Positions 1-64,000 of a stretch of DNA of 64,000 nucleotides are shown in pieces. The position numbers were made by a program, and so were the translations under genes. The stretch is from Clostridia bacterium (GTDB lineage: Bacteria > Bacillota > Clostridia > Oscillospirales > CAG-272), in assembly GCA_017556745.1 (NCBI GenBank), contig JAFYMF010000023.1:1-64000 (forward strand), read 5' to 3'. The notes beneath the pieces are model-generated. The model made no database searches, was not told the DNA's origin, and was given only the letters and a program-made list of their open reading frames with translations. Position 1 is the stretch's first letter; every line of letters starts with the position of its first letter.

Positions 1-148
1 CTTTACACAAGGGAGGCTAAAGATAGTCGCCACATTTGTGGCAGTAGGGCAGGTTTGCATGTGTCGGATATTTCAGTGGGCTTTCAGCCCAGCCAGTAAC
101 ATGCCCTTATAGGGCTGAGCAAGCCACCGGCTTAGCCGGTGGTTATGA
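1..148. mobile_element. Hairpin cluster, possible end of an IS200/IS605-type element
   Basis: Four short perfect inverted repeats lie in 148 bases with no gene: 29-42 (GCCACA/TGTGGC), 77-91 (TGGGCT/AGCCCA), 103-115 (GCCCT/AGGGC) and 124-142 (a 9-bp stem CCACCGGCT/AGCCGGTGG). Dense subterminal hairpins are typical of single-strand-transposing IS200/IS605 elements, and the CCACCGGC-type hairpin recalls such ends, but no transposase is visible and the window starts inside the region. It could instead be a terminator cluster or intergenic repeat. The mobile-element reading is inference. Confidence 0.3.
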
Positions 149-1021
149 CTATTTAAGATATTTCGTCAAATAATTAAGCACTCTTTTTTTATCCCCCGAC
201 CACATGGGGGCAACAAGATCTTTCTTTGCTCCGTCACCGGTGATGCGGTGAATTATAATGTCCTCCGGCAGCAGCGCGAGACACTCCTTTAGTCCTTCTG
301 CATATTCCTCAAGCTCAAGACAGGAGAATTTACCCTCAAGATAGTCTTTTTCAAGTCTCGTACCTCGGGTAACATAGAGAAAGTGAAATTTTACTCCGCT
401 TGTACCTGCATCGACTACCGTCTTTACGGTGCTGTACCAATCCTCACGTGTCTCTCCCGGAAGTCCAAGAATAATATGGGTAACTACCTCGATTCCTTTT
501 GACTTTAGTATTCTTACCGCATCAAAGTATATCTGTGTCTTGTAACCGCGGTTTATATATTCTGCAGTAATGTCGTTTGATGTCTGGAGTCCCAGCTCTA
601 CGCTGACCGGCTTAATTTGGTTTATCTCGCACAAAAGCCGAAGTACGTCGTCCGGGATACAGTCGGGACGTGTGCCGATGGCAAGACCGACGATATAATC
701 GGGTGCTATCGCGGCAGAGTATATTTCTCTCAGCTTGTCCACCGGCGCATAGGTGTTTGTAAATGCCTGAAGATATGCAATGTACTTGCCGTCTTTTGTC
801 TTTTTCTCCACCCGTACCTTGGCTTCTTCAAGAAGTCGGGATATATCCTCTCCGCCCCTTGCGGCAAATTCTCCGCTGCCGTCTCCCGAGCAGAATATAC
901 ATCCGCCAACACCTACCGTACCGTCTCTGTTGGGACAGGTAAATCCGGCATCTACCGATAATTTGTATACCTTACAGCCGAATTTTTCCCTGTAATATTC
1001 ATTTGCAGTTTTATGTTTCAT
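149..1021 (-). CDS. TIGR01212/YhcC-type radical SAM protein
   Basis: 290-residue radical SAM enzyme. The cluster motif is C29-x11-C41-x2-C44 (TCPNRDGT then CIFC), the long-spaced CxxxxxxxxxxxCxxC form of the YhcC/TIGR01212 family rather than the usual CxxxCxxC. A glycine-rich stretch (HIILGLPGETREDW) follows about mid-protein, as in SAM-binding barrels. The start at 1021 is chosen over an upstream ATG because GGGGAAG lies about five bases before it. The family's substrate is not firmly established. The gene is last before the hairpin cluster at 1-148. Confidence 0.88.
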   Translation of the reverse strand: MKHKTANEYYREKFGCKVYKLSVDAGFTCPNRDGTVGVGGCIFCSGDGSGEFAARGGEDISRLLEEAKVRVEKKTKDGKYIAYLQAFTNTYAPVDKLREIYSAAIAPDYIVGLAIGTRPDCIPDDVLRLLCEINQIKPVSVELGLQTSNDITAEYINRGYKTQIYFDAVRILKSKGIEVVTHIILGLPGETREDWYSTVKTVVDAGTSGVKFHFLYVTRGTRLEKDYLEGKFSCLELEEYAEGLKECLALLPEDIIIHRITGDGAKKDLVAPMWSGDKKRVLNYLTKYLK

Positions 1022-1071
1022 TTTTCTTCCCCACAAATAGGATTGATATTACAGAAATCTTTAGATACGTC

Positions 1072-1665
1072 CTATTCGCTTATCTGCTTTTTGTATTCAA
1101 AAAACTTTTTGTTGTATATGCATCCGATCTTTCCGTCAAACTTTCTCTCAACTATGTAGAACTCATCTCCGGGGATAGAGGTGTTATAGATACCTTCAGC
1201 GGACATATAGTAGGTGTCACTCCATTTGTAGAAGCTACCAAAGACTTTCGGTACTGTCCATTCGCAGCCCGAAAAGTGAAAAACATAGCATTTCTTAAGG
1301 CTGTTTGCGGATATTCCGTGGAGCATTCTCACAGTGTGATCTGCAAGCTCTGTTTCAAGCTGAACATGACTGAGAGTATCTTCTCTTATTACAAATCCGT
1401 CTCTTACAATGGCTTCTTTTAATCTGCGGTGTCTTATTTCGTCTTTTATAATTACTATCGGGATAATAATAAAGAAAGTTACAACGCCGATCAGCAAAAA
1501 CCACGGTATTTTGGTAACAAAAAACATAATAACACCGATAACGAGAAGAACGGGCACACTGTAGTAAAGCGGATCTACCTTCTTTTCTACTCCATCGTAT
1601 GCGGTGACAATCAGGTCTCTTTTAATGTTCTCCTCGGTCAGTATTTCTTTCTTTACCTTTTCCAT
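1072..1665 (-). CDS. Small two-helix membrane protein, YcxB-like
   Basis: About 197 residues. A charged N-terminus (MEKVKKEILTEENI) is followed by two hydrophobic segments around residues 33-75 and a polar C-terminal domain with SIPGDEFYIVERKF, which resembles the end of YcxB-like proteins. The start at 1665 is preferred because AAAGGAGA sits seven bases before it; an ATG two codons upstream nearly touches that site. The gene is divergent from the two-component system, with a TATAAT-like box on the minus strand at 1703-1708. Function unknown; the YcxB resemblance is weak. Confidence 0.65.
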   Translation of the reverse strand: MEKVKKEILTEENIKRDLIVTAYDGVEKKVDPLYYSVPVLLVIGVIMFFVTKIPWFLLIGVVTFFIIIPIVIIKDEIRHRRLKEAIVRDGFVIREDTLSHVQLETELADHTVRMLHGISANSLKKCYVFHFSGCEWTVPKVFGSFYKWSDTYYMSAEGIYNTSIPGDEFYIVERKFDGKIGCIYNKKFFEYKKQISE

Positions 1666-1763
1666 TATCATTCTCCTTTGAGATGAGTAATTCATCTTTT
1701 TCATTATAGCATAATTTTTACATTTTTCATACATTTTTCTAAGATGTTCATAACCTCCGTTTG

Positions 1764-1792
1764 TTGAAGAGAGCAATTATTTATGATAGAAT
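1764..1792 (+). promoter_or_regulatory. Sigma-A-type promoter of the two-component operon
   Basis: TTGAAG at 1764-1769, 17-base spacer, TAGAAT at 1787-1792, 31 bases before the response regulator start. It would drive the regulator, the kinase and probably the genes behind them. Confidence 0.5.
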
Positions 1793-1823
1793 AATAATGA
1801 ATAAAGGTCAGCGGAGGAATACC

Positions 1824-2495
1824 ATGGCTAAAATACTGATAGTTGAAGACGATGAGAATATAGCAGGTACAATAAAAGCAACCCTTACAATGGTTGGCTA
1901 CGGGTGTGATATATGTTATAACGGCTCGGAGGCGGTTGACAGAGCGATGGAGGGAGAATGGGATCTTATTCTTCTTGATGTTATGCTTCCCGGACTCGAC
2001 GGTTTTGCGGTTATGGAGAAGATAAGAGGAACGGATATTCCCGTTATTTTTCTTACTGCCATGCAAAACGTGCTTGACAAGGTAAACGGTCTGCGGCTTG
2101 GTGCGGAGGATTACATCGTCAAGCCCTTTGAGGCGCTGGAGCTTCTTGCCCGTATCGAGGTGGTGCTCAGACGTAAAAATAAATTATCATCTGTAAGAAA
2201 ATACGGCGATATTACGGTAGACGTTGACAGTCACACCGTGAAAAAAGGTGACAGGACGATCTCTCTTACTCCAAAGGAGTTTGAAAGTCTTATGCTTTTC
2301 CTCTCAAACATTGACGTTGCCGTCACCCGTGAGAGATTACTGTCTACCGTTTGGGGATATGATTTTGAGGGTGAGAGCCGCACGGTGGATATACATATAC
2401 AGCAGCTGAGAAAGAAGCTGGGGCTACACAAGCATCTTGTCACTATCCCCAAGCTGGGTTACAGACTTGACAAATACGAGGAAAATAAAAAATGA
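1824..2495 (+). CDS. OmpR/PhoB-family response regulator
   Basis: 223 residues. The receiver domain at about 1-115 has the acidic pair D9-D10 after ILIVED, the phosphoacceptor D52 in LLDVMLPG, the conserved T in FLTAM and the K in IVKPF. A winged-helix DNA-binding domain follows, with the family signature TPKEFESLMLFL and a C-terminal SRTVDIHIQQLRKKL. The start at 1824 has GGAGG eight bases upstream; the longer ORF lacks a site. The stop overlaps the kinase start (ATGA), so the two are translationally coupled and form a cognate pair. Confidence 0.95.
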   Translation: MAKILIVEDDENIAGTIKATLTMVGYGCDICYNGSEAVDRAMEGEWDLILLDVMLPGLDGFAVMEKIRGTDIPVIFLTAMQNVLDKVNGLRLGAEDYIVKPFEALELLARIEVVLRRKNKLSSVRKYGDITVDVDSHTVKKGDRTISLTPKEFESLMLFLSNIDVAVTRERLLSTVWGYDFEGESRTVDIHIQQLRKKLGLHKHLVTIPKLGYRLDKYEENKK

Positions 2496-3958
2496 AGCTG
2501 AAATGGAAGATATTTCTGGTATCTCTTCTGTTTATAATGGCGGCGGTAGCAGTGACCTTTGTCACTATTTTAAACGTAACTCTTGAAAGATCCGTTGGGG
2601 CAGACAGAGAGAGTGCCGCCTCTTATCACGGATATTTTGCCTCCTCCGTGTCGGGAAGAATACTGTATAAGCAGGTGTCGGAGGGTGTATCTGTGCTTGG
2701 AAGCACCGAGATTAACGCCGCTATCAGAGAGATCGCACTTGACTTCAGCTCATTTGGTGATGCCGAGGCAGTACTGCTTGTTGACGAGAGAGGCAAATCG
2801 GTGGGTAACGGCGGCAGGACAGAGCTTGTCGATACCACCATTATGCCCAAAAGGACTGAGCTTACCGACGTTGACTGCAGTACCGTAATATACGGTGCGG
2901 AGGACAGTAGCTATCTTGTGGCGGCATCTGCCTTTTTCATCCATGGGCAGAAAATAGCCATGTACTCGGTACACGACGTTACCGATACGTATCGCTCCTT
3001 TGAGGAGATGTCCCGCTTCGGTATAGCGGTCAGCTTGCTGTCTGCCTTTACCGTGTCGGTGGTATTGCTTGCCATAACCGCCGCACTGCTCAGGCCGATA
3101 AATACTTTAAACCGCTCTCTCGGTCAGATCGCCTGCGGTAACTATGCATCAAGAGCACCTATGACCGGCGGTACAGAGTTCAGGGAGATAGCCGGAAACG
3201 TGAATATAATGGCGGAGGCGGTAGAGAATAACGTTCACCGACTTGAGAATATAGCCGAGAGCAGAAAGCAGTTTACCGACAGCTTTGCCCATGAGATGAA
3301 GACCCCCCTTACCTCAATACTTTGCTACGGAGATCTGCTGAGAATAAAAAGAGAGGTCAGCGAGGCCGAGCGCCTTGAGTATTCCGGGGTAATAGTCGAG
3401 GAGGCAAAGCGGCTGAAGGCACTTTCCGCAAAGCTTCTTGAGCTTGCCACTACCGAGAGCGCAAGCCTTGAGCTTGAGAGAATATCGCTCTCCGAGCTGT
3501 TTTCAGAGATAGAGTCGGCTGTCCGCCCCATTCTGTCGGGAAGAAGCATTATTCTGACCGTCACGGGCGAGGGTGGAAGCATTATGGGTGACAAGGATCT
3601 TATCAGATCTCTTATATATAATCTTATTGACAATGCCCAAAAGGCATCAAGTGAGGGCGGAGAGATAATTCTCAGTGAAAAAAGCCTTGGGGATAAGACG
3701 GTCATAACGGTAAGTGACCGCGGTATAGGAATGACCGACGAGGTACTGAAGCGGGTATGCGAGCCCTTCTTTATGGCTGATAAATCCCGCTCAAGAAAGG
3801 CAGGGGGAGCAGGTCTCGGTCTTTCTCTCTGTGCCGAGATAGTGCGAAGACACGGCGGGGAGATATCCATCGACAGTGTTCACGGTAAGGGTACACAGGT
3901 GTCTGTGTCCTTCCCGCGGGAGATAACAGCAGAGGAGGATAGAGAAAATGAAAAATAG
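2492..3958 (+). CDS. HAMP-domain sensor histidine kinase
   Basis: 488 residues. Membrane segments near 5-29 and 176-200 enclose an extracellular sensor region of about 145 residues with no recognised ligand domain. A HAMP segment (about 200-255) is followed by the H-box SFAHEMKTPLTS with H267 as phosphoacceptor, the N-box NLIDNAQKAS, the G1 box DRGIGMTDE and the G2 box GGAGLGLSL. All catalytic motifs are intact. It overlaps the upstream regulator by four bases and the next gene by eleven. The signal sensed is unknown; the secreted products downstream suggest an envelope or extracellular cue. Confidence 0.95.
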   Translation: MKLKWKIFLVSLLFIMAAVAVTFVTILNVTLERSVGADRESAASYHGYFASSVSGRILYKQVSEGVSVLGSTEINAAIREIALDFSSFGDAEAVLLVDERGKSVGNGGRTELVDTTIMPKRTELTDVDCSTVIYGAEDSSYLVAASAFFIHGQKIAMYSVHDVTDTYRSFEEMSRFGIAVSLLSAFTVSVVLLAITAALLRPINTLNRSLGQIACGNYASRAPMTGGTEFREIAGNVNIMAEAVENNVHRLENIAESRKQFTDSFAHEMKTPLTSILCYGDLLRIKREVSEAERLEYSGVIVEEAKRLKALSAKLLELATTESASLELERISLSELFSEIESAVRPILSGRSIILTVTGEGGSIMGDKDLIRSLIYNLIDNAQKASSEGGEIILSEKSLGDKTVITVSDRGIGMTDEVLKRVCEPFFMADKSRSRKAGGAGLGLSLCAEIVRRHGGEISIDSVHGKGTQVSVSFPREITAEEDRENEK

Positions 3959-4799
3959 GAAAAACTTTATTTATTCCCTGCTTGCTATCTTTCTCGGAGC
4001 GGCGATAGCCGTGGGAGGAACCGCCGCTATGTTCACCGCCGCCGATATGATCCCCGATCATAAGGGTAATACCGTAAACGTCCCATTGCCGGACGGAGAC
4101 GGTATGGTGTATTTTGAGGGTGTACCCGATATAGACGGGCTGTATCCTTTTACGTTGTTTCGGTCGGATGATGCGGTAAACAACTCTACTATGATGCCGG
4201 AGGATATCTATTCTGCCGTGGCAGGTAATTTTGACTGGTATCCCACCGACAGCGTTACCGCTGCCGCAAAGGACGGCTTTATATGGATAAATGCCATGGG
4301 TGAGGAACAGTCCTATCAGTGTGTCACTACGCTTGATCGCGGTCTTCTTGCCATCGTCGGTACAGGAAATGCCTATGACGTTACTACCTCTGATATCGAA
4401 TCTGCCCGTAACAAGGTAGCGGAATCGGCCGCGAACGCACAGAACAACCATAACGTTCTGAAAAATCATATAACGGCTCTTGTTTCGGGGGAAGAGATAG
4501 ACGTTGCCAAAAGCGGGTCGCCGGTAGAGGATTTCTTTAGGATGTACTGTGGGTACAGTGCAGATATCAGAGATGCGAATCTCGGTAGTCCCACAGAGAG
4601 AAGACACATTGAAGCACAGTATATCTACACTCTCCTCTATTTCGGTAGCTATGCCGCCGCATACTCGGACGGTGCTATTTACCTTACCTATACCGTATCC
4701 GACTTCGGCAGTCTTACCCTTTCCTGGTGGGTAGAGAATCTTTCCTTTAGGGGTATGGCCCTTGACTCACGTCAGGTATTGCCGGAGAGGGAAGAATAA
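3948..4799 (+). CDS. Secreted or membrane-anchored protein of the two-component operon
   Basis: 283 residues, family not recognised. One hydrophobic segment (about 9-31) after KNRK acts as signal peptide or anchor; the rest is acidic and extracellular. The C-terminal half contains EDFFRMYCGYSADI and LLYFGSYAAAYSDGAI. The start lies inside the kinase gene (11-base overlap), so expression is tied to the kinase and the protein may be an accessory or target of the sensor. No cysteine follows the hydrophobic segment at lipobox distance. Confidence 0.7.
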   Translation: MKNRKNFIYSLLAIFLGAAIAVGGTAAMFTAADMIPDHKGNTVNVPLPDGDGMVYFEGVPDIDGLYPFTLFRSDDAVNNSTMMPEDIYSAVAGNFDWYPTDSVTAAAKDGFIWINAMGEEQSYQCVTTLDRGLLAIVGTGNAYDVTTSDIESARNKVAESAANAQNNHNVLKNHITALVSGEEIDVAKSGSPVEDFFRMYCGYSADIRDANLGSPTERRHIEAQYIYTLLYFGSYAAAYSDGAIYLTYTVSDFGSLTLSWWVENLSFRGMALDSRQVLPEREE

Positions 4800-4840
4800 A
4801 AAGTTCACTTTTACTTTTTTCTTACATTTCGCTGAATACT

Positions 4841-4912
4841 TCCTGCAGTACCCTGTGATATTATGGTATCACAAAAGGGAAGAACCGAGACAGTAGACAG
4901 GGTACTGCAGGA
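4841..4912. repeat. Long interrupted palindrome (16-bp perfect arms)
   Basis: Arm 4841-4856 (TCCTGCAGTACCCTGT) is the exact reverse complement of 4897-4912. A second stem, TGTGATA/TATCACA (4854-4860 with 4867-4873), sits inside. No T-tract follows, so this is not a simple terminator. It fills the 162-base gap between two secreted-protein genes and may be an RNA-processing hairpin or a small palindromic insertion. Confidence 0.75.
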
Positions 4913-4961
4913 TCTTGACCGTCAGCTTTCTTCTCTCATTTTGACTAAAGGAGAAAATATT

Positions 4962-6542
4962 ATGAAAAAAAGTATTATTATCGCAGCGATACTCTTAGTT
5001 ACATCTATGACAGCATCCCTCTTACTCAGCTGCGTTACTCCCCCCATAAAGAGTAATGCCGCAGACGGTGAGAAGTTTGAAACAACCAAAGTACCCGAGA
5101 ATGATCCCGACACAGATATCGGGTTATCAGATATAACTACCGACGTCTCGAACAACGTGGATGAGGTAAAGGAGCTGAAGGTGGAAAGGAATGAGGCGGG
5201 AACGATAATCTACTGCGAGTTTCCCACCACCGACCCAGATTGGACTCTTACCTACAGCGATATGGAGCTGGTGCTCTCAAACGGGGAAAAGACCTTCGTT
5301 TACGTAGACTACAGAGGTGAGAATTACGTAAAAAGCATGAACTACGGTCTTGATTTCTTCCCCACCTTCGGTACCGAGTCCGCAAGGGCAATTATCTCGG
5401 AGGATGACAGTCACGCTATTATTATCATAAAAAACAGTCCTATGGTAATAGATCAGCCGGATTTCGAAAGGGCTGTCGTGGTTGAGCTGAACAAAGGCTG
5501 TATAGTCAGAAACCATTGGCCCTCATGGGGAGATATTTTCGTCGCAAACGGATATGAATATGATTCCGATATACTTGGAGATTACGAGTCTGACGGTTAT
5601 ACCCACCCGGAATACAGTATAACCCTTTCCGGTGAATTTGTAGACGGTCGTGCGGTGCTGACACAGCGGCTTACAACCGACGATGGAAAAATAGATCTGT
5701 CACAGACCCTCGAGCCCTTCTACGACATAGATCCCGCATTTGAGAGTCTTCCTTGCCTTACCGTTGAAAAGGATTATATGACCGCCTTCGTCAGAGGTGA
5801 CTCGAAGAAGCTTGAGGAGCTTCTTTACCATAAAGATGAGGGAGTGTTCTCCGCCTACGAGACTCTGAAATTTTCCGATTATAAGGCTACTGTTTCTGAG
5901 GACGGTACAGTTATTCTGACGGTGGACGTAGCGGAAAGCGGTATTAACGCCATATCCCCCGGCCGCCACGTTTATACCGTGTCCGAGGGAATGAGCGGTG
6001 TGTATATGATAGATATGGGCAGAAGCTACAGCTACAACAGTACCGACGCACACCCGGTAAAGCAGTTTCTCCGTACCTGGTTCAGCTCGATCTTGTATGA
6101 CTATACTGTTCACGACGCCGCCTATTACGTGGATAGAATGGGATCTTATACGGCATCCACTTATATATATGATTTCCTCGGCGGGTATCTTACAAATTAT
6201 GCCGATTCGTCCACCAAAATCACGGGAGATGAGCTTAAGTCCGCCGCAGAGAAGATATTCGGCCTTACCGATCACAGCGGTCTGAATCGTGTATATTATA
6301 TAGACGGGGAAGGCTTCGCGACCTATAACTTCGGTCACGGGGGCTCGTCCTATTACTATGAATTTGTTGAGGTGACAGACACTACTGCCACAGTGCGATT
6401 CTACGCCGACCATAACTATACTATAGAAAGTGATCTTATTAAGTACGTTTTCGAGGTGGATGAGGTTACCGGCTGGCTTATTCCCGTGTCGGCGGAAATA
6501 CTTGAAGAGGGCGAGTACACACCCGGGCATCACTCCGTCTGA
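4962..6542 (+). CDS. Large lipoprotein, unknown family
   Basis: 526 residues. The N-terminus MKKSIIIAAILLVTSM with TASLLLSC is a lipoprotein signal peptide with a lipobox-like LLSC (cysteine near residue 24), so the protein is probably anchored outside the membrane. The mature part is acidic and tyrosine-rich; it may hold two domains, the second (about 370-526) with repeated YYEF/YYVD patterns. AAAGGAG lies eight bases before ATG 4962, which excludes the longer ORF. It follows the palindrome at 4841-4912 and ends seven bases before the peptidase gene. No enzyme motif recognised. Confidence 0.75.
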   Translation: MKKSIIIAAILLVTSMTASLLLSCVTPPIKSNAADGEKFETTKVPENDPDTDIGLSDITTDVSNNVDEVKELKVERNEAGTIIYCEFPTTDPDWTLTYSDMELVLSNGEKTFVYVDYRGENYVKSMNYGLDFFPTFGTESARAIISEDDSHAIIIIKNSPMVIDQPDFERAVVVELNKGCIVRNHWPSWGDIFVANGYEYDSDILGDYESDGYTHPEYSITLSGEFVDGRAVLTQRLTTDDGKIDLSQTLEPFYDIDPAFESLPCLTVEKDYMTAFVRGDSKKLEELLYHKDEGVFSAYETLKFSDYKATVSEDGTVILTVDVAESGINAISPGRHVYTVSEGMSGVYMIDMGRSYSYNSTDAHPVKQFLRTWFSSILYDYTVHDAAYYVDRMGSYTASTYIYDFLGGYLTNYADSSTKITGDELKSAAEKIFGLTDHSGLNRVYYIDGEGFATYNFGHGGSSYYYEFVEVTDTTATVRFYADHNYTIESDLIKYVFEVDEVTGWLIPVSAEILEEGEYTPGHHSV

Positions 6543-6549
6543 CAAGCAA

Positions 6550-7332
6550 ATGAAGCGCATAATGAATATACTGTTACTGCTGGGTGTAGTGGCGGCGGCC
6601 TTTTTCGGCGGATTTGCCATAACCGGTGCTATCGGCGGGATAGACGCAGTAAATCTTCCGGAGGATATCCGTCCCGACGATATTAACACCGAAGAGGGAG
6701 ACGAGATAATAGACGTGCCGTACATATATCAGAAGCACGGCTTTCCCAACGGGTGCGAGCCTGTTTCTGCCGTTATGATTCTTTGGCATTACGGAATAGA
6801 TATTGACGTAAATGAGTTTGTGGACGGATATCTGTCCATGGGACCGATCCCGAAGGTGGACGGAGAGGGACCAGATCCGTCGGAGATATTTTGCGGCGAC
6901 CCCAGAGAAAAAAGCGGTTGGGGATGTTACGCACCCGTTATAACAGATGCACTGACAAAATTGCTTGACGGAAGCGGATACACTGTAGAGGAGCATCATG
7001 GGATGACTCTTCAGGCTTTGTGTGAGGAGTATATTGACGAAGGCATTCCGGTGATGGTCTGGGCAACAGTGGATATGATCGACAGCAGCGGTGAAAAGTA
7101 TCTTGCCCGCTGGACTACCCCCGAGGGTAAGGAGATAGTATACAACCGAAAGCTTCACTGCCTGGTTCTGGTGGGGTACGACGAAGAAAACTATTACTTT
7201 AACGACTCGCTCAAAAGAGGAAAAGACGGAAGCAGTTACGTAGTGTACCCAAAGGAAAAGACGGAAAAGGCTTACAGACTTCTTGACCGGCAGGCGATAG
7301 CCATAAGTCCCCCGCAGAATGGCGATGTTTAA
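6550..7332 (+). CDS. C39-like papain-fold peptidase, membrane-anchored
   Basis: 260 residues. An N-terminal hydrophobic segment (about 5-30) anchors or exports it. The domain from about residue 54 matches the Peptidase_C39_2 pattern: IDVPYIYQ, then NGCEPVSAVMIL with candidate nucleophile C69, and KLHCLVLVGYD with H203 followed by FNDSL (D219), a plausible Cys-His-Asp set. It is probably an extracellular cysteine protease or bacteriocin-type processing peptidase. The start has only a weak ribosome site but lies seven bases after the lipoprotein stop, consistent with coupling. Substrate unknown. Confidence 0.8.
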   Translation: MKRIMNILLLLGVVAAAFFGGFAITGAIGGIDAVNLPEDIRPDDINTEEGDEIIDVPYIYQKHGFPNGCEPVSAVMILWHYGIDIDVNEFVDGYLSMGPIPKVDGEGPDPSEIFCGDPREKSGWGCYAPVITDALTKLLDGSGYTVEEHHGMTLQALCEEYIDEGIPVMVWATVDMIDSSGEKYLARWTTPEGKEIVYNRKLHCLVLVGYDEENYYFNDSLKRGKDGSSYVVYPKEKTEKAYRLLDRQAIAISPPQNGDV

Positions 7333-7354
7333 AGGAAGATTATCATGCTATAGA

Positions 7355-7391
7355 AAAAAGTCCCATTCGCTTTTTACGAATGGGACTTTTT
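7355..7391 (+). terminator. Intrinsic terminator of the two-component/peptidase unit
   Basis: 15-bp stem AAAAAGTCCCATTCG/CGAATGGGACTTTTT with a short loop, 22 bases after the peptidase stop. The short ORF overlapping it is not a gene. Confidence 0.85.
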
Positions 7392-7490
7392 ATGATACGG
7401 AAAATGCGGTTTCTGTCTCAAGTGTATTCTTCTTAACACTTTTGCTTTCGGTACAAAAAGTTGACATAAAAAGAATTTTCAGTAATATCC

Positions 7491-7519
7491 TTGACAAGAA
7501 TGGTTTTATCATTTATAAT
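7491..7519 (+). promoter_or_regulatory. Promoter of the CNNM transporter transcript
   Basis: Consensus TTGACA (7491-7496), 17-base spacer, consensus TATAAT (7514-7519). Transcription would start near 7526, leaving about 177 untranslated bases before the gene. Confidence 0.75.
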
Positions 7520-7525
7520 TATTGA

Positions 7526-7702
7526 TGAATTTTATTAAATGGAAGGTGATAACGAATAATGGACAGTTGCGACGGTAATAAACCTGAGTGTATATTTAAG
7601 AGAAAATTGCTCTTTTTTGTCGGCATGCCTGCGCCCGGAATCTCGGAATAGGTGTGTCATTTTTTTGTGCAAAGATTTATTTTCAAAAAGGAGTAATTTA
7701 AA
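7526..7702 (+). promoter_or_regulatory. Structured leader with terminator, possible riboswitch or attenuator
   Basis: The leader ends in a terminator-like hairpin: GGCATGCCT (7622-7630) pairs with AGGTGTGTC (7650-7658) over 9 bp with wobbles, an inner CCG/CGG pair sits in the loop, and seven T follow at 7660-7666. TGCGAC (7568-7573) can pair with GTCGGCA (7619-7625, one bulge), overlapping the terminator's 5' arm, and so is an antiterminator candidate. A hairpin AAGAG/CTCTT (7598-7614) lies between. I do not recognise the M-box, yybP-ykoY or NiCo consensus. The ligand, if any, is unknown. Confidence 0.5.
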
Positions 7703-8956
7703 GTGAACGCATATATCCCCAGCATTGTGGCAATGCTGATCTGTATAATTTTTTCCGCATACTTTTCTGCCACCGAGACAGCCTTTTCCTCTCTCAACAA
7801 GACCAGACTTAAGGTCATGGCAGAGAAGGGTAACAAGCGCGCAAAGCTTGCCTGTGATCTTTCGGAAAAATATGACAAGCTGATATCCACTATACTTATA
7901 GGTAATAACATTGTAAATATTGCTGTGTCATCTATCGGTACACTGCTGTTTGTGGCGCTTATCGGTAACATGGGTGCAACTGTTTCAACAGTGGTTATCA
8001 CTGTAGCAGTACTTATTTTCGGTGAGATAATCCCCAAGAGCTTAGCCAAGGACTTTCCCGAGGAGTTCGCTATGTTCTCATCTCCCATTATCCGTCTGAT
8101 CATGTTTTTGTTTGCCCCTCTCAATGTTATCTTCTCCGGACTGAAGAAGCTTGTAAGTAAGCTCTTTGGCTCAAAGCAGGACAACAAAATGTCCCAGGAG
8201 GAGCTGCTTATGTTTATTGAAGAGGTTGAGCAGGAGGGCAGCCTTGACGAAAGCGAGGGTGAGCTTATACGTAATGCCGTTGAGTTCGGTGATCTTACCG
8301 CTCAGGATATTCTCACTCACAGAGTTAACCTTGAGGCGGTCAATGTTAATTCTACCAAGGAAGAGGTTGCCGAGGCATTTACCGAGTCCCGCTACTCAAG
8401 ACTTTTGGTATACGAGGACAGCATCGACAAGATCGTGGGTGTTATCCATCAGAAGGACTTTTACTGCGGTACAGGAGTAACCGATAAACCCGTCACCGAA
8501 TACATGACTCCCCCTGTATTTATTGCTCCCACACAGAAGATAGACGATCTGCTTGAGACTCTTCAGAGAGCCAAGGCTCATATCGCGGTAGTTCTCGACG
8601 AATACGGCGGTACTCTCGGTATCGTTACAATGGAGGATATTCTCGAAGAGCTTGTGGGTGAGATATGGGATGAGCACGATGAGGTGGAGGAGCCTGTCGA
8701 GGAATTGGCAGAGGACACCTTCTCTGTTGACTGTACTATCTCTCTCGTTGATTTTTCTGACAGATTTGATCTTAAGATCGAGGCAGAGAGCGTATCTCTC
8801 GGCGGTTGGGTCACCGAGCAGGTAGAGCATATTCCCGAGGTGGGTGAATCCTTTGAATACGAGAATCTCCTGATTACCGTTACCGCAGCAGACGACCACA
8901 AGGTCGATACCGTCAAGGTGGAGATCCGCGAGCCTGCTCCGGTTGAGGAAGAATAA
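7703..8956 (+). CDS. CNNM/CorC-type membrane protein (hemolysin family)
   Basis: 417 residues from a GTG start with AAGGAG about nine bases upstream. The N-terminal DUF21/CNNM transmembrane domain (about 1-190) has the family pattern FSATETAFSSLNKTRLK and FGEIIPKSLAK. A CBS pair follows (about 200-320, with ILTHRVNLEAV and LDEYGGTLGIVTMEDILEELVGEI), then a CorC/HlyC C-terminal domain. The family is linked to magnesium or other divalent cation movement, usually export. Together with mgtE at 19696-21033 it makes cation homeostasis a theme here. Its leader suggests regulated transcription. Confidence 0.92.
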   Translation: MNAYIPSIVAMLICIIFSAYFSATETAFSSLNKTRLKVMAEKGNKRAKLACDLSEKYDKLISTILIGNNIVNIAVSSIGTLLFVALIGNMGATVSTVVITVAVLIFGEIIPKSLAKDFPEEFAMFSSPIIRLIMFLFAPLNVIFSGLKKLVSKLFGSKQDNKMSQEELLMFIEEVEQEGSLDESEGELIRNAVEFGDLTAQDILTHRVNLEAVNVNSTKEEVAEAFTESRYSRLLVYEDSIDKIVGVIHQKDFYCGTGVTDKPVTEYMTPPVFIAPTQKIDDLLETLQRAKAHIAVVLDEYGGTLGIVTMEDILEELVGEIWDEHDEVEEPVEELAEDTFSVDCTISLVDFSDRFDLKIEAESVSLGGWVTEQVEHIPEVGESFEYENLLITVTAADDHKVDTVKVEIREPAPVEEE

Positions 8957-8965
8957 ATATGAATA

Positions 8966-9005
8966 AAAAAGCCGTAAAGAGTCAGTTAACTTTTTACGGC
9001 TTTCT
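8966..9005. terminator. Bidirectional terminator between convergent genes
   Basis: Stem AAAGCCGTAAA...TTTACGGCTTT with A- and T-runs on either side, placed between the stops of the CNNM gene and the minus-strand glycosyltransferase. Confidence 0.85.
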
Positions 9006-9010
9006 TTGTA

Positions 9011-9994
9011 TTAACCTTTTATGCGGAATAACAGAGCGATGAGACGGTACATCTTCTTCTCAAGAAGACGGAACACCAGCCGCTTTGATCCCGGAATATT
9101 TTCGATATAGGGATTTTTTTTATAATCGGGAAAATTTTCTTTAAGATATCCTTTGAATTTTTTTAAGAGAGGATGCTTTGTGCTTGACCGTAACACTCTT
9201 ACAGAAGCGGCAATATATACGTGATCGATACACAGACGGCAAAGAATGTCTTTGTAGCCCTCGAAAAGACCGTTTTCCCGATACCATGAAAGAATATCCT
9301 CAAAGGCATCAATGATCTCACCGTTGCGGTCAATGTTTTCTGAGTGCATTATAGAGCCTGAACGCTGGAGATACTTGTAATATGCATTATTTACAGTCAG
9401 AATGCTTTTGGCTATGGCAAAGAGCTTTGATGTAGTTCTTATGTCCTCGTACCACACCTTTGAGGGAAAACGGATGCCGCTCTCAAAAAATAACTCTTTT
9501 TTCCATATGCGGCCGCAGGCGGTAGGCAGAGACAGAAGAAACCGTGGCTCGTCTGAGAGGCTGAACGGGGTGTCGGAGCAAAACACGTTTGACCCCACCG
9601 GGCTGAGCTTTCCGCTGTCCTCATCCTCAGAGACGATACCAAAGGAAATAATATCACAGCCGTGTTTTTTCGCGGTATCGATCAGTCTGTCAACCGCTTT
9701 GTCGGCAAGAGTATCATCACTGTCAAGGAACAGGAGGTATTCCCCCTCTGCCGCCTCAATACCGGTGTTTCTCGCACCTCCGAGGCCTGCGTTTTCCTGA
9801 TGGATGACCCTTACGTTGCTCGGATTTTCGGAGGACAGGGTATCACAAAGTGTGGGACTTATCCCGTCTGTTGAGCCGTCGTCTATCAGAATGATCTCAT
9901 ATTCGTTCTGATTTTTTGAGGTGAGAACCGATGAGACACACTGCCTTAGGTATTCGGCGGTATTATATACCGGGATTATTACACTTATCTTCAT
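9011..9994 (-). CDS. GT2-family glycosyltransferase
   Basis: 327 residues. A GT-A fold is shown by the N-terminal KISVIIPVYNTAEYL, the nucleotide-binding IDDGSTD (37-43), LGGARNTGIE and the metal-binding DSD (91-93) in LFLDSDDT. WYEDIRTT in mid-protein is the usual acceptor-side acidic motif. The C-terminus is basic and helical and may contact the membrane. It is last in a three-gene minus-strand unit with a polymerase/ligase-like protein and a GT4 enzyme, so it probably adds a sugar to a lipid-linked surface polysaccharide. Donor and acceptor are unknown. Confidence 0.9.
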   Translation of the reverse strand: MKISVIIPVYNTAEYLRQCVSSVLTSKNQNEYEIILIDDGSTDGISPTLCDTLSSENPSNVRVIHQENAGLGGARNTGIEAAEGEYLLFLDSDDTLADKAVDRLIDTAKKHGCDIISFGIVSEDEDSGKLSPVGSNVFCSDTPFSLSDEPRFLLSLPTACGRIWKKELFFESGIRFPSKVWYEDIRTTSKLFAIAKSILTVNNAYYKYLQRSGSIMHSENIDRNGEIIDAFEDILSWYRENGLFEGYKDILCRLCIDHVYIAASVRVLRSSTKHPLLKKFKGYLKENFPDYKKNPYIENIPGSKRLVFRLLEKKMYRLIALLFRIKG

Positions 9995-10022
9995 ACTGCG
10001 GACAGTTACCTTTCCTGTGTGA

Positions 10023-11537
10023 TTATTTTTCTGTCTTCTCCGGAAGTGAGGAGTATTTTCGTATATATATCAGGTAGTATATTACCGCAAGAACCACCGA
10101 CAGATATACCGATGCGTTGGGACGGCGGAGAACACCTGCGGTATTGTAGATGTGGACAAGGCAGGTGAGAAAAGCAATGCCGTACGCCACCGCTTCTATA
10201 GTAAAATATTTCCTGAAGTCCTTTATCAGTGCCTTGATGATTATCAGCACAAAATACCCCATAAAGGCTATATACCCTATAAACCCTGCTCTGCCGTAAA
10301 GAAAATATATTCCGTGAAAGTCATTTTCAACGTCATATATGGTTCCATCAAAGGTAAATCTTGACAGCTCTACTCCAAACCAACGGGTGCTCTCGGGAGA
10401 ATCCTCCATAAGCATTTGGGCGAACATGAGCTTTTTGGGACGGGTTGAGGCAAATTTTCTTACGTCAATGGTATAATCATACATCTCCATTGTCTTTTCG
10501 GCACCAAAGCGCTTGACAAAGTCACCGACATGCCTTTCATATATGGGGGTAAGACTGGCTATAAGTCTCTCTTTTTCGTCCTCTGTTATATTGTTTTCTT
10601 TGTCTTGAGGATCATCTCCGCTGTCCGCAGAGTCACTACTATCGAGTACCTTACCTATAAGATCGTTTATATCCTCTCGCTTGTCGGAAAGCTCTGCATT
10701 GATGATATTCTGACGGTCTGTCTGAACCTGATCGCTGAGATTCAGATGCTTTATTGTAGGCGAGACAGGGAGAAGAGCTATAAATATTACTGAAAATCCA
10801 AGAAGTACCGCACCGTAATACCATGACTTGCGCTCAAGGAGTATGATCATCAGTCCCATACCAAGAGTCAGCGCAACAAGACCGAGATAAGCAAGACGTG
10901 TTGCAAACATAAACATTGAGAGACAGCACATCAGGGCACATACGGTAAATGAAATAATATTGCGCTTTTTATGCCTGAATTGCCAAAGAAGCAAAATGGG
11001 GGAAAGAACGCAAAGGCTGGAGCTCTGTGAATTGGTATTGTTAAACCACCCCAGTATTCCCGCGCCGTCACTGTAGGTATGAGGGTCTGTCCCGGTGACG
11101 GTACTGATGATCTCAATAGCAAAAATAAACAGGAGAGCGAAGCACGCACCGAGCTGTATCATTTCATACGACTTTTCACTATGCTTCAAAAAGGTAATAA
11201 GAGATATAACCAGAAGGGGAGTCTGTATGACTCTTATATAGTTTGTAAAGTCGCCTACAGGATCGGCAAAACCGACCTGTATGCAGGCAAACAGATGCCC
11301 TAAGTATATCAGTGCCATTACTCCGAGAATGACGATATACGTTCTCTTCTTTTTTGTTAAGATAAACGCGCATAAGATAGTAGCGGCAAGAACTGCCATT
11401 CTCAAAAGAAGAGTAGGCGCGTTGGAAATTCCGAACTCGGAGAGCCAGAATGATATTACATCCATTACCGGCTGTATCATTATCAGGAGCGCGGCGATAA
11501 TATGCGATTTTTCCGATATCCTTTCGGTGAGCTTCAT
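10023..11537 (-). CDS. O-antigen ligase/polymerase-like multi-spanning protein
   Basis: 504 residues with about 11 hydrophobic helices. A large hydrophilic loop (about 255-385), rich in Asp and Lys (SDSADSGDDPQDKENN), divides the helices as in Wzy polymerases and WaaL ligases. Near the C-terminus the sequence FHGIYFLYGRAGFIGY fits the conserved H-N/G-x-Y segment of that superfamily. AAAGGA precedes the ATG. Flanked by two glycosyltransferases, it probably polymerises or transfers the repeat unit they build. Confidence 0.8.
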   Translation of the reverse strand: MKLTERISEKSHIIAALLIMIQPVMDVISFWLSEFGISNAPTLLLRMAVLAATILCAFILTKKKRTYIVILGVMALIYLGHLFACIQVGFADPVGDFTNYIRVIQTPLLVISLITFLKHSEKSYEMIQLGACFALLFIFAIEIISTVTGTDPHTYSDGAGILGWFNNTNSQSSSLCVLSPILLLWQFRHKKRNIISFTVCALMCCLSMFMFATRLAYLGLVALTLGMGLMIILLERKSWYYGAVLLGFSVIFIALLPVSPTIKHLNLSDQVQTDRQNIINAELSDKREDINDLIGKVLDSSDSADSGDDPQDKENNITEDEKERLIASLTPIYERHVGDFVKRFGAEKTMEMYDYTIDVRKFASTRPKKLMFAQMLMEDSPESTRWFGVELSRFTFDGTIYDVENDFHGIYFLYGRAGFIGYIAFMGYFVLIIIKALIKDFRKYFTIEAVAYGIAFLTCLVHIYNTAGVLRRPNASVYLSVVLAVIYYLIYIRKYSSLPEKTEK

Positions 11538-11576
11538 ATATTGATCCTTTCAGTTAAATACGCTTGTGGTTATCGA

Positions 11577-12707
11577 TTACAGTATATTCTGCCACAACGG
11601 CAGAATATTATCTTGGGTATAGCTGTAGGACATCTCCTTTGCTTTGCCACCGAGCTTAGCGAGAAGTTCTCTGTTGCGTAGAACAGACACCGCCATATTA
11701 GCCATACCATCTTCATCTCCATACGGAACAAGATATCCGTTTTCTCCCTCTGTTATTATTGCTCCGGGGCCTACAGGTACGTCGTAAGAGATAAGCGGAA
11801 GTCCCACTGATGATGCTTCAAGCAACACCATTGGAAAACACTCGGTGTGGGAGGTCATAAGATACAGATCTGCACCAAGCATATATTCTTTTACCTCGTC
11901 TGCAGATACCATTCCGGTAATAGTTACCTTACTATCAAGACCAAGGGAGGAGATCTCCTGCCGGAGGGTATCCTCTTCTTCTCCGCCACCTACGATAGTA
12001 AGGGTGGCCTCGGGAATGCTTTTTGATATTTTTTCGAAAACACGTATAAGTGACGAAAAATTCTTGACAGGGTGTAGTCTGCCGACAGAAATTATCTTGT
12101 ATCCGCCAAGGGGGGCAGTTTCCTCTGGGACAGAGTCAAGTATGTTCGGTATCTCTGTTATTTCTATGCGGCGGTTATCACCAAGCCAGCCTGAGAAATT
12201 CTCCCTTGACCCGGGACACAGTACCACAAGTCTGTCTATCTTTTTAAATGCTTTCTTTGTCCGCTCTATGTATTTTTCACTGTCGTCGTGTAGATGCTCC
12301 TGAGTAATAGTACTGACCGTCGAGGGGGCGTGTTTTGAGAGCAGCTCGGCAAACTCTACTCTTGTTGACAGCACCGAGTTCGAATCAAGAGATTTTATTG
12401 CCTTTATCATAAGATGCTTTTTCAGGTAAAGTATCTTACATGCCTTAAAGCCTTCTTTGAGTATTCTGAGCGGATTTTTGCTATTTACCGCGGCTTTAAA
12501 TTCATCTCGGTTGGGCGCATCGTCAATAAGATATCTTACCGATATACGCGGGTCAATAGGGTAAGCCGGCGGCATTCCCATACTGTATACCGATATTATT
12601 TCAACTGCGTAGTGTTCACTGAAGCAGTTGGCCAGATTGACGGTTTGCTTTTCTATTCCGCCGTGCTGAAGATGCAGCAGCAATATCGTTATCTTTTTCA
12701 TGATCAT
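11577..12707 (-). CDS. GT4-family glycosyltransferase
   Basis: 376 residues, GT-B fold. The N-terminus has ITILLLHLQHGGIEKQTVNLA, the glycine-rich acceptor loop of GT4 enzymes. The C-terminal domain has ISVGRLHPVKNF, then the donor-binding E-x7-E variant in TECFPMVLLEASSVGLPLISYDV (second acidic residue near 297). A second ATG two codons later is an alternative start; neither has a strong ribosome site. First gene of the surface-polysaccharide unit. Confidence 0.9.
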   Translation of the reverse strand: MIMKKITILLLHLQHGGIEKQTVNLANCFSEHYAVEIISVYSMGMPPAYPIDPRISVRYLIDDAPNRDEFKAAVNSKNPLRILKEGFKACKILYLKKHLMIKAIKSLDSNSVLSTRVEFAELLSKHAPSTVSTITQEHLHDDSEKYIERTKKAFKKIDRLVVLCPGSRENFSGWLGDNRRIEITEIPNILDSVPEETAPLGGYKIISVGRLHPVKNFSSLIRVFEKISKSIPEATLTIVGGGEEEDTLRQEISSLGLDSKVTITGMVSADEVKEYMLGADLYLMTSHTECFPMVLLEASSVGLPLISYDVPVGPGAIITEGENGYLVPYGDEDGMANMAVSVLRNRELLAKLGGKAKEMSYSYTQDNILPLWQNIL

Positions 12708-12762
12708 ACCATTTAAAATTTAATAAAAATACAGAGGCAACATCCCCCATAATATTAACATA

Positions 12763-12791
12763 ATTATACTCTATAACGCAGAATAAATCAA
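12763..12791 (-). promoter_or_regulatory. Promoter of the surface-polysaccharide unit
   Basis: On the minus strand TTGATT (12786-12791), 17-base spacer, TATAAT (12763-12768), 56 bases before the GT4 start. Confidence 0.6.
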
Positions 12792-12845
12792 TAATTGACG
12801 GAAAAACAGTTTATTCCAAGAACGGATATGCTTACTTGACTGTAC

Positions 12846-12885
12846 AAAAAGATCCCGATCTTACCAAATAAGATCGGGATCTTTT
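12846..12885 (-). terminator. Terminator after the tandem oxidoreductase genes
   Basis: Perfect 17-bp stem AAAAGATCCCGATCTTA/TAAGATCGGGATCTTTT with a five-base loop, just below the stop at 12896 on the minus strand. Confidence 0.85.
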
Positions 12886-12895
12886 GTAATCTGAA

Positions 12896-14158
12896 TTACT
12901 TGTTAAGAGTCTCGAAGTAACGCTTCATCTGCTCCTCGGTAGGAGTGTAATCATTATTGGAGCAGCAGGGAAGAGTGGGCTTAGTGCCGTCAGCACCGTA
13001 GAAGGGAGAGAGACGGTCGTTCTCATACTTAGCGCAGTCATCTGCGTTTCTAAAATCGGGAATGTCGTAGGGAACACCCTTCTCAAGCATGGATCTGAAG
13101 CCGAGAATAGCTACAGAGGACATGGTGGTAGCAGCATAAATATCAAAGGGATGCTCGGGCTGTCTGTTTTCTCTTATGCAGTCGTGGAACATTCTTGCGG
13201 TGATATAGTCGCCGCCTCCGTGACCGCTTTCCTTGATGATTGCTTCGTCCTTATCGTTCCAGGAAGGCTCGTAGAAGTTGATCTCTTCTCTGCCCTCGGG
13301 AATATTCCAGTCATTGTATCTGAGCATTACCTTCTCGGTACCGCGAACATTCTCGATCTGACCCTTGGTACCGCAAACACGGTAGGAGTTACCGTGTGCA
13401 CCGAATCTGCCCCAACCGGTAAATCTGAAAACAGAATCGTCATCGTTGAGGGTGGTTATGATAGCGGAGTTATCTGCCTGATGGCTTGCGTTTGCAATAT
13501 CCTCATCGTAAGGACAGTAAATGGGAAGTGCGGTTACTCTCTTCGGAGTAGCACCGGTAGCTGCCATTATCGGACCGAGGGAGTGAGTGAGGTAATAGGT
13601 AGCACCGAGGTAATGACGCCAGTGCTCAGGGAAATACTGATATATCTTGATGAACCAGTAGTCAGCAGGGGAAACGGGATGGTTATACTCACCCTCAGCA
13701 TAAAGGATCTTACCGAGAGTACCACCCTCGCAGATTCTCTTGATCTCGCGGTTAAAGCACATCTGGGGGTAGTTTTCAGCGAGGAAATATACAGCGTTGC
13801 TCTTTTCAAATGCGCGAACGAGCTCAATACCCTCTGCCATAGTACCGTTACTGAGACACTCGGAGAATACGTGGATGCCGCGCTCAAGACACTTGATTGC
13901 GTAAGGAGCATGCTCGTGGAAGTAGTTTGCAAGAACTACTGCATCCATATCGTGCTCAATAAATTTGTCAAAATCGTCATATACGGCAAAATCATTCTCA
14001 TCAACGATCTTGTCCTTGATAAGACGCTTTGCACCGTCTTCTCTGCGCTTTTCGCTAAAATCACAGAGAGCAACAACATTTGCACCTGCAGCCTTCTGGT
14101 CGTACGCAAGGTCAGCACCGCGGCCTGCGCCGAAAATACCTACTCTGATAGGTTTCAT
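12896..14158 (-). CDS. Gfo/Idh/MocA-fold protein with GH109-like motifs, copy 1
   Basis: 420 residues. The N-terminal Rossmann domain starts with VGIFGAGRGADLAYDQ. The second half carries motifs I associate with the NAD-dependent glycosidase family GH109: LAENYPQM, YAEGEYNHP, YYLTHSLGPIM and SGHGGGDYITARMF, ending YDIPDF. The EKP motif of ordinary sugar dehydrogenases reads ECLS, so the catalytic lysine is absent. AGGAGG precedes the ATG. It is very similar to the next two genes and is probably co-transcribed with copy 2. It could be an unusual dehydrogenase or an NAD-dependent glycosidase. Confidence 0.85.
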   Translation of the reverse strand: MKPIRVGIFGAGRGADLAYDQKAAGANVVALCDFSEKRREDGAKRLIKDKIVDENDFAVYDDFDKFIEHDMDAVVLANYFHEHAPYAIKCLERGIHVFSECLSNGTMAEGIELVRAFEKSNAVYFLAENYPQMCFNREIKRICEGGTLGKILYAEGEYNHPVSPADYWFIKIYQYFPEHWRHYLGATYYLTHSLGPIMAATGATPKRVTALPIYCPYDEDIANASHQADNSAIITTLNDDDSVFRFTGWGRFGAHGNSYRVCGTKGQIENVRGTEKVMLRYNDWNIPEGREEINFYEPSWNDKDEAIIKESGHGGGDYITARMFHDCIRENRQPEHPFDIYAATTMSSVAILGFRSMLEKGVPYDIPDFRNADDCAKYENDRLSPFYGADGTKPTLPCCSNNDYTPTEEQMKRYFETLNK

Positions 14159-14237
14159 AATAAAATCCTCCTAAGACATAAGAATTAGAATATAACAAAA
14201 CTTTAAGTTATATAAACTGAATTGAACCGGGTTTCTC

Positions 14238-15503
14238 TTATAGTTCCTTTATTACCTCATCATAGAGCTTAAGCTGAGTTTCTGTAGGAACATAATCGGG
14301 GTGAGAACAACAGGGAAGTGTGGGTTCAGAACCGTCAGAGCCATAGAAGGGAGTGAGACGGTCGTTTTCCCACTTAGTACGCTCCTCCTCGTTTCTGAGG
14401 TCGGGAATATCGTAAGGAACACCTCTCTCAAGCATAGACCTGAAACCGAGAATAGCCACAGATGACATATTTATCGCCGCATAAATATTAAAGGGATGCG
14501 CGGGTTGCTTTCCGCTTCTTATGCAGTCGTGGAACATTCTTGCGGTAAGATAATCGGCACCGCCGTGTCCGCTCCTTATGATCTTGTCTTCATCAGAATC
14601 GTCCCAGGAGGGCTCGTAAAAATTGATCTCTTCTTTACCCTCGGGAATATTCCAGTCGTTGTATCTGAGCATTACCTTCTCGGTACCGCGCACGTTTTCT
14701 ATCTGTCCCTTGGTACCGCAAACGCGGTAGGAAACTCCGTGGGCACCGTACTTTGAACAGGCGGAAAATTTAAATACCGAACCGTCATCATTAAGAGTCG
14801 TTATGATGGCGGATGCATCGCCAACGTATGAAGCATTTGCAAAATCATCGTAATTAGGTGCATATACAGGGAGAGCGGTTACTCTCTTTGGGGTAGCACC
14901 GGTAGCCGCCATTATGGGGCCGATGGAGTGAGTTATATAATAGGTCTGTGCGTTGAAGTTACGCCAGTGATGACGGAAGTATCTGCACCAACGCTGAAAA
15001 TCAGTGTCTGCAGGGTCTACGGGATGATTGTATTCTCCCTCGGCATAAAGGAGCTTTCCCAGAGTACCGCCCTCGCAGATCCGCTTTATCTCACGGTTTG
15101 AGCACATCTGAGGGTAGTTTTCAGCGAGGAAATATACAGCATTACTCTTTTCAAAAGCACGAATAAGCTCAATACCCTCGGCCATAGTACCGTTACTGAT
15201 ACACTCGGAGAACACGTGGATTCCGCGCTCAAGGCATTTGATCGCGTATGGAGCATGCTCGTGGAAGTAGTTTGCAAGAACTACCGCGTCCATATCGTGC
15301 TCAATAAATTTGTCGAAATCGTCATATACGGCAAAATCGTTCTTATCGGCGATTTTTGCTTCAATAAGACGGCTGCGAGCCGCCTCTCTTCGGTTTTCGT
15401 TAAAATCGCAGAGAGCAACTATCTTTGCGCCTGCTTCTTTTTGATCATGTGCAAGGTCCGCGCCGCGGCCTGCTCCGAAAATTCCTACTCTGATAGTTTT
15501 CAT
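14238..15503 (-). CDS. Gfo/Idh/MocA-fold protein with GH109-like motifs, copy 2
   Basis: About 421 residues, close paralogue of copies 1 and 3 along its whole length, with the same GAGRGADLAHDQ start, ECISNGTM in place of EKP, EGEYNHPV, YYITHSIGPIM and HGGADYLTARMF. It differs mainly in the 190-240 and C-terminal regions. The start at 15503 matches the paralogues' MKxIRVG; twelve upstream codons are excluded. The ribosome site is weaker (GGTGAT). It has its own promoter at 15627-15655 and runs on towards copy 1 across 79 bases without a clear terminator. Confidence 0.85.
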   Translation of the reverse strand: MKTIRVGIFGAGRGADLAHDQKEAGAKIVALCDFNENRREAARSRLIEAKIADKNDFAVYDDFDKFIEHDMDAVVLANYFHEHAPYAIKCLERGIHVFSECISNGTMAEGIELIRAFEKSNAVYFLAENYPQMCSNREIKRICEGGTLGKLLYAEGEYNHPVDPADTDFQRWCRYFRHHWRNFNAQTYYITHSIGPIMAATGATPKRVTALPVYAPNYDDFANASYVGDASAIITTLNDDGSVFKFSACSKYGAHGVSYRVCGTKGQIENVRGTEKVMLRYNDWNIPEGKEEINFYEPSWDDSDEDKIIRSGHGGADYLTARMFHDCIRSGKQPAHPFNIYAAINMSSVAILGFRSMLERGVPYDIPDLRNEEERTKWENDRLTPFYGSDGSEPTLPCCSHPDYVPTETQLKLYDEVIKEL

Positions 15504-15626
15504 AATCAAATCACCATTTTTATGCAAGTTGTAAAACAAAGATCCGGGCTGAATAGTTTAAAAAACGTTATAACAGAATCGCAGGACATCGGTCAATAAA
15601 TACCGGTAATAACCCCTATACAGTAA

Positions 15627-15655
15627 ATTATAACGGATAAAAAAGAATTTGTAAA
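15627..15655 (-). promoter_or_regulatory. Promoter of copies 2 and 1
   Basis: Minus-strand TTTACA (15650-15655), 17-base spacer, TATAAT (15627-15632). The sequence TATTTACAAATTC around the -35 is shared with the promoter of copy 3. Confidence 0.6.
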
Positions 15656-15706
15656 TAGTTTTATATAGAATAATGTTTGTAAACAATTTAAAACCCAAAA
15701 TAAAAT

Positions 15707-15754
15707 AAAGAACTCCGTTTCCTGCGGCAGTTGCATCGGAGCCGGAGTTCTTTT
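15707..15754 (-). terminator. Terminator after copy 3
   Basis: Stem AAAGAACTCCG/CGGAGTTCTTT around a 25-base loop, followed on the minus strand by a T-rich run; it separates copy 3 from copy 2. Confidence 0.75.
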
Positions 15755-15764
15755 ATCTGATATT

Positions 15765-17027
15765 TTAATCCTTTATAATATTACGGTAAAGTTCAAGCTG
15801 ATGTTCAGAGGGCTTGTAATCGGGACGGGAACAGCAGGGGAGAGTAGGCGCTGAGCCGTCGGGACCGTAGAAGGGAGAGAGTCGGTCATTTTCCCACTTT
15901 ACGCGATCCTCTTCACGGTGGAAGTCGGGAATATCGTAGGGAACACCTTTCTCAAGCATTGATCTGAAACCGAGAATTGCCACAGATGACATGGTAACGG
16001 CAGAATGAAGATCGTATGGGTGGAGGGGCTGCTTGTTTTCTCTTACGCAGTTAAGGAACATTCTTGCTACGGGATAATCGGCACCGCCGTGGCCGCTCTT
16101 AATGATCTTGTCTTCATCAAAATCATTCCATGAAGGCTCATAGAAGTTTATTTCTTCTTTACCCTCGGGAATATTCCAGTCGTTGTATCTGAGCATTATC
16201 TTGTCAGTTCCGCGTACGTTTTCGATCTGACCCTTTGTACCGCAAATACGGTAAGAGTTACCGTGAGCACCGAACTTTGAGCATCCGACAAACTTGAATA
16301 CCGAATCATCGTCGTTAAGGGTTGTAATAATAGCGGAGTTGTCACCAACGTAGCATGCATTGGGGTAATCCTCTTCATATGGAGAAAAGATCGGAAGTGC
16401 GATAACCCTTTTCGGTGTTGCACCGGAGGCTGCCATAAGGGGTGCGAGAGAGTGTGTTACGTAATAGGTAGCTCCGCTGAAATGACGCCAGTGTTTTTCA
16501 AAATATCTGTATCTGCGAATGAAATCTACATCTGCCGCTCCGGTCGGATGGTTGTATTCACCCTCGGCATAAAGGATCTTTCCGAGAGACCCGCCGTCAC
16601 AAATTTTCTTCATCTCGCGATTGAAAATCATCTGTGGGTAGTTTTCCGCCAGCATGAATATAGAGGTGCTCTTTTCGTGAGCACGGATAAGCTCAACACC
16701 CTCAGCCATAGTACTGTTACTGATACACTCTGTAAGAACGTGTATACCGCGCTCAAAGCACTTAATAATGTACGGTGCGTGCTCGTTAAAATAATTTGCT
16801 ATAACTACTGCATCTAAACCGTGATCGAGGAACTTGTCAAAATCCTCGTAAGCGGTAAAATCGTTTTCGTCAATTACCTTGTCCTTTGCCAGACGTCTGA
16901 CAGCATCTTCTCTGCGGCCTTTATGGAAATCGCAAAGGGCAACTATCTTACCGCCTGCCATGTGCTGGTCATAGGAAATGTCGGCACCGCGGCCTGCGCC
17001 GAAGATACCTACTCTAATCTCTTTCAT
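15765..17027 (-). CDS. Gfo/Idh/MocA-fold protein with GH109-like motifs, copy 3
   Basis: 420 residues, the most diverged of the three tandem copies but with identical architecture: VGIFGAGRGADISYDQ, ECISNSTM in place of EKP, AEGEYNHPT, YYVTHSLAPLM, SGHGGADYPVARMF, YDIPDF and the terminal PTLPCCS. A strong AAGGAGG precedes the ATG. It has its own promoter (17091-17118) and terminator (15707-15754), so it is transcribed separately from copies 2 and 1. No signal peptide, so it acts in the cytoplasm on imported sugars or glycosides. Confidence 0.85.
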   Translation of the reverse strand: MKEIRVGIFGAGRGADISYDQHMAGGKIVALCDFHKGRREDAVRRLAKDKVIDENDFTAYEDFDKFLDHGLDAVVIANYFNEHAPYIIKCFERGIHVLTECISNSTMAEGVELIRAHEKSTSIFMLAENYPQMIFNREMKKICDGGSLGKILYAEGEYNHPTGAADVDFIRRYRYFEKHWRHFSGATYYVTHSLAPLMAASGATPKRVIALPIFSPYEEDYPNACYVGDNSAIITTLNDDDSVFKFVGCSKFGAHGNSYRICGTKGQIENVRGTDKIMLRYNDWNIPEGKEEINFYEPSWNDFDEDKIIKSGHGGADYPVARMFLNCVRENKQPLHPYDLHSAVTMSSVAILGFRSMLEKGVPYDIPDFHREEDRVKWENDRLSPFYGPDGSAPTLPCCSRPDYKPSEHQLELYRNIIKD

Positions 17028-17090
17028 AGGATGATCCTCCTTGGACTGGACTTATGTTAGCCAAACTGACAGTTCGGCTTCTCTGTTGCC

Positions 17091-17118
17091 ATTATAACAG
17101 AAAATACGAATTTGTAAA
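17091..17118 (-). promoter_or_regulatory. Promoter of copy 3
   Basis: Minus-strand TTTACA (17113-17118), 16-base spacer, TATAAT (17091-17096), with the TATTTACAAATTC context seen before copy 2. Confidence 0.6.
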
Positions 17119-17157
17119 TACATTATCTGAAATTATTATATAAAAATTCCAAAAAAA

Positions 17158-17201
17158 GAATTCCGTTTTCATTGCAATTTCGGCAGATGAAAACGGAATT
17201 C
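17158..17201 (-). terminator. Terminator of the XRE regulator gene
   Basis: 15-bp stem GAATTCCGTTTTCAT/ATGAAAACGGAATTC followed on the minus strand by seven T. Confidence 0.85.
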
Positions 17202-17214
17202 AAAAACACCTTTG

Positions 17215-17841
17215 TTATTTAACTGTTCTTTTACATATTACCTCATGGTTCCCATTTTTGTTTTCACGGCTGACCACCTCAAGATCAAGAAAGTTAATGG
17301 AGCAGAACTTTACCCCGACTTCCTTTGGGAGACCGGTATATATCTTTACGGTGTTTTCTTCCGTGTACCCGCCTCGGTCATAGCTTTCCCATGTTGTAAG
17401 AGAACCGTTGGGGTTTTTAATGTTTACCGACAGAGTTTCTCTTTCCGCTTCAACGTCAAAAAATCTCAGGAATGTCGGGTCTCCCTCGGCTACCACCTTT
17501 GCCGTACTGTGCTTTCCGTCAATGACCTGGATACGGCATGTGTTCCCCAGATACACTAAGATCTTTTTGCAGATAGCAACCTCGCGGGTCACTTTCCCCG
17601 GGGTATTTGTCATTTCTTCGGGAATACAGTTTGACAAGTCTCCGAACAACACACCTATAGGTACCGATAAGGTTTCGGCAATGATCGGGAACATTGTAAC
17701 GTCGGGATAACCGACACCGCATTCCCATTTTGAAACTGACTGAGGGGATACTCCCAGCTTTTCTGCCAGGCATGACTGTGTCCAGCCCTTTGCTTTTCTT
17801 AGGGAAGCGATTATATTACAAAAAGAGTTAAGATCGTACAT
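17215..17841 (-). CDS. XRE-family transcriptional regulator
   Basis: 208 residues. An N-terminal HTH_3 domain covers about 5-65 (IIASLRKAKGWTQSCLAEKLGVSPQSVSKWE pattern, with the typical SxxSVSKWE recognition helix). The C-terminal 120 residues are beta-rich, contain ILVYLGNTCRIQVIDG and are not recognised; they may bind a ligand or oligomerise. AAGGAG lies upstream of the ATG. An inverted repeat over its promoter (17844-17875) suggests autoregulation. It neighbours the three GH109-like genes and could control them, but no matching operator is seen there. Confidence 0.85.
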   Translation of the reverse strand: MYDLNSFCNIIASLRKAKGWTQSCLAEKLGVSPQSVSKWECGVGYPDVTMFPIIAETLSVPIGVLFGDLSNCIPEEMTNTPGKVTREVAICKKILVYLGNTCRIQVIDGKHSTAKVVAEGDPTFLRFFDVEAERETLSVNIKNPNGSLTTWESYDRGGYTEENTVKIYTGLPKEVGVKFCSINFLDLEVVSRENKNGNHEVICKRTVK

Positions 17842-17843
17842 GG

Positions 17844-17894
17844 GTGATATTCTCCTTATAAGGATACTATATCACATAAAAAAGATAATGACAA
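17844..17894 (-). promoter_or_regulatory. XRE promoter with overlapping inverted repeat
   Basis: Minus-strand TTGTCA (17889-17894), 17-base spacer, TATAGT (17866-17871). GTGATAT (17844-17850) is the inverted match of ATATCAC (17869-17875), and TCC-TTATAA-GGA (17853-17864) forms an inner palindrome. This is a plausible operator for the regulator it precedes. Confidence 0.5.
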
Positions 17895-17913
17895 TAACCG
17901 CTTGGTTGTAAAA

Positions 17914-18375
17914 TTACTTGCAGTATAGGGTCTGAATACCTTTTTCCTTGTTGTATGTAAAATCTGTATATATCATAGCGCAGTTTTTTGATATGGCGCT
18001 CCGGATGAGCTTTTTGGTGAGGTCGGGGACATCATCTCGGATCAATGCTTCCTCGGTATCCATCCATACCACCTCGTCGTTTTCATCACCGTCTGAGTGA
18101 GCTTCTCCCTCAACGTATTCAAGGAGAAAGGCGGCATACCATTCTTTTTCGGTAAATCTTATACCGATCACACCGACAGGCTTGACTGTAACGCCTGTCT
18201 CTTCTGCATATTCACGAACGACTGCGGCTTCTGCGCTCTCGCCAATGAGCAGGTAGCCTCCGGGGATTATCAGCTTACCGCGGCCGGCACCGTAGGTGTG
18301 TCTTGCAAGGAGCACCTTGTTGTCCTTTATAACTACTCCGGTAACACTTTTTGACCAGTCGTTTCTTTCTTCCAT
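17914..18375 (-). CDS. NUDIX hydrolase
   Basis: 153 residues. The Nudix box GGYLLIGESAEAAVVREYAE followed by ETGV fits G-x5-E-x7-REUxEExGU apart from a Tyr for Leu. The N-terminus (VTGVVIKDNKVLLARHTYGAG) is the usual beta-strand lead-in, with a short insert. It hydrolyses a nucleoside diphosphate derivative; the substrate cannot be read. AGAGGT precedes the ATG, and it has its own promoter. Confidence 0.9.
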   Translation of the reverse strand: MEERNDWSKSVTGVVIKDNKVLLARHTYGAGRGKLIIPGGYLLIGESAEAAVVREYAEETGVTVKPVGVIGIRFTEKEWYAAFLLEYVEGEAHSDGDENDEVVWMDTEEALIRDDVPDLTKKLIRSAISKNCAMIYTDFTYNKEKGIQTLYCK

Positions 18376-18413
18376 ATTTAAGTACCTCTTTTGTGTAAGT
18401 AACAGTTTTTGTA

Positions 18414-18442
18414 ATTATATCACATAAGCTTCGAGGTATCAA
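18414..18442 (-). promoter_or_regulatory. Promoter of the NUDIX gene
   Basis: Minus-strand TTGATA (18437-18442), 17-base spacer, TATAAT (18414-18419). Confidence 0.6.
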
Positions 18443-18550
18443 GATAAAAAGGCTCTTTTAGAGATATGTGGGAAGAAATACGTTTTTCCGTTTCGTCCTT
18501 CTGCGACAATAAATGAACTAAAGTGACAGTGGCTGCATACAATGAAATCG

Positions 18551-18702
18551 CGGAGACAATAGTCACCGCAGTAAAATACTAACCGAATAATAGCGTGAAA
18601 TATAGATCATCACGCGTTCAAATTCAAATCATCAAATAGGCGAACATATTTGAATTTGTTTAATTTTATGTGCCGCCTTATGGCGGCGGAACGGAGTTTT
18701 TA
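18551..18702 (+). promoter_or_regulatory. Leader with four consecutive hairpins before the DUF11 gene
   Basis: In order: GCGGaGAC/GTCaCCGC (18551-18570), GCGTGA/TCACGC (about 18592-18615), an 11-bp stem CAAATTCAAAT/ATTTGAATTTG (18619-18629 with 18648-18658) and GCCGCC/GGCGGC (18672-18687) just before the ribosome site. No confident promoter was found in 18443-18550; otherwise that stretch holds nothing I recognise. Confidence 0.5.
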
Positions 18703-19551
18703 ATGCCACAATTTTTTAATCAAGCACAGCTTTCATACAGCGGTTCTGTGATCAACTCCAATATTGCTGTAGGCGAGATAAACGAGACTCTTCGGGTTAC
18801 GAAAACGGCGGTTGGAGACCGTTATTCTCCCACAGATGACGTGACCTATGTCGTCAGTATCGTCAATTCGGGTTCATCACCTATAAACGATCTTACTGTC
18901 ACCGATGACCTGGGTGGATATACTATTGGCGGGGAGACAGTTTACCCCCTGAACTACACCGACGGCTCAGCAAGTGTATATGTAAACGGTATACTTTCTG
19001 CCGCACCTGCAGTAACCGCGGGACCTCCCCTTGTTTTTACCGGTATAAACGTTCCCGCAGCGGGTAATGTTATTATAGTATATGAGGCGGCGGTCACCGG
19101 ATTTGCTTCGCCCGAGGCAGGCGGAGAAATAGTTAATACCGTTACTGTAGACAACGGATGTGCCATCGGTACTGCCAGTGAGACGGTATTTGCACAAGAG
19201 GCTCCTGAACTTACTGTAACAAAAACGGTAGAGCCGACTATAGTTTCGGAGTGCGGTAACATTACCTACAGCTTCCTGATACAGAACATAGGTAATACCG
19301 CTACCGGCGAGGCTGATAATGTTACTCTCAGAGATACCTTCGATCCCATACTGAGGAATATTGTTGTTACATACGACGGTGAGCTGCTCAGCGAGGGAGT
19401 GGATTACACCTATAATGAACTTACAGGTGAATTTTCTACTATCCCCGGGCGTATTGTTATCCCTGCCGCAACCTTTGCGCGGGATCCCGAAACCGGTCTT
19501 TGGGTTACCACTCCCGGTGTAGGTCTTCTTACAGTGAGCGGAACTATCTAA
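18703..19551 (+). CDS. DUF11-repeat protein without export signal
   Basis: 282 residues from ATG 18703 (GGAG seven bases upstream). Two beta-sandwich DUF11 repeats are visible: about 20-145, beginning LRVTKTAVGDRYSPTDDVTY, and about 165-282, beginning LTVTKTVEPTIVSECGNITY, each with the NSG/NIG and LTVTDDL/VTLRDTF strands of the family. The N-terminus PQFFNQAQLSYSGSV is polar, with no signal peptide, and no anchor ends the protein. Such short DUF11 proteins may be coat or surface components delivered by another route. Role unknown. Confidence 0.8.
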   Translation: MPQFFNQAQLSYSGSVINSNIAVGEINETLRVTKTAVGDRYSPTDDVTYVVSIVNSGSSPINDLTVTDDLGGYTIGGETVYPLNYTDGSASVYVNGILSAAPAVTAGPPLVFTGINVPAAGNVIIVYEAAVTGFASPEAGGEIVNTVTVDNGCAIGTASETVFAQEAPELTVTKTVEPTIVSECGNITYSFLIQNIGNTATGEADNVTLRDTFDPILRNIVVTYDGELLSEGVDYTYNELTGEFSTIPGRIVIPAATFARDPETGLWVTTPGVGLLTVSGTI

Positions 19552-19560
19552 CATTTAGTA

Positions 19561-19592
19561 TAATCGGGCTGTCATTCTATGACAGCCCGATT
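19561..19592 (+). terminator. Terminator of the DUF11 gene
   Basis: Perfect stem AATCGGGCTGTCAT/ATGACAGCCCGATT with a three-base loop, nine bases after the stop. Confidence 0.85.
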
Positions 19593-19610
19593 ATTTATAT
19601 GAGAAAGTAT

Positions 19611-19638
19611 TTGACATATATAAAAAAGTGGTTATAAT
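19611..19638 (+). promoter_or_regulatory. Promoter of mgtE
   Basis: Consensus TTGACA (19611-19616), 16-base spacer, consensus TATAAT (19633-19638). The transcript has only about 50 untranslated bases, too short for an M-box. Confidence 0.75.
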
Positions 19639-19695
19639 TAAAACAGAGAACTTATCCGAAAATAAGTTTGGTATGAAAAAAAGGAGGAGATTTGT

Positions 19696-21033
19696 ATGTC
19701 AGAAAAGAAAAATGTGTTGAGCGAAGAATGTAAAGAAGCCATGAAGAATCTACCTCCCGATATCAACCCTGTTGACGGAGCACAGTTTTTTCTTGAGCTT
19801 TCTGAGAATAACGAAGCTCTGCTTCCTCTGTGTTTTCGCAGACTTCCGAAGGGACTCGCGGCAGATATCTTTTCCTATATGGACAACGATCTTAAAACCA
19901 AGCTGATACTGTCTTTTACAGACAGTGAGATCATATCTGTCATATCATCCCTTGCATCGGATGATGCTGCTCATACCATCGATGAACTTCCTGCAAATGT
20001 AGTTGACAGAATTCTACGGTATATCCCGGGTGACAAACGTAAGGATATCAACCACATACTCAGTTATCCCGAGGACTCTGCCGGCAGTATTATGACGGTG
20101 GAATATATAGATTTAAGACCGGGTATGACGGTTGAGGGAGCTCTTGACAGAATCAGAGAGGTTGGGCTTGATAAAGAGACTATTTATAACTGTTATGTTA
20201 CCGAGAGCAGACAATTAAAAGGCGTTGTTTCTGCAAGGCAGCTGCTTACTTCCGACAAAAATGTTGTACTTAAGGATATCATGGAATGTAATGTTATATC
20301 CGTTTTCACCGAGGAAGATAAGGAAACCGCAGTACAGAAACTTTCAAAGTATGATCTTGACGCTCTTCCGGTAGTAGATAGAGAATCACGTCTTGTTGGT
20401 ATAGTTACTTTTGATGATGCTATCGAGATTATTCAGGAAGAGGCTACCGAAGATATGGAAAAGATGGCGGCAATCGTTCCGTCAGAAAAACCGTATTTAC
20501 GAACAGGTGTATTCTCTGCTTATACAAAGAGAGTTCCGTGGTTGCTTTTTCTTATGCTTTCCGCTACCTTTACCGGAAAAATACTTGGCTTTTTTGAACA
20601 GGCACTGTCAACTGAACTTGCTCTTACTATGTTTATACCAATGCTCATGGACACCGGCGGAAACGCAGGCGGGCAGGCATCAATGATGATAATGAGAAGT
20701 CTTTCCCTTGGCGAGATAACGCCGGGTGATTATCTGAGAATAGTATGGAAGGAGATACGCATAGCGGTACTCTGCGGTATTACCCTCGCTGCCGCTACCT
20801 TTCTTAAAGTGCTCATTATCGACAGACTGTCGATGGGTATTGCCGCTACGGTGTGCCTTACCCTTGCGGCTGCGGTGGTGCTTGCCAAGTTTATCGGCGC
20901 AACCCTTCCCATGCTTGCGAAAGCTCTGAAATTTGACCCTGCGGTAATGGCAAGTCCCCTTATCACAACTATTGTTGATGCGATATCGCTTATAGTTTAT
21001 TTTAATATAGCAAAGGCTATACTGAATCTTTAA
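19696..21033 (+). CDS. mgtE: Magnesium transporter MgtE
   Basis: 445 residues. The N-terminal MgtE_N superhelix (about 20-130, LPKGLAADIFSYMD) is followed by a CBS pair (about 130-255, with EDSAGSIMTVEYIDL and YDLDALPVVDRESRLVGIVT). Five transmembrane helices follow, with the pore signature PMLMDTGGNAGGQASMM. It is a Mg2+ channel gated by cytosolic Mg2+ at the CBS domains. A strong AGGAGG precedes the ATG. The next gene starts 17 bases downstream. Confidence 0.96.
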   Translation: MSEKKNVLSEECKEAMKNLPPDINPVDGAQFFLELSENNEALLPLCFRRLPKGLAADIFSYMDNDLKTKLILSFTDSEIISVISSLASDDAAHTIDELPANVVDRILRYIPGDKRKDINHILSYPEDSAGSIMTVEYIDLRPGMTVEGALDRIREVGLDKETIYNCYVTESRQLKGVVSARQLLTSDKNVVLKDIMECNVISVFTEEDKETAVQKLSKYDLDALPVVDRESRLVGIVTFDDAIEIIQEEATEDMEKMAAIVPSEKPYLRTGVFSAYTKRVPWLLFLMLSATFTGKILGFFEQALSTELALTMFIPMLMDTGGNAGGQASMMIMRSLSLGEITPGDYLRIVWKEIRIAVLCGITLAAATFLKVLIIDRLSMGIAATVCLTLAAAVVLAKFIGATLPMLAKALKFDPAVMASPLITTIVDAISLIVYFNIAKAILNL

Positions 21034-21049
21034 AACGGGGTATCACTAA

Positions 21050-21769
21050 ATGAAGGAAATAAAAAGACTTTTGTCCTGTGCAAGACGTGCGGTGGATGAC
21101 TATAATATGATAGAAGATGGTGACAGGATTGCGGTCGGAGTGTCCGGCGGCAAGGATTCCTTGGCACTTCTCTATGCACTCAGCGAGCTCAGACGTTTTT
21201 ACCCGAAGAAGTTTACCCTTGAGGCAATAACTATTGATATGGGCTTTGAAGGAATGGACTTTGCTTCGGTGGAGGAATTTTGCCGTTCAATCGACGTTAA
21301 CTATACAATAATAAAGACTCAGATAGCGGACATAATCTTTAATGTTCGTAAAGAATCAAACCCTTGTTCACTCTGCGCCAGAATGCGTCGCGGTGCAATA
21401 TATGAGGCGGCAAAGGAGAGAGGGGTAAACAAGGTTGCTCTCGGACATAACTTTGATGATGCGGTAGAGACCTTTATGTTAAATCTTTTCTTTGAGGGTA
21501 GAATAGGATGCTTTTCACCTGTATCATATCTTTCAAGGACAGATCTGACCATGATTCGCCCTCTTCTCTATGCAGAGGAAAAGGATATCAGATATTTTGC
21601 TTCACATACATATCTCCCTATAGTAAAGAGTACCTGCCCCGAGGATAAGCACACCGAAAGGGAGAATATGAAAAACCTCCTAAGAGAAATTGAAAAAAAC
21701 AACAAGGGTCTTCGCCACCGAATATTCGGTGCCATGCAGAAGGGTGAGATCGACGGCTTTCATCTGTAA
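21050..21769 (+). CDS. TtcA-like PP-loop tRNA thiolation enzyme
   Basis: 239 residues. The PP-loop SGGKDS sits near residue 30, followed by the TtcA/TilS-type CSLCARMRRGAIYEAA (paired cysteines) and LGHNFDDAVETFMLNLFFEG, then a third conserved cysteine in KSTCPEDKHTERENMKNLL. This is the TtcA superfamily, which adenylates and thiolates tRNA using an Fe-S cluster. The exact tRNA position is inferred from family only. It follows mgtE closely, possibly by shared transcription rather than shared function. Confidence 0.88.
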   Translation: MKEIKRLLSCARRAVDDYNMIEDGDRIAVGVSGGKDSLALLYALSELRRFYPKKFTLEAITIDMGFEGMDFASVEEFCRSIDVNYTIIKTQIADIIFNVRKESNPCSLCARMRRGAIYEAAKERGVNKVALGHNFDDAVETFMLNLFFEGRIGCFSPVSYLSRTDLTMIRPLLYAEEKDIRYFASHTYLPIVKSTCPEDKHTERENMKNLLREIEKNNKGLRHRIFGAMQKGEIDGFHL

Positions 21770-21772
21770 TAA

Positions 21773-21806
21773 AAAATTCCGTGTTACGGCATGTAACACG
21801 GAATTT
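21773..21806. terminator. Bidirectional terminator
   Basis: Stem AAAATTCCGTGTTAC/GTAACACGGAATTTT between the convergent TtcA-like and carboxypeptidase-like genes. Confidence 0.85.
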
Positions 21807-21809
21807 TCT

Positions 21810-23114
21810 TTATCTGTGTCTTATTGTTTTTCGGTATCTGATAACAGAGTTGAGAATAACATAAATAATGAGCAGAATGACCGATGATACCGCAGTTGCG
21901 ATAAAGAATCTGCTGGAGGCAAAAGCCTTGATCCTTTCAAGAACATACTGAAATTCGCTTCGTTTTACATCGGACGCGGCGATCAGATCCACGTTTCCCA
22001 CTATCTGATCTTCGTACATTAAAGTCACCATTCCCAGCTTCTGTCCTTTTTTTACAGGGGCTGAAACCGAGTCGCTTTCCAGCTTTATAGTCTTTTCAAC
22101 TACAAAATTAATATCGTCAGCATAGGGCATATAACATGATATTGTACCGCCGGCAACACAGGAAACATAATCTACATCATCGGACATTGTTACCGTCATT
22201 TCGGCTATTATGTCACCCTCTTTGATAACGTTTCTGTAACCGTAGCTTGAAAAAGCGTGCCTGAGAAGCTTGGTTGCCTCAACGTATGAGTATATTGTAT
22301 CGGTGCTTTCCACGTATTCGGCACCCATAACAACACACAGATATGTGGCACCATCGTATGATGCGGTGGTTGCAACCGAATATCCGCCCTGCTTTGTAAA
22401 GCCTGCACTGAGTCCACGGGCATATTTATAATAGTATTTAGTTTCAATGGCCCTTGAGATAAGTGCGTTTTTGCTGTGGATAACGCGTTCGCCCGAAATA
22501 TTGGTAGGGGGCATAATATATTTATCAAGAGAACTGTACTCCATATAGGTACTGTTCTTGTAAGCCGCCATCGCTATTTTTGCGGTATCGGCACATGTGG
22601 TGTACATGGCATCGTCATGCATTCCGCTGGCATTGGTGTAATTGGTATTAAATGCACCGAGAGATACCGCACGGGCATTCATGCGAGAGAGAAATGCTGA
22701 AAGGCTGCCGTCAATGGCAAATGCAAGAACGGTTGCCGCATCGTTGGCACCGCCAACGAGAGTTGCGGCGATAAGGTGGCGGAAGCTGATGCGCTCCCCT
22801 TCCTTGAGGCTGATATTGTTGCCCATAACATCTCGGAGCATTCTTTTGGTAACGGTAACCTCTTCGTCAAGTCTGTCAGAAAGCTGTTCTATAGCTACCA
22901 GACCTACCATCATTTTTACCGTTGCGGTAGGATAAACTCTCTCAGCCGTGTTTTCTTCAAAAATAACGGTGTCATTTTCTATATTATAAAGGTAAGCGGA
23001 GGTTGCATGCTCAAGCTTAAGCGGCTCCTCCACTGCATCTGCAGTTACATTAAAAAACGGAAGGAGCATTACTGCGGCGAGAAATACCATAAGTACCTTC
23101 TGTATTCTTTTCAC
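21810..23114 (-). CDS. DacF/PBP5-type D-alanyl-D-alanine carboxypeptidase homologue, catalytic motifs lost
   Basis: 434 residues from a GTG start (AAGGAG seven bases upstream). Signal peptide at 1-27, peptidase S11 domain about 35-285, PBP5-like C-terminal beta domain, and a transmembrane anchor about 402-422. The fold is clear, but all three active-site motifs are altered: SxxK reads A64-T-V-K67, SxN reads G122-A-N124, and KTG reads S236-A-G238. The nucleophile codon is GCA. The frame is open and well organised, so this looks like a maintained pseudoenzyme, perhaps a peptidoglycan-binding or regulatory protein. It follows ribF and ireB. Confidence 0.9.
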   Translation of the reverse strand: MKRIQKVLMVFLAAVMLLPFFNVTADAVEEPLKLEHATSAYLYNIENDTVIFEENTAERVYPTATVKMMVGLVAIEQLSDRLDEEVTVTKRMLRDVMGNNISLKEGERISFRHLIAATLVGGANDAATVLAFAIDGSLSAFLSRMNARAVSLGAFNTNYTNASGMHDDAMYTTCADTAKIAMAAYKNSTYMEYSSLDKYIMPPTNISGERVIHSKNALISRAIETKYYYKYARGLSAGFTKQGGYSVATTASYDGATYLCVVMGAEYVESTDTIYSYVEATKLLRHAFSSYGYRNVIKEGDIIAEMTVTMSDDVDYVSCVAGGTISCYMPYADDINFVVEKTIKLESDSVSAPVKKGQKLGMVTLMYEDQIVGNVDLIAASDVKRSEFQYVLERIKAFASSRFFIATAVSSVILLIIYVILNSVIRYRKTIRHR

Positions 23115-23141
23115 ATCTTTCTCCTTAGTTTATCTGTTTTT

Positions 23142-24092
23142 TTAAACCTTGACACCGGAAGAAAAATATTCCAGTGCTGCCTCTTTGTCCTGTTTTATCT
23201 GCTCTGTCAGCTCATGGGGAGAAGAAAAACGAATCTCGTCTCTGAGCCGTTTGTAAAAAGATACACGGACAGACCTGCCATAGAGCGATCCGTCGTAATC
23301 TATTATGTGGGTTTCACTGTTTATACGTCCGTCACCGTCAAAGGTTGGACGGTACCCTATATTGGTCACGGCTGGGAACTTCCCTTTATCAGTTTCAACG
23401 ATAGAGGCGTATATTCCTGTTTTTGGGATGATATGACCTGCGGGAAAATTCTGGTTTATAGTAGGTATTCCGAGAGTACGGCCAAGCTGTTTGCCCTGTA
23501 CAACAGGGTAATTTATCGAGAAAGGACGACCGAGAAGCTCTGCCGCCTTGTCGGTATTTCCGCTTTCTATAAGCTGACGTATACGGCTGGAGGATACTAC
23601 TCCGTCCCCGATAGTGACCGCAGGGACGATATCTGTGTTTGCACCGTGACTGTCCATCAACTGAAACAGAGTTTGTGCATCGCCGCTTCCGTTTTTACCG
23701 AATCTGAAGTTAAAACCGCATACTGCCGTTTTTGCGTTCAACCTTTTTATAAGAGTATCTGACACGAAATCCTCGGGAGAGGTATTGCGTATGCTATCAA
23801 AATGCTCAAGCACAGCGTAGTCTATTCCCGCCTTGGCAAAGAGTTCAAGCTTTTCCTCAAATGAGGTCAGATACAGTGAGTCGCTTTTCACCGAAGGTTG
23901 TTCAAACAGACTCCAAACGATTGCAACAGCATCTTGTCCTGATGCTATGAGCCTGTCCCTTTCACAAACCGTCATGTCAAAGAGACGTCTGTGTCCAAGA
24001 TGAACACCGTCAAAAATACCGAGTGCCACCGCAGACGGTCTTAGCGGCGGCGGACACTCGGTGTTGTTGTTTTTCAGATCAAAAAATACCAT
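23142..24092 (-). CDS. ribF: Bifunctional riboflavin kinase/FAD synthetase
   Basis: 316 residues. The N-terminal FAD synthetase domain has ALGIFDGVHLGHRRLF (HxGH-type nucleotidyltransferase site; Ile replaces the usual Asn in GNFDG), CGFNFRFGKNGSGD and SSSRIRQLIESGN. The C-terminal riboflavin kinase domain has GRPFSINYPVVQGKQLGRTLGIPTIN (shown here only as a pattern: G-x-x-LGR-x-GIPTxN) and NIGYRPTFDG. It makes FMN and FAD. It starts 11 bases after ireB and precedes the carboxypeptidase homologue. Confidence 0.93.
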   Translation of the reverse strand: MVFFDLKNNNTECPPPLRPSAVALGIFDGVHLGHRRLFDMTVCERDRLIASGQDAVAIVWSLFEQPSVKSDSLYLTSFEEKLELFAKAGIDYAVLEHFDSIRNTSPEDFVSDTLIKRLNAKTAVCGFNFRFGKNGSGDAQTLFQLMDSHGANTDIVPAVTIGDGVVSSSRIRQLIESGNTDKAAELLGRPFSINYPVVQGKQLGRTLGIPTINQNFPAGHIIPKTGIYASIVETDKGKFPAVTNIGYRPTFDGDGRINSETHIIDYDGSLYGRSVRVSFYKRLRDEIRFSSPHELTEQIKQDKEAALEYFSSGVKV

Positions 24093-24103
24093 TATTTATC
24101 AGT

Positions 24104-24361
24104 TCAGCACCCAAGATATGTCTTAACGAGTGCGTTGAGAAGCTCGTCTCTGTCAAGACGGCAGATAAGACTGCGGGCGTTCTTATAGTTGGTAATATAG
24201 GTAGGATCCTCCGAGAGAATGTAGCCTACGATCTGATTAATAGGATTATAGCCCTTTTCCATCAGGGCCTCGTATACCGTGCGGAGCACGTAATGCATCT
24301 CCTGTTCTTTTTCCGTCTGTATCGGGAAAGTACGGGTGGATTCATTTCTGCTTTCTGCCAT
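24104..24361 (-). CDS. ireB: IreB family regulatory phosphoprotein
   Basis: 85 residues. The core matches the IreB family (formerly UPF0297): [34 protein letters not shown] and [15 protein letters not shown]. The Thr-rich N-terminus (NESTRTF) fits the segment phosphorylated by the PASTA kinase IreK in enterococci, where IreB affects envelope stress and cephalosporin resistance. AAAGGAG precedes the ATG. First gene of the minus-strand unit with ribF and the carboxypeptidase homologue. Confidence 0.93.
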
Positions 24362-24405
24362 CGGGAGATCACTCCTTTACCGTGAATTTTGCTATATTCA
24401 TATCT

Positions 24406-24434
24406 ATTATAAACTATTGTTTTTCGTATTTCAA
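24406..24434 (-). promoter_or_regulatory. Promoter of the ireB unit
   Basis: Minus-strand TTGAAA (24429-24434), 17-base spacer, TATAAT (24406-24411), 45 bases before the ireB start. Confidence 0.65.
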
Positions 24435-24450
24435 GAGTTATTATAAATAA

Positions 24451-25140
24451 TTAATCAAACTTTCTTTTATCTTTTGTTTTTTTGTCTTTTTTTATTGCGT
24501 AGAACTCTCCGTTTTTATCTACAGTCAGAAGTAACAGGTCATCTGTGCTTCGGTAGCCGTTTTTTCTTATATTTTCAAACAGCCACTTTTCATCCTTACC
24601 TATAGCTTTTAGATTATCGCGGTACACGTCTCCGTCTACCACCAGAGTGTGTGCTACCCCGGGACGTGAGTCGGTTATTCCCAGATCGGTAAGCGAGGCG
24701 GCTCTTGCATCGTCAGAAAGATATACCGACAGCTTTCCGTTATTCTCAATAAAGGCATAGTCCACATCTCGTACGTCAAAAATATCCTTTTGTCTCAGCT
24801 CGGAAAGCAACTCGTCAACTGTTATTCTCAGCCGCGACAGTTCCTTTGGATTTATCTTACCCTCACTGATTATAATACTCGGGCGTCCCTCAAGGAGTTT
24901 TTTCAGCCATGTGCTTTTCGTGACTGCGTAGGAAAGTGCCATTTCAAGCAGGACAAGCAAAATTATTGGTACTATCGCCATGGCAATAGAGGAATCCTCC
25001 TCGACTATCGGAAATGTAGCTATATCTGACAGCATAAGAGTAATGACAAGCTCGGACAGCCGCATCTCTCCTACCTGCCGTTTTCCCATTATTCTCATGG
25101 TTATAAGCAGAACGAAGAATATTATCACGGTATGGAACAT
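24451..25140 (-). CDS. YetF-like (DUF421) membrane protein
   Basis: 229 residues from ATG 25140; upstream in-frame GTG/ATG codons up to 25188 are possible because the ribosome site is unclear. Three N-terminal helices contain the DUF421 signature MRIMGKRQVGEMRLSELVIT. The cytoplasmic part has GRPSIIISEGKINPKELSRL and a C-terminal KNGYRSTDDLLLLTVDKNG. In Bacillus, relatives YetF and YdfS occur with spore-protein roles; the biochemical function is unknown. Confidence 0.85.
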   Translation of the reverse strand: MFHTVIIFFVLLITMRIMGKRQVGEMRLSELVITLMLSDIATFPIVEEDSSIAMAIVPIILLVLLEMALSYAVTKSTWLKKLLEGRPSIIISEGKINPKELSRLRITVDELLSELRQKDIFDVRDVDYAFIENNGKLSVYLSDDARAASLTDLGITDSRPGVAHTLVVDGDVYRDNLKAIGKDEKWLFENIRKNGYRSTDDLLLLTVDKNGEFYAIKKDKKTKDKRKFD

Positions 25141-25222
25141 CGTTTGACCCAAAAATATCACCCTGAGATATTTTTTGCAGGAGCCCACTTCTTTATTCCT
25201 CGGATTTCTATAAGCTGTGCGG

Positions 25223-25252
25223 TTGACAAAAAGGGTGAAATGGGGGTATAAT
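25223..25252 (+). promoter_or_regulatory. Promoter of the metallophosphoesterase gene
   Basis: TTGACA (25223-25228), 18-base spacer, TATAAT (25247-25252). Confidence 0.65.
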
Positions 25253-25317
25253 GTACAAAAAGAGGGGCTCTGAGAGTTCGGAGCTTACTATAATCATATT
25301 TACGAAAGGCTGCGGTT

Positions 25318-26367
25318 ATGATAACTTCGGAATCTCTTAAAAAGACTCTCGGTACCAAGATCCCGCTTAACTTCGGGGCTGACGGTAAATTCCGTGTATT
25401 ATTGTTTTCAGATATACAGTGTAAAGAGGACGGCGACCCAAGAACACTTGAGGCTATGGAAAAAATAGTTGCCGAAAAGACCCCCGATCTCGTTCTCTGG
25501 GGCGGCGATAACCCCCACAGCGCACCCGACAAGGAGAGCTTTATCCGTATGATCGGTAAGTTTGCCTCTCCCATGGAGAGCCGCAACATTCCTTGGGCGC
25601 TGACCTACGGAAATCACGATGACGTAATGTGCCTCGATATGCCTATGGACGAGATGCAGAAAACTCTTGAAGAGGAGTTCCCCTGCTTTATCTCCAAGAC
25701 CACCGAGGGTATTCATGGTATCAGTAACTATGTCCTTCCCGTGTACTCGTCTTCCGATAAAGAAAAAATATCGTTCAACATATTTTCTCTTGATACCGGC
25801 AGAAAGCTTCGTGATCTTCATCTCGACTGTAATATCAGAGTTGATGATATTCGCGAGGCGATCAAGCTGGAGGAGGCACCTCTTGGTCTTAAAAACGGTT
25901 TTGACATAATCCGTTTTGATCAGCTTATGTGGTACTGGAACACATCCTGCGAGATAGAAAAGGAGAATGGAAAAACTCCGGCTATCATGCTCACACATTA
26001 CTGCCCTCACGAGCATATCGCAATAAGAAAGAATCCCGAGGCTACCCGGATGACCGGTGAATTTCCCGAGGCTATCAGTCCCGGCTCCATCAACCCCGGA
26101 CTTTTTGCAACCGTGCTTCAGAGAGGTGACGTTATGGGTATGTACTTCGGTCACAACCACCGTAACTCTGCTGAGGGTGTATACTGCGGCATAAGACTTG
26201 GTTATATAGGCTGCATCGGCTTTGATGCCTACGGTTTCAAGTCTGAGACTGACAGCGGAAGACACCGTCTCCGCGGTGCTCGCCTTCTTACATTTGATGA
26301 GTCGGACATTGAAAATTATACCTCCGAGTTTATCCTCGCTTCCGACTATGTCAAGTTCTATGACTGA
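25318..26367 (+). CDS. Metallophosphoesterase (calcineurin-like)
   Basis: 349 residues. Dinuclear-metal motifs occur in order: FSDIQ (D32), WGGDN (D64, N65), YGNHDD (N99, H100, D101), a histidine in LTHYCPH and YFGHNHRN near 279. DIQ replaces the usual DxH at the first motif, as in the fungal Dcr2/PAP-like branch. No signal peptide, so it is cytoplasmic; the substrate is unknown. AAAGG lies before the ATG. Own promoter and terminator, so probably monocistronic. Confidence 0.88.
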   Translation: MITSESLKKTLGTKIPLNFGADGKFRVLLFSDIQCKEDGDPRTLEAMEKIVAEKTPDLVLWGGDNPHSAPDKESFIRMIGKFASPMESRNIPWALTYGNHDDVMCLDMPMDEMQKTLEEEFPCFISKTTEGIHGISNYVLPVYSSSDKEKISFNIFSLDTGRKLRDLHLDCNIRVDDIREAIKLEEAPLGLKNGFDIIRFDQLMWYWNTSCEIEKENGKTPAIMLTHYCPHEHIAIRKNPEATRMTGEFPEAISPGSINPGLFATVLQRGDVMGMYFGHNHRNSAEGVYCGIRLGYIGCIGFDAYGFKSETDSGRHRLRGARLLTFDESDIENYTSEFILASDYVKFYD

Positions 26368-26388
26368 GTGAGAATATTAACGTAAATG

Positions 26389-26420
26389 AATCCCCCTGCT
26401 TTCGTTGCGGGGGGATTTTT
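26389..26420 (+). terminator. Terminator of the metallophosphoesterase gene
   Basis: Stem AATCCCCC/GGGGGATT with a following T-run. Confidence 0.8.
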
Positions 26421-26536
26421 GACTGTATGATTATGCTTGACTCGATGTCCTGTGGGATGTATAATTAACTGAGAAAGCGATGACGGCAGTGAATACAGAA
26501 GTATTATAAAAAGCACTGAATGATGGAGAATAAAAA

Positions 26537-27937
26537 ATGGAAAAGATAAAAGCTGAAATATACAGAAAAACAGATGAGATGAGAATGAGAAACCTCATGG
26601 GTATAATGACCTTGACAGACAGAATATCTATTGAGAGCTACCGTCATCTCGTAAGAGAGGGAAAAAACGGAGAGGACACCGTTGAAATATGGACAGATGC
26701 CTTTAATGCCGCGCTGAGGGATCATCAGACTGTTGCCATCCCCGGCGGTGATATCCCGTACTATATCGACGGAACTATAATCGTGCCTTCAAACAGATGT
26801 ATTGTGTGTGAGGAAGATACGGTCATCCGTCAGACTATAGGAACCGAAATAATTCTTATGCGTAATGAAAATGCCGCTGACGGAAGTAACATGCCGATGG
26901 TGAGAGGAAACGAGGATGTGAACATCTCTATTCTCGGCGGTCACTGGGAGGAGAGTTATACCTCACGTCTCGGTTACAGAAAAAGCGGCAAATACGATAA
27001 TACCGAAACCTTTATGGGTGTATCCACTCTTATGTTCTTTTCAAATGTAAAGGGACTTACAGTAAGGGACGTTACATTTGCAAACACCGCTGGCTTCTCT
27101 CTTCAGGCGGGAGATGCGGAGGATATGTGGTTTGAGAGAATAAGATTCTTAAACTGCTTTGCCGACGGTCTGCATATAAACGGTAACACAGAGAATATTC
27201 TCATCCGTGACGTTAAGGGTCACGTGGGTGATGATATAGTCGCACTTAATATGTACGACTGGAAGAACTCCTCTGTGAATTTCGGACCTATGAGAACTGT
27301 GCTTTGTGAAGATGTGGAGCTTGACGAGGCAAGCGGATATAAGGCTTTCAGAGTTCAGCCCGGGCAGTATAAGTTTGCTGACGGCTCTGTGGTTGACTGT
27401 ACCGCAGAGGATATTATCATAAAGAATGTCAGGGGTATGATAAGTTACAAGCTTTACTTCCAGACCCCCGCTTATAAAATAGGTGTTGAGGAACCGGAAT
27501 GGGGTGGTGTCGGAAGCGGAAAAAATCTGTTCTTTGAGGATATTACAGTGGATCTGGCACATCCCATCGACCGTTTTGACGGATATGAAAACTCTGATCC
27601 TGTCAGAGGTAACATGGGTGTTTTTGAGATTGGTGCAAATATTCAAAATATTTCCTTTGAGAATATAAACGTTACCCTACATTATGATAAATATCCTATG
27701 TCCTACCTGCTTACAGTTGGTCCTAAGTCCTCTCTTATAGGTGACGGACTTGAGACCGAGGTATTTGACCCGTATCTTTCTTCTTCTGTGGGGAATGTTG
27801 TACTTAAAGATATAACCGTCAATGGCAAAAAGGTTACCGATTACAGCGATATAGTAAAAACCGTAAAGTTCAGTGATATCAATTCAGATGGCCGTTCTAC
27901 AGGTGAAGGCATAATAGAGAATATCTCAGTCTGCTGA
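26537..27937 (+). CDS. Right-handed parallel beta-helix protein, GH28-like
   Basis: 466 residues. The N-terminal lead-in ends with IPYYIDGTIIVPSN, a pattern common in polygalacturonase-like proteins. Turns of beta-helix follow: VSTLMFFSNVKGLTVRDVTF as a pattern, DGLHINGNTENILIRDVKGHVGDD (pattern DGxHxxG...GDDxxAL), resembling the DG and DD catalytic spacing of GH28. There is no signal peptide, so any substrate would be imported. GGAG precedes the ATG. It could also be a lyase or an epimerase of the pectate-lyase-like superfamily. Confidence 0.75.
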   Translation: MEKIKAEIYRKTDEMRMRNLMGIMTLTDRISIESYRHLVREGKNGEDTVEIWTDAFNAALRDHQTVAIPGGDIPYYIDGTIIVPSNRCIVCEEDTVIRQTIGTEIILMRNENAADGSNMPMVRGNEDVNISILGGHWEESYTSRLGYRKSGKYDNTETFMGVSTLMFFSNVKGLTVRDVTFANTAGFSLQAGDAEDMWFERIRFLNCFADGLHINGNTENILIRDVKGHVGDDIVALNMYDWKNSSVNFGPMRTVLCEDVELDEASGYKAFRVQPGQYKFADGSVVDCTAEDIIIKNVRGMISYKLYFQTPAYKIGVEEPEWGGVGSGKNLFFEDITVDLAHPIDRFDGYENSDPVRGNMGVFEIGANIQNISFENINVTLHYDKYPMSYLLTVGPKSSLIGDGLETEVFDPYLSSSVGNVVLKDITVNGKKVTDYSDIVKTVKFSDINSDGRSTGEGIIENISVC

Positions 27938-27945
27938 GAAAAATA

Positions 27946-28010
27946 AAACATCCGTATCTTACACTTTGAGCAAAAAGCTCATAGCATAGGATACGGATGT
28001 TTCGTTTTTG
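27946..28010. terminator. Terminator between beta-helix gene and spoVS
   Basis: Outer stem AAACATCCGTATC/GATACGGATGTTT with an inner TGAGC/GCTCA hairpin. It lies between convergent genes and may serve both. Confidence 0.8.
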
Positions 28011-28038
28011 ATATTCTCTTTTTCGCCGCATCAAGACA

Positions 28039-28308
28039 TTAGTCGATGATAGGGGATGATAATATCTTGAAAAGTATTGCTGTTCTTTCCTCGCCGTTGA
28101 TAGCAAGATCAACAAATGAGGGAGAACAGGAAATACTAATCTTGTCCGGTACGAGGAAAGAACCTGCAATAGCGATAGCCTTTACTGCCTGGTTAACAGC
28201 GCCTGCGCCTATTGCTTGAATACAGACCTCTTTCCCTTCCCGAATGATACCGGCAAGTGCTCCGGCGACCATGTTGGGATTAGACTTTGAAGATACTTTC
28301 AGTTCCAT
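28039..28308 (-). CDS. spoVS: Stage V sporulation protein S
   Basis: 89 residues. The whole protein matches SpoVS: LKVSSKSNPNMVAGALAG, IQAIGAGAVNQAVKAIAIA and INGEERTAILFKIL. It is a small Alba-like fold protein that affects septation and coat assembly in Bacillus. ATG 28308 is chosen because AGGAG is eight bases upstream; a GTG three codons earlier overlaps that site. It is downstream of ymdB and rny, as in other endospore formers. A perfect 18-base palindrome lies just before the ribosome site. Confidence 0.95.
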   Translation of the reverse strand: MELKVSSKSNPNMVAGALAGIIREGKEVCIQAIGAGAVNQAVKAIAIAGSFLVPDKISISCSPSFVDLAINGEERTAILFKILSSPIID

Positions 28309-28324
28309 TGTGCACACTCCTGTA

Positions 28325-28342
28325 GTTTTATGTACATAAAAC
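28325..28342. promoter_or_regulatory. Perfect 18-base palindrome upstream of spoVS
   Basis: GTTTTATGTACATAAAAC reads the same on both strands. Its end is about five bases from the spoVS ribosome site. It could be an operator for a dimeric regulator, or a hairpin that limits ribosome access. No consensus for a known regulator is recognised. Confidence 0.6.
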
Positions 28343-28426
28343 GGTATGCCGGACTGTATTGTATTTCTGCGTATGGTCTATGTTTTATGGTTTGTAATGT
28401 GTTTTGACCGCTCTGCGGCCTGTATA

Positions 28427-29200
28427 TCAGATTTTTTCTCTGATTCTCTCGATTGATACGGTACGTGTACCATCAAGGGTAATGATGGCTCCGCACAGAT
28501 AAATGTCTCCCTCAGCGGGGGCAAATCTTACCGGGAGTCTTGTTCTCAGCTTACGTATGACCTCGTCCTTTCGAACTCCCAGAATTCCACCGTCAGGACC
28601 GCACATGCCGAGATCGGTTATAAAAGCGGTACCACCGGGAAGTAACTTTTCATCAGCAGTCTGCACATGAGTATGTGTACCGACGACTGCATTTACTCTG
28701 CCATCAAATTCGTATGCCAGAGCCATTTTTTCAGAGGTCGCTTCTGCATGGAAATCAACTACGGATATATCGTAGCTGCCGTGCTCTCTGTCAAGAATTT
28801 TCTCAAGTGTCTCAAATGGACAGGACAGGGGCTCCATGTATACCGTACCGAGAAGACTTACGGTAAGAAGTCTGTAGCCTGTCACATCGGTTATCGTGTA
28901 GCCTTTTCCGGGATTAGCTGATGGGTAATTTGCCGGTCTGAGGAGAACGTCGCTTTCATCAAGCATTTCTCTGAGGTCATTTTTCTTCCAGATATGGTTA
29001 CCCGATGTTATAACATCAACACCGCCCATGAGCAGTGTTTTTGCATCTTTTGGGGAAAGACCGTTGCCGCTGCTGGCGTTTTCTCCGTTTGCAATAACGG
29101 TATCGATCTTCAGTTTGCTTCGCAGATTCCAGAGACATTCGGACAGTCGTGTTGTTGTATGCTCTCCTACAACGTCTCCTATAGTAAGAATTCTTATCAA
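28427..29200 (-). CDS. ymdB: YmdB-type metallophosphoesterase (TIGR00282)
   Basis: 257 residues from a TTG start; the in-frame reading has no earlier or nearby ATG. The family motifs are complete: IGDVVG (D9), IANGENASSGNGL, TSGNHIWKK, DFHAEATSEKMA and GTHTHVQTADEKLLPGGTAFITD as a pattern. In Bacillus YmdB hydrolyses cyclic nucleotides and affects biofilm and motility choices and RNase Y-dependent mRNA levels. It is placed between rny and spoVS, the conserved order. Confidence 0.94.
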   Translation of the reverse strand: MIRILTIGDVVGEHTTTRLSECLWNLRSKLKIDTVIANGENASSGNGLSPKDAKTLLMGGVDVITSGNHIWKKNDLREMLDESDVLLRPANYPSANPGKGYTITDVTGYRLLTVSLLGTVYMEPLSCPFETLEKILDREHGSYDISVVDFHAEATSEKMALAYEFDGRVNAVVGTHTHVQTADEKLLPGGTAFITDLGMCGPDGGILGVRKDEVIRKLRTRLPVRFAPAEGDIYLCGAIITLDGTRTVSIERIREKI

Positions 29201-29235
29201 AACAGCGCTCTTTTCTTAATGACTTTTTCAAAGAA

Positions 29236-29276
29236 ACACGGCGGGAAAGCTCTGATATAGCGTTCCCCCGCCGTGT
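29236..29276 (-). terminator. Terminator-like hairpin between rny and ymdB
   Basis: 10-bp stem ACACGGCGGG/CCCGCCGTGT followed on the minus strand by TTTCTTTG. The T-run is broken, so termination may be partial and some transcripts may continue into ymdB and spoVS. Confidence 0.65.
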
Positions 29277-29349
29277 AAGTTGCTATGTTGCGTAAGCGCA
29301 GGGCCGTTATTCGGGGGATTACCCCGGAAAGGGTGTAGCGTTTAGCGAT

Positions 29350-30900
29350 TTATTTTGCGAAATCTATTGCTCTGCTCTCACGAATAAGGTTGACCTTGAT
29401 CTGTCCGGGATATTCAAGCTCGGACTCTATCTTGGCAACTATATCACGGGCAAGCTGATGCATCTCTGCATCGCTGACCTGCTCGGGCTTGACCATTATG
29501 CGGATCTCGCGGCCGGCCTGAATAGCGAAAGTCTTTTCAACTCCCTCAAAGCCCTTTGCGATTTCTTCAAGCTTGGTAAGGCGCTTGATGTAGTTTTCAA
29601 GCTCCTCTCTGCGTGCACCGGGACGTGCGGCGGAAACCGCGTCGGCAGCCTGTACGATCATTGCTACGAGGGTTGTGGGCTCAACGTCACCGTGGTGAGC
29701 CTCGATTGCGTGGATAACTTCTTTATTTTCCTTGTACTTACGTGCTACATCAACACCGATCTGTACGTGAGAGCCCTCAACCTCCTGGGTAAGAGCCTTA
29801 CCGATATCGTGAAGAAGACCTGCACGGCGGGCAAGTGTGGAATCGATACCGAGCTCATCTGCGATTACGCCGGAGAGGTAAGACACCTCAATGCTATGCT
29901 GAAGAACATTCTGTCCGTAACTTGTTCTGAAGCGGAGACGTCCGAGAAGACGTACCAACTCCTGATTGAGTCCGTGAACACCGGTCTGAATAACAGCCTT
30001 TTCACCTGCGACCTTAATAACCGCCTCAACCTCTTTACGAGCTTTTTCAACAGTTTCTTCAATTCTTGCGGGATGTATACGGCCGTCCGAGATCAGCTTC
30101 TCAAGAGCGATTCTTGCGATCTCACGGCGAACAGGATCAAATGCGGATATTGTAATTGCTTCGGGAGTATCATCAATTATCAGATCTACACCGGTAATGG
30201 TTTCGATGGTTCTGATATTACGTCCCTCACGGCCGATGATCCTACCCTTCATCTCATCGTTGGGAAGGTTAACGACGGATACTGTGACCTCACCTACATG
30301 ATCGGGAGCGCAACGCTGTATTGCAAGAGAAAGTATATTCTTAGCCTTGGTGTCAGCCTCGTCCTTAAACTGCGCCTCAAGCTCCATCATGCGGATAGCC
30401 ATCTTGTGCTTAACTTCGCCCTCAATGCGAAGCATAAGCTCTTCTTTTGCCTGGTCTGCAGAAAGACCGGATAATTTTTCAAGGACCGAAATCTGTTTGT
30501 CGAGAGCCTCACGCGCTTCTGCGGCGAGCTGTTCGTTTTCTTTGATCTTACGGTCAAGACTAGCTGCTTTTTCCTCAACCTGTTCGGTCTTACGGTCAAG
30601 CTGCTCTTCCTTCTGGGTAAGTCTTGTTTCGAGACGGGAAACTTCTTTACGACGTTCTTTTATCTCGTTTTCGGACTCTGTTTTGCTTTTGAGAATTTCC
30701 TCCTTGGCTTCAAGGAGAGCTTCTTTTTTCTTTGTTTCTGCGGTTTTGATACCTTCTTCGACGATTCGCTTTGCCTGGAGCTCTGCGGAACCGATCTGAG
30801 CTTCTGCTACATTTTTACGATATAAAAAACCAGCGGCTGTTCCGGCGATAAGTCCTACCACCGCGGCAACTATGATCAATATTATTGCTAGCGGGCCCAA
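29350..30900 (-). CDS. rny: Ribonuclease Y
   Basis: 516 residues if started at TTG 30900, which lies eight bases after AGGAGG; a GTG at 30909 touches that site. An N-terminal membrane helix (about 2-25) is followed by a long coiled coil rich in Glu/Lys (about 30-200), a KH domain with [15 protein letters not shown], and an HD domain with [17 protein letters not shown] and AIEAHHGD. It is the membrane-bound endonuclease that starts mRNA decay. Both rny and ymdB use TTG, which may keep expression low. Confidence 0.95.
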
Positions 30901-30943
30901 ATAAAACACCTCCTGTTAGATTTTTGTTTTGAAAATATTCATT

Positions 30944-31012
30944 GACGCCGCAAAGGGAGCGGCGGAACATAAATGCAGACTTGTGGATACGGGAGGACAA
31001 GACCCCGCATCC
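30944..31012 (-). promoter_or_regulatory. Two hairpins in the rny leader
   Basis: On the minus-strand transcript a 9-bp stem GGATGCGGG/CCCGTATCC (30985-31012) is followed by GCCGC/GCGGC (about 30944-30962). They lie in a leader of about 128 bases between promoter and AGGAGG and may affect stability or autoregulation of the RNase Y message. Confidence 0.5.
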
Positions 31013-31034
31013 TAAAAAGAATACATATATGGTT

Positions 31035-31063
31035 ATTTTAATAAAAAATTAGTCATATGTCAA
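31035..31063 (-). promoter_or_regulatory. Promoter of rny
   Basis: Minus-strand TTGACA (31058-31063), 17-base spacer, TAAAAT (31035-31040). Confidence 0.65.
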
Positions 31064-31137
31064 GTAAAATGTAGTAAAATCAAAAACCTTTGTAAAAAAA
31101 TACAAATGAATATTACCCTTTTAGTGCAGTTTGTTCC

Positions 31138-31166
31138 TTGCATAACATCTTGCTAGAGTATATAAT
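31138..31166 (+). promoter_or_regulatory. Promoter of the flavin reductase-like gene
   Basis: TTGCAT (31138-31143), 17-base spacer, TATAAT (31161-31166). The start of the message near 31173 would fall at the base of the hairpin below. Confidence 0.6.
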
Positions 31167-31174
31167 TATAAAAT

Positions 31175-31208
31175 GGGGATGTTCGCCAAGGCGGAAAGAC
31201 TGTACCCC
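31175..31208 (+). promoter_or_regulatory. Compact leader hairpin next to a ribosome site
   Basis: GGGG (31175-31178) can pair with CCCC (31205-31208), and CGCC/GGCG (31184-31187 with 31190-31193) forms an inner stem. The GGAGG ribosome site begins at the next base. The short size recalls compact translational switches, but I recognise no known class. Confidence 0.4.
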
Positions 31209-31224
31209 GGAGGTTTGCTTTTTT

Positions 31225-31734
31225 ATGGAAAAATTTTATAAGACTGAAGTTGAAAAAATAAATGAAAATCCGTTTACCCTTATTGGGCGTGAGTGGATGC
31301 TGGTAACTGCCACCGACAAAAACGGCGGATATAATACAATGACCGCCAGCTGGGGTGGACTCGGTGTGCTTTGGGGGAAAAATGTTGCTTTCGTGTTTAT
31401 CCGTCCTCAGCGCTATACACGGGAGTTTGCCGACTCGTCAGATACAGTTACCCTTTCATTCTTTCCTGAAGAATACAGAAGTGCACTGTCCTTCTGCGGC
31501 TCCCACAGCGGCAGGGATTTTGACAAAGCGGCCGAGACCGGTATTACCCCTGTGCTTACCGACAGCGGTGCTGTGACATTTGAAGAGTCGAGACTTGTTC
31601 TTGAGGGAAGAAAACTTTACCGCGATGCGCTGAAGGAAGAGTGCTTTATCGACAGCGAAGCTCTTTCTCACTATAAAGCAGGTGATTTTCACTATGTATA
31701 CGTTTACGAGATAACAGAGGTATACCGGAAATAA
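31225..31734 (+). CDS. Flavin reductase-like FMN-binding protein
   Basis: 169 residues. The family pattern is visible: a start with NPFTLIGREWMLVTA, then NTMTASWGGLGVLWGKNVAF, VFIRPQRYTREF and VTLSFFP, followed by a GSHSGRDFDKAAETG segment. This is the split-barrel FMN-binding fold seen in flavin reductases and flavoredoxins. GGAGG lies eleven bases before ATG 31225. It may serve redox metabolism in an anaerobe; the partner is unknown. Next gene follows after 52 bases. Confidence 0.85.
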   Translation: MEKFYKTEVEKINENPFTLIGREWMLVTATDKNGGYNTMTASWGGLGVLWGKNVAFVFIRPQRYTREFADSSDTVTLSFFPEEYRSALSFCGSHSGRDFDKAAETGITPVLTDSGAVTFEESRLVLEGRKLYRDALKEECFIDSEALSHYKAGDFHYVYVYEITEVYRK

Positions 31735-31786
31735 GTTTTTGCTTTTAAATTTTTAACTTTTGAGGATAAATGATTATCGGGGAAAT

Positions 31787-33091
31787 ATGAAACTCACACA
31801 GACACCATTACGAAAACTTTTTAATTTTAAGGATGAACGTGCCAAGGGACGTTCGTGTATGCTGCTTACATATGCATGCGGAAGTATAATTCCCATGCTC
31901 AGCGGCGGTTTATTTCATACCAGCTTTCTGTCGTCAAGCGGCATAAACATAGTCGAGCTTGGTATACTTGCGTTTATTCCGCCTATTACCAAATGCTTCA
32001 GCGTTTTTTGTCCCAGTGTGCTTGAGCGGTTTAAAAAGAGAAAGCTTGTTCTGGCTTTAAGCCGATTACTGTATTACACCTTCTACATTCTCGGTGTAAC
32101 ACTTATTCCGTTTTTTGTAGAAGATCAAAGCCTGAAAATGGGGCTTTTTATCGCTTGTGTATTTGCGGCAAATATGTCATATGCTGTGTTTAACGGCGGA
32201 TATATAGTGTGGCATCTTAATTTTATACCGGATGAGGTCAGGGTCGATTATTTTTCGGTAAATACATTTGTCTCATCCACCTTGGCAAGCATAGCATCGA
32301 TTGTTGCAAGTGTAGTGGCCGACATGCTGTCCGGCTCTCCATACGAGCATACGATAATTGTAGTACTGAGATTTATCGCCTACGGTATCGGTATTCTTGA
32401 TGTTATCGTGTTGTCACTGCCAAAGGAGTTTCCCTATAAGCAGGAGGCACGTCCGCGGTTACGCGACATAATAATAAAGCCTGTTAGTCATAAGCCGTTC
32501 GTACTTACGATGGTTATTATCGCCGTGTATAATTTCTTCCAGTATCTGCCCCAGTCATCGTATAACTATTATTTGCTCAACGATGTGGGAGTGGAGTTTA
32601 CAATGACAGGCATGATAAGTGTTTTCTACTCTGTGTTTATAATAGTTCTCATGCCGATGTGGCAAAGGGTAATACGCAGGATTGGCTGGATGAGAACCTT
32701 TGCATTATGTGAATTGCTTTTTCTGCCTACAACATTAGCGTTATCATTTGTAACTAAGGATAATTATCTTTGGCTGTTTCCTACGGTAAGATTGATCCAG
32801 CACGTTTTTGCAGTGGGTGTCGGTATATCCACATCAAATTTACTGTATCTGAATATGCCGGGAAGTGATCAAACCAATTATGTATCTTTTCACGAGCTTA
32901 TACTTAATATAGCTACATTCCTCGGTACTACAGCCGGTACTTGGTTCGTTGCTACCTTCCCATATGCTCAGGTTTCCTTTTTTGGTGTCACATTCGGTAA
33001 TGTACAGATGCTTCAGTGGGTGTGTACCGCAAGTAAGATTCTGGTTCCCCTGATGATCGTGCTGATGTTTCGAAAAAAGGAGAAAATATAG
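31787..33091 (+). CDS. MFS-like multi-spanning transporter
   Basis: 434 residues with about 12 hydrophobic helices. The cytoplasmic N-terminus (KLTQTPLRKLFNFKDERAKG) is basic. Loops after helix 2 (ERFKKRKL) and in the middle (PKEFPYKQEARPRLRD) are basic, as expected for an inside orientation. The overall layout resembles major facilitator proteins, but no specific substrate motif is read. GGGGA precedes ATG 31787, which fits better than the earlier in-frame ATG. Confidence 0.75.
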   Translation: MKLTQTPLRKLFNFKDERAKGRSCMLLTYACGSIIPMLSGGLFHTSFLSSSGINIVELGILAFIPPITKCFSVFCPSVLERFKKRKLVLALSRLLYYTFYILGVTLIPFFVEDQSLKMGLFIACVFAANMSYAVFNGGYIVWHLNFIPDEVRVDYFSVNTFVSSTLASIASIVASVVADMLSGSPYEHTIIVVLRFIAYGIGILDVIVLSLPKEFPYKQEARPRLRDIIIKPVSHKPFVLTMVIIAVYNFFQYLPQSSYNYYLLNDVGVEFTMTGMISVFYSVFIIVLMPMWQRVIRRIGWMRTFALCELLFLPTTLALSFVTKDNYLWLFPTVRLIQHVFAVGVGISTSNLLYLNMPGSDQTNYVSFHELILNIATFLGTTAGTWFVATFPYAQVSFFGVTFGNVQMLQWVCTASKILVPLMIVLMFRKKEKI

Positions 33092-33097
33092 CTATTT

Positions 33098-33130
33098 GCC
33101 GTCGCAGAGCACTGCGGCGGCTCTTTTTTT
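33098..33130 (+). terminator. Terminator of the transporter gene
   Basis: Stem GCCGTCGCAG/CTGCGGCGGC (one G-T pair) followed by CTCTTTTTTT. Confidence 0.85.
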
Positions 33131-33223
33131 GTGAGATAAATATTTATTTACCTATTTTATTTTTTGAATTTATATGTTATAATGTAGTGTGAAATAGAAT
33201 TGTTGTGCGGAGGAAAAGGGAAA

Positions 33224-33496
33224 ATGGCATGGTCGGTAGACCGCATTGAGACAGGTGAATCGGAAAAATTTGCTGTGCTGGTGTCGGATGACGGCAAAAC
33301 TGTTGTGGTGTCTCTTTTACGTGCCGAAGCTCTTGCGGAATGTAAGATCGGTGAGGGCGATGTTTTCGATATTGCTTTTGACGGTGATATCCCTCTGGCA
33401 ATGAATGTTCTTCCTCGGGAGAGAGAGCAGAGAGCGGAAGGTAACAAATCAAGACTCGCATCACTTTTCGGAAGAAAAAACAAGAAAAGAAAATAA
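33224..33496 (+). CDS. DUF3006 family small protein
   Basis: 90 residues. WSVDRIETGESEKFAVLVSD, a central VVSLLRAEAL and GEGDVFDIAFDGD fit the DUF3006 pattern of a small beta-barrel-like domain. The tail is highly basic (FGRKNKKRK), suggesting nucleic acid or membrane contact. GGAGG precedes ATG 33224; a TATAAT box lies at 33178-33183 without a good -35. Function unknown. Confidence 0.7.
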   Translation: MAWSVDRIETGESEKFAVLVSDDGKTVVVSLLRAEALAECKIGEGDVFDIAFDGDIPLAMNVLPREREQRAEGNKSRLASLFGRKNKKRK

Positions 33497-33525
33497 GAAC
33501 TGTTATACAGGAGAAATATGAAATT

Positions 33526-34788
33526 ATGAAAACTAAGGCTATAAGACTTTATGGGGCAGAGGACCTCAGACTCGAGGAATTTGAGCTTCCCGAAATAAAA
33601 GACGACGAGATACTCGCTCACGTTATCTCTGACAGTATCTGTATGTCATCCTACAAGGCTGCAGTGCAGGGTCCTGCACACAAGAGAGTACCCGATGATG
33701 CGGCAGAGAATCCTATTATTCTCGGCCACGAGTTCTGCGGTGAGATCGTAAAGGTCGGTAAGAAGTGGGAGAACGATTTTAAGCCCGGTGAGAGATTTGC
33801 TATTCAGCCTGCCCACAACTACAAGGGCTCCCTCAGAGCACCCGGTTATTCTTACACAAACTGCGGCGGCGGTGCTACCTATGTTATCATCCCCCCCGAA
33901 ACCATGGAGTGCGGCTGTCTTCTTCGCTACAGCGGCGACGCGTTCTTCTACGGAAGTTTGGCTGAGCCTATGAGCTGTATCGTTGGCGGTTATCATGCAA
34001 CCTATCACACTAAAGCAGGAAGCTACGTTCACATGATGGGTAATGTTGAGGGCGGTGCTATGGCTATCCTTGCAGGTGCCGGTCCTATGGGTCTCGGTGC
34101 CATCGACTACGCTATCCACGGTGACATCAAACCCTCTCTGCTTGTTGTTACCGATATTGACAGTGCACGTCTTTCTCGCGCGGCAGAGCTTATTACCGCC
34201 GAGGAAGCAGAGAAGAACGGTGTTAAGCTCGTATACGTGAATACAATGGATATTGAAAATCCTGTAGAGTATATTAAGTCACTCAACGGCGGTGAGGGAT
34301 ACGATGACGTTCTCGTATATGCTCCTGTTAAGGCTGTTGTTGAGCAGGCAGATGCTCTTCTCGGACGCGACGGCTGTCTCAACTTCTTCGCAGGTCCTAC
34401 AAACCCCGAGTTCAAGGCTGAATTTAATTTCTATAACGTACATTACGGCTCTACCCACGTGGTAGGTACATCCGGCGGTAATACCGAGGATATGAGAGAG
34501 TCTATCGCTCTTATGCAGGCAGGCAGAATCAATCCCGCGGCAATGATCACTCATATCGGCGGCCTTGACAGTGCTATTGAGACTACTCTTAATCTCCCCA
34601 AGATACCCGGCGGTAAAAAGCTTATATATACAAATATCTCTCTTCCTCTTACTGCAATCGCAGACTTTGAGGAGAAGGGTAAGACCGATCCTATGTTCTG
34701 TGAGCTTGCTAAGCTTACCGCAAAGACCAAGGGCCTTTGGAACGCAGAGGCAGAGAAGTATCTTCTCGCCAATGCAAAGAGCATATAA
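33526..34788 (+). CDS. Zinc-type medium-chain dehydrogenase, L-sorbose-1-phosphate reductase-like
   Basis: 420 residues. An N-terminal GroES-like domain has ICMSSYKAAVQG in place of the usual catalytic-zinc CxxD/H start, then GHEFCGEIVKVG. The NAD(P)-binding domain has LAGAGPMGLGAIDYA. Long inserts (about 110-170, 230-260) match the sorbose-1-phosphate reductase branch rather than simple alcohol dehydrogenases. AGGAG precedes the ATG. No sorbose transport genes lie nearby, so the natural sugar phosphate is uncertain. Confidence 0.75.
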   Translation: MKTKAIRLYGAEDLRLEEFELPEIKDDEILAHVISDSICMSSYKAAVQGPAHKRVPDDAAENPIILGHEFCGEIVKVGKKWENDFKPGERFAIQPAHNYKGSLRAPGYSYTNCGGGATYVIIPPETMECGCLLRYSGDAFFYGSLAEPMSCIVGGYHATYHTKAGSYVHMMGNVEGGAMAILAGAGPMGLGAIDYAIHGDIKPSLLVVTDIDSARLSRAAELITAEEAEKNGVKLVYVNTMDIENPVEYIKSLNGGEGYDDVLVYAPVKAVVEQADALLGRDGCLNFFAGPTNPEFKAEFNFYNVHYGSTHVVGTSGGNTEDMRESIALMQAGRINPAAMITHIGGLDSAIETTLNLPKIPGGKKLIYTNISLPLTAIADFEEKGKTDPMFCELAKLTAKTKGLWNAEAEKYLLANAKSI

Positions 34789-34827
34789 CGAAATTTTAAA
34801 GACAGTTCACCTTAAGGAGGGATTCGC

Positions 34828-36132
34828 TTGTTCATAGATAAAGTTGATATCTTCGTCCGTGCCGGAGACGGCGGTGACGGAGCAGTTTCCTTCAGACGTG
34901 AGAAATATGTGCCTAACGGCGGTCCCGACGGTGGAGACGGCGGCAGAGGCGGAAATATCATCTTTCACGTTGATGAGGGAATAAATACCCTGCTTGCATT
35001 CCGCTATAAGAGAAAGTTTACCGCAGAGCGCGGTGAGAACGGAAAGGGCGGAAAGTGCCACGGCAGAAACGGCATTGACGAAATAATAAACGTTCCTCCC
35101 GGAACCGTTATAATGGATGCATCCAGCGGCCGTATAATTCACGATATGTCCTCTGACGACGGTGCGGATTTCATCGTTTGCAAGGGCGGTAGAGGCGGCT
35201 GGGGCAACAGACATTTTTCTACTCCTACCCGTCAGGCTCCGCGTTTTGCAAAGGGTGGTACAAAGGGTGAGGAGAGAACTGTTACCCTTGAGCTGAAGAT
35301 GCTGGCAGACGTTGGTCTTATCGGTTATCCCAGTGTAGGTAAGTCATCTGTCCTTTCAAGAATATCCGCAGCACGACCCAAGATAGCTGAGTATCATTTT
35401 ACAACTCTGTCCCCAAATCTCGGCGTTGTCAGTACCTATGACGGCGGCGGATTTGTTGCGGCAGACATTCCCGGACTTATTGAGGGCGCAGCAGAAGGAG
35501 CAGGTCTTGGCCACGAGTTCCTTCGCCATATAGACCGATGCAGACTTCTTATCCACGTGGTCGATATTGCGTCCACTGAGGGCAGAGATCCCATTGACGA
35601 TATTGAGAAGATCAATTCAGAGCTCATGCGTTACAGCCCCGAGCTTGCTACCCGTCCTCAGATCATTGCCGCAAATAAGTTTGATCTTATTGCCGTTGAC
35701 GGTGAAGTGCTGAGTGACGAGGTCGATATACCCGCCTTTGAGAAATTTGTTTCGGAGAGTGGCTGGGGAGAACCGATATATATTTCCGCTGCTACGGGTG
35801 AGGGACTTGAGGCACTTGTTAAACGTGCCTCAGAAATGCTTTCCGTTCTTCCTCCTATTGCTATCTACGAATCAGATTATACTCCCGAAGAGGTAGCGGC
35901 AGGAAGCGGAGAAAGACAGACCGAGATCAAGAACGAAAACGGCAGATTTATAGTTGAGGGAGATTGGCTGTATAACCTCCTTGGTCAGATAAATATTGAC
36001 GATTATGAATCACTTGCATTTTTCGGTAAGGTTATCGAGAATGCCGGAGTTATCGATCTCCTTCGCAAAAAAGGCGCCAAGGACGGCGATACCGTATCTA
36101 TATACGGCTTCGAGTTTGATTTTGTAAACTGA
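34828..36132 (+). CDS. obg: GTPase Obg/CgtA
   Basis: 434 residues from a TTG start seven bases after AAGGAGG. The glycine-rich Obg domain (about 1-158) has GDGGDGAVSFRREKYVP and GGDGGRGGN. The G domain has GYPSVGKSS (G1), a TTLSPNLG switch and ADIPGLIEGAAEG (G3), with NKFD (G4). A C-terminal OCT domain ends the protein. It is an essential ribosome-assembly and stress GTPase. The usual rplU-rpmA neighbours are absent. Confidence 0.97.
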   Translation: MFIDKVDIFVRAGDGGDGAVSFRREKYVPNGGPDGGDGGRGGNIIFHVDEGINTLLAFRYKRKFTAERGENGKGGKCHGRNGIDEIINVPPGTVIMDASSGRIIHDMSSDDGADFIVCKGGRGGWGNRHFSTPTRQAPRFAKGGTKGEERTVTLELKMLADVGLIGYPSVGKSSVLSRISAARPKIAEYHFTTLSPNLGVVSTYDGGGFVAADIPGLIEGAAEGAGLGHEFLRHIDRCRLLIHVVDIASTEGRDPIDDIEKINSELMRYSPELATRPQIIAANKFDLIAVDGEVLSDEVDIPAFEKFVSESGWGEPIYISAATGEGLEALVKRASEMLSVLPPIAIYESDYTPEEVAAGSGERQTEIKNENGRFIVEGDWLYNLLGQINIDDYESLAFFGKVIENAGVIDLLRKKGAKDGDTVSIYGFEFDFVN

Positions 36133-36176
36133 TATCCGAGTGTTACCACTCAATAATTTTTCACGGGAGAAAACCG

Positions 36177-36791
36177 ATGAAGATAGTATTCAAATTTTTA
36201 AAATATGCGTTTATAGCCCTCATTATCGCGGTGTTTGTTCTCTTTTTCTTTCGCTGCAGCATGATGGATGATCCTGATGTGATGACACAGATCCTTCCCA
36301 GTGAGGCGATGAAGGAAGTGTACCGTCAAAACGGAGATATTGAGGCTTTTACCCAGCTTATGGTAGAAGGTACGATCACACAGGACGGCAGATTTTACAC
36401 AACGGGTCTTATAATCGTGCCCGAGACGAATGAGCTTATCATAACAGTAAGATACAACGACAGTACTCTTAAAGCTCTCGGTGAGGAGTATGAGCTCAGT
36501 GAGGTATTCCCGGGAGAAGAGTATTTTGAATATTATCTTCTTGACTCAGAGGGTAACAAATATTCACCCGATGAGACGGTCACTCACAGAAAGTGGCGTT
36601 ACAGCTACAGACGTATGCGCTTCTCAGGTGTTGACATCGAGAAATATACCGATCTTGCGGTATGTATGAGATACCTTGGTGAGGATGATCCCGAGGCAAA
36701 GCCCTTCGGAAGTGTTTTTGCGTACCACGTTGACTGGTCGCGTAAGGATTATAAGCTGACGTCAACCGATAAGGCGCTTCTTTCGGAGTAA
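36177..36791 (+). CDS. Membrane-anchored protein of unknown function
   Basis: 204 residues. One N-terminal helix (about 8-28, YAFIALIIAVFVLFFF), followed at once by RCSMMDD, then an acidic extracytoplasmic domain with QLMVEGTITQDGRFYTTGLI and YYLLDSEGNKYSPDETVTHR. A cysteine directly after the helix could be a lipobox remnant. The next gene starts five bases after its stop, so the two are probably co-translated. Family not recognised. Confidence 0.7.
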   Translation: MKIVFKFLKYAFIALIIAVFVLFFFRCSMMDDPDVMTQILPSEAMKEVYRQNGDIEAFTQLMVEGTITQDGRFYTTGLIIVPETNELIITVRYNDSTLKALGEEYELSEVFPGEEYFEYYLLDSEGNKYSPDETVTHRKWRYSYRRMRFSGVDIEKYTDLAVCMRYLGEDDPEAKPFGSVFAYHVDWSRKDYKLTSTDKALLSE

Positions 36792-36795
36792 CCCT

Positions 36796-37290
36796 ATGTA
36801 TAACTACAAAGTAAAGAGAGCAAACAAGGCTGCAGAGGCGGTCACCGCCGCCCTGTTCCTTATTGCGGTGATGTTCTTTATCATGTCGGCTGCTGGGGTA
36901 TGGATAAAATCTGTTCTTCAGCTTTTTATGCTTGTATTTCTGGTGCTGGCTATCATGGTGGCGGACAGATATCTTTTTTCATCATTTGAGTATGTAATAA
37001 ATGATAAGGTCGGAGACTATGATTTTGTAGTTTTCCGCCATTCAGGTAAACGGACAAATACCGTTTGCCGCCTGTCTCTTTCTCTGGCAGATAACTTTAC
37101 GGTTGTTGAGAGGGGGAAGCCTTCGCCCTCTACCGTGGGACAGCTTCACGACTATACCGGTACTCTTTTTTATCGGGAGTGTGCATATATCACTTTCCCC
37201 GAGGAAAAGGTTACTCTTAAGCTTGAGCCGGACGGATATTTAAAGAAGCTGATTCCGGAGCTTATTTCAAAAAGCAACATTACCGATTAG
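36796..37290 (+). CDS. Two-helix membrane protein of unknown function
   Basis: 164 residues. Two hydrophobic segments (about 18-35 and 42-60) are followed by a cytoplasmic domain with VGDYDFVVFRHSGKRTNTVC and a C-terminal ITFPEEKVTLKLEPDGYLKKL. It may resemble other small bacterial membrane proteins that end in a PH-like beta domain, but I do not recognise the family. Immediately downstream of the previous gene; a GCCGC/GCGGC hairpin at about 37320-37334 precedes the next gene. Confidence 0.7.
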   Translation: MYNYKVKRANKAAEAVTAALFLIAVMFFIMSAAGVWIKSVLQLFMLVFLVLAIMVADRYLFSSFEYVINDKVGDYDFVVFRHSGKRTNTVCRLSLSLADNFTVVERGKPSPSTVGQLHDYTGTLFYRECAYITFPEEKVTLKLEPDGYLKKLIPELISKSNITD

Positions 37291-37348
37291 CAGATCTGAC
37301 GGAAGAACAGAATAAAAAAGCCGCGTTTTTGCGGCAAGGAGAACGATA

Positions 37349-38398
37349 ATGAGAAAAACTGCATTCGTAAGAATTATTTCATGTCTTCTTTGTATACTGA
37401 TGTCACTTGGCCTGATGGTTTCCTGTTCAAAGGAGAAGTATGATATAGGTGAAGACGGTACCCCGATTATACCACCCTCTGAGGATGATCTTAGGGTTGT
37501 AATGACCATTGACGGTTATGAGATCACATACGATATATACCGTTATTTCTTCCTTAATTACAAGGCACAGTATGATGGTGGAAACAGCAGTGTGTGGAAT
37601 GACCCCGAGATAGGTGAAGAGCTCAGAGCGGCACACAGCGAGACTGTCCTTGAATCGATAAAAGGACTTGTTGCCATGCAGAAGTTGGCAACAAAGGCAG
37701 ATCTTACCCTTGAGTCAAAGGTTATCCAGAATGTAGTAACCTCCTCTGTCCTTGAAATGTACAATATTGCAGAAAACGATATCTCTAAGTACAAGGCAGA
37801 GCTTGCCGCACAGAATCTTACCGACAGAGTTTATAGATATATCACCGGTGTGTTTGAACTTCAGTCAAGAAGCTATCTGCTCTCCGGAGACAGCGGAATA
37901 GTTGATCTCAGAGACGAAACCGTGCTTGCTGCCATAAACAACGAGGACGAATTTGCCTGTGTCAAGCAGATACTTATCCGTAACGACGAGGGTGACGACA
38001 AGGAAGAGAATTACCGCCGTGCACAGTATGCACTGCAGAGAATAGAGAACGGAGAGCTCTTCGAAGTCGTTATGAAGGACATGGGAGAGGATAAGGATCT
38101 GAAAAACCAGAGCGACGGATATTATTTTACTCACTATGAATATCTTGAGGAGTTCGAAGAGGCGACCTTTGCTCTTGAGATCGGTGAGATAAGCGACATT
38201 GTAGAGACGGAAGTCGGATACAGTATTATAAAGCGTTATCCCAAGGATGAGGAATACATTCAGAAGCACTACAGTGACCTTAAAAACAGTTACTCCCTGG
38301 CAAGTTATTATCGTGCGGAGGATGAAATAATGGCGGCTCTTCCCGCTCCTGTATACGGAGACATATACACCCTCCTTACAATAGAGAACGTAAAATAA
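37349..38398 (+). CDS. PrsA/SurA-like peptidyl-prolyl isomerase lipoprotein
   Basis: 349 residues. The lipoprotein signal is MRKTAFVRIISC with LMSLGLMVSC (lipobox cysteine near 26). A SurA-like N-domain follows (VMTIDGYEITYDIYRYFFLN), then a parvulin-like segment (about 205-300) with CVKQILIRNDEGDD, FEVVMKDMGEDKDL, YFTHYEYLEEFEEATFALEIGEISDIVE and VGYSIIKRYP. It likely helps fold exported proteins outside the membrane. Some active-site residues of canonical parvulins may differ. AAGGAG precedes the ATG. Confidence 0.85.
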   Translation: MRKTAFVRIISCLLCILMSLGLMVSCSKEKYDIGEDGTPIIPPSEDDLRVVMTIDGYEITYDIYRYFFLNYKAQYDGGNSSVWNDPEIGEELRAAHSETVLESIKGLVAMQKLATKADLTLESKVIQNVVTSSVLEMYNIAENDISKYKAELAAQNLTDRVYRYITGVFELQSRSYLLSGDSGIVDLRDETVLAAINNEDEFACVKQILIRNDEGDDKEENYRRAQYALQRIENGELFEVVMKDMGEDKDLKNQSDGYYFTHYEYLEEFEEATFALEIGEISDIVETEVGYSIIKRYPKDEEYIQKHYSDLKNSYSLASYYRAEDEIMAALPAPVYGDIYTLLTIENVK

Positions 38399-38469
38399 CC
38401 GAGCGGAAGAATTCACGTTTGATTTTACCGCAGGTTCAATACAGTCATAAATTAAAGGTGTGATTTTTA

Positions 38470-38979
38470 ATGAATATAATTTGTAAAATAAGGGGACATA
38501 AATGGAGAGACGGCTACTGCTCAAGATGCGGCAGTGAGCATCAGGGCCATGAATGGGCTCCTCAGCCGGGAATATGCGTTGAAAAGTGTGTTATCTGCAA
38601 TATGTCAAAGGAAGTGGAGCACTCCTTCTCTCCTCGTGGTAACTGTGAGTACGTATGTACCAATTGCGGAAAACAGATAGTAAGGCACAAGCTGGTTCCT
38701 AAGGGAAATTGTATTGCAGTATGTGTCAACTGCGGTGTGGAAAAGGCCGACCATAAGTGGAATGCTGTTAAAAAGAGCAACGGAACGGTAAAGGCCGGTT
38801 GTAAATGTACCGTATGCGGTGCCGACAATCCCGAGGGAGAGCATATCCCTACCGTTAGAATGCATGTCTCGGGTACTGCCTTTCTGGTTTGTTCGGTGTG
38901 CGGTCTCACGCTCAGAGAGCTCAGCCGTGACGAGGTAGCAAGGTATACCGCTTCACATCCTCAGCATCCAGCGGAATAA
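38470..38979 (+). CDS. Zinc-knuckle repeat protein
   Basis: 169 residues made of CxxC pairs alternating with H-x-W/L/F segments: CSRC, CVIC, CTNC, CVNC, CTVC and CSVC, with HKW, HEW, HSF, HKL and HKW between them. The N-terminus MNIICKIRGHKW resembles the DUF1660 zinc-finger start. There is no signal peptide or membrane helix. The protein probably binds several zinc ions and could contact nucleic acid or another protein. AAAGGTG precedes the ATG. Family and role unknown. Confidence 0.75.
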   Translation: MNIICKIRGHKWRDGYCSRCGSEHQGHEWAPQPGICVEKCVICNMSKEVEHSFSPRGNCEYVCTNCGKQIVRHKLVPKGNCIAVCVNCGVEKADHKWNAVKKSNGTVKAGCKCTVCGADNPEGEHIPTVRMHVSGTAFLVCSVCGLTLRELSRDEVARYTASHPQHPAE

Positions 38980-38992
38980 TAAGTAAGCAAAA

Positions 38993-39047
38993 AAAATCAC
39001 CCATTGAAAACGCATCTTATTTGAGGCGCAATTCAATGGGTGATTTT
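38993..39047. terminator. Bidirectional terminator
   Basis: 16-bp stem AAAATCACCCATTGAA/TTCAATGGGTGATTTT between convergent genes, with T-rich flanks in both directions. Confidence 0.85.
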
Positions 39048-39050
39048 TAA

Positions 39051-39605
39051 TTATTTTTCTATAATGTTTACAGAGGGGTTCTTTTCTTTTATCTCACGGG
39101 TAAGCTTTTCGTAGCTTCCGGTGACAAAGGTACTTTTATAAATACGTACGAGCTCACCGGTAAGGAAGCGGATCTTTACCTCATCGCCTTTGGACTCAAT
39201 GTCACTGATACCGGAGTAACGGAACTCCATCGGGTGATCGTCGCCCGAGGCAGTTATTTTGCCGTTTTCAAAGATGACTGTATGGATCCACATATTATTG
39301 TCTTGGGGAGTGGGACGGACACCGTAGGATTTTACACACATTCCGTAATTCTTCTTTGCCTTTACAATATCAGACAGAAGTGCAAAGTACATGGAAAGAA
39401 GACCGAGAAATATAAAGAGTGCGGGAAGAGCAATGCCGTTTGTGCCAAATCCGCTGAGTGCGAATGCAAGGAGCACACCTGCCGAAAAATAGACTATTCC
39501 CATTACAAGAAGGAGAAGAAACTTTTTGTTCTGTTTTGGATCGTATCGGCCGTCAAGCTCCCAAGATCTGTATCGCTTCCAGGTAACGAGATACTCGTTT
39601 TTCAT
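39051..39605 (-). CDS. Two-helix membrane protein of unknown function
   Basis: 184 residues from ATG 39605, chosen because AAGGAGG lies just upstream; the longer ORF runs into the next gene. A polar N-terminus (VTWKRYRSWELDGRYDPKQN) is followed by two helices (about 27-68) and a cytoplasmic domain with CVKSYGVRPTPQDNNMW and LTGELVRIYKSTFVTGSYEKL. The end resembles a YcxB- or PH-like module with a ligand-exposed strand. Function unknown. Confidence 0.7.
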   Translation of the reverse strand: MKNEYLVTWKRYRSWELDGRYDPKQNKKFLLLLVMGIVYFSAGVLLAFALSGFGTNGIALPALFIFLGLLSMYFALLSDIVKAKKNYGMCVKSYGVRPTPQDNNMWIHTVIFENGKITASGDDHPMEFRYSGISDIESKGDEVKIRFLTGELVRIYKSTFVTGSYEKLTREIKEKNPSVNIIEK

Positions 39606-39618
39606 ACCCAACCCCTCC

Positions 39619-40227
39619 TTATTCGATGACAAGTTCTCCGAAATGCTCGGGACAGTGATAGTCCGGATTCTCAGTTTTAACGGGATTCCACATTCCGTAG
39701 TGGGGAACAGCGGTCTGGTCACCGCATTTATAGAAATTTGCAAAGAATTTATATCCGGATTTAAGGATATCACGGGAAATACCGAACAGCTTTTCGATCT
39801 GTTCTACTGTGACCTTGCTGTATACGCACCACTCGTCACCCTCGCGGGCAGGCTCGGCATCAAAAAGATCGGATATATCCTCGCGCCCGTGACGGGAGGT
39901 ACCAAGCTCAGCAAGAACCGCACCGTTGGCATTGGTCTCGATATTGAGATATCTGAGACTGGTATTATCGAATCTTACAAAGAACTCAAGAGCACTGTCG
40001 GTGCAAACGGGAACACTCTTTCCTGTGTAACGGGCAAGGGGATCAGCTTCCTTTGCCGCCACTCTCAGATAAAAAGCATCGTTCGGAACGTACGCAAGCT
40101 GAGCGTAAGCTACCGGTTCGTAACCGCCGGATGCCCACATGAAGGTGTCAATTTTTGCGTGAGGAACTGAAGAAAAATCTATATCTTCTTTTTTGGTGAA
40201 TTTTTTTACCGTATAACTTGCTTTCAT
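39619..40227 (-). CDS. CBM9-like carbohydrate-binding domain protein
   Basis: 202 residues. KIDTFMWASGGYEPVAYAQL, FYLRVAAKEADPLARYTGKS and VCTDSALEFFVRFDN are the features of the CBM9-like fold (W, then conserved acidic D-S-A-LEFF strand), and FFANFYKCGDQTAVPHYGMWNPV ends it as a pattern. The domain stands alone, with no signal peptide or catalytic partner, so it may act inside the cell. It ends 13 bases from the membrane protein gene downstream. Confidence 0.8.
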   Translation of the reverse strand: MKASYTVKKFTKKEDIDFSSVPHAKIDTFMWASGGYEPVAYAQLAYVPNDAFYLRVAAKEADPLARYTGKSVPVCTDSALEFFVRFDNTSLRYLNIETNANGAVLAELGTSRHGREDISDLFDAEPAREGDEWCVYSKVTVEQIEKLFGISRDILKSGYKFFANFYKCGDQTAVPHYGMWNPVKTENPDYHCPEHFGELVIE

Positions 40228-40360
40228 TTTCCGTCTCCGTTTTTCATTATTTGAGTCGGCAGCAGCCGTACTCTGTACTAATTATACTCAAAGGAAACTC
40301 CATTGTCAATATGTGAGATTTTTGTCCCTTTAACTGTGAAGAGTATGGAAGATTTTATAC

Positions 40361-40389
40361 TTGAAAAAAGTTAGAGTATATGGTACAAT
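40361..40389 (+). promoter_or_regulatory. Promoter of the YgjV-like gene
   Basis: TTGAAA (40361-40366), 17-base spacer, TACAAT (40384-40389). Confidence 0.6.
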
Positions 40390-40425
40390 ACCATAGTTAT
40401 TTTGTCTTTGAAAGGATAGAATCAT

Positions 40426-40929
40426 ATGGAATTAGCAGCTCAGATCATAGGTATCGTGGGAATGACGCTGAATATCTTGTCATTTCAGTGTAAAAAGAAT
40501 CGGAATCTTTTTATTATGATGGGTATCGGCGGCGTTATGTGGGTACTTAATTACTTTTTGCTTGGTGCAATCGTCGGCGCGGCATTCAACATGATAAATA
40601 TTGTCAGAAGCTTTCTTGCCATACAGGATAAGACCCGTACCAAGATGGTATTTGCGATCATGGTCTGTGTTTATATTGTGACGGTAATATTTACATATGA
40701 AAGCCCGGTTTCTATTCTCCTTTTGGTAGCACAGCTCGTAGGTACCTACGCTATGTGGTTCGGAGACGGTAAGCGCATCCGTACTCTGCAGCTTTGTGTG
40801 GTATCTCCGATATGGTTGTTCAACAACATTCTGGTGTTTACCATCGGTGGTATTATAGCTGAGGTGTTTACCATAGCCTCCGCGATAATCTCATTTTTCC
40901 GTTACCGCAAGACGGGATTTGAAAAATAA
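40426..40929 (+). CDS. YgjV-like inner membrane protein
   Basis: 167 residues, five or six hydrophobic helices. AAQIIGIVGMTLNILSFQCK, MMGIGGVMWVLNYFLLGAI and a run ending AFNMINIVRSF fit the YgjV family. The family's function is not known. AAAGGATAG lies before the ATG. Own promoter and terminator, so monocistronic. Confidence 0.82.
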   Translation: MELAAQIIGIVGMTLNILSFQCKKNRNLFIMMGIGGVMWVLNYFLLGAIVGAAFNMINIVRSFLAIQDKTRTKMVFAIMVCVYIVTVIFTYESPVSILLLVAQLVGTYAMWFGDGKRIRTLQLCVVSPIWLFNNILVFTIGGIIAEVFTIASAIISFFRYRKTGFEK

Positions 40930-40941
40930 GGACAGCTTTGC

Positions 40942-40981
40942 AAAAAACGTCATATCTCAAAAGGAGATATGACGTTTTTTT
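40942..40981. terminator. Bidirectional terminator
   Basis: Stem AAAACGTCATATCTC/GAGATATGACGTTTT between the YgjV-like gene and the convergent AraC gene; T-run on the plus strand. Confidence 0.85.
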
Positions 40982-41888
40982 ATTCTTTGAAAGATATTTC
41001 CTTCCGCAGTTTACGATATTCGGAGGGTGTCATATTTGTGACCGACCGAAAGGCTCGTATGAAGGTAGAAAGAGAACCAAAGCCCACTTCGTAGGCGATA
41101 TCGGTCATAGGGCGTCCCTCAATGATGAGTGATTGACTTTTGACGATCCTTCGCTTCATAATATAGTCTGATATTGTGGTATCAAAATACTTTCGGAACA
41201 ATCTGGAAATGTACTCTCTGCTGTAAAAGAAATGATCTGCGACCTGTGACACCGATGATATTTCCGAAAAATTGCGGTCGATATACCGTTGTAACATAAG
41301 AATATTTTCAGGCAAGGAAGAGATCCCTTTTTTGGGACGGCAGTTTTCTTGACTTAGCAAATAGAAAATTTGAATGATATACGAAAGTACCAAAGCCTCT
41401 TCGATGGGAGACGGCGACCCGGCCAATGTTGTTTTCAGGCGGCTCTGCAGATCGGTAAAATTCTGTCTCATCTCCGGAGAAGTAAATTCAAGAATACCCC
41501 CATTGCTTGTTCGACTTAAAAATGAGGTAAGAGCACTATGGCCAATCGCATCAAACGCCGAAGGGTATAAATAGAACACGTGACGTTTATAGTTTGTCCG
41601 CTCGCAATTGATCACGGACATATGAAAATTACCGGGAGGAACCAGAATAATATCGCCGTATTCAGGATAATAAACACAATCCTCGCAAATATACTTAATG
41701 TCCCCTTCTTCAAAGATCACGAGTTCATAGTAGTCATGATAGTGAAGATCTGAGGGATAGGTACGGCGATCGTATACCGTATCTCTGTAAGAGTAGAAAA
41801 GCATATCGGTGACAATATGATTCTTCCAATTCATGATCTCGGAATGTATTTCCATTTGCTGTTTTACATAGTGGGAAAGTAACTTCAT
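40980..41888 (-). CDS. AraC-family transcriptional regulator with cupin domain
   Basis: 302 residues from ATG 41888 (AGAGGTAAT upstream). An N-terminal cupin-like sensing domain (about 40-125) has DLHYHDYYELVIFEEGDIKY and DIILVPPGNFH. The C-terminal double helix-turn-helix (about 205-302) has VADHFFYSREYISRLFRKYF and IAYEVGFGSLSTFIRAFRS, the AraC signature. It is divergent from the GDPD and FAD-oxidoreductase genes and is their likely activator, responding to a sugar-related ligand. Confidence 0.92.
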   Translation of the reverse strand: MKLLSHYVKQQMEIHSEIMNWKNHIVTDMLFYSYRDTVYDRRTYPSDLHYHDYYELVIFEEGDIKYICEDCVYYPEYGDIILVPPGNFHMSVINCERTNYKRHVFYLYPSAFDAIGHSALTSFLSRTSNGGILEFTSPEMRQNFTDLQSRLKTTLAGSPSPIEEALVLSYIIQIFYLLSQENCRPKKGISSLPENILMLQRYIDRNFSEISSVSQVADHFFYSREYISRLFRKYFDTTISDYIMKRRIVKSQSLIIEGRPMTDIAYEVGFGSLSTFIRAFRSVTNMTPSEYRKLRKEISFKE

Positions 41889-41920
41889 GATTACCTCTGT
41901 AAATATCACGAAATGAAATA

Positions 41921-41949
41921 TATTTATCACATAATAAAAAGATTATCAA
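41921..41949 (-). promoter_or_regulatory. Promoter of the AraC gene
   Basis: Minus-strand TTGATA (41944-41949), 17-base spacer, TAAATA (41921-41926). It shares the 123-base divergent region with the GDPD gene, whose own promoter is not clear, as expected for an activator-dependent one. Confidence 0.5.
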
Positions 41950-42011
41950 TTTGTGATGTGGTATGCTATATTATATCAGAATTGTTTAATTTGTCAAACG
42001 GAGAAAATGAA

Positions 42012-42737
42012 ATGAATATATTTGACATTCCAAAAACACATTTTATCAGTCATCGCGGCTTTATGCCGCTCGCTCCGGAAAATTCGCTTCCATCCTTTTA
42101 TTATGCGGGACTTCTCCGACAGTGGGCAATTGAGACCGACGTTCATGTTACTCGCGATGGGGAGATAGTATGCTGTCACAATGATACCATAGACCAATAC
42201 TGCAATGGGGTCGGTGAAATTTCAGAAATGTCGTATAGTGAGATCAACCGATTCGAGATAGTCAACGGTAACCGTGTGGAGTGTTTCGGTAAAGAGGAAA
42301 GAAAAATCCCGTTGTTTTCCGAATATTTGTCTATTTGCAGACGATTTGGAAGTATTCCGTTTATTGAGCTTAAAATCGATGATGCGGAGTACGTAATCCA
42401 TCATTTACATAAAAACGGTTTTTCCGATGACGAGGTCGTTATGAGCTCCACCGTACTGTCAAGGCTCGATGCCTCCAGACAATGCGCTCCCGATATGTTT
42501 GTACACTGGATATTTGCCGAGGAAGACAGATTGGCAGAGCTGTGCGCTCTCGGAAATGCCGGATTATCCTGGTGTATTTCCGATTCTTTTTCCTGCGACG
42601 AGGAGAAGATCAAACTCGTCCATGAAATGGGGATGAAGGTCTGCTTGCGCGCCGCAGACGACAGGGAAAGTCTTGAACGCATGAATGCGCTTGGGCTTGA
42701 CTACATACCTACGAATAAAATGCACGATAAAATATAA
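42012..42737 (+). CDS. Glycerophosphodiester phosphodiesterase-like protein
   Basis: 241 residues. The GDPD barrel motifs are present: FISHRGFMPLAPENSLPSF (His-Arg and Glu), AIETDVHVTRDGEIVCCHND (Glu, Asp and His) and FIELKID (Glu, Lys). It hydrolyses glycerophosphodiesters or a related phosphodiester. GGAG precedes ATG 42012. It pairs with the FAD oxidoreductase 12 bases downstream, in a divergent unit with the AraC gene. There is no signal peptide. Confidence 0.9.
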   Translation: MNIFDIPKTHFISHRGFMPLAPENSLPSFYYAGLLRQWAIETDVHVTRDGEIVCCHNDTIDQYCNGVGEISEMSYSEINRFEIVNGNRVECFGKEERKIPLFSEYLSICRRFGSIPFIELKIDDAEYVIHHLHKNGFSDDEVVMSSTVLSRLDASRQCAPDMFVHWIFAEEDRLAELCALGNAGLSWCISDSFSCDEEKIKLVHEMGMKVCLRAADDRESLERMNALGLDYIPTNKMHDKI

Positions 42738-42749
42738 AGGTGAAAAATA

Positions 42750-44567
42750 ATGAAGGAAGCACTGAAAATCAAACGCCACAAAGTGGATATTTGCATAATC
42801 GGCGGAGGGATCGGCGGTATGTTTACTGCCATATCTGCGGCAAGGCACGGTGCCAGAGTCGCTCTTATGCACGACCGTCCTGTTCTTGGGGGAAATGCCA
42901 GCAGTGAGATCAGAATGTGGATCTCGGGGGCAGGTACCCGTGTCCGCGATCTCCAGGAGACGGGTATTATGGAAGAATTACAACTTAAAAATATGTACCG
43001 CAACCCCAAAAGAAATTGGAGTACGTGGGATGCCCTTCTGTATGAGATGGTACGCTTTGAGCCGAATATCGATTTGATCCTCAACTGCAGCTGTAATGAC
43101 GCCATTACGGAAAACGGTGTCATCAAAAGTGTAAAGGGATTTCAGCTGACTACTTATACATGGCATGAGGTGGAGGCAAGTATATTTGTTGACAGCTCGG
43201 GGGACAGTATTTTGGCGCCCCTCACCGGTGCGGAATATAAAGTCGGACGGGAGGCAAAGGACGATCACGGGGAGGAATTCGGACTTGATGTGGCGGATAC
43301 ACATACTATGGGTATGAGTATCCTGCTCCAGTGCCGCGAGACCGATCATCCTGTTGAATTTACTCCACCCCAGTGGGCATACAGCTTTCCCGATGACGCT
43401 GCAATGAAAAATAAGCCTCACAATATATATGCGATCAATACAAATTTCTATTGGATCGAGCTTGGCGGTATGCAAAACAGTATCGATGATACAGAAGAGA
43501 TCCGTGATGAGCTTTTGAAGATCGCTTTTGGTGTCTGGGATCATATGAAAAATCACGGAGATCACGGAGCCGATAACTGGGAGCTTGAATGGGTTGGATT
43601 TTTACCCGGCAAGCGCGAAAGCCGCAGATACGTGGGTGATTACCTTCTGACACAGCACGATGTTGAAGAGTGTCCGCGCTTTGAGGACACGGTGGCGTAT
43701 GGTGGTTGGCAGATCGACAATCATTTGCCGGGCGGCTTCTACATGGATGCGAAAGACGGAGGACATTTACAAAAGCGCAGGCTTTCCGAGCCGTATTCTA
43801 TTCCGCTTAGGTCTCTTTACTCGAAAAATATTGAAAATCTGATGTTTGCAGGAAGAAACATCAGTGCTTCTCACGTGGCATTCAGTTCCGCCAGAGTTAT
43901 GGGAACCATCGGTGTGATCGGCCAGGCGGTGGGAACTGCTGCATCGGTTGCGGTTAAATACGGACTTTCTCCGAGGGAGGCGGCAAAGACAAAAATTACC
44001 GAGATACAAAAGTTACTGATGGATGATGACTGTTTCCTGCCGGGATTTCGTCGGGAACCCTCAAAACTTGCTCAAAGTGCTGTCCTTACCGCAGATTACG
44101 GTGATCCGTCTATGATACTTAACGGTATAGACCGTCGCATATGGGGTAACGATAACGGATATTACGGAAAGACAAATAAGGCGATTACCTATACTTTTGA
44201 TACGCCAACTTTTGTAAGCGGAGTAAGACTGGTATTTGACAGCGATCTTGACAGGGAATACACCGACGGTAACCCCGATGCTCTGCACACCTCATCAACA
44301 TTGTTCTTCCCCAAAAGCTACAATAACACGAGCTTTGGATTTCCTAAATGCTTGGTCAAGCATTATAGGATCGAGGTCATGGACGAATCGGGGAACTGGA
44401 ATACCGCTATCGAGATAACCAACAACAATCAGCGTTTCGTCAAGCATGAACTAAACGTTAAGGTCAAAGCGGTTCGGCTGATTCCGCTCAGTACTTATCA
44501 CAGTGAACGAAAAACACAGGATTACGGATCGGCAACTGCACATATATTCAATTTTGAAGTTTATTAA
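42750..44567 (+). CDS. FAD-dependent oxidoreductase with C-terminal beta-sandwich
   Basis: 605 residues. The N-terminal Rossmann motif is DICIIGGGIGGMFTAISAA (GxGxxG), followed by PVLGGNASSEIRMW, the signature of the PF12831 FAD_oxidored family. A second flavin-binding stretch lies near 370 (NLMFAGRNISASHVAFSSAR and GTIGVIGQAVGTA). From about 450 a discoidin-like region (RRIWGNDNGYYG) ends the protein. The substrate is probably a carbohydrate, from its AraC/GDPD neighbours, but cannot be read. Confidence 0.88.
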   Translation: MKEALKIKRHKVDICIIGGGIGGMFTAISAARHGARVALMHDRPVLGGNASSEIRMWISGAGTRVRDLQETGIMEELQLKNMYRNPKRNWSTWDALLYEMVRFEPNIDLILNCSCNDAITENGVIKSVKGFQLTTYTWHEVEASIFVDSSGDSILAPLTGAEYKVGREAKDDHGEEFGLDVADTHTMGMSILLQCRETDHPVEFTPPQWAYSFPDDAAMKNKPHNIYAINTNFYWIELGGMQNSIDDTEEIRDELLKIAFGVWDHMKNHGDHGADNWELEWVGFLPGKRESRRYVGDYLLTQHDVEECPRFEDTVAYGGWQIDNHLPGGFYMDAKDGGHLQKRRLSEPYSIPLRSLYSKNIENLMFAGRNISASHVAFSSARVMGTIGVIGQAVGTAASVAVKYGLSPREAAKTKITEIQKLLMDDDCFLPGFRREPSKLAQSAVLTADYGDPSMILNGIDRRIWGNDNGYYGKTNKAITYTFDTPTFVSGVRLVFDSDLDREYTDGNPDALHTSSTLFFPKSYNNTSFGFPKCLVKHYRIEVMDESGNWNTAIEITNNNQRFVKHELNVKVKAVRLIPLSTYHSERKTQDYGSATAHIFNFEVY

Positions 44568-44614
44568 GATCTCATGATTGTGCTTTTATGTTAGCAAAAG
44601 CAGTGATTGTTATC

Positions 44615-44653
44615 AAAAAGGACGAAGAATTTAAAAAATTCTTCGTCCTTTTT
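44615..44653. terminator. Terminator between convergent genes
   Basis: Stem AAAAAGGACGAAGAATTT/AAATTCTTCGTCCTTTTT after the FAD oxidoreductase; the minus-strand G1P dehydrogenase ends at 44729. Confidence 0.85.
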
Positions 44654-44728
44654 ATGTTGTCGGGTAATCTGTTTTTTAGAGTACAGACTTTTTAAAAATC
44701 TCTTTTTACTTGATTTATTGACTGCTTT

Positions 44729-46063
44729 TTAGGTGTTGATACCTTCGGCAAATTCATCTATGATACCCAAGTCCCAAAGGAGTCTCGGAAGTACGTATTT
44801 ATCACGTATATCTTTAGATGCAAGGAAAATATCGGGCAGGAGACTCTTGTCTGTTCCGATTTCAGATATGCAGGTGGGTAACCCCAGTTCAGTCATGAAT
44901 TTTTCTATACTGTCCGCACTGGGGAGCTCTTCATTTATTATCTCGAGTATCTCATCCCATTTTTGAAGTATGATCTCAAGACGGTCACGGTGCTTTTGTT
45001 TATCGTATTTTCCTTCTTTTTTCTCGAGAGCTATCATGCCCTCAGCCGACTTCCCCAGCAAGGAACGAAGCTTGCCGTTCCATAATTCTACATCAAAGCT
45101 TTCAACGTATTTAAGAGCACGGTCTTTGGCGGGTGTGATATTCTTTAACTTTTCGTATAGTTTCAGTGAGACGAGGGTCCCGAGGGCACACTGTATTCCG
45201 TGTAGCTCTACCGCATCGCCAAATTCAGCCCCTCTCATATCGATCACATGGGATATGTAGTGTTCAACACCTGAAGCCGGGCGGGATATTCCTGCGTAAT
45301 TCATGGCAATGCTTCCTGTACTTAATGCGTCAAATACAGTTGTCACTGCTTCTTTTTCCCCGCTTTTCAGTGCATGCGCTTGCTCGGTAACACATTTTAC
45401 CGCATATCTTATCAGTTCCGCGATCTCCTCGCAGTAATATTCTCCGCATATCAGATTTGCAATTCGCCATTCACATATACTGATGTATTTTGCCAGCATA
45501 TCGCCGACACCTGCCAGCATCATTTTTTCAGGTGCATCGGCAAGTATATCAGTGTCTCCTATTATAATGTCAGCACACCGTGACGGCACAGAGGTTTTGA
45601 TACCGTCGAGAGTTACCGATGAGGTCATAGAGGCATATCCGTCCATAGAGGGGGCGGTGGCAACTATAACATAAGGGAGTTTTGTGTGCAGCGCAAGTAT
45701 CTTGGCGGTGTCGTTTATAACTCCGGAGCCCACCGCGATTATAATATCGCAATCGGCTCTCATGTGCATAAATGCTGAGCCTGTGGTTTTTTCATCTGGT
45801 TCAAGGTGCCCGTCGTCAAATGAGAATGAGGAATATTTTATACCTACGCTGTCAAGAAGACGACATACTTCTTCACCTGCCGCGGTAAATGTATTTATAT
45901 CGGAAAGAATGTACGGATTTTCAGCACCGAAACTTTTTATTATCTGAGGAAGTTCACGTAAAGCTCCGGACCCTGCGATTATCTTGCTTTGAAATGTATG
46001 TGTGCGGCCACAACTGCAGACTGTTCCGTTCATTTTTTTAAGTTTTTCCATTATCATACTCAT
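44729..46063 (-). CDS. AraM/EgsA-like sn-glycerol-1-phosphate dehydrogenase
   Basis: 444 residues. The NAD-binding half has IIAVGSGVINDTAKILA and a TAPSMDGYASMTSSVTLDG loop, hallmarks of the G1P dehydrogenase branch. Metal-binding residues are placed in AGVGDMLAKYISICEW (Asp) and in the histidine segments HYISHVID and ELHGIQCALG. It reduces dihydroxyacetone phosphate to G1P. ATG 46063 suits GAGGTGA spacing; a GTG three codons earlier overlaps that site. It is divergent from spoVAD and next to a phosphodiesterase unit. Confidence 0.88.
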   Translation of the reverse strand: MSMIMEKLKKMNGTVCSCGRTHTFQSKIIAGSGALRELPQIIKSFGAENPYILSDINTFTAAGEEVCRLLDSVGIKYSSFSFDDGHLEPDEKTTGSAFMHMRADCDIIIAVGSGVINDTAKILALHTKLPYVIVATAPSMDGYASMTSSVTLDGIKTSVPSRCADIIIGDTDILADAPEKMMLAGVGDMLAKYISICEWRIANLICGEYYCEEIAELIRYAVKCVTEQAHALKSGEKEAVTTVFDALSTGSIAMNYAGISRPASGVEHYISHVIDMRGAEFGDAVELHGIQCALGTLVSLKLYEKLKNITPAKDRALKYVESFDVELWNGKLRSLLGKSAEGMIALEKKEGKYDKQKHRDRLEIILQKWDEILEIINEELPSADSIEKFMTELGLPTCISEIGTDKSLLPDIFLASKDIRDKYVLPRLLWDLGIIDEFAEGINT

Positions 46064-46096
46064 ATTCATCACCTCACTGTTGAGTATTATAAATCC

Positions 46097-46125
46097 GATA
46101 ACATTATTTTGTCAATCGCATCATT
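46097..46125 (+). promoter_or_regulatory. Possible forespore (sigma-F/G-type) promoter of spoVAD
   Basis: GATAA (46097-46101), 17-base spacer, CATCATT (46119-46125). It resembles the sigma-G pattern GnATA-N17/18-CATnnTA with one mismatch in the -10. Low confidence, but the genes downstream are forespore-specific in other species. Confidence 0.3.
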
Positions 46126-46184
46126 ATATATTTTCTTTTTTGGGGGAATACTGTAAGCAAAGCACGGTAAAAGGAGGACGGAGA

Positions 46185-47240
46185 ATGTCAGGTTCTCTTA
46201 TAAAATTCAAAAAACCGCCTTGCATTTCCTCGTGGGGGACAGTGGCAGGACGGAGGGAGGAAGAAGGTCCGCTTGGCGGTCGTTTTGATATAAGCGACAA
46301 TACCGATCGGTTCGGGAAGGACAGCTGGGAAAAGTCGGAGAGCGAGATGCAGAGAATGGCTCTTGAGAGAGCTATTTTAAAGGCAGGTATGACAAACAGT
46401 GATGTAGATGCCGTTTTCGCAGGGGATCTGATCAACCAATGTACCTCATCAAGCTACGGACTTATGTCATTCGGTATTCCCCACTTCGGAATTTATGGAG
46501 CTTGCTCCACTATAGCCGAGGGATTAATGCTTTCATCTGCCATGGTGTCAGGTGGAATATATCGTACTGCGGCGGCGGTATGCTCTTCCCATTACTGTTC
46601 TGCCGAGCGGCAATTCAGATCTCCTCTTGAATACGGTTCTCAAAGAGCTCCCAGTGCACAGTGGACGGTTACAGGCTCTGCGGCATTTATCGTATCGGAA
46701 TCGGGGGTGTCATTTGAAGAAACCGATAACGGAGAATACCTCATCGGTGCATCTGGTACAGGGTGCTATATCACCGAGGCGCTTCCGGGCAGGATATTTG
46801 ACAGCGGACTTACCGACATGACTGATATGGGTGCGGCAATGGCTCCTGCAGCGGCAGATACCTTTTTGCGGTACTTTGCCGAGAGCGGGAGGGAACCCGG
46901 GGACTTTGATGTGATAGCCACGGGAGATCTTGGACTTGAGGGAAGCAGATTACTGCTGTCCCTTACCGGAGACAGAGGACTTGAACTTGGTCCCAGATAT
47001 ACCGATTGCGGACTGAAAATATATAATCTTTCCTCAAGTGACGTGCACTCGGGTGGCTCGGGATGTGCTTGCAGTGGACTTGTACTGGGAGCAGAGCTTC
47101 TGCCGCGGCTGATGAGCGGGAGAATAAAGGATATTCTGCTTGTGGCTACCGGGGCATTAATGAGTCCCACCTCTGTAGAACAGGGTGGGACTATTCCGGG
47201 TATAGCTCATCTTATTCACATTTCATCAGAGAAAGGATGA
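46185..47240 (+). CDS. spoVAD: Stage V sporulation protein AD
   Basis: 351 residues from ATG 46185 (AAGGAGG upstream); earlier in-frame codons overlap the divergent gene. A thiolase-like fold is shown by FAGDLINQCTSSSYGLMSFG, GIYGACSTIAEGLMLSSAM and SSHYCSAERQFRSPLEYG, with the conserved C-terminal VEQGGTIPGIAHLIHI. SpoVAD binds dipicolinic acid and helps move it into the forespore. The gene before it is divergent, so spoVAC is not in this cluster. Confidence 0.95.
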   Translation: MSGSLIKFKKPPCISSWGTVAGRREEEGPLGGRFDISDNTDRFGKDSWEKSESEMQRMALERAILKAGMTNSDVDAVFAGDLINQCTSSSYGLMSFGIPHFGIYGACSTIAEGLMLSSAMVSGGIYRTAAAVCSSHYCSAERQFRSPLEYGSQRAPSAQWTVTGSAAFIVSESGVSFEETDNGEYLIGASGTGCYITEALPGRIFDSGLTDMTDMGAAMAPAAADTFLRYFAESGREPGDFDVIATGDLGLEGSRLLLSLTGDRGLELGPRYTDCGLKIYNLSSSDVHSGGSGCACSGLVLGAELLPRLMSGRIKDILLVATGALMSPTSVEQGGTIPGIAHLIHISSEKG

Positions 47241-47246
47241 GAATTT

Positions 47247-47612
47247 TTGGATATTGCAATTAAAGTTATATACGCTTTTCTTGTTGGCGGAGGACTTTGC
47301 GTAACCGCACAGATCCTTATTGATAAGACTGCACTTACCCCTGCACGGATACTTGTACTTTACGTTACTCTCGGAGTTTTTCTGTCTGCCGTGGGAATAT
47401 ACCCAAGGCTTGTGGAATTTGCCGGAGAGGGCGCATCTGTACCCCTTACCGGATTCGGTCACGTTATTGCCGAGGGAGTAAGAAAAGCGGTGGATGAAAA
47501 GGGTGTTCTGGGTATCCTGACAGGAGGGATCACCGCGGCCTCAGGCGGAATTACTGCGGCAATCGTATTCGGTTATATAACCGCACTTGTTGCAAAGGGA
47601 AAACCAAAATGA
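47247..47612 (+). CDS. spoVAE: Stage V sporulation protein AE
   Basis: 121 residues from TTG 47247 (AAAGGATG upstream). Three or four hydrophobic segments, with FLVGGGLCVTAQILIDKT, ILVLYVTLGVFLSAVGIYP and the conserved GASVPLTGFGHVIAEGV, identify SpoVAE. It is part of the SpoVA channel for dipicolinate with SpoVAC and SpoVAD. It starts six bases after spoVAD. Confidence 0.95.
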   Translation: MDIAIKVIYAFLVGGGLCVTAQILIDKTALTPARILVLYVTLGVFLSAVGIYPRLVEFAGEGASVPLTGFGHVIAEGVRKAVDEKGVLGILTGGITAASGGITAAIVFGYITALVAKGKPK

Positions 47613-47613
47613 T

Positions 47614-50600
47614 CTAACTCTCTTTAGGTTGATTCTTTCGGCTGAGAACAAGAACTATAGCTATCGTGAAGACAGTTAATACTACAATAGCAACGGTCAG
47701 ATAAGTACGTGTGAGAGCATCTTCGGTGGGTTCTGACGTGTCAGACAGCTCTCTGTTCTTGAGTATCACCGATTCGAGAGAATTATCGGTATAGTATATA
47801 CTGTGCCCTGTTATAGAGTAGGTATATACCGCAAGTCCGTCTGTTACGTCGGATACTATTATCTCTATATATTTTACCGAGGAATTTTTTGCGTAATCGG
47901 TAAGATCGCAGATTATCTCTCTGCGCCCGGAGACTGTAGCAGAGAATTCTATGGATGAAGTTTCTTCGCCAATGATAACGGTTACTGTTTTTTCTCCCTC
48001 ATTCTCCGGGATTTCAAGATCAACAGATATGTATGAAGAAACACTCATATCCTCCGGAAATTTAAAACGGTATAAAATTCCTGCATTGGTGTTATTTACG
48101 GAAAACGCGGTTTTCATACGACGTTTTCCCATGGATGATTCACTGGATATACTGACGCCTAAATCAGATGGGGTGAAACCGCCGCTTCCGTAAAGCTCCG
48201 TAAAGTCAAAATATTCGTAACTGCCCAGTACCGCACTTGGAAGAGAAGGAAGCACAGTACCTTGCGTAACTACTCTTCTCAAACGGGATACTTCCGATAC
48301 TGCTTTATTCAGATCAACACCCTCACGAGACAAGCGGTCGATAATTTCATGGGAGAGATATGGTGTGTTAAGACCGTCGCTTCCCCAAAGGCTGTTAATA
48401 GCGGCATGAGTATCTGTATAGGTTGTATCTGCGGCAAAACGGAAAATCTGGGGTACTGCGGAAAACCTCAGAACAGAGTAGAGATAACTCTCGGTCAAAT
48501 CGCCGACGGTATCACCTGGATGCCAGATATACATTACCCGGTTATTGCCCATGGATGAAAAGTCATTTATTCTCATGAGATACGTGGAGAGCAGAGGGGC
48601 ATTAGCAGGGGTAAGTACCTCGTCACTATCGAAAAGCGGATCAGAACTGCTATCTATACAAAGGTACCATTCACACTGTCCTCTTTCTTTCATCTCAATC
48701 GACAAAGCGTTGGTAAAGAGGACAGAAGAATAATAACCTGATTCACCTGTTGCAATTCCGCCGTAGACACTGTCATCTATCGATGCAAAGACCTTTATGC
48801 TTTGTTCTGCTGAACCGCCGCACTGTATGATCCTCATAGTATCGGCATAGGCTGATATGTAATCGGGAAATGACAGGGAATTTGCACCGATGATGTTTTC
48901 GGCACGGTTTGCGGTATAACCAAGGATAAATCCGTGTATTTTTCCGGCTTCACCGCCGCTGTATCTTGCAGCAAGGAAATTACTTACCATATATAAGTCT
49001 GTGCTCTCGGAGTCTGTGACAGCAAGAAGATGGTGGGTATAAGATTCTTCGCTGCTTGATGTTACGAGACGAAGATAGATCTCTCCTCGGGATAGGGTTC
49101 TTATTTTTCTGTCAAGGGACTCAAGATAACCGGTGTCGTAATAGCGAAAAATATTGCCGACCTTGTGGATCTGTCCCGAGCCGCTGTGGGTACAGAGACG
49201 GGAGATATCTACGTCAAGAACGGTAAATCCGCTTGTCATTTGATTTACAGTACGTGTGCTTTCTGCTATAAGACCGTCGTACATATTGTTGCCCTTGCCG
49301 CCGGATGACAGATCTTGTCCGGAGAGAACTGAAAGAAACACGGGGGAACCTATAAATATAGGCAGTGCATCCTCTTCGTCGGGAAGTATTGCTACCAGAT
49401 ATTTTTTTGCTGCTGCAAGGGGATCTTCCTCGGTAATGGGGACATTAAAGTCAAATTTCATTGATATGGGAATGGTTGCGACAGGCGTTTTTTCACCGTT
49501 TGAAATCAGGTCGGGACTTTCGCCTGCCGATAGGGAGAATAAACCCAGACGTGCGCCACTGTGTTTTGACACTGTGTCTGAAACGATTGTTCCGCTTACA
49601 CGTATTGATTTGCCTCCTCCTGACAGTCTTGCTTCGGTAAAGGTACCGGAGAGGGAGGAAAATTTACTGACACCCAGCTCTACCGGGACTATTCTTTTTA
49701 TTTTGATTGGTTCTTTAATGTTTTCCGCTGACAGAGTCCAGCGAGCTACAGAGGAAATATTAGGTGCGGAGGTGTAGTAAATTCCGCCGGTTTCGCCTGA
49801 GATATTTATTGACAGAGCTTTATCCCCTACATATGCCATTCCACCCGAAGTGGTGTAGGAAAGCTGCAGCTTTCCACTGTAGCTGCCACCCTCTACCTCA
49901 ATAAGTATACCGTCAAAGGAGTTTCCCGGAAAAGCCGGTAATGTCGCGGAAAGATAACGGTCATTCTCAGGATCAAAGACAATAAAACCGTCACCGTATT
50001 CTGCTTTACCCAGTACGGTGTAGTAGTCGGTAGACATGAATTTGTCATAGATTACGGAATCCATATATTCTTCCGCTCTCAGATTGTCAATGATATATGA
50101 CAGAGAATGGTTTTCGGTGTCCGGAGACACCTTAGCGGTAATTTTTATCGCTTTAATATTATTTCTGAACCCAACAGAGGATATACCGAAACGAATCTTC
50201 TGAAGTTCTCCCGCGAGGCATTTTCTCGTATATTTTACAGTATCATTCTCACCGATGATTTCAATTGAGATCTCGCACGGATTATTACTTATTTGATTTG
50301 AAAGGAAATCAAAGGACAGTGCTTTGTAATATTTCAGAGATAACGGTATATCAAATATCTTTGATACAGTGATTGATGTGTTTTCGGTATCAGGAGAAAA
50401 GGCAGATGTAACACCGAGACCTACCTCTGTGTTTTCTTCACTTTCATATTCTGTGATGCTGAGCTCAGCCCCATCCGTTTCGGATGACCAGGCAGAGATA
50501 TCCTGTTCCGGATCGAAACTGTCTATCAGAAGGGGGGGATCTTTTACCATATCTTCGTCATTCTCCGCGAAAACGGTAAATGACATACATGATATTATCG

Positions 50601-50643
50601 TAACAACTGCCGTCAGAAGGGCAAACCAACGATTTTTCTTCAT
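47614..50643 (-). CDS. Large membrane-anchored surface protein, weakly DUF5722-like
   Basis: 1009 residues from ATG 50643 (GAGG six bases upstream; longer ORF rejected). A signal peptide (1-26) and C-terminal helix (about 981-1000, then SRKNQPKES) anchor it outside the membrane. The first half has beta-sandwich repeats of carbohydrate-binding type (DNLRAEEYMDS, WTLSAENIKEP). The middle (about 450-760) resembles a DUF5722-type TIM barrel: YYDTGYLESLDRKIRTLS and FLAARYSGGEAGKIHGFILG. GNE, expected for a catalytic Glu, reads GYT here, so activity is doubtful. The last 150 residues form another beta-sandwich. Confidence 0.8.
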   Translation of the reverse strand: MKKNRWFALLTAVVTIISCMSFTVFAENDEDMVKDPPLLIDSFDPEQDISAWSSETDGAELSITEYESEENTEVGLGVTSAFSPDTENTSITVSKIFDIPLSLKYYKALSFDFLSNQISNNPCEISIEIIGENDTVKYTRKCLAGELQKIRFGISSVGFRNNIKAIKITAKVSPDTENHSLSYIIDNLRAEEYMDSVIYDKFMSTDYYTVLGKAEYGDGFIVFDPENDRYLSATLPAFPGNSFDGILIEVEGGSYSGKLQLSYTTSGGMAYVGDKALSINISGETGGIYYTSAPNISSVARWTLSAENIKEPIKIKRIVPVELGVSKFSSLSGTFTEARLSGGGKSIRVSGTIVSDTVSKHSGARLGLFSLSAGESPDLISNGEKTPVATIPISMKFDFNVPITEEDPLAAAKKYLVAILPDEEDALPIFIGSPVFLSVLSGQDLSSGGKGNNMYDGLIAESTRTVNQMTSGFTVLDVDISRLCTHSGSGQIHKVGNIFRYYDTGYLESLDRKIRTLSRGEIYLRLVTSSSEESYTHHLLAVTDSESTDLYMVSNFLAARYSGGEAGKIHGFILGYTANRAENIIGANSLSFPDYISAYADTMRIIQCGGSAEQSIKVFASIDDSVYGGIATGESGYYSSVLFTNALSIEMKERGQCEWYLCIDSSSDPLFDSDEVLTPANAPLLSTYLMRINDFSSMGNNRVMYIWHPGDTVGDLTESYLYSVLRFSAVPQIFRFAADTTYTDTHAAINSLWGSDGLNTPYLSHEIIDRLSREGVDLNKAVSEVSRLRRVVTQGTVLPSLPSAVLGSYEYFDFTELYGSGGFTPSDLGVSISSESSMGKRRMKTAFSVNNTNAGILYRFKFPEDMSVSSYISVDLEIPENEGEKTVTVIIGEETSSIEFSATVSGRREIICDLTDYAKNSSVKYIEIIVSDVTDGLAVYTYSITGHSIYYTDNSLESVILKNRELSDTSEPTEDALTRTYLTVAIVVLTVFTIAIVLVLSRKNQPKES

Positions 50644-50752
50644 CTTTGTCCTCAATATCATAATACCGCAGAACGTAAAACTCTTTTGAGAGGATTTTCG
50701 TACTGCGGTGTCATTGTTCATCGTTATACCGCATGTCGATTTACGGTATTAT
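50644..50752 (-). promoter_or_regulatory. Switch-like leader of the surface-protein gene
   Basis: On the minus-strand transcript, hairpin 1 is ATACCGTA/TGCGGTAT (about 50726-50750). Hairpin 2 is a long interrupted stem starting ACCGCAG/CTGCGGT (50665-50709), ending just before the ribosome site. The transcript's first bases ATAATACCGTA (50742-50752) can also pair perfectly over 11 positions (one G-U) with TGCGGTATTAT (50660-50670), which would break both hairpins. This looks like a two-state RNA controlling initiation. No known class was recognised. Confidence 0.55.
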
Positions 50753-50758
50753 AAGTGA

Positions 50759-50788
50759 ATTATATCACGAAAGGTTCTGTTCAGTCAA
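50759..50788 (-). promoter_or_regulatory. Promoter of the surface-protein gene
   Basis: Minus-strand TTGACT (50783-50788), 18-base spacer, TATAAT (50759-50764). The predicted start near 50752 falls on the first base of the pairing segment in the leader. Confidence 0.65.
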
Positions 50789-50882
50789 TGCACATAATGT
50801 GAACAACCGCAAAAAGGTCGCAGAATCCCGTTGCAAAGAGAAAATCTTTGTTAAAAAGAAGAAACAATTTGGAAAAAAGGAT

Positions 50883-50910
50883 TGATTTTTTTTCTTCATT
50901 ATGATATACT
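50883..50910 (+). promoter_or_regulatory. Promoter of the rimP-nusA-infB operon
   Basis: TTGATT (50883-50888), 16-base spacer, TATACT (50905-50910). Confidence 0.55.
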
Positions 50911-50935
50911 ATTTACAGATAATGAAACGGTATTG

Positions 50936-50957
50936 GAGAGTGGGTCGCCCCACTCTC
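50936..50957 (+). ncRNA. rimP leader hairpin
   Basis: GAGAGTGGG (50936-50944) pairs with CCCACTCTC (50949-50957) around TCGC and is followed by TGTTTTA. A GAGTGGG/CCCACTC hairpin at this position is the recurrent leader of rimP operons in Firmicutes. Confidence 0.7.
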
Positions 50958-50989
50958 TGTTTTATGTAACGGAAAGGATGGCCCCACAG

Positions 50990-51460
50990 ATGAAAAAAGA
51001 AACGAAAAACATTGCCGGTGCAGTATCTGCTCTTGTAGCACCAACTGTCGAGGCGTTGGGTTACATTCTTTGGGACGTTGAGTACCTCAAGGAGGGTACA
51101 GATTGGTTTCTCAGAATAACCATTGATTCTCCTGACGGTATTGAGCTTGACGATTGCGAGAAGGTACATCGTGCGGTAGAGCCCATTATTGATGCGGCGG
51201 ATCCTATCGAGGATATGTATTATCTTGAGATATCCTCCCCCGGGCTTGAGCGCGAACTGAAAACTGACGGTCATCTTGAATGGGCGGTAGGAGAGAAAGT
51301 GGAGATAAAGCTCTATGCGCCTATTGACAAGTGCAAGGTTTTCACAGGAACTCTTATTGATTTTGACGGTGAAAAGTATACACTTGATGAGGGGGATAAT
51401 ACCCGAGAGTTTTCTGTCAGTGCTGTTGCAAAGATCAGAACAGTTTATGATTTCGAATAA
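50990..51460 (+). CDS. rimP: Ribosome maturation factor RimP
   Basis: 156 residues. The two-domain RimP pattern is clear: LGYILWDVEYLKEGTDWFLR, IDSPDGIELDDCEKVHRAVE, YYLEISSPGLERELKTDGHL and FTGTLIDFDGEKYTL. It assists 30S subunit maturation. ATG 50990 (MKKETKN) is favoured because ATG 50978 directly follows the ribosome site. First gene of the operon that runs to infB. Confidence 0.95.
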   Translation: MKKETKNIAGAVSALVAPTVEALGYILWDVEYLKEGTDWFLRITIDSPDGIELDDCEKVHRAVEPIIDAADPIEDMYYLEISSPGLERELKTDGHLEWAVGEKVEIKLYAPIDKCKVFTGTLIDFDGEKYTLDEGDNTREFSVSAVAKIRTVYDFE

Positions 51461-51501
51461 TATATAGCAATAATTTGTGTTTAGGAGGAACATCGAGAAA
51501 A

Positions 51502-52527
51502 ATGAATTCCGAATTTTTTACCGCACTTGATCTCCTTGAAAAGGAGAAGGGTATCCCGAAGGAATATATGCTTGAGCGCGTAGAGGCTGCCCTTGTCAGT
51601 GCCTATAAGCGTGATATGGGCGGTAACAGCAACGTACGTGTTGCAATAGATGAGAAGAAAAAAACGGTCAGACTCTTTCAGCAAAAGGATATTGTTGAGG
51701 AAGTAACCGATGAAACTACCCAAATATCCCTTGAGGATGCAAGTAAGCTCAACTCCCGTTACAAGCTTGGCGGTGTAGCTGAAATAGAGCTTAAACCCAA
51801 GAATTTCCGCCGTCTCGGTGCCCAGGCCGCAAAGCAGGTAATTATCCAGGGTGTCCGTGAGGCAGAGAGAAATATGATAATTGATGAGTATGAGAACAAG
51901 CGCGAGGAGATAATCACTGCTACCGTAACCAAGACTGATGAGTCAACCGGTAATGTCGTTGTTGATACCGGTACCAGCGAGGCGGTTCTTCTTCGCTCTG
52001 AGCAGATTCCTGCAGACAAACTCAGCGTCGGCGACAGAATTAAGCTTTTTGTCACCGAGGTTCGCCGTGAGAGCCGCGGTCCCATCGTAACTCTTTCCCG
52101 TACCCATCCCGGTCTTGTAAAGCGTCTTTTCGAACTTGAAGTACCGGAGATTCAGGACGGTGTGGTTATTATTAAGAGCATCGCTCGTGAGGCAGGCTCA
52201 AGAAGTAAGCTTGCGGTTTATTCAAGAGACGAGAACGTAGATCCTATCGGTGCTTGTATCGGTAACCGCGGTATGAGAATATCCGGTATCGTTGATGAGC
52301 TTTGCGGTGAGAAGATAGACATCGTGGTTTACAGCGAGCATCCTGAGGAGTTTATTCGTTCCGCTCTTTCTCCTGCAACTGTTAACTCGGTTGAGCTTGA
52401 CGGTGAGCGTTCTTGCAAGGTATACGTTGATGCTGATCAGCTTTCCCTTGCGATAGGACGCGAGGGACAGAATGCACGTCTTGCGGCACGTCTTACCGGA
52501 TTTAAGATAGATATAAAGACCAACTGA
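51502..52527 (+). CDS. nusA: Transcription factor NusA
   Basis: 341 residues. The N-terminal domain contains LLEKEKGIPKEYMLERVEAA, followed by an S1 domain (about 130-200, ITATVTKTDESTGNVVVDTG) and two KH domains with YSRDENVDPIGACIGNRGMR and LAIGREGQNARLAARLTGFK. There is no C-terminal acidic repeat, as usual in Firmicutes. It governs pausing, termination and antitermination. AGGAGG precedes the ATG by about 13 bases, a rather long spacing. Confidence 0.96.
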   Translation: MNSEFFTALDLLEKEKGIPKEYMLERVEAALVSAYKRDMGGNSNVRVAIDEKKKTVRLFQQKDIVEEVTDETTQISLEDASKLNSRYKLGGVAEIELKPKNFRRLGAQAAKQVIIQGVREAERNMIIDEYENKREEIITATVTKTDESTGNVVVDTGTSEAVLLRSEQIPADKLSVGDRIKLFVTEVRRESRGPIVTLSRTHPGLVKRLFELEVPEIQDGVVIIKSIAREAGSRSKLAVYSRDENVDPIGACIGNRGMRISGIVDELCGEKIDIVVYSEHPEEFIRSALSPATVNSVELDGERSCKVYVDADQLSLAIGREGQNARLAARLTGFKIDIKTN

Positions 52528-52550
52528 GAGAGGACGTAGGAAATACTTAA

Positions 52551-52838
52551 ATGACCGGACCTCAAAAAAAGAAAAAGATTCCGGAGAGAAAGTGTCTTGG
52601 CTGTAACGTAAGTAAGCCAAAGGCAGAGCTCGTTCGAATCGTCCGTGCTCCCGACGGATCGGTGTCCCTTGATTTTAACGGAAAAAAGCCGGGGCGCGGC
52701 GCATATATATGTAAAAGTATAAAATGCTATGAAAAAGCAGTAAAAGCAAAGAGAATCGGCAGGAGCCTTGAGTGTGAGATACCGGATGAGGTTATTCTGG
52801 CACTGGGCGAGGAGCTTGCACGAGAGGAACAGGCATAA
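52551..52838 (+). CDS. ylxR: YlxR (RnpM, DUF448) RNA-binding protein
   Basis: 95 residues. IPERKCLGCNVSKPKAELVR and GRGAYICKSIKCYEKAVK are the DUF448 signature, with paired cysteines. Homologues bind RNase P RNA (RnpM) and influence its activity. Its last base overlaps the ATG of the next gene. Conserved position between nusA and ylxQ. Confidence 0.94.
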   Translation: MTGPQKKKKIPERKCLGCNVSKPKAELVRIVRAPDGSVSLDFNGKKPGRGAYICKSIKCYEKAVKAKRIGRSLECEIPDEVILALGEELAREEQA

Positions 52839-53152
52839 TGAAAAACGATAAATTTCTCGGTATGCTTGGACTTTGCGCAAGAGCAAGAAAGCTTACGGCA
52901 GGTTCATCTCTTTCCTGCGATGCGATAGCACGCGGTGCTTATCTTGCCTTGGTGTCCTCCGACAGCTCGGATAACACCAAAAAAAGAATAAACGATAAAT
53001 GCAACTTCTACGGTTGCAGATACCTTGAGGCAGGTTTTACTTCTGCCGAAATAGGTCATGCGATAGGTAAGAGCGGTGAAGTAGCGGCCATAGCCGTAAA
53101 CGATCCTAATTTTGCCGATGCGCTCGTCAGACTTTGCGAGAGCGAGGAATGA
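52838..53152 (+). CDS. ylxQ: YlxQ, L7Ae-family RNA-binding protein
   Basis: 104 residues. LGMLGLCARARKLTAGSSLS, AYLALVSSDSSDNTKKRIND and the C-terminal IAVNDPNFADALVRL identify the L7Ae/L30e/S12e fold of YlxQ, which recognises kink-turn RNA in relatives. It overlaps ylxR by one base. Standard position before infB. Confidence 0.93.
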   Translation: MKNDKFLGMLGLCARARKLTAGSSLSCDAIARGAYLALVSSDSSDNTKKRINDKCNFYGCRYLEAGFTSAEIGHAIGKSGEVAAIAVNDPNFADALVRLCESEE

Positions 53153-53258
53153 CTTTATTGCTACTGATGAATTATATAAATATATAAATACAGTTCCATT
53201 CTCTGCAAGAAAGGAGTCTCAGTCTGTGACGGGACGTGAGACAAGGTAAAAGAAAAAT

Positions 53259-56156
53259 ATGGCATCTACCCCAACCAATTACCGCATTAACCAACTTGCC
53301 AAGGATCTTGGTGTCAAGAGTAAGGACATCCTTGAGGTCTTTGAGAACAAGGGCGGTGAAAAGACCCACATGGCAGTACTCGAACCTGACGAGTTCGAGT
53401 TCCTCATAATGAAGCTGACTGAAAAGAAGCAGGTAAAAAGTATAGACGATTATCTTTCCGGTAAGGTAGTTATCGAGACTCCGGAAGAGAAGGCGGCAAG
53501 ACTTGCCGCTGAAAAGGCAGCAGCAGAAAAGGCAGCAGCAGAAAAGGCTGCGGCAGAAAAGGCTGCGGCAGAGAAAGCAGCAGCAGAAAAGGCTGCGGCA
53601 GAGAAAGCGGCAGCTGAGAAGAGAGCAGCTGATGCCAGAAGAGAAGCTGAGAGAGCTGCAGAGCGCGCTGCTCAGAAAAATGATGACAGAAGTCATACCC
53701 AGCCCCCCCGTCAGGACAGACCCCAGCAGGGTGGTCCTCGTCCCGCACCTCAGGGACAGAGAGATGGTAACTTCCATTCTGACAGACCCCAGCAGGGTGG
53801 TCCTCGCCAGGATAGACCTCAGGGTGGCGCACCCCGTCAGGACAGACCCCAGCAGGGTGGTCCTCGTCCCGCACATCAGGGACAGAGAGAGGGTGGCTTC
53901 CATTATGACAGACCCCAGCAGGGCGGTCCTCGTCCCGCACCTCAGGGACAGAGAGAGGGTGGCTTCCATTCTGACAGACCCCAGCAGGGTGGTCCCCGTC
54001 CCGCACCCCAGGGACAGAGAGATGGCGGATTTGGCGGAGACAGACCTCAGAGTGGTGCTCCCCGTCAGGACAGACCTCAGCAGAACGGTCCTAAGCCTCA
54101 GCGTGCAGAGAACCGTCCTCAGGGTACAGTTGCGCCCAAGCCCAAGATCGTTGTTGAGCGCGGTGCGGCTACCAGAACAGGCGGTAAGCGTGTAATCGAT
54201 ACACGTTCGGGTGATGTTGATCTTTCTAAGTACGATGAGCGTTTCGAGAGCCTTGCGGGTGACATGAAGGATAACGAACGTCGTCCCGATAAGCAGAAGA
54301 TCAAAAAGAAGAATAATAACGACGGTTACCGTAAGAACAATGCCCAGGATAAGGAGAAGCTTGCTATCGAGCGTATGAAGAAGCTTGAACTTGAGAAAGC
54401 AAGAAAGGCACAGCTTCACATTACCGTACCGGATGAGATATCTGTAGGTGAGCTTGCCTCCAGACTTAAGGTTACTGCAGGCGACCTCATTAAGAAGCTC
54501 ATGATCATGGGCGTTATGGCTACCGTTAACCAGATAATAGATTATGATACCGCATTCCTTATAGCAGATGAGATGAATGTAAAGGTTACCCGTGAGGTAG
54601 TCGTTACCATTGAGGAGAAGCTGTTTGAGGAGGAGAAGGACGATGAAGAAGCACTTCTTGAGCGTTCTCCTGTCGTTGTTGTAATGGGTCACGTTGACCA
54701 CGGTAAGACCTCTCTTCTTGACGCTATCCGTCATACCAATGTAACTACCGGAGAGGCCGGCGGTATTACACAGCACATCGGTGCTTACAGAGTTAACATC
54801 AATAATAAGGATATAACCTTCCTTGACACTCCCGGTCACGAGGCATTTACCGCTATGCGTGCAAGAGGTGCCATGGCTACCGATATCGCTATCCTCGTAG
54901 TAGCAGCGGATGACGGTATCATGCCCCAGACTGTTGAGGCAATTAACCACGCAAAGGCGGCTGGTGTAGATATAATCGTTGCCATCAATAAGATGGATAA
55001 ACCCACCGCAAATCCCGATAACGTAAAGCAGGGTCTTACTCAGTACAATCTCGTTCCCGAGGAATGGGGAGGAGATGTTATCTGCGTACCCGTATCTGCC
55101 GTCACACGTATGGGTATTGATGACCTGCTTGAAAACGTTCTTCTTGTTGCAGAAATGAAGGAACTTAAGGCTAACCCCAACCGTCACGCAAAGGGTATAG
55201 TCATAGAAGCTAAGCTTGATAAGGGACGTGGTCCCGTTGCTACCGTACTTGTACAGAATGGTACTCTCCGTGTGGGAGATATCGTTATTGCAGGTACCTC
55301 CGTTGGTCGTGTCCGTGCGATGCTTGATGATAAGGGCAGAAAGCTCTCTGAGGCAGGTCCCTCCGTTCCCGTTGAGATTATCGGTCTTTCCGAGGTTCCC
55401 TCTGCGGGTGATGAGTTTAATTCAGTTGAAGACGAGCGTATGGCACGTGAGCTTGCTGAACAACGCCGTGACAAAGCTAAGGAAGAGGAATTCAAGGCAA
55501 ATGCCAAGGTCAACCTTGATGATCTCTTTGCACAGATCTCTGAGGGTGTCAAGAGTCTTAATATCATTGTTAAGGCTGACGTTGGCGGATCTGCAGAGGC
55601 AGTCAAGTCATCTCTTGTTAAGCTTTCCAATGAGGAAGTTAAGGTCAATGTTATCCACTCCGCAGCGGGTGGTATCACCGAGGGTGATGTTATGCTTGCA
55701 GATGCGTCCAACGCAATCGTAGTCGGATTTAATGTCCGTCCTGATAAGAATGCTCTTGAGAGTGCGGCTCTTCACGGTGTAGACATTAGAACCTATAGAA
55801 TCATCTATGAGTGTATCGAAGAGATTTCTCTGGCAATGAAGGGTCTTCTTGCACCTCAGTACAAGGAGGTCATCCTTGGCCGTGCAGAGGTCAGACAGAC
55901 TATCCACGTTCCCAATGTTGGTACTATCGCAGGTTGTTATATTACTGACGGTAAGGTTGCACGAAATGCACAGATCAGAGTTACCCGCGACAGCGTAGTT
56001 ATCTTTGAAGACAAGATCTCTTCTCTTAAGCGTTTCAAGGATGATGCGAAGGAAGTTCTTCAGGGATTTGAGTGCGGTGTTGGTCTTGAAAGATTCAACG
56101 ACATAAAAGAGGGCGATATCCTCGAAGCATTCATAATGGAAGAAGTAGAAAGATAA
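53259..56156 (+). CDS. infB: Translation initiation factor IF-2
   Basis: 965 residues. An N-terminal IF2_N motif ([20 protein letters not shown]) is followed by a long disordered linker: an Ala/Glu/Lys run (about 80-125) and repeats of the [15 protein letters not shown] type (about 151-290). The GTPase core begins near 476 with [19 protein letters not shown], then [15 protein letters not shown] and NKMDKP, and the C-terminal IF-2 domains follow. It places initiator tRNA on the 30S subunit. The linker is long and glycine/arginine-rich. AAGGT precedes the ATG. Confidence 0.97.
53711..54123 (+). repeat. In-frame tandem repeats in the infB linker
   Basis: About eight imperfect DNA repeats encode [15 protein letters not shown]-type units of 15-22 residues separated by GGFHSD-like links. 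Repeat units are near-identical at the base level (CAGGACAGACCCCAGCAGG), which implies recent expansion or gene conversion and a chance of length variation between strains. Confidence 0.85.
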
Positions 56157-56165
56157 TTATTCGCC

Positions 56166-56211
56166 GGGAGGGTATTGCGTTTATCTGCGCAGTATCCTCC
56201 CTGTGCTTTTT
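56166..56211 (+). terminator. Terminator after infB
   Basis: 14-bp stem GGGAGGGTATTGCG/CGCAGTATCCTCCC followed by TGTGCTTTTT. Confidence 0.8.
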
Positions 56212-56275
56212 AGGACTGTTCGGACAGTACCGACGGTGTTTGCCCACATACCTGTGGGCGGAATGGAGAATAATA

Positions 56276-58627
56276 ATGGATTTTTTAAATAAAAACGGCT
56301 TCGTTTTTCTTGATGGAGCTACCGGAACAATGCTTCGTAGTCTTGTTCCTGACTTTAATGGACTGCCGGATCTTTTGTCTATAACCTCTCCTGAGGCGGT
56401 ATATACCGCTCACAGAAGGTATCTTGAGGCAGGCAGTGATATACTTTACACCAATACCTTTGGTGCTACCGATGAGAAACTTCGTGACAGCGGTTACACC
56501 CTTGAGGAGGTAATAGGTGCATCTGTCAGTGTAGCCAAACGTGCAGCTGAGGGCAGGGCGGCGGTTGCACTTGATCTCGGTCCTACCGGAAAGCTTATGT
56601 TCCCTGCAGGGGATATGACTTTTGACGAGGCTTACGAGAGTTATCGCCGCAGAGCGGTACTGGGTGAGGCGGCCGGTGCTGACCTGATAATCCTTGAGAC
56701 AATGAGTGATCTCAGTGAGGTTCGCTGTGCTTTTCTTGCGGCAAGGGAGAATACCTCTTTGCCTATATTTATAACGATGACCTTTGAGGCAAACGGCAGA
56801 AGCTTTACCGGATGCTCTCCCAGCGGATTTGCAAACCTTATGACCGCAATGGGCGCAGATGCCATCGGTATAAACTGTTCTCTCGGTCCGGATCTTATTT
56901 ATCCTCTGATTGCCGAGATGGCGGAGGTTACTGATCTTCCTCTCATCGTAAAGGCAAATGCAGGACTTCCGTCGGCTGAGGACGGAAGCTACAGTGTTAC
57001 GGCTGAGGACTTTGCGGAGAAGATGGCGGCACTGTCAAAAATAGGTGTCAAATATCTGGGTGGATGCTGCGGTACCACTCCGGATTATATAAAGAGAGTA
57101 AAGGAGGCATACTCCTCTCTTTCTCTCAGAGATAGAGATTATACAAGAAAATGTATCCTCGGCAGCGGTGCAAAACAGATAAATGCAGAGGAGATCACTA
57201 TAGTCGGTGAGAGACTTAACCCCACCGGTAAAAAGAAGCTGGCGGCAGCTTTATCTGAGGGCGATATGGCATATGTGTCCTCTATTGCCCGTGAGCAGGC
57301 GGCGGCAGGCGCAGGCATTCTTGACGTTAACGTCGGTGTACCCGGTGCAGATGAGAGTGCACTTATGAAGAAGGTTGTGGAAACGCTCATCACTGTTACC
57401 GATCTTCCTCTTCAGATAGACTCAAAATCTCCTGAGGCAATAGAAGCCGGTCTCAGAGCTTATCCCGGAAGAGCGATTATCAACTCTGTTGACGGTGAGG
57501 ATAAGACTCTTGATGCTATTCTTCCCCTTGCAAAGAAATACGGCGCCGCAGTAGTAGGTCTTACCCTTGACGAGGCAGGTATTCCCTCTGACCCTGAGGA
57601 TAGAGTTAAGATCGCAGAAAAAATCAAAAACAGAGCAGAGGAGTACGGTATCCCCTCATCTGACATATTTATAGACTGTCTCACACTTGCGGTATCGGCA
57701 GAGCCGGAGGGTGCAAGACGTACCCTTGATGCCCTTGAATCGGTCAGAAACAGACTTGGTCTCAAGACCACTCTCGGTGTATCAAACATATCCTTCGGTC
57801 TTCCCGAAAGAGAAATTATATCATCAAATTTCCTTACCCTTGCCCTTTCAAGGGGACTTACACTTCCGATAATCAACCCTTGTGCCCGCAGAATGGCAGA
57901 TGCGGTTTATTCCTACAAGGCACTTTCAGGAATCGATGCATCCTGCCTTGATTACGTAAGCTACATGGGCGGTAAGTCCGCTGATGTCCCTGCCCAGAGC
58001 AGTGCTAAAAAGATCCCCGACCTTTTTGAGTGCATACTCTCCGGAGACGATATTACCGCAAAGGAAGCGGTTTCGGCTATGATAGGGGACAAGAGCTCTG
58101 AAGAGATAATAAACGGAATTATTATCCCTGCCCTTGACAAGGTGGGAGAGAACTTTGAGTCGGGCAAGTTCTTCCTTCCTCAGCTTATGAGAAGCGCGGC
58201 GGCGGCAAATTCCGCAGTTGAGGTGATCCGTGCTTCGGTGGGTGAGGGTGACGGAGCCAAAAGAGGAAAAATAATTATCGCCACCGTAAAGGGTGATATT
58301 CACGACATCGGTAAGAATATAGTTAAGATGGTGCTTGCGAATTACGGATATGAAATAATTGACCTCGGCAAGGATGTTCCTCCCGAGACTGTTGTGGATG
58401 CGGCCATAAAAAATAATGTTAAGCTAATCGGACTCAGCGCACTTATGACAACTACTCTTCCGGCAATGGAAGAGACGATCACTGCCATCAGAGCATCAGG
58501 ACATGACTGCAAAATAATGGTTGGCGGAGCGGTGCTCACCGAGGAATATTCAAAGAAGATCGGTGCGGATTTTTATGCCGGGGATGCAAAGGCATCTGCC
58601 GATATATCAAAGAAAGTTCTTGGTTAA
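56276..58627 (+). CDS. metH: Cobalamin-dependent methionine synthase, without reactivation domain
   Basis: 783 residues. The homocysteine-binding barrel (about 1-285) has GATGTML, AIGINCSLG and GGCCGTTP, giving the three zinc cysteines. A pterin-binding domain (about 300-555) has VGERLNPTGKKKL and ILDVNVGVPG. The B12-binding cap and domain end the protein with GDIHDIGKNIVKMVLANYGY (DxHxxG) and MVGGAVLTEEY. The AdoMet-binding reactivation domain is absent, as common in clostridia. GGAG precedes ATG 56276. Confidence 0.94.
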   Translation: MDFLNKNGFVFLDGATGTMLRSLVPDFNGLPDLLSITSPEAVYTAHRRYLEAGSDILYTNTFGATDEKLRDSGYTLEEVIGASVSVAKRAAEGRAAVALDLGPTGKLMFPAGDMTFDEAYESYRRRAVLGEAAGADLIILETMSDLSEVRCAFLAARENTSLPIFITMTFEANGRSFTGCSPSGFANLMTAMGADAIGINCSLGPDLIYPLIAEMAEVTDLPLIVKANAGLPSAEDGSYSVTAEDFAEKMAALSKIGVKYLGGCCGTTPDYIKRVKEAYSSLSLRDRDYTRKCILGSGAKQINAEEITIVGERLNPTGKKKLAAALSEGDMAYVSSIAREQAAAGAGILDVNVGVPGADESALMKKVVETLITVTDLPLQIDSKSPEAIEAGLRAYPGRAIINSVDGEDKTLDAILPLAKKYGAAVVGLTLDEAGIPSDPEDRVKIAEKIKNRAEEYGIPSSDIFIDCLTLAVSAEPEGARRTLDALESVRNRLGLKTTLGVSNISFGLPEREIISSNFLTLALSRGLTLPIINPCARRMADAVYSYKALSGIDASCLDYVSYMGGKSADVPAQSSAKKIPDLFECILSGDDITAKEAVSAMIGDKSSEEIINGIIIPALDKVGENFESGKFFLPQLMRSAAAANSAVEVIRASVGEGDGAKRGKIIIATVKGDIHDIGKNIVKMVLANYGYEIIDLGKDVPPETVVDAAIKNNVKLIGLSALMTTTLPAMEETITAIRASGHDCKIMVGGAVLTEEYSKKIGADFYAGDAKASADISKKVLG

Positions 58628-58642
58628 TAAAAAGGAGCAGAA

Positions 58643-59701
58643 ATGACATCAAAGCTTGATAATTTTGATACTGTCGCTCTGTCAGAGGACAAAAGAGCGA
58701 TACAGATAATAGATCAGACTCTTTTGCCCCGGGAGATGAAGATGATATCTCTTACTACAAGAGAAGAGGTTTACAATGCAATCAAGAAGCTCAGCGTGAG
58801 AGGTGCGCCTGCCATCGGTGTGTGCGCTGCATTTGGTGTATATATATCCGCTCTTCACAGTACCTCAGATGACTTTTTTTCAGATCTTTTGTCCGCGGCG
58901 GCATATATCAGATCCTCCCGTCCTACTGCAGTGAACCTGATGTGGGCGGTTGACAGGATGGTCAGCGTAGCGGAGAAGAACAAAGACCGCTTGAGAGAGG
59001 ATATAGTTAATGCTCTTCTTTCCGAATCTGAGAAAATTTATGACGAGGATATTGAATGCTGCAGAAGAATAGGTGAAAACGGTCTCGCTCTCTTACACGA
59101 GGGTGACGGAATACTCACCCACTGCAATGCCGGCAGACTTGCGACCGTGAAATACGGTACTGCTACCGCTCCCATGTATCTCGGTCACGAGAGAGGATAT
59201 AACTTCAGAGTATACTGTGACGAGACCAGACCCCTTCTTCAGGGTGCCAGACTTACCGCTACCGAGCTTCACATGGCAGGTCTTGATGTCACTCTGCTGT
59301 GTGACAACATGTCAGGTGCTCTTATGAGAACCGGAAAAATTAATGCTGTTATAGTCGGATGCGACAGAGTTGCGGCAAACGGAGATACTGCCAACAAAAT
59401 AGGTACGTCTATGGTAGCAACACTTGCTGCGAGGTACGGTATACCGTTCTATGTTGCGGCGCCTACATCAACGATAGATATGTCTACTCCCGGCGGAGAA
59501 GACATAAAGATCGAGGAGAGAGATGCCGATGAGGTTACCCGTATGTGGTATGAAAGTCCCATGGCACCTGACGGGATAAAGGTATTTAACCCTGCCTTTG
59601 ACGTGACTGACCATGAGCTTATAACTGCATTCATTACCGAAAAGGGTGTTGTATATCCTCCATTTGCCGACAATTTTATTTCTCTTTTTGAAAAGGAGTG
59701 A
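58643..59701 (+). CDS. mtnA: S-methyl-5-thioribose-1-phosphate isomerase
   Basis: 352 residues. LSVRGAPAIGVCAAFGV, ILTHCNAGRLATVKYGTATA (catalytic cysteine near 160) and VGCDRVAANGDTANKIGT (catalytic Asp) identify the MtnA family; the eIF2B-like fold is expected. It isomerises methylthioribose-1-phosphate in methionine salvage. AAGGAG precedes the ATG, 16 bases after metH. In bacteria without the rest of the pathway MtnA may work on other sugar phosphates. Confidence 0.93.
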   Translation: MTSKLDNFDTVALSEDKRAIQIIDQTLLPREMKMISLTTREEVYNAIKKLSVRGAPAIGVCAAFGVYISALHSTSDDFFSDLLSAAAYIRSSRPTAVNLMWAVDRMVSVAEKNKDRLREDIVNALLSESEKIYDEDIECCRRIGENGLALLHEGDGILTHCNAGRLATVKYGTATAPMYLGHERGYNFRVYCDETRPLLQGARLTATELHMAGLDVTLLCDNMSGALMRTGKINAVIVGCDRVAANGDTANKIGTSMVATLAARYGIPFYVAAPTSTIDMSTPGGEDIKIEERDADEVTRMWYESPMAPDGIKVFNPAFDVTDHELITAFITEKGVVYPPFADNFISLFEKE

Positions 59702-59706
59702 CGGGA

Positions 59707-60414
59707 ATGTCAAGAGAAGAGATATATTCCCGTACTGAATTGCTTCTCGGCAAAGAAGGAATGGAAAAGCTCCGCGGATCGAGAGTCATTGTTTTCGGTG
59801 TCGGCGGTGTGGGAAGTTACGTATGTGAGGCTCTTGCCAGAAGCGGTGTGGGTACAATATCCCTTGTTGATTCGGATAAGGTCAGCAAGAGTAATATAAA
59901 CCGACAGCTTATCGCGCTTCATTCTACCGTGGGACGGCTTAAGACCTCGGTTATGGCAGAGAGAATAGCGGATATAGACCCTACTATTACCGTCAGGGAA
60001 TATCCGGTGTTCTTTCTTCCGGATAACAGAGGCGGTATAGATCTTTCTGAATACGATTTTATAGTTGATGCTATCGACACTGTATCAGCAAAGCTTTTTT
60101 TGGCTGAGGAAGCAAATCGTATTGGTGTACCGATAATAGCTTCCATGGGAACCGGTAACAAGCTGGATCCTACAAGGTTCAAGATATGCGATATATCAAA
60201 GACGTCTGTATGCCCTCTTGCAAGGGTAATGCGGGTGGAACTGAGGAAAAGAGGAATAAACAAGCTTACCGTTCTTTTCTCGGATGAAGAACCGATAAAG
60301 ACCGGGGTCAAGGATGAGATAAGCGGAAAGGAAGTTCCTGCCTCTGCCTCCTTTGTCCCCTCCGTTGCCGGGCTTATAATTGGCGGATGGGTTGTAAAAC
60401 AGCTTTCACATTAA
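59707..60414 (+). CDS. tcdA: TcdA/CsdL-type tRNA threonylcarbamoyladenosine dehydratase
   Basis: 235 residues. The E1-like adenylation domain has VIVFGVGGVGSYVCEALARSG (nucleotide loop), LVDSDKVSKSNINRQLIALH, VDAIDTVSAKLFLAEEA and a C-terminal TICPLARVM-like CPLARVMRVELRKRG. It cyclises t6A37 in tRNAs. AAGGAG fits ATG 59707 nine bases downstream; a GTG at 59698 overlaps the mtnA stop. Last of the metH-mtnA-tcdA set. Confidence 0.93.
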   Translation: MSREEIYSRTELLLGKEGMEKLRGSRVIVFGVGGVGSYVCEALARSGVGTISLVDSDKVSKSNINRQLIALHSTVGRLKTSVMAERIADIDPTITVREYPVFFLPDNRGGIDLSEYDFIVDAIDTVSAKLFLAEEANRIGVPIIASMGTGNKLDPTRFKICDISKTSVCPLARVMRVELRKRGINKLTVLFSDEEPIKTGVKDEISGKEVPASASFVPSVAGLIIGGWVVKQLSH

Positions 60415-60515
60415 CGCTGTGTGAAATAAAAGTTTCCATATATTCACCGTGACGTCGCTAAGTCTTAACAATTATCATGTATAATTTGTTTATCATAGAG
60501 TTGAGGTGGCGTGAA

Positions 60516-61187
60516 ATGATAAGTATTACAGACAGTCATAAAAAGCTGTCTATATCAAATTTAAATGAATATCCTTTGCTTGAGAGACAGCGTCCTTTTA
60601 TAGAGTTGATGATGAAATACAACTGTGCTCTGAGAGAGGTCAGCACTAAATTTGAGGTTCTTGACGACGAGTTTTCAATAAGATATAACCGTAATCCCGT
60701 AGAGTCTATACGTACCAGAATAAAGTCTCCTCGTAGTATCGTGGAAAAGCTCGAAAGAAAAGGTTACGATGTTTCTATTGAAAATATTCGCGATCATATC
60801 CATGATGTTGCAGGTGCAAGAATAATCTGCTCCTTCCCGGAGGATATTTATATGCTGGCAGAGATGTTCATGCGCCAGGATGATATTACTGTGGTTGAGA
60901 TCAAGGACTACATAAAGAATCCCAAGCCCAGTGGGTACAGAAGCTACCATCTGATAATCGACATTCCGGTATTCCTCACAGAATCAAGAGAGACTATGAG
61001 GGTGGAGGTACAGTTCCGTACTATTGCTATGGAGTTCTGGGCAAGCCTTGAGCATAAGCTCAAATACAAAAAGGACATTGACTCTCCTCACGCTGAGGAG
61101 ATCGCACATCAGCTTAAGGAGTGTTCAGACAGAATTGCAGCACTTGACCTTGAGATGCAGGGGATACGAAACAAAATAGAAGAATAA
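60516..61187 (+). CDS. relQ: Small alarmone synthetase, RelQ-type
   Basis: 223 residues. The RelA/SpoT synthetase fold is visible in RIKSPRSIVEKLERKGYDVS, HDVAGARIICSFPEDIYMLA, PKPSGYRSYHLIIDIPVFL and VEVQFRTIAMEFWASLEHKL. No HD hydrolase domain is present, so it is a small alarmone synthetase making (p)ppGpp or pGpp. GAGGTGG precedes ATG 60516. Own unit with terminator 61190-61227. Confidence 0.92.
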   Translation: MISITDSHKKLSISNLNEYPLLERQRPFIELMMKYNCALREVSTKFEVLDDEFSIRYNRNPVESIRTRIKSPRSIVEKLERKGYDVSIENIRDHIHDVAGARIICSFPEDIYMLAEMFMRQDDITVVEIKDYIKNPKPSGYRSYHLIIDIPVFLTESRETMRVEVQFRTIAMEFWASLEHKLKYKKDIDSPHAEEIAHQLKECSDRIAALDLEMQGIRNKIEE

Positions 61188-61189
61188 AT

Positions 61190-61227
61190 AAAAAGCACTG
61201 AATTCCAAAAGGGATTCAGTGCTTTTT
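61190..61227. terminator. Bidirectional terminator
   Basis: Stem AAAAAGCACTGAATTCC/GGATTCAGTGCTTTTT (one bulge) between convergent genes. Confidence 0.85.
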
Positions 61228-61231
61228 GCTT

Positions 61232-62398
61232 TTAATATGTACCTTCGGTGTTGATTACCTTTTCTTCGGAGGTCTTTGCTTTTGACTCAGCTCTGTGTCG
61301 GTTAAGCTCTGCAAGATAAAGATCTTCGTCTACCGGAAGTTCGACCTTGATACCGCCATTCCATCCGGAGTACTCGATAGCATTCATAAGCTCAACGCCG
61401 CGAATACCCTCTTTACCGTCAACGAACAGCTCTTCTTTACCGAGAACAGCGGCGGTGAAGTTGTTGATTATCCACTTGTGCTGGCCGCCCTCTGTATCGT
61501 GCTTTATCTCGGTTTCGGTACATTTCGGCTTTTTGAAAGCAGATGAAGTAGTACGGGAATACTCCTGACTATCCTCCTCATTTTCAAAGAAGAAGAGACG
61601 CTCATTCTCGCATATAAGCTTACCCTTGGTACCGGAAACCTCAAATCTGTTGGTACCGGGAGTTTCTCCGGTGGTGGTGATGAACATACCGGTTGCCCCG
61701 TTTTCATATTCGAAGAATGCGGTCACTTCATCCTCAACCTCTATGTCGTGCCACTTTCCGTATTGGCAGAAGCCGTTTACATACTTGGGCTGCTGACCTA
61801 CTACCCAGGAAACAAGGTCAAGCTGATGAGGACACTGATTTATCAGTACGCCTCCGCCCTCACCGTCCCAGGTTGCTCTCCAGCTTCCTGCATCGTAATA
61901 TGCCTGTGTACGGAACCAGTCAGTGATTATCCAGGTTACTCTCTGAAGGTCGCCTATAGCGCCGTTTGCGATCATCTCACGCATTTTGCGGTAGTTGACG
62001 TTTGTTCTCTGATTAAACATGATTGCAAAGAGAGCATCGGTCTTTTCTGCTGCCTCATTCATCTCTTTAACCTGCTTTGCATATACTCCTGCAGGCTTCT
62101 CGGAAATAACGTGTATACCTCTCTTGAAAGCCTCCATTGCGATGGTTGGGTGGTCATAGTGAGGAGTTTCAATGAGAATAGCATCACAGAGACCCGAATC
62201 CAGCATATCTATATAGTTGTCGAAGTACTGCGGATCGATATTTTTTATTTTTTCACGTATGTTCTCTATTTTCTCGGGATTGTTATCGCATATTGCGGTA
62301 AGACATCCGTCCTTTATTTCTCCTTTATCAAAGAAATTACGTACGTAGGTGGAACCTTGGTTACCAACACCGATTATACCGTATCTGACTTTATCCAT
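61232..62398 (-). CDS. Gfo/Idh/MocA-family sugar oxidoreductase
   Basis: 388 residues. The Rossmann start VRYGIIGVGNQGSTYVRNFF is followed by the canonical GIHVISEKPAGVYAKQV, in which the EKP lysine is intact, unlike the GH109-like trio. The C-terminal substrate domain has EVSGTKGKLICENERLFF. It is an NAD(P)-dependent sugar or inositol dehydrogenase. AAGGAG precedes the ATG. It is downstream of the epimerase gene by 11 bases; the pair probably works on the same sugar. Confidence 0.92.
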   Translation of the reverse strand: MDKVRYGIIGVGNQGSTYVRNFFDKGEIKDGCLTAICDNNPEKIENIREKIKNIDPQYFDNYIDMLDSGLCDAILIETPHYDHPTIAMEAFKRGIHVISEKPAGVYAKQVKEMNEAAEKTDALFAIMFNQRTNVNYRKMREMIANGAIGDLQRVTWIITDWFRTQAYYDAGSWRATWDGEGGGVLINQCPHQLDLVSWVVGQQPKYVNGFCQYGKWHDIEVEDEVTAFFEYENGATGMFITTTGETPGTNRFEVSGTKGKLICENERLFFFENEEDSQEYSRTTSSAFKKPKCTETEIKHDTEGGQHKWIINNFTAAVLGKEELFVDGKEGIRGVELMNAIEYSGWNGGIKVELPVDEDLYLAELNRHRAESKAKTSEEKVINTEGTY

Positions 62399-62409
62399 CG
62401 TTCTTCTCC

Positions 62410-63270
62410 TTATTTATAAAATACTCCGTCTGTCTCGGTAAATCCTACCTGAGAGAGCAGATTCCTCAGCGCGTTTATTGCGGCATCAAATGCTTCGTTA
62501 CTTCCGGTATAGTACATTTTACCGTTTGACTTTAGTTCTTCTATCTCTTCGGTGTTATCGGGGGAAACCACCTTGAGATGGGGTTCAATTGTGAAAATTG
62601 CCATTTTGTCATCGGGAATATTTCTCAGCAGTTCATCTATTCTTCCGTTACCGTATCCGGCCGGAACTTGCTCTTTTGTCTCTGCGATTACGTCCTTAAC
62701 GTGGAAATAATCCGTTTTGTCATAGAGCTTGGTTATAGATTCCTCGGGGGAGATACCGTCATTTAAAAAATTAGCGGGATCGTAGACGTATTTAAGTCCC
62801 TCGACGTTTTCCATTATTTTAAGTATACGGTCGGGAACGTCACCGTAGATTTTACCTTCGTTTTCGTGATAGAGCTGAACATTCTCTTCCCGAGCGATCT
62901 CTACCATGCGGCGAAGAGCATCGAAAACAAGTTCTTCTTTCTTTTTTGCCTTATAAAAGCTGAACATGCGTATCTTGTTCGTACCGAATATTTTTGCAAG
63001 ACGGCAGACATGTCGTGTGAGCTCCATGTGCTCTTCGATATCTTTATCGATGGATATCTTGCCGAGCGGAGAGCCGATGGACCAAACAGTAATACTCTCT
63101 TTTTTTAAGGTAGCCGAATACTCCTCCGCTTCCTCTGTTGTGAGGGTTGAAACGTTTTTGCCGTTTATTCCCCTGATCTCAATAAGGCTGACTCCGTTTC
63201 TTTTCAGTGCTGCTATCTGACCGTCAAGTTGCTGGTCAGCCTCATCTGCAAATGCGCATATTTTTATCAT
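62410..63270 (-). CDS. Sugar phosphate isomerase/epimerase (TIM barrel)
   Basis: 286 residues from ATG 63270 (AGGAAG upstream). The AP-endonuclease-2/xylose isomerase-like barrel has IKICAFADEADQQLDGQIAA, VSLIEIRGINGKNV, LYHENEGKIYGDVPDRI, YVYDPANFLN and YFHVKDVI, with the usual Glu/Asp/His metal residues. It likely isomerises or epimerises a sugar linked to the oxidoreductase just downstream. Own promoter at 63318-63346. Confidence 0.9.
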   Translation of the reverse strand: MIKICAFADEADQQLDGQIAALKRNGVSLIEIRGINGKNVSTLTTEEAEEYSATLKKESITVWSIGSPLGKISIDKDIEEHMELTRHVCRLAKIFGTNKIRMFSFYKAKKKEELVFDALRRMVEIAREENVQLYHENEGKIYGDVPDRILKIMENVEGLKYVYDPANFLNDGISPEESITKLYDKTDYFHVKDVIAETKEQVPAGYGNGRIDELLRNIPDDKMAIFTIEPHLKVVSPDNTEEIEELKSNGKMYYTGSNEAFDAAINALRNLLSQVGFTETDGVFYK

Positions 63271-63317
63271 TTTTCTTCCTGCCGATTTACACATAAAATG
63301 TAGTTTTATTATAATAA

Positions 63318-63346
63318 ATTATATCATCTGCCCCGTGGAAAATCAA
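63318..63346 (-). promoter_or_regulatory. Promoter of the epimerase/oxidoreductase pair
   Basis: Minus-strand TTGATT (63341-63346), 17-base spacer, TATAAT (63318-63323), 48 bases before the epimerase start. Confidence 0.65.
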
Positions 63347-63380
63347 TATACATAGTTATTTTTTATAATTGTGAAATAAG

Positions 63381-63410
63381 AACAGGCTGAACGGACTTCA
63401 GCCTGTTTTT
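63381..63410. terminator. Terminator-like hairpin
   Basis: 11-bp stem AACAGGCTGAA/TTCAGCCTGTT. The T-run is on the plus strand, but an AT-rich run also follows on the minus strand, so it may end the hydrogenase-like gene. Confidence 0.7.
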
Positions 63411-63447
63411 TGATGTCTTATCGACCTCCGATTTTGATGGTCATAGA

Positions 63448-64000
63448 CTATTTATCAAGATTTATATGTTCTATGTCGGCAATGCTTCTGAAAATCTCCT
63501 GTATTTTTTCCTTCATGCGGAATATACAGTCGGTTTCGTATGCTTCACCTCTTACAATATCCTCAGCAAGAGCGCGACAGCTGGGAGCACCGCAGGAGCC
63601 GCAGTCAAGACCTGGGAGTGACTTTGCTATGTTGTTCATCTTTACTCGCATTTCAATGGCGGTCTTCTTGTCGTCGGAGAAACGCATAGCGCGGTTTTCC
63701 TCTATCTGTCTTGACCATTCGATATGCTCTTCACCCTCGCCGTCTACCTCTATGGTATTTTGTGAGAAGGGAAGGAATTTTCTCAGCTGCTGAAGTCTTG
63801 CTTTTGCAATATACGGATTTTCCATAGTGAGTGCGCCACCGACACAACCTCCCGAGCACGCATTAAGCTCTATGAAATCAAGCCCCGAGAAATTCTCGTT
63901 TTCTATCTCGTCAAGAACTCTTATAACGTTCTCAATACCGTCTGCCGCAAGATATTTCTCGTGAAGCAGTGCGGCAGCCTCACCGCCGGTGGTTGCCCAA
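63448..64000 (-). CDS. FeFe-hydrogenase large-subunit-like protein, 5' end beyond window
   Basis: At least 184 residues; the frame is open to the window edge. Near the visible start is FIELNACSGGCVGGALTMEN, the C-terminal H-cluster-region motif of FeFe-hydrogenases (pattern FIELNACxGGCVGG). A 4Fe-4S Fe-S domain follows with CGSCGAPSCRALAEDIVRGE, typical of the hydrogenase-like proteins of clostridia that lack a full H-cluster. It may be a sensory or electron-transfer homologue (HfsB-type). The upstream part must be read to decide. Confidence 0.82.
   Translation of the reverse strand, partial: WATTGGEAAALLHEKYLAADGIENVIRVLDEIENENFSGLDFIELNACSGGCVGGALTMENPYIAKARLQQLRKFLPFSQNTIEVDGEGEEHIEWSRQIEENRAMRFSDDKKTAIEMRVKMNNIAKSLPGLDCGSCGAPSCRALAEDIVRGEAYETDCIFRMKEKIQEIFRSIADIEHINLDK

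Follow-up and report, generated by a model that had tools for sequence, protein, structure and literature searches.

A conserved D,D-carboxypeptidase homologue lacking catalytic residues, encoded beside ireB and ribF in Clostridia

The 64,000-nucleotide stretch of a Clostridia bacterium genome analysed here (order Oscillospirales, contig JAFYMF010000023.1), hereafter the window, carries on its minus strand (21810–23114) a gene with a GTG start whose 434-aa product has the fold of DacA/DacF-type D,D-carboxypeptidases of the S11 family without their catalytic residues, as judged from the open reading frame, Pfam, alignment and an AlphaFold2 (AF2) model. This protein, referred to below as pseudo-S11, is almost certainly devoid of D,D-carboxypeptidase activity and very probably has a selected, non-catalytic role, both conclusions being drawn from sequence. 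The best explanation, put forward tentatively, is that it is a membrane-anchored protein that binds the wall or a partner and works with control by the PASTA kinase and IreB. Pseudoenzymes of the LytM fold are already known in the peptidoglycan machinery; in the openly licensed literature searched, no description of an S11 or PBP pseudoenzyme of such kind was found, nor of a clade-wide dead D,D-carboxypeptidase kept beside ireB.

The pseudo-S11 start codon is preceded by an AAGGAG Shine-Dalgarno sequence, and the frame contains no internal stop. The protein begins with a predicted signal peptide (about residues 1–26; 23037–23114, minus strand), seen as a hydrophobic helix in the sequence and in the model and with a cleavage site placed by inspection only, followed by a Peptidase_S11 domain (residues 36–266; 22317–23009, minus; PF00768, E = 3e-27), a PBP5_C domain (residues 291–385; 21960–22244, minus; PF07943, E = 4e-10) and a C-terminal membrane helix with a short basic tail (residues 402–433; 21816–21911, minus), apparent as hydrophobic sequence and as a helix of the model. 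Both Pfam matches are above cut-off; S11 carboxypeptidase models of NCBIfam also match, every one far under its cut-off. The AF2 model, computed from a 78-row alignment of relatives, has a mean pLDDT of 95.9, and structural comparison returned S11 enzymes throughout, with Z scores of 30–35 to solved S11 structures, including B. subtilis 3mfd as the best match (Z 35.2), PBP6 (Z 34.4) and the Streptomyces K15 DD-transpeptidase (Z 34.2, rmsd 1.8 Å over 247 residues). A sequence profile likewise retrieves PBP5-type chains (4k91, E 1e-62). In its two-domain fold, signal peptide and C-terminal anchor, pseudo-S11 is thus like the S11 D,D-carboxypeptidases PBP5/DacA, PBP6/DacC and B. subtilis DacB, and the initial annotation, which had described an intact S11 fold, signal peptide, anchor and clean frame, is borne out by Pfam, the model and the reading frame.

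What sets pseudo-S11 apart from these enzymes is a remodelled cleft. D,D-carboxypeptidases form an acyl-serine intermediate via their nucleophilic Ser, and in active enzymes the KTG Lys and Thr together with the SxN Ser keep the carboxylate of D-Ala in place and contribute to catalysis. In an alignment with active S11 proteins, the window protein reads A64-T65-V66-K67 at the SxxK position (22914–22925, minus), G122-A123-N124 at the SxN position (22743–22751, minus) and S236-A237-G238 at the KTG position (22401–22409, minus), none of which conforms to its motif. The statement that all three motifs are lost is therefore correct for the catalytic Ser, the SxN Ser and the KTG Lys and Thr, but not for Lys67, Asn124 and Gly238, which are still present in the alignment and are also what the wider clade retains. 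The surrounding residues (P62, M69, N124-D125-A126, G234, G238, T240) align gap-free, and hence SxxK, SxN and KTG do not lie elsewhere in the protein; these flanks and the fold match rule out relocated motifs. Pseudo-S11 is also present, in clean frames and at 87% and 67–69% identity, in both other genomes of the genus, the public congeners being MAGs labelled 'Clostridia bacterium' from the colon of goats and the rumen of yaks. Their motifs have changed in the same way (A-T-V-K / G-A-N / S-[AS]-G) and no intact motifs occur in close relatives, so that the changes are common to three species and an isolated degenerate allele is ruled out.

Relatives were gathered by searching 295 genomes of the family, 295 of the order and 291 of the class, by a contig scan and from fetched regions. 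In a tree of S11 relatives built without the motif columns, 93 of them form one side of a branch with an SH-aLRT of 97; the window protein was the bait in this sampling, and proportions within the clade are not population frequencies. The pseudo-S11 gene lies 27 bp downstream of ribF, encoding riboflavin kinase / FAD synthetase (23142–24092, minus; PF01687, PF06574), itself separated by 11 bp from ireB, the first gene of the cluster (24104–24361, minus; PF06135, E = 6.5e-37), whose product has an N-terminal T-R-T-F. The order noted initially, with the gene following ireB and ribF, is thus confirmed by Pfam, and it is widely conserved in the clade: ribF is directly upstream of pseudo-S11 in 79 of 93 members and ireB upstream in 59 (flanks were shorter than 2.2 kb in 21 of the 34 remaining members), versus neither gene upstream in any of 30 members of an intact comparison group. 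By gene neighbourhood (59/93), pseudo-S11 accordingly falls in with the PASTA kinase-IreB module. Within the flanks examined, ireB was not found near ribF-pseudoS11 in two related families. Six genomes of other families (L208, L209, L211–L214) have an ireB that does not adjoin ribF, for which reason the three-gene arrangement looks derived.

Two possible signals border the cluster, each of a type no more numerous than in shuffled sequence: a promoter-like match upstream of ireB (TTGAAA, 17, TATAAT; 24406–24434, minus) and a 16-bp inverted repeat with a T tail, a possible two-way terminator, between pseudo-S11 and a convergent PP-loop gene (21773–21807). At five loci of one genus (L066, L067, L068, L069 and L073), pseudo-S11 directly follows a short RibF match of about 140 aa, which in four of them is preceded by an ORF of about 320 aa; that genus may have a split or divergent RibF.

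IreB and pseudo-S11 also co-occur. Among 184 genomes of the window's family that are at least 90% complete, IreB is found in 134 and pseudo-S11 in 124, leaving out of the latter count G171 and G860, whose low-scoring matches were judged by score and length to be active-type paralogues. Both proteins are encoded in 123 genomes, IreB only in 11 (in one of which, G230, ireB is near a contig end), pseudo-S11 only in 1 and neither in 49. The Fisher p of 1e-32 by genome is inflated by shared ancestry; at the genus level it is 0.0006, with 52 genera having both, 3 IreB only, 3 neither and 0 pseudo-S11 only, genus g23 being scored as both on G855, whose pseudo-S11 sits on another contig. Co-occurrence thus also associates pseudo-S11 with the PASTA kinase-IreB module. 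All nine genomes examined among those without both proteins retain ribF, and a single deletion spanning the operon is therefore ruled out as the cause of their joint absence; on a RibF tree, which has few supported branches, the 'neither' state needs 6 changes. In five examined IreB-positive genomes ireB adjoins ribF and pseudo-S11 is absent, and since the flanks examined around ribF-pseudoS11 in the two related families showed no ireB, neither protein strictly needs the other. Near-complete genomes of g28, g37, g59 and most of g23 have no IreB match and no pseudo-S11, and MurA control in these genera is worth a look.

From gene order and co-occurrence, a functional tie between pseudo-S11 and IreB is plausible, if somewhat short of probable. 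The protein could instead have an unrelated structural role, for example as a membrane-to-wall tether or scaffold, with ireB and ribF as mere operon neighbours. Its fold, anchor and PBP5_C domain are retained, as such a role would have it, co-transcription need not imply a single pathway, and IreB-only and pseudo-S11-only states both exist; yet IreB and pseudo-S11 vanish together while ribF, located between them, stays, and this alternative is considered unlikely.

The search for an active paralogue, advised at the outset, yielded two further S11 genes in the same genome, both motif-intact: one at C49 (S-V-T-K, S-A-N, K-T-G) and one at C6 (S-T-T-K, S-A-N, K-T-G). The presence of these genes would allow pseudo-S11 to pair with one of the two carboxypeptidases or to regulate it allosterically, and there is a precedent in another fold, the degenerate LytM protein Csd2 pairing with the active Csd1 in Helicobacter pylori (PMC5053510). 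More generally, degenerate LytM regulators such as EnvC, NlpD and Csd2 show that the fold of a wall enzyme can become that of a regulator (PMC5053510). Pseudo-S11 is like them in being a wall-enzyme fold that was kept after loss of its catalytic residues, and unlike them in fold and chemistry, and in that their partners are known. Against a regulator of this sort, however, the only S11 protein detected in G022 (96% complete) is fully degenerate (Q-T-A-K / G-A-N / L-V-G), with no active S11 match, and pseudo-S11 is more tightly conserved than the active paralogues. G127, which shares its genus with G022 (g21 in the window's family), is likewise near-complete and has a single S11 match; locus L179 belongs with this observation. 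Because no active paralogue was detected in G022, regulation of an active carboxypeptidase, which had been raised from the sequence, is disfavoured as a general role and is held to be distinctly unlikely. In these genomes, an S11 match is not enough to count a protein as a carboxypeptidase.

The motif changes of the wider clade give an order to the losses. KTG is found in 0 of 93 members, the Lys position being Asn in 74 and Ser in 12, so that most read N-[AS]-G. At SxN, the Ser is kept in 10/93 and the Asn in 90/93, and at SxxK the Lys is kept in 92/93 and the Ser nucleophile in 75/93, versus an intact SxxK, SxN Ser and KTG in 30/30 of the comparison group. The state of the SxxK Ser requires 13 changes on the clade tree, and Gln and Asp are two more replacements of this residue, seen in the later-fetched loci L179 and L181. 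Given clade-wide KTG and SxN losses and repeated loss of Ser, the process was stepwise: the lineage lost the KTG Lys and Thr and the SxN Ser first, as old changes common to the clade, and the nucleophilic Ser later and many times. The window's Ser-to-Ala change is genus-level and represents one case of this repeated loss, and the three independent losses supposed by the initial annotation are thereby replaced by a succession. An apparent coupling between loss of the Ser and loss of the Asn at the KTG position (Fisher p 2e-5) was not significant on independent pairs and was set aside. The best class-wide matches, some from other families of the order, were intact and without ribF at 29/29 loci examined; the pseudo-S11 clade therefore seems confined to some families of the window's order.

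Remnant or altered catalysis is very unlikely. It would require that orthologues of the S-T-V-K / G-A-N / N-[AS]-G type hydrolyse a different bond and that the window protein use another residue. The near-universal retention of Lys67 and Asn124 fits this idea, as does the conserved N-[AS]-G that replaces KTG, but the nucleophilic Ser, the KTG Lys and the SxN Ser are all missing from the window protein, and the 13 changes at the Ser imply, given its repeated loss elsewhere in the clade, that the role common to the clade does not need it.

Positions that hardly vary in the intact long-type group but differ in the clade (T66, S99, S122, H170, Y171, T215, K236 and T237, window numbering) concentrate on motif and adjacent positions, i.e., the cleft, where newly conserved clade residues include G98, M170, N214 and N236; the structural core is unchanged (P62, N124, G136, M145, N161, T172, D176, G234, G238, A352-P353). 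These conserved replacements suggest that the cleft still serves in binding. Between the window genome and its nearest congener, pseudo-S11 has a dN of 0.068 and a dS of 1.8, giving a dN/dS of 0.038, and its S11 part, 92.5% identical, gives 0.025; for the same genome pair the two active paralogues come to 0.068 and 0.065 and part of ribF to 0.18, all of these ratios being rough since dS is near saturation. Amino-acid identity agrees, at 87% for pseudo-S11 versus 75% and 81% for the active paralogues. Purifying selection at a dN/dS of about 0.04, below that of the active paralogues even if dS is near saturation, bears out the earlier proposal of a selected pseudoenzyme. A decaying gene, for which the lost motifs alone would speak, is ruled out in practice by a clean frame and the same motif changes in three species at the identities given above, together with this low ratio.

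The favoured reading, a non-catalytic binding protein tied to PASTA-kinase/IreB control, draws on what else the genome encodes. IreB is a known brake on cell-wall synthesis. Besides ireB, which lies two genes upstream of pseudo-S11 and whose product retains the N-terminal T-x-T-F motif, the genome has genes for a PASTA-repeat Ser/Thr kinase of 559 aa, with an rsgA-like GTPase gene after it (both read from translations), and for two MurA/AroA-family proteins (PF00275), as in the PASTA kinase-IreB/ReoM-MurA system; an extracytoplasmic pseudo-carboxypeptidase is absent from accounts of that system in the literature searched. In Listeria, the phosphosite of ReoM is Thr7 and unphosphorylated ReoM promotes ClpCP-dependent degradation of MurA, and muropeptides and lipid II elicit a response from PASTA kinases (PMC7286690). 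In Enterococcus, IreB directly inhibits MurAB (PMC12077105).

Pseudo-S11 would then be a secreted, membrane-anchored D,D-carboxypeptidase fold unable to form the acyl-serine intermediate, which most likely binds a peptidoglycan stem, a partner protein or lipid II on the external side of the membrane and may belong to the PASTA-kinase/IreB circuit governing how fast peptidoglycan precursors are made; its ligand, its contact with the kinase and its effect on IreB or MurA are all things that we infer. The more specific hypothesis of a wall sensor, in which pseudo-S11 recognises peptidoglycan stems or lipid II and passes the signal to this circuit, is doubtful. A point against the favoured reading is that IreB is cytoplasmic and pseudo-S11 outside, and any link would therefore be indirect. 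If the link to IreB holds, pseudo-S11 becomes a candidate for sensing the state of the wall, or for an adaptor role, in a conserved precursor-supply pathway. If the whole reading is true, this central Gram-positive pathway of wall control would have an outer arm that has gone unrecognised and that arose from an active carboxypeptidase in the window's order.

Other features of the window include, on the minus strand at 12896–17027, three similar tandem ORFs with a IRVGIFGAGRGADLA-like dinucleotide-binding start, which are probably duplicates of a Gfo/Idh/MocA-type oxidoreductase, and, on the plus strand at 18670–19551, an ORF with matches to DUF7507/DUF11-type repeat domains, likely a surface protein. 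Three consecutive ORFs on the minus strand at 28039–30909 resemble SpoVS, YmdB and RNase Y, as judged from inspection of their translations only.
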